This document shows, piece by piece, positions 1 through 13,818 of a stretch of DNA of 13,818 nt. A program made the translations under genes and the position numbers. Below the pieces are notes generated by a model. The model worked only from the letters and a program-made list of their open reading frames with translations. It made no database searches and was not told the origin of the DNA. Source of the stretch: Solirubrobacteraceae bacterium. Its GTDB lineage: Bacteria; Actinomycetota; Thermoleophilia; Solirubrobacterales; Solirubrobacteraceae. Position 1 is the stretch's first letter. Each line of letters starts with the position of its first letter. Location: positions 1 through 13,818 of the forward strand of contig JAICJK010000021.1 of assembly GCA_025928415.1 (NCBI GenBank). The letters run 5' to 3'.

Positions 1-478
1 CGGCGGCGCCGCGCCGGGCAGCCACGCACGCGGGCAGCGGCTCGGTGAACAGCGGCGCCATGATGTCGTGCGGATCGGGGCTGTGCTCGTGGCCGGTCAG
101 ATGGCCGAACTCGTGCACGAGCACGGTGCAGAACTTCGCCCACGTCCACGGAGCGCGGGGGTTGAACTCGACGCGGCAGGAGAAGTTGTGGTCCGGGTCG
201 CCGTAGGCCGTGTGCCGGTTGGCCCAGCTCGACACGGCGTTGACGCGCCGGGCGCGCACCCGCCAGGCGATCGTCACGTGCCCCGAGCACGCCGCGGTGC
301 CCCAGAACCCGTCGGCGACGGCCTCGGCCGCGCTGACGGCGCCCGGGGTCGCGATGGGCGGAGCCGCCGCCGACCTCGCGGCCACCGCGGGCGCGGACAT
401 CGCGCCGCAGCCTGCGAGGCACAGCAGGGTCGCGCTCCTGAGCAGGCGCCACGCGAGCGGTCGGTACTTGGCCGGCAC
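1..478 (-). CDS. Secreted zinc metalloprotease lipoprotein, matrixin-like (C-terminus off the left edge)
   Basis: The gene reads leftward and is cut by the window edge, leaving 159 codons. The GTG at 478-476 is chosen because it gives a short basic N-terminus, a hydrophobic stretch (LLRSATLLC) and a lipobox LAGC with the lipidated Cys at residue 24, so the product should be a membrane-anchored lipoprotein. No good Shine-Dalgarno precedes this GTG, and no other in-frame ATG, GTG or TTG was seen in the preceding 60 bases. Residues 122-132 read HEFGHLTGHEH, an exact HExxHxxGxxH zinc motif of metzincin proteases. It is followed by DIMAP (138-142), matching the Met-turn of M10 matrixins. Three histidines (122, 126, 132) would bind zinc and Glu123 would be the catalytic base. 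Four cysteines after the anchor could form disulfides. The substrate is unknown. The motif supports a metalloprotease strongly; the exact family is less sure. Confidence 0.8.
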   Translation of the reverse strand, partial: MPAKYRPLAWRLLRSATLLCLAGCGAMSAPAVAARSAAAPPIATPGAVSAAEAVADGFWGTAACSGHVTIAWRVRARRVNAVSSWANRHTAYGDPDHNFSCRVEFNPRAPWTWAKFCTVLVHEFGHLTGHEHSPDPHDIMAPLFTEPLPACVAARRGAA

Positions 479-584
479 GCCGACAAGGACAACGCCTCGA
501 TCCCTACCCCAAACCGGTGGGACGAGAAGCCGGGAGCATGCCCGCCCGGAAAGCGACGACCTCGCGCAGCCCGCTCAAGATCGG

Positions 585-609
585 GGCGCGCCGGCCGAGA
601 GCGCGCGCC
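585..609 (-). terminator. GC-rich hairpin after the 102-residue gene, possible terminator
   Basis: Seven-base arms GGCGCGC (585-591) and GCGCGCC (603-609) pair perfectly around an 11-base loop, just beyond the stop codon at 615-617. There is no T-tract on the minus strand, so it is not a canonical intrinsic terminator, and such stems arise by chance in DNA this GC-rich. The rest of the gap 479-614 shows nothing else. Confidence 0.2.
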
Positions 610-614
610 GGGCC

Positions 615-923
615 TCAGCGCCCGGTCGACCGGTGGGCGGGCGCCCGCGTGTGGCCGCGGCGGCCCTGCGCCGACTGCGGCCCGCCGTGCCCGCCGGCCG
701 CGGACGCCTTGCCGATCACGCGCCGCAGCGCGGTGTCGTGCTCGCCCGCCTGCCTGCGCTCGCGCAGCGCGCTGCGGTGGAACTCGCGCAGCACGGCGTC
801 GCGCTTGGGGTCGGGGACCGCGACCACGAGCTTCAGCATCGACGGCGTCTGGGCGACGATCCCGTCGAGCGTCGCGTCGTCGTCGGTGACGGTCACGAGC
901 TGGCCGGCGCGGAGGGGCTTCAT
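615..923 (-). CDS. Small hypothetical protein, 102 residues
   Basis: I do not recognise a family. The first 60 residues look like a folded domain: a beta-rich start (KPLRAGQLVTVTDDDATLDGIV), then LKLVVAVPDPKRDAVL and a charged helix (REFHRSALRERRQ). The last 35 residues are rich in Gly, Ala, Arg and His and probably disordered. The alternation of strands and acidic turns could suit a small beta-barrel or SH3-like fold, but that is speculation. The ATG at 923 is preceded by GTGAGG only two bases away, which is close for a ribosome site. A TAGGGT hexamer (930-935) ends six bases before the ATG and could be a -10 element giving a leaderless mRNA, though no convincing -35 is seen. The gene lies 59 bases downstream of the oxidoreductase stop and has the same orientation. 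Confidence 0.6.
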   Translation of the reverse strand: MKPLRAGQLVTVTDDDATLDGIVAQTPSMLKLVVAVPDPKRDAVLREFHRSALRERRQAGEHDTALRRVIGKASAAGGHGGPQSAQGRRGHTRAPAHRSTGR

Positions 924-982
924 GTCCTCACCCTAGTGACCCGGAAGGCCGGCCCGCGGACGCGCCGGGGGCTCAGAGCCTC

Positions 983-2488
983 TCAGGACGCCACGGGGGC
1001 GGCGGCCACCGGGCGCTCCCGGTAGGGCTGCTCGGTGTCGGCGTCGGTCTGCTCCTCGTGGTAGACGGACTCGACGTTGACGGCCCAGATGTCGTGGCCC
1101 GTGGCGTGCAGGGCGTTGTCGACCGCGCGCATCGCGCTGAGCATCGAGTGGTCGGAGTTGTTGTAGCGGTGCAGCCCGTTGCGCCCGACCTGCTGGAAGC
1201 CCTCCAGCGGGTCCAGCCAGGTGCGGATCGTCGCCACGTTCTCGGCGTAGTCCTCGTCGTAGACCGGGTAGGCCAGCGGGACGCGCGTGACGTAGCCGCG
1301 GCGCACCTGCTCGGGCCGGGCGAGGCCGAGCTGCTCGAGCTCGCGCGTGGCCAGGGCGACGAGGTCCTCGTCGGAGGAGTTCCACATCTCGTCGCCGCGG
1401 AACACGAAGTACTCCATGCCCACGCAGGCCGTGTCCGGGTCGGGGACCATCCACGGGCTCCAGGAGCGGAAGTTCTGGATGCGCCCGACCTTCACGCCGT
1501 CCTCGTGGATGTAGATCCAGTTGTCCGGGAAGAGGTCCTCGCCGTCGAGGATCAGGGAGACGGTCAGGAAGTCGCGGTAGCGCAGGCTCCGGCCGGCCTT
1601 CAGCACCTCAGCGCGCGGCGGCGGGTCGGCGATCGACGCGGTCGCCTGCAGCGGCAGGGAGGAGATGACGTGGGCGGGCTCGATGCGCTCGCCGCCGGCG
1701 TGAATCGCGACCACGCGGCCGTCCTCGTGCTCGATCGCCTCGACCGGGGTCTCGAGCCGCACCTCGCCGCCCATCTCCTCGATGCGGGAGGTCATCATCT
1801 CCCACATCTGGCCCGGGCCGTAGCGGGGGTACTGGAACTTGTCGATCAGGGACTTGATCTTGTCGTCCTTGTTGCCCATGAACGCGGCCTTGGCGGCCGA
1901 GAAGAAGCTCAGCCCCTTGATCCGCTGGGCCGCCCACTCGGCGCGCAGCTCGGTCGTCGGGACGCCCCAGACCTTCTCGGTGTAGCCCTTGAAGAAGTGC
2001 GAGTACAGGCGCCACCCGAAGCGGTTGGACACCCACTGCTCGAGGTTGTCCTCGTTGCCCTTGGGCTTCAGCGCGGCCCGCAGGTAGGACAGCCCGCAGA
2101 GCATCAGCTCCCACGGCCCGAGCTTCTTGATGACGTCCATCCCGTTGAGCGGGTAGTCGAGGTACTTGCCGCGCCAGAAGATGCGGCTCATGCGCGGGCG
2201 CAGCAGGAACTCATCGCCCATGATCTCCAGCCAGAGGTCGTTGACCTCCTGGTTCTTGGTGAAGAAGCGGTGGCCGCCGAGGTCGAAGCGGTAGCCGTCG
2301 GGGTCGACGACCGTCTTGGCGATGCCGCCGACCTGGTCCTCGGCCTCGAACACGATCACGGGCTCGCCGGCCTTGGCCAGCAGGTAGCCCGCCGTCAGGC
2401 CGGCGGGGCCCCCGCCGATCACGACATAGGGGCGGGAGGCTCCAGGCTCGGTCGCGTCGAGGGCGTCCGAGGAGGTGGTCAACGTCAT
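983..2488 (-). CDS. FAD-dependent oxidoreductase, protoporphyrinogen oxidase / UDP-galactopyranose mutase-like
   Basis: The 501-residue protein opens with a Rossmann dinucleotide fold: YVVIGGGPAGLTAGYLLAKAG (GxGxxG at 25-30), a ribose-binding acidic residue in VIVFEAE (about 48) and then VGG. FDLGGHRFF (68-76) and YGPGQMWEMM are typical of the amine oxidase/HemY-like group often found beside sugar-polymer genes. The C-terminal RYNNSDHSMLSAM...NAL segment matches the usual FAD-pyrophosphate closing motif. There is no signal peptide or membrane helix, so it should be a cytosolic flavoprotein. Its substrate cannot be read from sequence. The neighbouring glycosyltransferase-like genes favour a role in glycoconjugate or polyprenyl-sugar metabolism over heme synthesis. 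The ATG at 2488 has GGAG four to five bases upstream. The 98-base gap before it holds a repeat array and a hairpin, so it may have its own promoter. Confidence 0.85.
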   Translation of the reverse strand: MTLTTSSDALDATEPGASRPYVVIGGGPAGLTAGYLLAKAGEPVIVFEAEDQVGGIAKTVVDPDGYRFDLGGHRFFTKNQEVNDLWLEIMGDEFLLRPRMSRIFWRGKYLDYPLNGMDVIKKLGPWELMLCGLSYLRAALKPKGNEDNLEQWVSNRFGWRLYSHFFKGYTEKVWGVPTTELRAEWAAQRIKGLSFFSAAKAAFMGNKDDKIKSLIDKFQYPRYGPGQMWEMMTSRIEEMGGEVRLETPVEAIEHEDGRVVAIHAGGERIEPAHVISSLPLQATASIADPPPRAEVLKAGRSLRYRDFLTVSLILDGEDLFPDNWIYIHEDGVKVGRIQNFRSWSPWMVPDPDTACVGMEYFVFRGDEMWNSSDEDLVALATRELEQLGLARPEQVRRGYVTRVPLAYPVYDEDYAENVATIRTWLDPLEGFQQVGRNGLHRYNNSDHSMLSAMRAVDNALHATGHDIWAVNVESVYHEEQTDADTEQPYRERPVAAAPVAS

Positions 2489-2509
2489 GGCTCCATCTTT
2501 CCCGGCCGA

Positions 2510-2528
2510 CCGGCGTTTTCCGCGCCGG
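2510..2528. repeat. Hairpin in the leader of the FAD oxidoreductase gene
   Basis: CCGGCG (2510-2515) and CGCCGG (2523-2528) pair perfectly around a seven-base loop that reads CGGAAAA on the minus strand. It lies between the glycosyltransferase stop (2587) and the oxidoreductase ATG (2488). It could stop transcription from the upstream gene or be a structured leader. No T-tract follows, so termination is uncertain. Confidence 0.3.
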
Positions 2529-2529
2529 C

Positions 2530-2554
2530 CTAACCATCCCTAACCAGCGCTAAC
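2530..2554 (-). promoter_or_regulatory. Three CTAAC/GTTAG direct repeats at 10-base spacing, candidate regulator site
   Basis: CTAAC occurs at 2530-2534, 2540-2544 and 2550-2554, exactly one helical turn apart. On the minus strand the last two copies read TGGTTAG and the first reads CTGTTAG. They lie 42-66 bases upstream of the oxidoreductase ATG in an otherwise extremely GC-rich stretch. Direct repeats at 10-11 base spacing are the usual target form of OmpR/PhoB-type response regulators, so a tandem operator is a reasonable inference. No regulator gene is present in the window to match it to. Confidence 0.4.
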
Positions 2555-2586
2555 AGACGGCGGGGTGGCGATCTGAGCCTTCGCCG

Positions 2587-4185
2587 TCAGGGCCGCACGA
2601 CGCGGTAGAGCACGGTCCTGACCCCGCGCGGCAGGTGCCGGTGCCCGAACCGCGGCTCCACGGCGATGCGGACCAGGCGCGGGTCGCGGTCGGCGACGCG
2701 CTGCCACTGGGCCGAGCGCCGCCGCACCAGCGCGGTCCACGGCGCTCCCCACGCCGCCGTGCGGATGATCGGCAGCGTGAGCACGAGCGTCTGGCCGGGG
2801 CGCATCGTCGACACCAGCCGGTTCAGCGTCGGCGTCGGGCGGGCGGCCTTCAGGCGGTCCTGCGCGTCGCGCCAGTCGAACACGCCGGGGTCGGGCATCG
2901 GCCCCAGCGACGTGGCCCAGCGCAGGTTGGGCGGGAAGTAGTAGTGCAGGACCGGCACCTGCTCGGGATGCACGGAGACGACGAGGTCGCCGGCCTGCAG
3001 GCTGCCGCGGAGGTTCGCGGCGACCGCCCGCACGTCGGACTTGTGGCTGATCGTCCCGGTCCGGGGGTCGAACCACAGCGCGAGGATGATCGCCAGCGCG
3101 ACCAGCCCGAGGCGCCCCGCGTGGGCCAGGCCGGCGCCGGCCAGCAGCAGCAGCGGGCCGACGATGATCGCGAAGTAGCGCCCGGTGTAGGCCGGGGAGA
3201 TCTGCGAGGCCGTCCAGGCGAACGCGAGCGCGGCGGCGGGCAGCACGCCCAGGGTCCAGACGGCCGTGCGGCGCAGGTCGGCGACCGCCTCGCCGCGCGG
3301 CGCCTGGACGAGCGCCGCCAGGCCGGCCCCGCCGGCCAGCAGCAGCCCGAGCGGCACGACCTGCCCGCCCAGCAGGCTCGTCAGCGGCCCGAGGATGTCC
3401 CCCGGCCCCGGGCGCTCGGACCAGGGCGCGCCGGTGTGCGCCGCCTGGAAGGCGAGCGACGGCAGCCACGGGGCGTAGAGCACGAACGTGATCCCGTAGG
3501 CGATCGCGGCGTCGCGCAGCACCGGCCGGCGGTCGGGCGCGGCACGCGCCGCCGGGGCGAGCGCCACGACGCTCGCCGCGGCCATGAACAGCCCCCAGTT
3601 GTGGGTGTAGACCAGCGCCGCGAGCGCGAGCGCGAACGGCACCAGGAACGCCCGCCGGCGGAACACGAAGACCTGGAGCTGCAGCGCCGCGACCACGAGC
3701 CCGAGGAGCCCCACCAGCGCGTACATCCGCGTCTCCTGCGCGTAGTACGTCAGGAACGGGTTGAGCGCGGCCAGGCCGGCTGCGCACCAGCCCGCCCGCT
3801 CCCCGAACATGCTGCGCCCGGCCCACCAGGCGACGGGGATCGTGGCCAGCGCGAAGGCGAGCGACATCGCATGCGTCGCGCCCTGGCCGTCGCTGAAGAC
3901 GGCCATCCACACGTGCAGCATGAGGTAGTACAGCGGCGGGGAGCCGTCCTCGCGCAGGACCGACGGGATGTCGAAGAAGGGATGGGAGGAGATCCCCACC
4001 GAGAGCCCCTCGTCGATCCAGAACGGCGCGTGGATCGCCGTGCTGCGCAGTGCGAGCGAGAGGCCGACCAGGGCGCTCAGCCCGGCCGCCGCCACGAGCA
4101 GCGCGCGGACGCGCGGCTGGCTCGCCACGCGCTCGCGCAGGGACGCGCGGGCGGCGCTCGAGCTGGGGGTGGCCACGGCGCTCAT
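2587..4185 (-). CDS. GT39/ArnT-like membrane glycosyltransferase (GT-C fold)
   Basis: This 532-residue polytopic membrane protein has an N-terminal helix (about 28-48) followed by HAPFWIDEG. The acidic pair Asp58-Glu59 sits where the first periplasmic loop of GT-C enzymes carries its catalytic acidic motif. SPPLYYLMLHVW follows, as in the PMT_2/ArnT family. About ten hydrophobic segments run to about residue 360, then a soluble C-terminal domain (HPEQVPVLHYYFPPNL and onward). Family members transfer a sugar from a polyprenyl-phosphate donor to a lipid or protein outside the membrane. The real donor and acceptor are unknown. GGAAGG lies about four bases before the ATG. It follows the other membrane gene by 25 bases in the same direction and is probably cotranscribed with it. 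Confidence 0.85.
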   Translation of the reverse strand: MSAVATPSSSAARASLRERVASQPRVRALLVAAAGLSALVGLSLALRSTAIHAPFWIDEGLSVGISSHPFFDIPSVLREDGSPPLYYLMLHVWMAVFSDGQGATHAMSLAFALATIPVAWWAGRSMFGERAGWCAAGLAALNPFLTYYAQETRMYALVGLLGLVVAALQLQVFVFRRRAFLVPFALALAALVYTHNWGLFMAAASVVALAPAARAAPDRRPVLRDAAIAYGITFVLYAPWLPSLAFQAAHTGAPWSERPGPGDILGPLTSLLGGQVVPLGLLLAGGAGLAALVQAPRGEAVADLRRTAVWTLGVLPAAALAFAWTASQISPAYTGRYFAIIVGPLLLLAGAGLAHAGRLGLVALAIILALWFDPRTGTISHKSDVRAVAANLRGSLQAGDLVVSVHPEQVPVLHYYFPPNLRWATSLGPMPDPGVFDWRDAQDRLKAARPTPTLNRLVSTMRPGQTLVLTLPIIRTAAWGAPWTALVRRRSAQWQRVADRDPRLVRIAVEPRFGHRHLPRGVRTVLYRVVRP

Positions 4186-4210
4186 CGGACCTTCCAGGGT
4201 ACGGGCGCCG

Positions 4211-5650
4211 TCACCGGCAGGCGGCCACGATCCGCCAGTCGCGCGTCGCGGCGAGGGTCCGGACGGGCCCGGCCCCCAGCCCGCGCAGGGACGGCCCGGC
4301 GCGGCCGCCGGTGCTGGTCCGCACGCGGAAGACCACCCCCGGCCGCTCGGGGATCAGCTCCACGCGGGTCGTGTGGACGTGCAGCTGCCAGGCCACCGCG
4401 GGGACCAGGAAGGCCCCGGTGTACGGCGTGCCGCAGGCCAGCAGGCGCTTGGCGCCGCCCGCGGCGTCGACCGCCCGCGCGAGCTGGTGGGGCAGCTCGC
4501 CCTGGTAGCGCGCGCCGTCGAGCACCGCGTCGAGGCGATCGAAGGACGGCGCCGCGAACAGCACCGCCGCCCCCACGGCGGCGACCGCCGCGAGGCCGCG
4601 GCCCAGGCCGGCGCCCGCCACCGCGCGGATCGCCCGCAGCAGCTCGCCCGCCGCGCGCCCGGCCCCCGCGCCCGCGACGACCACCGCGAGCGTCACCGGC
4701 ATGATCAGGTAGCGCTGGTTGCCCGAGAAGCCGTCCTTGGTCATGTAGGCCACGATCGCCACCCAGGCCGCCGCCATGGCCGCCAGGCCGGCGACCGTCA
4801 GCGCGTCGCGCCGCTCCCAGCGGCGCGCGAGCAGGCAGGCCAGCGCCAGCGCGAGGCCCACCCACAGCGGCCAGGTCATCATCTGCGCGGCCTTGTCGAG
4901 CACCTCGCGCGCCGGCGCGTCGGCGAACGCGGCCGAGTCGGCCCGCGGCGTGCGGGCGCGCGAGGCGGCCCGCAGCAGGTCGCCCGACCCCCACAGCTCG
5001 GGCGGGAACCACAGGAGCGGCACGAGCGCCAGCGCCGCCGCGACCCGCTTGAGCTCGGCGCGGTCGCGCCACACCATCCACAGCGCGTAGAGACCCAGGA
5101 ACGGCCACGCCTCCGGGCGCAGCAGCCCGGCGGCGATCGCGAGCGCCAGCGCCTGGCGGCGGCGCCCGTCGAGATGGCGGTCGACGGCGCCCAGCACGCA
5201 GGCCGCCAGCAGCCCCTCGGAGTTGCCCAGCGCGCAGCTGCGCACGAACCAGGGGGCGATCAGCAGCGCGCCCGCGGCGGCCGCGCCGCCAGCCGCCGTC
5301 CCGCCCACGCGGCGCGCCACGCGGAAGGCGAGCACCACCGCGACCAGCGCGCCGGCGCGCGCGACCACGAGCCACAGCATCGGCGCGACGTCCGGGCCGG
5401 TGAGCGCGAACGGCGTCGTGAAGAGCACCGGCAGCGGCTTCCACGACGGCCCGTCGACCGTGCTCAGGTCGAGGTGCAGGATCTCGCGCCCCCAGATGAT
5501 CCACGCCCACGGGTCGTAGGTCGGCGCGGACGGGAACAGCAGCGACGCCGCCGCCAGGGCCACGCAGGCGAGGACGATCCAGCGCAGGTCCACGCGGCGT
5601 CGCGTGCGCGGCGCCGCGGGAGCGTCTCGTGGTCGGTCGAGCAGGAGCAT
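4211..5650 (-). CDS. Polytopic membrane protein, GT-C glycosyltransferase-like
   Basis: The 479-residue protein has a short basic N-terminus, a first helix at about 23-40, then PSAPTYDPWAWIIWGREI. Asp46 in YDPWAW could play the part of the acidic loop residue of GT-C enzymes. Further helices include segments around 88-110, 118-135, 165-190, 205-218, 270-290, 300-320 and 330-345. A soluble tail ending in DWRIVAACR has lone cysteines in LLACGTPYTG and at the end. The fold looks like a GT39/GT87-type transferase, but I cannot assign a donor. The ATG at 5650 has no clear Shine-Dalgarno. A TACCCT hexamer (5663-5668) ends 12 bases upstream and may be a -10 giving a very short leader. The gap 5651-5776 otherwise shows nothing convincing. 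It heads a two-gene unit with the GT39 gene. Confidence 0.7.
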   Translation of the reverse strand: MLLLDRPRDAPAAPRTRRRVDLRWIVLACVALAAASLLFPSAPTYDPWAWIIWGREILHLDLSTVDGPSWKPLPVLFTTPFALTGPDVAPMLWLVVARAGALVAVVLAFRVARRVGGTAAGGAAAAGALLIAPWFVRSCALGNSEGLLAACVLGAVDRHLDGRRRQALALAIAAGLLRPEAWPFLGLYALWMVWRDRAELKRVAAALALVPLLWFPPELWGSGDLLRAASRARTPRADSAAFADAPAREVLDKAAQMMTWPLWVGLALALACLLARRWERRDALTVAGLAAMAAAWVAIVAYMTKDGFSGNQRYLIMPVTLAVVVAGAGAGRAAGELLRAIRAVAGAGLGRGLAAVAAVGAAVLFAAPSFDRLDAVLDGARYQGELPHQLARAVDAAGGAKRLLACGTPYTGAFLVPAVAWQLHVHTTRVELIPERPGVVFRVRTSTGGRAGPSLRGLGAGPVRTLAATRDWRIVAACR

Positions 5651-5776
5651 GCCGCGGGCGAGAGGGTAGGGGGTGGCCGTGCGGAGGCGGCGCGCGGCGT
5701 CCCGGCCCGAGGACCAGGCTAGCCCGAGGCCGCCGCGCCTCCCGCGCCCCGCGCCCTTCGCCCGCAGCTCGGAAGC

Positions 5777-6055
5777 TCAGCGCTCGCCGTCGCCGAGCCG
5801 TTCACGGCCCGCCGCGCTGAGGCCGTACATACGCTCGCCGGTGTGGATGTCCACCGGACCGGGCTCCAGCAGGCCGTCGCCGACCGCGGCCCTCCAGGCG
5901 GGCCGGACCTCGTCCTCGGACAGGCTGAGCTCCCAGGCCACGAGACCTGCGCTGGCCTGGCCGAGCTCCCGGACCGTGCTCAGCAGCCTCCGCTCACCGA
6001 GCACGGACGCGCCTTGTACCGCCTGTGAGACACACGCTAGCCCAACGTACCGCAT
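5777..6055 (-). CDS. Small winged-helix-like protein at the end of the disA-ispF operon
   Basis: Ninety-two residues if the ATG at 6055 is used. Residues about 23-88 (RRLLSTVRELGQASAGLVAWELSL...) have the pattern of a winged-helix DNA-binding domain: helix, short helix-turn-helix with LSEDEVRPAWRAAVGDGLLEPG, a wing containing TGERMYGLS, and a final helix AAGRERLG. This is the usual layout of MarR/PadR-like or phage-type winged helices, with no effector domain. A GTG at 6004-6002 (residue 18) would remove the odd cysteine-containing start and is a real alternative. The ATG lies seven bases after the ispF stop, so translation is probably coupled. A DNA-binding role is inferred from pattern only. 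Confidence 0.6.
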   Translation of the reverse strand: MRYVGLACVSQAVQGASVLGERRLLSTVRELGQASAGLVAWELSLSEDEVRPAWRAAVGDGLLEPGPVDIHTGERMYGLSAAGRERLGDGER

Positions 6056-6062
6056 TTCTGTC

Positions 6063-6575
6063 TCAGTCCTGCCGGGAGGGCCGCGCCGGCCGGTGGCCGG
6101 GCTCGACGGTGGCCACGGCCAGCGCCGCGACGCCCTCCTCGCGGCCGACGAACCCGATGCCCTCGCCGGTCGTGGCCTTGACGTTCACGTCCCCCGCCGC
6201 GAGCCCCAGCGCCTCCGCGAGGTTCGCGCGGATCGCGTCGCGGCGGCCGGCGAGCTTCGGCCGCTCGAGGATGACGGTGACGTCGACGTGGACGGGCCGC
6301 CAGCCCGCGGCGGCGACCCGCGCGGCCGCCTCGCGCAGCAGCCCCAGCGAGTCGGCGCCGGCGTAGGCCGCGTCGGTGTCGGGGAAGTGCTGCCCGATGT
6401 CGCCCAGCGACGCCGCGCCGAGCAGCGCGTCGATCACCGCGTGGGTCAGCACGTCGGCGTCGGAGTGGCCCACCAGCCCGAGGCCGCCCTCGTGCTCGAG
6501 CGGCACGCCGCCGAGCACGAGCCGGTGCCCCGCGGCGAGGCGATGGGAGTCCCAGCCGATGCCCGACCGGCTCAC
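6063..6575 (-). CDS. ispF: 2-C-methyl-D-erythritol 2,4-cyclodiphosphate synthase
   Basis: IspF converts 4-diphosphocytidyl-methylerythritol 2-phosphate to the cyclodiphosphate and CMP in the cytosolic MEP isoprenoid pathway, normally as a metal-dependent trimer. The 170-residue product begins [12 protein letters not shown], where Asp9 and His11 are metal ligands. [10 protein letters not shown] follows with His45 as the third ligand, then [11 protein letters not shown] and [16 protein letters not shown], all family signatures. The GTG at 6575-6573 is chosen because GxGxDxHR motifs sit at the very N-terminus in this family. It overlaps the stop of the PHP gene as GTGA, which implies translational coupling. 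The C-terminal extension after VATVEPG is about ten residues longer than usual. Confidence 0.93.
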
Positions 6576-7399
6576 CCGAGCGGCTCCAGGCGCCGCTCGC
6601 GCCGCTCGAAGACGGCGAGCTCGGCCACGCCGAGCTCGCCGAGCAGCGCGACGGCCTGCTCGTACCGGAAGCCGAGCTGGTCGGGCACGTGGGCGTCGGA
6701 GCTCAGCGCGATCGGGTTGCCGGCGTCGAGCGCCATCTCCAGGAACGCGGCGCTCGGGTAGATCTCGCCGACCGGCTTGCGCAGCCCGGCGGTGGAGACC
6801 TCGATGGCGACGCCGGAGTCCGCGATCGCCTCCATCGCCAGGTCGTAGTAGAACCGGACGTCCCGGCTGGGCTGCGGGCGCTCCGGGCCCCAGTGCTTGA
6901 CCAGGTCCGGGTGCGCGAGCACGTCGAACATGCCGGTCGCCGCGGCCTCCCCGAGCCAGGTGAAGTAGGTCCGCCAGACCTCGTCGGCCGAGCGGCCCCC
7001 CGTCCACACGTCGTAGCGGTCGTAGTCCAGCGCGCCTTCGCCGAGGAAGTGGATCGAGCCGATGACGTAGTCCCACTCGCGCGCCTCGAGGAGGTCGCGC
7101 ATGCGCTCCTCGCGCCCGGGGACGAAGTCGGCCTCGATGCCGAGGCGCAGGTCGGTGTCCTCGCGGACGAACGCGCAGTAGGCGTCGAGGTCGTCGCGGG
7201 CGTTCTCCCGCCACAGCTCGTGGTCCCACACCTCGAGCGCCTGGGTGAAGCGGTAGACGTGCTCGCTGACGCCGAGCTCGGCGATCCCCCGCTCCTCCGC
7301 GACCACCCGGTAGCGCTCGGCGTTGGCGGCGGTGAAGTAGCGCTCGGCGGGCGTGTCGGGCTCGTCGGGGCGCAGGTGGACGTGGTAGTCGGTCAGCAT
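6572..7399 (-). CDS. PHP-domain phosphatase, probable histidinol-phosphatase
   Basis: The 275-residue protein has the PHP metal site throughout: DYHVHLRP (His6, His8), [39 protein letters not shown] and the closing [11 protein letters not shown]. The length and the GSIHF and AHPDL spacing match HisK/HisJ-type histidinol-phosphatases, which make L-histidinol from its phosphate. General PHP phosphoesterases look similar, so the substrate is not certain. It starts ten bases after the ispD stop and its own stop overlaps the ispF start (GTGA). It is therefore embedded between the two MEP genes, an unusual position for a histidine gene. No other his gene is visible here. Confidence 0.85.
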
Positions 7400-7409
7400 C
7401 GGCCGCGCA

Positions 7410-8078
7410 TCATCGCGGCTCGCGGGTCCGGAGGCCCAGCAGCGCCTCGGCGAGCTGGAGGTCCTCGGGGGTCGTCACCTTCAGGTTGGCGCGCGGGGCG
7501 GGCACGAGGCGCACGGTCCCGCCCTGCGCCTCGACGAGCGACGCGTCGTCGGTGGCGGCCGCGAGCACGGCGTCGTCCTGGGCGAGGACGCGCTCGAGGA
7601 CCGCGCGATGGAAGACCTGCGGGGTCTGGACCGCCCACAGCCGCGAGCGATCCAGCGTCCGGACCACGACCTCCCCCGCCCCCTCCTTGATCGTGTCGGC
7701 GACCGGCGCCGCGGCGATCGCGGCGTCGCAGTCCTCGGCGGCGATCGCCTCCAGGCAGGCCTCGACGAGCTGCGGGGTGAGCAGCGGGCGCGCGGCGTCG
7801 TGGACGAGCACGAGGTCGGCGGGCCCCGCGGCGTGGAGCGCCGCGCGGACCGAGTGCGAGCGCTGCTCGCCGCCCGGCACCCCGTGGGTGCCCGGCGGCG
7901 CGGTCACCCCGGGCGGGAGGGCCACGACGATCCGCTCGAGGGCGGCCACCGCGCGCAGCGCCTCCACGCTCCACTCGAGCATGGGGCGCCCCGCGCAGCG
8001 GACGAACGCCTTGGGCCCCTGGGACCCGAGGCGCTCGCCGCGCCCGGCGGCCACGAGCAGCGCGACCGCGGTGGGCAT
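7410..8078 (-). CDS. ispD: 2-C-methyl-D-erythritol 4-phosphate cytidylyltransferase
   Basis: IspD joins CTP and methylerythritol 4-phosphate to give CDP-methylerythritol in the MEP pathway. The 222-residue protein shows the CTP loop VAAGRGERLGSQGPKAF (residues 9-25, Lys23 catalytic), VHDAARPLL, ADTIKE, WAVQTPQVF and the closing NLKVTTPEDLQLAEALL, all standard for the family and of normal length. The ATG at 8078 lies 19 bases after the carD stop with only a weak ribosome site, so it probably depends on readthrough from carD. The product stands alone and is not fused to IspF, unlike in some proteobacteria. Confidence 0.95.
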   Translation of the reverse strand: MPTAVALLVAAGRGERLGSQGPKAFVRCAGRPMLEWSVEALRAVAALERIVVALPPGVTAPPGTHGVPGGEQRSHSVRAALHAAGPADLVLVHDAARPLLTPQLVEACLEAIAAEDCDAAIAAAPVADTIKEGAGEVVVRTLDRSRLWAVQTPQVFHRAVLERVLAQDDAVLAAATDDASLVEAQGGTVRLVPAPRANLKVTTPEDLQLAEALLGLRTREPR

Positions 8079-8097
8079 GCGGCCGTAGGAGCCGGCG

Positions 8098-8667
8098 CTA
8101 GCTGCGGGCCGCGACCTTCGCGCCGGCCGACTCGGCCAGCAGGTTGTCGAGGTGCGCCTCGGCGTCGTCCTCGGTCTTGTCCAGCGCGTACATCAGCTCG
8201 GACGCCAGGACCTTCTTGGCGCGCGTGTACATCTGCTTCTCGCCGGTCGAGAGGCCCTTCTCGTGCTCGCGGATGGCCAGGTTGCGGACCACCTCGGCGA
8301 GCTCGTAGATGTCGCCCGTCTTGATCTTGTCCCGGTTGTGCTTGAAGCGCCGGTTCCAGTTCTTGGGCATGTCGGAGATGTCGTCCTCGAGGACGGCGAG
8401 GACCTTCTCGACGGTCTCCTCGTCGATGACGCGGCGCAGGCCGGCGACGCCCGCGTTCTCGCACGGGACCATCACGGTCATGTCGTTGTGCAGGATCTTG
8501 ATGGTGAGGTACTCGCGCTCCTCACCGAACATCTTGCGCAGCTCCTTCTTCAGGACCCGTCCAGCCCCGTGGTGCGGATATACGACCTCGTCGCCGATCT
8601 CGAAGTCGATGTTGACGACGACCGGGACCTCCAGGTCCTCGGCCAGTGCTTCGCTCGTCTCGGGAAT
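8098..8667 (-). CDS. carD: CarD/CdnL-family RNA polymerase-binding transcription factor, apparent ATT start
   Basis: CarD binds the RNA polymerase beta subunit and stabilises open promoter complexes. In mycobacteria it controls rRNA transcription and is essential. The reading frame encodes FEIGDEVVYPHHGAGRV (residues 22-38), the hallmark start of the RNAP-interacting domain, then YLTIKI and a helical DNA-binding domain with KNWNRRFKHN (Trp104 is the likely minor-groove residue). No ATG, GTG or TTG lies between the in-frame TGA upstream and the ATG at 8532. That ATG would drop 45 residues, including the signature. A perfect AAGGAGG (8673-8679) sits five bases before an ATT at 8667-8665, so I place the start there, giving 189 residues, a length close to family members. 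In-frame CTG codons at residues 8 and 12 are weaker alternatives. It lies 73 bases after disA in the same direction. Confidence 0.9.
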   Translation of the reverse strand: MPETSEALAEDLEVPVVVNIDFEIGDEVVYPHHGAGRVLKKELRKMFGEEREYLTIKILHNDMTVMVPCENAGVAGLRRVIDEETVEKVLAVLEDDISDMPKNWNRRFKHNRDKIKTGDIYELAEVVRNLAIREHEKGLSTGEKQMYTRAKKVLASELMYALDKTEDDAEAHLDNLLAESAGAKVAARS

Positions 8668-8679
8668 GGTGTCCTCCTT
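8665..8679 (-). promoter_or_regulatory. Perfect Shine-Dalgarno AAGGAGG five bases from an ATT start (carD)
   Basis: On the minus strand AAGGAGG (8679-8673), spacer ACACC, then ATT (8667-8665). This is the strongest ribosome site in the window and points to a codon that is not normally a start. An AUU start is known from infC, where IF3 discriminates against it and so regulates its own synthesis. A similar translational control on carD is only inference. Confidence 0.7.
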
Positions 8680-8730
8680 GGGTCAGAGCCGCGCGCGGGA
8701 GCGCTAACGCGGTGCGTGGTGCGACGTGCG

Positions 8731-8740
8731 CCCTGCAGGG
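8731..8740. repeat. Ten-base palindrome CCCTGCAGGG directly after the disA stop
   Basis: CCCTGCAGGG is self-complementary and touches the disA stop codon (8741-8743). CTGCAG occurs again at 8747-8752 inside the last disA codons. The palindrome has no loop and no T-tract, so it is a poor terminator. It could be a protein site in the 73-base disA-carD gap or chance. Confidence 0.25.
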
Positions 8741-9853
8741 TCAGGTCTGCAGGTAGCGATCCACGAGGTTGATCTCCTGCAGCCGGCGAAGGCCCTCGCG
8801 GATGTCCTTCGCCCGGATCTCCCCCACGCCCTCGACCGTCTCGAGCTCGACGTCGGTCGCGGCGAGCATCTCGTCGAGACCTCCGAACTCCCTGACGATC
8901 TGCTGGACGACCAGCTTGGGCAGGCGCGGGATCCGCCCGAGGATCCGGTAGCCCCGCGGGGAGACCGGGTAGTCGAGCGTGTTGAGCTTGCGGTCGTACC
9001 CCGTCAGCTCGGCCAGGCGGCCGAAGTCCAGGAGGTCCTGGTGGGGCAGGCGGCCGATCTGGTCCAGCGCGGCGGCGAACGCCTCGTCGGAGTCCTCGGC
9101 CAGGTAGTCGTGGACGAGCGCGGCCTTGTCGGCGGCGGTCCCGACCATCGTCTCCTCGAGCTGCATCTCGATCAGCCGGCCCTCGGTGCCCAGCTCGACG
9201 ATGTAGCGCTCGATCTCGACGGCCATGCGCGTCACGAGCTCGGAGCGCTGGAGGACCGTCAGGACGTCGTGCAGCGTGGCGCCGCCCTCGAACTCCAGGG
9301 CGGTCAGGCGGGTGGAGACCTGGTCGAGGCGGGTGCGGTACTTGTCCAGGGTGGCCAGCGCCTGGTTGGCCTTCGCGAGCACCACGGGGATGTCCTCGAG
9401 GATGTACTTCGCCCCGTCGACGTACAGCGAGACGACCTCGCGCCGCTGGGAGATCGCGATCACCAGCGCGTCGGTCTGCTTGGAGACGCGCTCGGCCGTC
9501 CGGTGGCGGGTCCCGGTCTCGAGCGACAGGATCGTCGGGTCGGGGGTGAGCTGGACGTTGGCCCACGTGATCTTCGTCGCGTTCGCGTTGAGCGCGATCG
9601 CGCCGTCCATCTTGGCCACCTGGTACAGGAAGGCCGGCGTGTAGTCGATCTCGAGCTTGATGCCACCTGAGAACAGCGAGTTGAGCTCCTCCGGCTCGCC
9701 GATGACGATGAGGCCACCGGTCCGCGCGTGCACGATGTCGTCGATGCCTTCGCGCAGCGCCGTGCCGGGCGCGACCATCTCGAGCGCCTTTACGAGCCGG
9801 GGCTCTTGGCGGCTGTCGAGCTCATGGAGCTCATCCCCGGGTCGCTGCGCCAT
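8741..9853 (-). CDS. disA: DNA integrity scanning diadenylate cyclase DisA
   Basis: DisA makes the second messenger c-di-AMP from two ATP and pauses at branched DNA. The 370-residue protein has the DAC catalytic domain with MDGAIAL (DGA at 83-85) and TGTRHRTAER (RHR at 116-118), the two ATP-contacting motifs. A helical linker with repeated coiled segments (about 150-285) follows, then a C-terminal helix-hairpin-helix DNA-binding domain (FGGLDEMLAATDVELETVEGVGEIRAKDI). Length and domain order are those of octameric DisA. No in-frame start lies just upstream of the ATG at 9853 and there is no Shine-Dalgarno, which fits the leaderless promoter proposed upstream. It heads the carD-ispD-ispF operon. 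No radA is adjacent inside the window, although radA is its common neighbour in other bacteria. Confidence 0.96.
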   Translation of the reverse strand: MAQRPGDELHELDSRQEPRLVKALEMVAPGTALREGIDDIVHARTGGLIVIGEPEELNSLFSGGIKLEIDYTPAFLYQVAKMDGAIALNANATKITWANVQLTPDPTILSLETGTRHRTAERVSKQTDALVIAISQRREVVSLYVDGAKYILEDIPVVLAKANQALATLDKYRTRLDQVSTRLTALEFEGGATLHDVLTVLQRSELVTRMAVEIERYIVELGTEGRLIEMQLEETMVGTAADKAALVHDYLAEDSDEAFAAALDQIGRLPHQDLLDFGRLAELTGYDRKLNTLDYPVSPRGYRILGRIPRLPKLVVQQIVREFGGLDEMLAATDVELETVEGVGEIRAKDIREGLRRLQEINLVDRYLQT

Positions 9854-9861
9854 CGTGTCCC

Positions 9862-9889
9862 ATCGTATCAGGTGACACCCTCGCCTTAA
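9862..9889 (-). promoter_or_regulatory. Candidate disA promoter, nearly leaderless
   Basis: On the minus strand TTAAGG (9889-9884), a 16-base spacer, then TACGAT (9867-9862) preceded by TGA as an extended -10 element. TACGAT fits the actinobacterial TANNNT consensus. Eight bases separate it from the disA ATG, so the start of transcription would fall at or within about two bases of the ATG. This agrees with the absence of a Shine-Dalgarno. Confidence 0.5.
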
Positions 9890-9915
9890 CCCCCGCTCAA
9901 CCGCGGATCCGGGTC

Positions 9916-9934
9916 GGCTGACCGGCGGTCAGCC
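9916..9934. promoter_or_regulatory. Perfect dyad GGCTGACC-N3-GGTCAGCC, candidate operator
   Basis: Eight-base perfect arms (9916-9923 and 9927-9934) flank a three-base centre. The site lies between the divergent disA and gntR genes, where a terminator is not expected. GntR/FadR-family proteins bind short dyads of this size, and such regulators often act beside their own gene. The arrangement does not match the classic FadR half-site exactly, so assignment to the neighbouring regulator is inference. Confidence 0.4.
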
Positions 9935-9947
9935 CGGCGTCGCGCGC

Positions 9948-9971
9948 GGCGGGCCTCCCGCTGGGCCCGCC
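9948..9971. repeat. Second perfect inverted repeat in the disA-gntR gap
   Basis: GGCGGGCC (9948-9955) and GGCCCGCC (9964-9971) pair perfectly around an eight-base centre. The arms contain only G and C, so chance is a stronger explanation than for the dyad at 9916-9934. It lies about 30 bases upstream of the gntR -35 element. Confidence 0.2.
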
Positions 9972-10001
9972 CCGCCCCGCGGGCGCGTGCGGCTCGCGGG
10001 G

Positions 10002-10030
10002 TTGACAGCCCTGCCCGGCGATGCGAGCCT
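10002..10030 (+). promoter_or_regulatory. Candidate gntR promoter, TTGACA with leaderless start
   Basis: A perfect TTGACA (10002-10007), a 17-base spacer and GAGCCT (10025-10030), which keeps the two most important -10 bases (A2 and T6). Seven bases separate it from the ATG at 10038, so transcription would start at or next to the start codon. This supports 10038 over the upstream in-frame GTG at 9987, which would lie before the promoter. Confidence 0.5.
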
Positions 10031-10037
10031 TGCGGTC

Positions 10038-10754
10038 ATGTCGGTAGACCAGTTTGCGCTGACACCGCTGCGAATTGGTCAGCTCTATGAGAGGATCGCC
10101 GGCCGGCTGCGCGAGGAGATCGCCGCCGGCGCGCTGCCGCCGGGCGCCCGCCTGCCGTCCGAGCGCGACCTGGCCAGGGCGCTGGAGGTCGGCCGGCCGA
10201 GCGTCCGCGAGGCGATCGCCGCGCTGAAGAACGACGGCCTGGTGGAGACGCGCGCCGGGGCCGGCACCTTCGTGACCGCCGATGCGCCTGCGCTCCTGCT
10301 CGACGCGCCGGCGGCGAGCCCGGACACGAGCGTCACCGCGCTGCTGGAGGCCCGGGCGGAGCTCGAGCCCGCGATCGCCGCGCTCGCGGCGCGGCGCGGC
10401 GAGCGCGACCCCGAGCTGGAGGCGCTGCTCGAGTCGATGTCCGGCGTCGCCTCGCTCGGCGACCCCGCGGCGCGCGCCCGCTGGCGCGACGGCGACCGCG
10501 CCTTCCACCGGCGTCTGGCCGCGATGACGGGCAACCCGCTGCTCGCGCGCGTCGGCGAGCTCGTCGCGGCGACGATGGACGAGCCGCTGTGGCGGCGCCT
10601 GCACGACGACGCGGTCACCGACCCGCGGCGCGCCCGCGTCTTCGCCGCCGAGCACCGCCTGATCTACGAGGCCGTCGCCGACGGCGACCCCGAGGCCGCC
10701 GCGCTGTACGCCGGGCGCCACGTCGAGCGCGTGCGCCGCGACATCACCGGATGA
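10038..10754 (+). CDS. GntR-family transcriptional regulator, FadR/FCD subfamily
   Basis: The 238-residue protein has an N-terminal winged helix-turn-helix (about 14-82). LYERIAGRLREEIAAG, LPSERDLARALEVGRPSVREAI and the wing ETRAGAGTFV are the GntR signature in order. A helical FCD effector domain follows, with DRAFHRRLAAMTGNP, EHRLIYEAV and GRHVERV supplying the Asp and His residues that bind metal in this subfamily. Ligands of FCD regulators are usually organic acids or amino-acid breakdown products. The start at 10038 is chosen because the domain starts there and a candidate promoter ends seven bases upstream. Its TGA overlaps an ATG as ATGA at the next gene, so it is in the catabolic operon and probably represses it and itself until substrate is present. 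Confidence 0.93.
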   Translation: MSVDQFALTPLRIGQLYERIAGRLREEIAAGALPPGARLPSERDLARALEVGRPSVREAIAALKNDGLVETRAGAGTFVTADAPALLLDAPAASPDTSVTALLEARAELEPAIAALAARRGERDPELEALLESMSGVASLGDPAARARWRDGDRAFHRRLAAMTGNPLLARVGELVAATMDEPLWRRLHDDAVTDPRRARVFAAEHRLIYEAVADGDPEAAALYAGRHVERVRRDITG

Positions 10755-10765
10755 GAGGACCCGCC

Positions 10766-11674
10766 ATGCCAGCCCAGCCGTTCACCTCGGTCATCCCCGC
10801 GATGATCACCCCGTTCACCGACGACCTCCAGGTCGCCGCGGACCGGCTCGCCGCCAACGCGCGCTCGCTGCAGGCCGCCGGCATCGCGCACGTCGTCGTC
10901 TGCGGGACGATGGGCGAGGCCGGCGCGCTGAGCGACGACGAGCGGCGCGTCGTCGTCGAGACGGTCCTCGCCACCGGGCTGACCGTGAGCGTCGGCGTCT
11001 CCTCCCCCGACGCGCCCACGGCGGCGCGCCACGCCCGCGCGGCCGCCGCGCTCGGCGCCGCCGGGGTCATGTGCCTGCCGCCGACCGCCTACCGCGCCGA
11101 CGACCGCGAGCTCGACGCGCACTTCGTCGCCGTCGCGGACGCCACCGCGCTGCCGCTCATGCTCTACAACAACCCGGAGGCAGCGCGGCAGGACCTGCCG
11201 GCCGCGACCATCGCGCGGCTCGTCGAGGCCCACGACAGCATCGTCGCGGTCAAGGAGTGCTCGGGCGACGCCCGCCGGATCGCCCAGCTCGCCGAGCTGC
11301 TGGGCGAGCGCGCCGCGATCCTCGTCGGCGGCGACGACTGGGCGCTGGAGGGCTACGCCGCGGGCGCGAGCGGCTGGGTCTCGGGCGTGGCGAACGTCGC
11401 CCCGGAGCAGTGCCTGGAGCTCGAGGCCTGCGCCCTGGCCGGCGACCTGACGGCGGCCCGCGCGCTGCACCTGCGCCTGCTCCCCCTCGGGCGCCTGGAC
11501 ATGACGCCCAAGCTCGTGCAGTACTTCAAGGCGGCGCTGGACGAGACCGGCGGGCACGGGGGCCCCGTGCGACCGCCGCGGCTCGCGCTGACCGCCGCCG
11601 AGCAGGCGACCGCGCGCGCCGCCGTCGCCGCCCTGGGCGCCGGGCACGCGGCGGAGCAGGCGCTGCGGGCCTGA
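10766..11674 (+). CDS. DapA/NAL-family lyase, probable 1-pyrroline-4-hydroxy-2-carboxylate deaminase
   Basis: The 302-residue TIM-barrel protein has the family motifs: GIAHVVVCGTMGEAGALSDDER (about 39-60), LPLMLYNNP with Tyr134, and AVKECSGD with Lys163, the Schiff-base lysine. The family includes dihydrodipicolinate synthase, sialic acid lyase and the deaminase that turns pyrroline-hydroxy-carboxylate into 2-ketoglutarate semialdehyde in hydroxyproline breakdown. The following epimerase and FAD dehydrogenase make the last role most likely, but lysine synthesis cannot be excluded from sequence alone. The ATG at 10766 has GAGAGG seven bases upstream. An alternative ATG at 10751 overlaps the gntR stop and would add five residues. 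Its own stop overlaps the next start as TGATG. Confidence 0.85.
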   Translation: MPAQPFTSVIPAMITPFTDDLQVAADRLAANARSLQAAGIAHVVVCGTMGEAGALSDDERRVVVETVLATGLTVSVGVSSPDAPTAARHARAAAALGAAGVMCLPPTAYRADDRELDAHFVAVADATALPLMLYNNPEAARQDLPAATIARLVEAHDSIVAVKECSGDARRIAQLAELLGERAAILVGGDDWALEGYAAGASGWVSGVANVAPEQCLELEACALAGDLTAARALHLRLLPLGRLDMTPKLVQYFKAALDETGGHGGPVRPPRLALTAAEQATARAAVAALGAGHAAEQALRA

Positions 11675-12654
11675 TGCGCGCCGCCCGCGTCCTGCACGCC
11701 GTCGACTCCCACACGGAGGGCATGCCCACGCGGGTGATCACCGGCGGCGTGGGCGTCCTGCCGGGCGCGACGATGCTGGAGCGCAAGCTGCGCTTCGAGC
11801 GCGAGCGCGACGGCCTGCGCAAGCTGCTGATGCGCGAGCCGCGCGGGCACGGGGCGATGTCCGGGGCCATCCTCCAGCCGCCGTGCCGCGAGGACGCCGA
11901 CTGGGGCGTGCTGTTCATCGAGGTCAGCGGCTGCCTGCCGATGTGCGGCCACGGGACGATCGGCGTCGCGACCGTCCTCGTCGAGACCGGCATGGTCGAG
12001 GTCCGCGAGCCCGAGACCGTCATCCGCCTCGACGTGCCGGCGGGCCTCGTCGAGGCCCGCGTCGCGGTGCGGGACGGGCGGGCGCGCGCGGTGACGATCC
12101 GCAACGTGCCCGCCTTCCTGCACGAGGCCGGCGGCGAGGCCGGCGGGGTGCGCTACGACATGGCCTTCGGCGGGAACTTCTACGCGATCGCCGACGCCGC
12201 GTCGGCCGGGCTGGCCGTCGGGCCGCAGCACGCGGGCGAGCTGATCGAGGCCGGCCTGGCGCTGATGGCCGCCGTCCCCGAGCCGGTGCACCCCGAGGAC
12301 CCCGATCTCCGCGGCTGCCGTCACGTCATCTGGACGGCGCCCGGCGCCGACGGCGCGGACGGCCGGGCGGCCACCGCGATCCACCCCGGCTGGGTCGACC
12401 GGTCCCCGTGCGGGACCGGCACCAGCGCCCGGATGGCCCAGCTCTGGTCGCGCGGCGAGCTGGCCCTCGGCGCGCCGTTCGTGCACGAGTCGATCATCGG
12501 GACGCGCTTCGAGGGGCGCCTCGTCGCCGAGGCCACCGTCGGGGGCCGCCCGGCCGCGATCCCCGAGATCACGGGGCGCGCGTGGATCACCGGGATGGGC
12601 CAGTACCTGCTCGATCCCGACGACCCGTTCCCCGAGGGCTTCAGTGTCGGCTGA
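11674..12654 (+). CDS. Proline racemase family, probable 4-hydroxyproline 2-epimerase
   Basis: These enzymes invert the alpha carbon of proline or trans-4-hydroxyproline with a pair of cysteines and no cofactor. The 326-residue product has MCGHGTIG (Cys91) and DRSPCGTGTSAR (Cys246). With both cysteines present it should be a racemase/epimerase and not a trans-3-hydroxyproline dehydratase, which lacks one. VDSHTEGMPTR at the N-terminus and GRAWITGMGQYLLDPDDPFPEGF at the C-terminus are also typical. The catabolic partners suggest trans-4-hydroxy-L-proline to cis-4-hydroxy-D-proline. The ATG at 11674 overlaps the preceding stop by one base. Its last codons form the first copy of a tandem repeat, and a GTG inside them (12644) overlaps the TGA in another frame. 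Confidence 0.92.
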   Translation: MRAARVLHAVDSHTEGMPTRVITGGVGVLPGATMLERKLRFERERDGLRKLLMREPRGHGAMSGAILQPPCREDADWGVLFIEVSGCLPMCGHGTIGVATVLVETGMVEVREPETVIRLDVPAGLVEARVAVRDGRARAVTIRNVPAFLHEAGGEAGGVRYDMAFGGNFYAIADAASAGLAVGPQHAGELIEAGLALMAAVPEPVHPEDPDLRGCRHVIWTAPGADGADGRAATAIHPGWVDRSPCGTGTSARMAQLWSRGELALGAPFVHESIIGTRFEGRLVAEATVGGRPAAIPEITGRAWITGMGQYLLDPDDPFPEGFSVG

Positions 12655-12715
12655 CCCGTCCCCGAGGGCTTCGGTGTCGGCTGACCCGCTCCCCGAGGGC
12701 TTCGGTGTCGGCTGA
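12644..12715 (+). other. Possible relay mini-ORF, 23 codons, within the repeat
   Basis: It starts at GTG 12644, five bases after GAGGG, overlapping the epimerase TGA (12652-12654) by 11 bases. It passes in frame through the second repeat GTG and ends at TGA 12713-12715. The peptide starts MSADPSPRASVSADP and ends PEGFGVG. It has no recognisable function. It may only serve to carry ribosomes to the next start. Translation is not proven. Confidence 0.35.
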
Positions 12716-12746
12716 CGCGTTCCCCGAGGGCTTCGGTGTCGGCTGA
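12705..12746 (+). other. Possible relay mini-ORF, 13 codons, within the repeat
   Basis: It starts at GTG 12705, overlaps the stop of the previous mini-ORF by 11 bases, encodes MSADAFPEGFGVG and ends at TGA 12744-12746, which again overlaps the dehydrogenase GTG (12736) by 11 bases. With the preceding mini-ORF it makes an unbroken chain of overlapping stop/start pairs across the gap. Translation is not proven. Confidence 0.35.
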
Positions 12747-13785
12747 CGCGATCGTCGTCGGGGCCGGGATCTGCGGCGCGTCGGCGGCGTTCGCCCTGCG
12801 CGAGCGCGGCCTCGACGTCCTGCTGGTGGACCGCGGGACGGTCGCGGGCGCCACGACGGGGCTGGGCGAGGGCAACGTCCTGGTGTCCGACAAGCACCCG
12901 GGCCCGGAGCGCGACCTGGCGCTGCTCGGCCGCGCGCTGTGGGCCGAGCTCGGCGTGCGCTTCTCCGCAGCGCGCGTCACGCGCAAGGGCGCGCTCGTGC
13001 TCGGCCACCCCGGCGGCGCGGACGCGTCCGGTTTGGAGCCCGCGCTGGCGCCGGGGACCCGGGCGCTGCTGGAGGCCGGCGACCTGCAGGTCGACCCGGG
13101 CGGGCTCACGCGCGCCCTGGCCGCGCAGGTGCGCGTGCGCGAGGGCGCCGAGGTCACGGGCGTGGGCCCGGGCGCGGTGACGCTGCGCGGCGGCGAGCGC
13201 CTGGCCTGCGAGCACGTGGTGGTGGCGACCGGGCCGTGGGCGGCGAGCCTCACCGGGCTGCCGGTCGAGCCGCGCAAGGGCCAGCTCGTCGCGCTGGCCG
13301 CCCCGCGCGGCCTCGTCGCCCACAAGCTCGTCGAGGCCGGCTACCTCGACGCGGCCGCGGGCGACGCGGCCGAGCTGATGCTCGCGAGCGTGATCGAGCA
13401 GACGCTCGACGGCGACGAGGTGCTCGTGGGCTCCAGCCGCGAGCGCGTCGGCTTCGATCCCGCCGTCCGCCCCGAGGTGACGCGCGCGCTGGTGCAGCGG
13501 GCCGCCCGCTGGGTCCCGGCGCTGCGCGACCTGCCGGTGACGCGCGCATGGTGCGGCTTCCGGCCCTGGCTGCCCGATGGCCTGCCCGCGATCGGCGCCC
13601 TGCAGGACGGCCTCTGGACCACGACCGGCCACGAGGGATCGGGCATCGGGCTCGGGCCCGTCTCGGGGCGGCTGCTCGCCCAGCTCGTCTGCGGCGAGGC
13701 GCCGGACCTCGACCCGGCGCCGTTCGACCCGCGGCGCTTCGCGCGCGGCGCGAGGCCGGCCCGCCTCGCGGCCGAGCGCCGCTGA
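12736..13785 (+). CDS. DadA-like FAD amino-acid dehydrogenase, probable D-hydroxyproline dehydrogenase subunit
   Basis: The 349-residue flavoprotein begins SADAIVVGAGICGASAAFALRERG (GxGxxG at 9-14) with Asp32 for the ADP ribose, followed by GATTGLGEGN. The middle carries VDPGGLTRALA and VVVATGPWAA. The C-terminus has CGFRPWLPDGLPAIG and TTTGHEGSGIGLGPVSGRLLA, the FAD-closing motif of the DAO family. In hydroxyproline catabolism the matching enzyme oxidises cis-4-hydroxy-D-proline to the pyrroline that the DapA-like enzyme deaminates. Some of these enzymes work with extra 2Fe-2S and FAD subunits, which would lie beyond 13785. It is slightly shorter than many family members. The GTG start is the last of four identical repeat-borne start sites, five bases after GAGGG. 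After the stop, the final 33 bases show nothing. Confidence 0.88.
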   Translation: MSADAIVVGAGICGASAAFALRERGLDVLLVDRGTVAGATTGLGEGNVLVSDKHPGPERDLALLGRALWAELGVRFSAARVTRKGALVLGHPGGADASGLEPALAPGTRALLEAGDLQVDPGGLTRALAAQVRVREGAEVTGVGPGAVTLRGGERLACEHVVVATGPWAASLTGLPVEPRKGQLVALAAPRGLVAHKLVEAGYLDAAAGDAAELMLASVIEQTLDGDEVLVGSSRERVGFDPAVRPEVTRALVQRAARWVPALRDLPVTRAWCGFRPWLPDGLPAIGALQDGLWTTTGHEGSGIGLGPVSGRLLAQLVCGEAPDLDPAPFDPRRFARGARPARLAAERR

Positions 13786-13818
13786 CGGCTACGCCGCTGC
13801 CGCGCGCGCCGCGCGGCC

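Follow-up and report, generated by a model that had tools for sequence, protein, structure and literature searches.

Results and Discussion

An operon junction built from a tandem repeat

Can a tandem repeat that has come to separate two genes of an operon still deliver ribosomes from the first gene to the second? This question was raised by the junction between an epimerase gene and a dehydrogenase gene in the window, a DNA stretch of 13,818 nucleotides that makes up an entire contig in the draft genome of a soil bacterium, derived from a metagenome (669 contigs, 3.25 Mb, 87.5% complete). The gap between the two genes is occupied by repeated units, each with a Shine-Dalgarno-like motif, a start codon and a stop codon (Table 1). 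On balance, we lean slightly towards reading this array as a tandemly duplicated coupled junction, with a 31-nt unit in four copies, that is probably used as a ribosome relay.

Table 1. Features of the operon and of the array, in window positions.
Feature	Position	Strand	Remarks
DHDPS-family gene	10766-11674	+	PF00701; start codon choice putative
Proline racemase/4-hydroxyproline epimerase family gene (epimerase)	11674-12654	+	PF05544, E 7e-121
Tandem array	12624-12746	+	Four units (31/30/31/31 nt), each containing a Shine-Dalgarno, a GTG and a TGA
Unit 1	12624-12654		31 nt, TGA last
Unit 2	12655-12684		30 nt, TGA last
Unit 3	12685-12715		31 nt, TGA last
Unit 4	12716-12746		31 nt, TGA last
GAGGG, Shine-Dalgarno-like motif of unit 1	12634-12638	+	Motifs of units 2-4 begin at 12664, 12695 and 12726
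GTG codons of the units	12644, 12674, 12705, 12736	+
TGA codons of the units (first base)	12652, 12682, 12713, 12744	+
Overlap GTGTCGGCTGA, unit 1	12644-12654	+	Start of mini-ORF 1 and stop of the epimerase
Mini-ORF 1	12644-12715	+	23 codons (translation); runs through unit 2; stop TGA 12713-12715
Mini-ORF 2	12705-12746	+	13 codons (translation); dehydrogenase N-terminus plus epimerase C-terminus; stop TGA 12744-12746
FAD-dependent oxidoreductase, DAO family (dehydrogenase)	12736-13785	+	349 aa; PF01266, E 9e-47; probable D-hydroxyproline dehydrogenase, substrate putative

The gene set, which includes a GntR/FCD regulator gene upstream of the DHDPS-family gene, points to a probable operon for hydroxyproline degradation. 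The top NCBIfam model for the epimerase was 4-hydroxyproline epimerase, with a score of 345.5 bits that is under the cutoff of 376, and the epimerase was absent from all seven genus mates searched. As read from the sequence, the TGA of the DHDPS-family gene (11672-11674) and the ATG of the epimerase overlap by 1 nt as TGATG. A simple consensus scan of 11600-13000 revealed no promoter or terminator, which carries little weight in an organism of such high GC content, and Rfam gave no match within the window. Additionally, a DisA-like gene (8741-9853, minus strand) is divergent from the regulator gene (9987-10754, plus strand).

There are 81 nt between the epimerase TGA (12652-12654) and the dehydrogenase GTG. 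GAGGG-N5-GTG and the 11-nt overlap GTGTCGGCTGA are present in all four units, which vary among themselves at fixed positions. Upon translation, an unbroken chain was found to lead from the epimerase stop at 12652 through 12644-12715 and 12705-12746 to the dehydrogenase GTG at 12736. The array contains four stop/start pairs, yet only two successive mini-ORFs; the pair of unit 2 is skipped because this unit is one base short, and GTG 12674, which shares the frame of GTG 12644, opens 13 aa in translation. The array coordinates, the motif spacing and the stop/start chain reported in the first-pass annotation proved exact to the base by sequence, TRF and translation. The identical 11-base overlap at every hop, to which that annotation drew attention, is likewise present in all of them, and it follows automatically from the repeat. 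For termination-reinitiation, an overlap or a gap of at most about 10 to 20 nt is expected, and an 11-nt overlap was found at each step of the chain.

A start in the array reads to a later stop overlapping another start because adding the stop offset to the unit length gives a number divisible by 3 (31+8, or 61+8 where the 1-nt deletion is spanned). A relay of this kind is physically feasible. In the mechanism that we propose, an overlapping, coupled epimerase-dehydrogenase junction was duplicated in tandem, and every copy bears the full coupling signal of Shine-Dalgarno, start and stop. A ribosome ending the epimerase could then restart at 12644, again at 12705 and finally at 12736, the dehydrogenase start. 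Ribosomes may use this chain and thereby keep a coupling that the 81-nt gap would otherwise abolish, and selection would act mainly against duplications that send a reinitiating ribosome into a dead frame. It is possible that the ratio of dehydrogenase to epimerase is set by copy number. Independent initiation of the dehydrogenase is possible as well, since unit 4 has its own Shine-Dalgarno.

Rarity of the repeat and chance of a chain

The first-pass annotation had asked whether other operons use the same sequences. Throughout the genome, GTGTCGGCTGA occurs four times, always inside the array, and the 31-base unit has four matches with up to 3 mismatches, every one within the array; other operons were without matches. 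At the same tolerance, the unit was present in one of the 146 family genomes, the source genome, and in none of the 145 others. The TRF score of the array (224) was tied with the top of 110 arrays in a genome sample of 60 of the 669 contigs (320 kb, arrays scoring at least 50), in which the top score at a period of at least 15 and at least 2.5 copies was 152. A genus mate contained arrays scoring 281 and 424 (400 kb). As a repeat, the array is thus strong and unusual, not unique. Its placement relative to genes was compared with that of other tandem arrays (187 tested, about 1.18 Mb plus the window): nine rows had flanking ORFs, and the window array was the sole one of these with all candidate starts more than 20 nt past the stop. 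A scan of 399 class genomes for twin sites with the -11 architecture returned only the window's own array.

For four copies with the stop 8 nt after the start, an unbroken chain arises in 9 of the 27 spacing combinations modulo 3. Three hops would result if all units were a perfect 31 nt, and the array with the unit 2 deletion gives two; when one spacing is changed by a single base, the chain is kept in three of six cases. Given the array, the chain alone is therefore no more than chance readily yields, and selection is not evident from this locus alone.

Origin of the array

To place the array among its relatives, we used 14 distinct epimerase-dehydrogenase junctions, or 15 counting the window, with L011 and L034 representing the same junction. 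One of these two is from a genome classed in the same family and the other is a named Solirubrobacteraceae contig, and the source organism is accordingly placed, putatively, in that family. A start overlapping the stop by 4 nt is available in 10 of the 14 and one overlapping by 1 nt in another; starts at +54 and +55, each with its own Shine-Dalgarno, are found in two, and one is ambiguous. Several of the ten -4 junctions carry alternative in-frame starts, and the -4 start is likely the one in use at those ten. An array was seen in none of the 14, as judged from the sequence printed around each stop. The C-terminus of the epimerase, DPFPxGF, is conserved (with the variant DPYPTGF in L041), which identifies unit 1 as the true 3' end of the gene. 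The dehydrogenase GTG at 12736 is 8 codons upstream of GxGxxG, a distance matching L010, L011 and L041, which identifies unit 4 as the true dehydrogenase start. With the true gene ends in units 1 and 4, the array is a multiplied form of the ancestral junction, and the predicted mini-ORF peptides are chimeras of both protein ends. Duplication of a coupled junction in place is also suggested by the overlaps (-4 or -1) at 11 of the 14 relatives' junctions together with the lack of arrays among them. On this comparison of sequences, a coupled junction that was once single has been expanded in tandem to form the array.

Similar junctions in bacteria

Paired nearby GGAGG-N6-ATGA sites were identified in 10 of the 399 class genomes, and the reversed control motif gave no match among the matches listed for these genomes. 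Four relays lying between genes could be read. The first leads from an ABC ATPase through 13 aa to an ABC permease (L227), and another leads from an ORF without a Pfam match through 15 aa to a protein kinase (L235). In a third (L229), a TPP enzyme is followed by mini-ORFs of 7 and 22 aa and a short-chain dehydrogenase, with a gap that is likewise 81 nt; all overlaps in this stretch (L229:1512-1600) are -4, and its mini-ORFs are not built from repeats. When the DNA of this relay was used as a query, matches were obtained in five of five family genomes, and those beyond its own locus were just short (29 to 123 nt).

The fourth relay leads from a PLP enzyme through 13 aa and 4 aa to a tryptophan dioxygenase (L233). 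A match to the dioxygenase was present in 29 of 145 family genomes. Twelve loci of this enzyme pair were read; the two genes form a same-strand pair in nine, six of which have a simple -4 junction. A 38-nt duplication was found in genome G143 (L233/L258) and a 23-nt duplication in genome G154 (L267), with genome G130 being ambiguous. The copies are identical at 23 of 27 nt in G143 and at 20 of 23 nt in G154, and both duplications are relay-compatible, the unit plus 1 being divisible by 3. We interpret them as two independent duplications of the same junction.

Other twin or repeated Shine-Dalgarno+ATGA sites were also observed. Relay-phase twins between ORFs, with spacings of 29, 20 and 41 nt, occur at L738, L743 and L745 in genomes of the phylum, and at L234/L237 (G148:C19) the start of a 296-aa ORF carries three copies of a GC-rich 31-nt unit. 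At L741 and L750 (G478, contigs C48 and C289), such sites lie 50 nt apart at two places in the genome; L741 has three copies with 17-aa mini-ORFs followed by a 480-aa ORF, and the two loci possibly represent a dispersed MIRU-like element. One twin stretch is repeated at three places in genome G446 (L737, L747 and L749), where it is perhaps a mobile element.

Similar junctions in viral contigs

Viral contigs were scanned for twin or triple Shine-Dalgarno+ATGA sites, and at least 412 loci (3.76 Mb) were pooled. The clearest analogue is a 32-nt unit between a glycine-rich ORF and a tail-fibre assembly gene. The glycine-rich ORF has only a weak PHROG match, of unassigned function in PHROG, and is probably a tail-fibre gene in view of the neighboring assembly gene. 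The unit is present in four copies in L411, L418, L429 and L430 and in three copies in L426. The four-copy contigs are 99.6 to 100% identical to one another and hence perhaps represent one virus, and long flanking matches of L426 to them showed 97.9 to 99.9% identity; copy number therefore varies (3 vs 4) between near-identical phage contigs. Each 32-nt unit codes for a chimera of 11 aa that combines the N-terminus of the downstream protein with the C-terminus of the upstream one, and every hop is intact. For the 801-nt region, the named phage and E. coli records yielded no close match. At another locus, L408, a 38-nt unit occurs three times and provides two relay hops.

A viral scan for -11 twins gave 12 loci with 11 distinct twins, 10 of which were in frame among the matches listed; the remaining one is in relay phase and is without a long upstream frame. 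At L492 and L499, the start region is repeated in frame (30 and 24 nt), resulting in several alternative starts and no relay.

Phase of duplicated junctions

If duplicates are kept only when no ribosomes are lost, relay spacing should be more frequent than dead-frame spacing. We compared the two, excluding in-frame pairs, in a test that is exploratory: it was devised after the first matches, its limits were set post hoc, gene calls were crude, kinship was ignored, and the viral loci may include relatives. At least 298 viral Shine-Dalgarno+RTGA tandem arrays were found, 19 of them in a junction context. Among the matches listed, these 19 comprised 12 in relay phase (11 if L411 and L426 count once), one in a dead frame and six in frame. 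All viral two-copy arrays among the matches listed gave 24 relay and 20 dead; when these were split by context, the relay:dead ratio was 9:1 at junctions vs 15:19 elsewhere (one-sided Fisher p = 0.011, among the matches listed). The eight genomic twins at junctions comprised six in relay phase, none in a dead frame and two in frame.

In a strict version, pairs were admitted only if both genes were the longest open frames and no more than 50 nt separated the sites, a limit picked after the rows were seen. Among the matches listed, 18 pairs (14 viral and 4 genomic) were in relay phase vs 4 in a dead frame (binomial p = 0.002); with the limit extended to 110 nt, the counts were 18:6 for viral pairs (L492 counted thrice) and 4:0 for genomic pairs. 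Real chains were formed by 16 of the 22 strict pairs among the matches listed (p 0.026), and L492 and one L304 pair have relay phase without a chain. Again among the matches listed, an extra filter against single-gene readings gave 15:4 (p 0.0096), omission of L236 with its doubtful upstream frame gave 17:4 (p 0.0036), and loose gene calls gave 24:7 of 34, with one array counted thrice.

The independent junctions of the same architecture and this bias toward relay phase strengthen the relay reading of the window array. More tentatively, and with less confidence than for the window itself, stop-start relay arrays may form a recurrent class in bacteria and phages, in which mainly duplicates that keep the chain or stay in frame survive and slippage adds or removes reinitiation steps, tuning the downstream gene against the upstream gene. 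If this is true, the window array would be a member with two mini-ORFs. The rule that unit length plus stop offset is divisible by 3 is testable across annotated genomes, and the three- and four-copy phage contigs, together with the dioxygenase operons with single and duplicated junctions, provide a natural series.

RNA structure and alternative explanations

The alternative that survives best, rather unlikely in our judgment, is a neutral minisatellite: the copies would be products of slippage, the dehydrogenase would be initiated from the unit 4 Shine-Dalgarno, and the chain would be an unused by-product. In its favor, 9 of the 27 spacings would yield a chain anyway, each copy has a Shine-Dalgarno and a start, both proteins are intact at any copy number, the starts of two relatives lie at +54 and +55 behind their own Shine-Dalgarno, and the unit is found in one of 146 family genomes, its own. 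It is opposed by the relay-phase bias of the other duplicated or twin junctions and by the folding predictions, in which the start is heavily paired in the absence of a translating ribosome.

In the predicted ensemble, 12644-12658 at the epimerase stop pairs with 12734-12749 at the dehydrogenase start. The predicted cost of opening the start is 26.9 kcal/mol in the native array vs 14.7 kcal/mol when the array is collapsed to one copy, and in idealized arrays it alternates as the copy number rises from 1 to 5 (17.4, 28.1, 23.5, 29.1 and 23.5 kcal/mol). Of 100 four-copy arrays built from random units, just 2 were predicted to reach the opening cost of the consensus. These predictions are the basis of a second alternative, in which coupling would operate through RNA pairing: the start would be hidden by the epimerase stop region and freed by ribosomes, with an effect of odd and even copy numbers and no reinitiation. 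We retain it because 98 of 100 arrays of random units are predicted to hide the start less, and we consider it improbable. Nine array-free junctions of relatives already span 9.8 to 34.9 kcal/mol in predicted opening cost, and a ribosome at the epimerase stop would still leave 17.6 kcal/mol. With the ribosome at the stop of mini-ORF 1 the cost is 20.4 kcal/mol and at the last mini-ORF stop it is just 5.4 kcal/mol, so mini-ORF 2 would matter under unfolding too. As for the fold as a whole, folding was strong against plain shuffles (z -3.2; 6/300) and ordinary against shuffled-unit arrays, of which 102 of 500 had an equally low folding energy; a special fold was therefore rejected.

Insertion of a MIRU-like mobile repeat at the junction resembles the locus in its general look of repeated mini-ORFs in an operon gap, and it is largely refuted, and thus highly implausible, since no unit with up to 3 mismatches occurs elsewhere in the genome or in the 145 other family genomes, which rules out a dispersed repeat, and since unit 1 coincides with the conserved 3' end of the epimerase. 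An assembly artefact could be suspected in a draft of 669 contigs with the array ending about 1 kb short of the contig end, and is scarcely credible because the units differ at fixed positions and the commoner assembly error would be the loss of copies.

Comparison with known systems

If the relay proposed for the window array is used, it would show how an operon can retain translational coupling while repeats separate its genes. The array would also allow two behaviors of post-termination ribosomes to be told apart in a natural setting: local handover, for which the chain is needed, and scanning, for which it is not. Among the papers listed in searches of the open-access literature, as judged from titles and the beginnings of abstracts, none describes a relay produced by tandem duplication of a stop/start junction.

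MIRUs, reportedly described by Supply et al. in 1997, as cited in PMC12548453 and PMC2734929, are close prior art. They insert at start codons, which places their internal ORF in a coupled arrangement, at -4 nt, with the gene that follows (PMC12548453); the statement in the first-pass annotation that no operon junction of this form had been described is not supported in that breadth. Both systems have repeated mini-ORFs in operon gaps with a stop/start overlap to the next gene. MIRUs are dispersed, inserted elements with -4 nt overlaps, whereas the array unit is a local duplication of a junction, confined to one place, and both of its mini-ORFs are coupled by overlaps of 11 nt, not 4.

Gene pairs coupled by termination-reinitiation (PMC10666635, PMC6728339) share with the array the stop/start overlap and local handover of the ribosome. 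Such pairs have one overlap each, in contrast to the four of the array, which are chained by mini-ORFs over 81 nt. Reinitiation is lost or strongly cut when the gap measures 22 nt, as in Haloferax, or 38 nt, as in E. coli (PMC10666635). These native gene pairs agree with the earlier view of an 81-nt gap as exceeding the reach of simple coupling, although a contrary case of reinitiation across 73 nt is cited in the same paper.

In the M. tuberculosis complex, the gap between rnc and fpg1 contains variable tandem repeats, compared with gaps of 1 to 54 bp in other listed mycobacteria, and repeat length shows a modest correlation with mRNA level (PMC2734929). The likeness to the window array lies in a gap filled by tandem repeats whose length is correlated with expression; the difference is that mRNA was measured there, and the available portion of PMC2734929 makes no mention of a stop/start chain. 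Finally, the bicistronic design (PMC12548453) resembles the array in that a mini-ORF brings the ribosome to the following start. Unlike those of the bicistronic design, the mini-ORFs of the array would be fed by the upstream gene, and they originated when the junction itself was duplicated.
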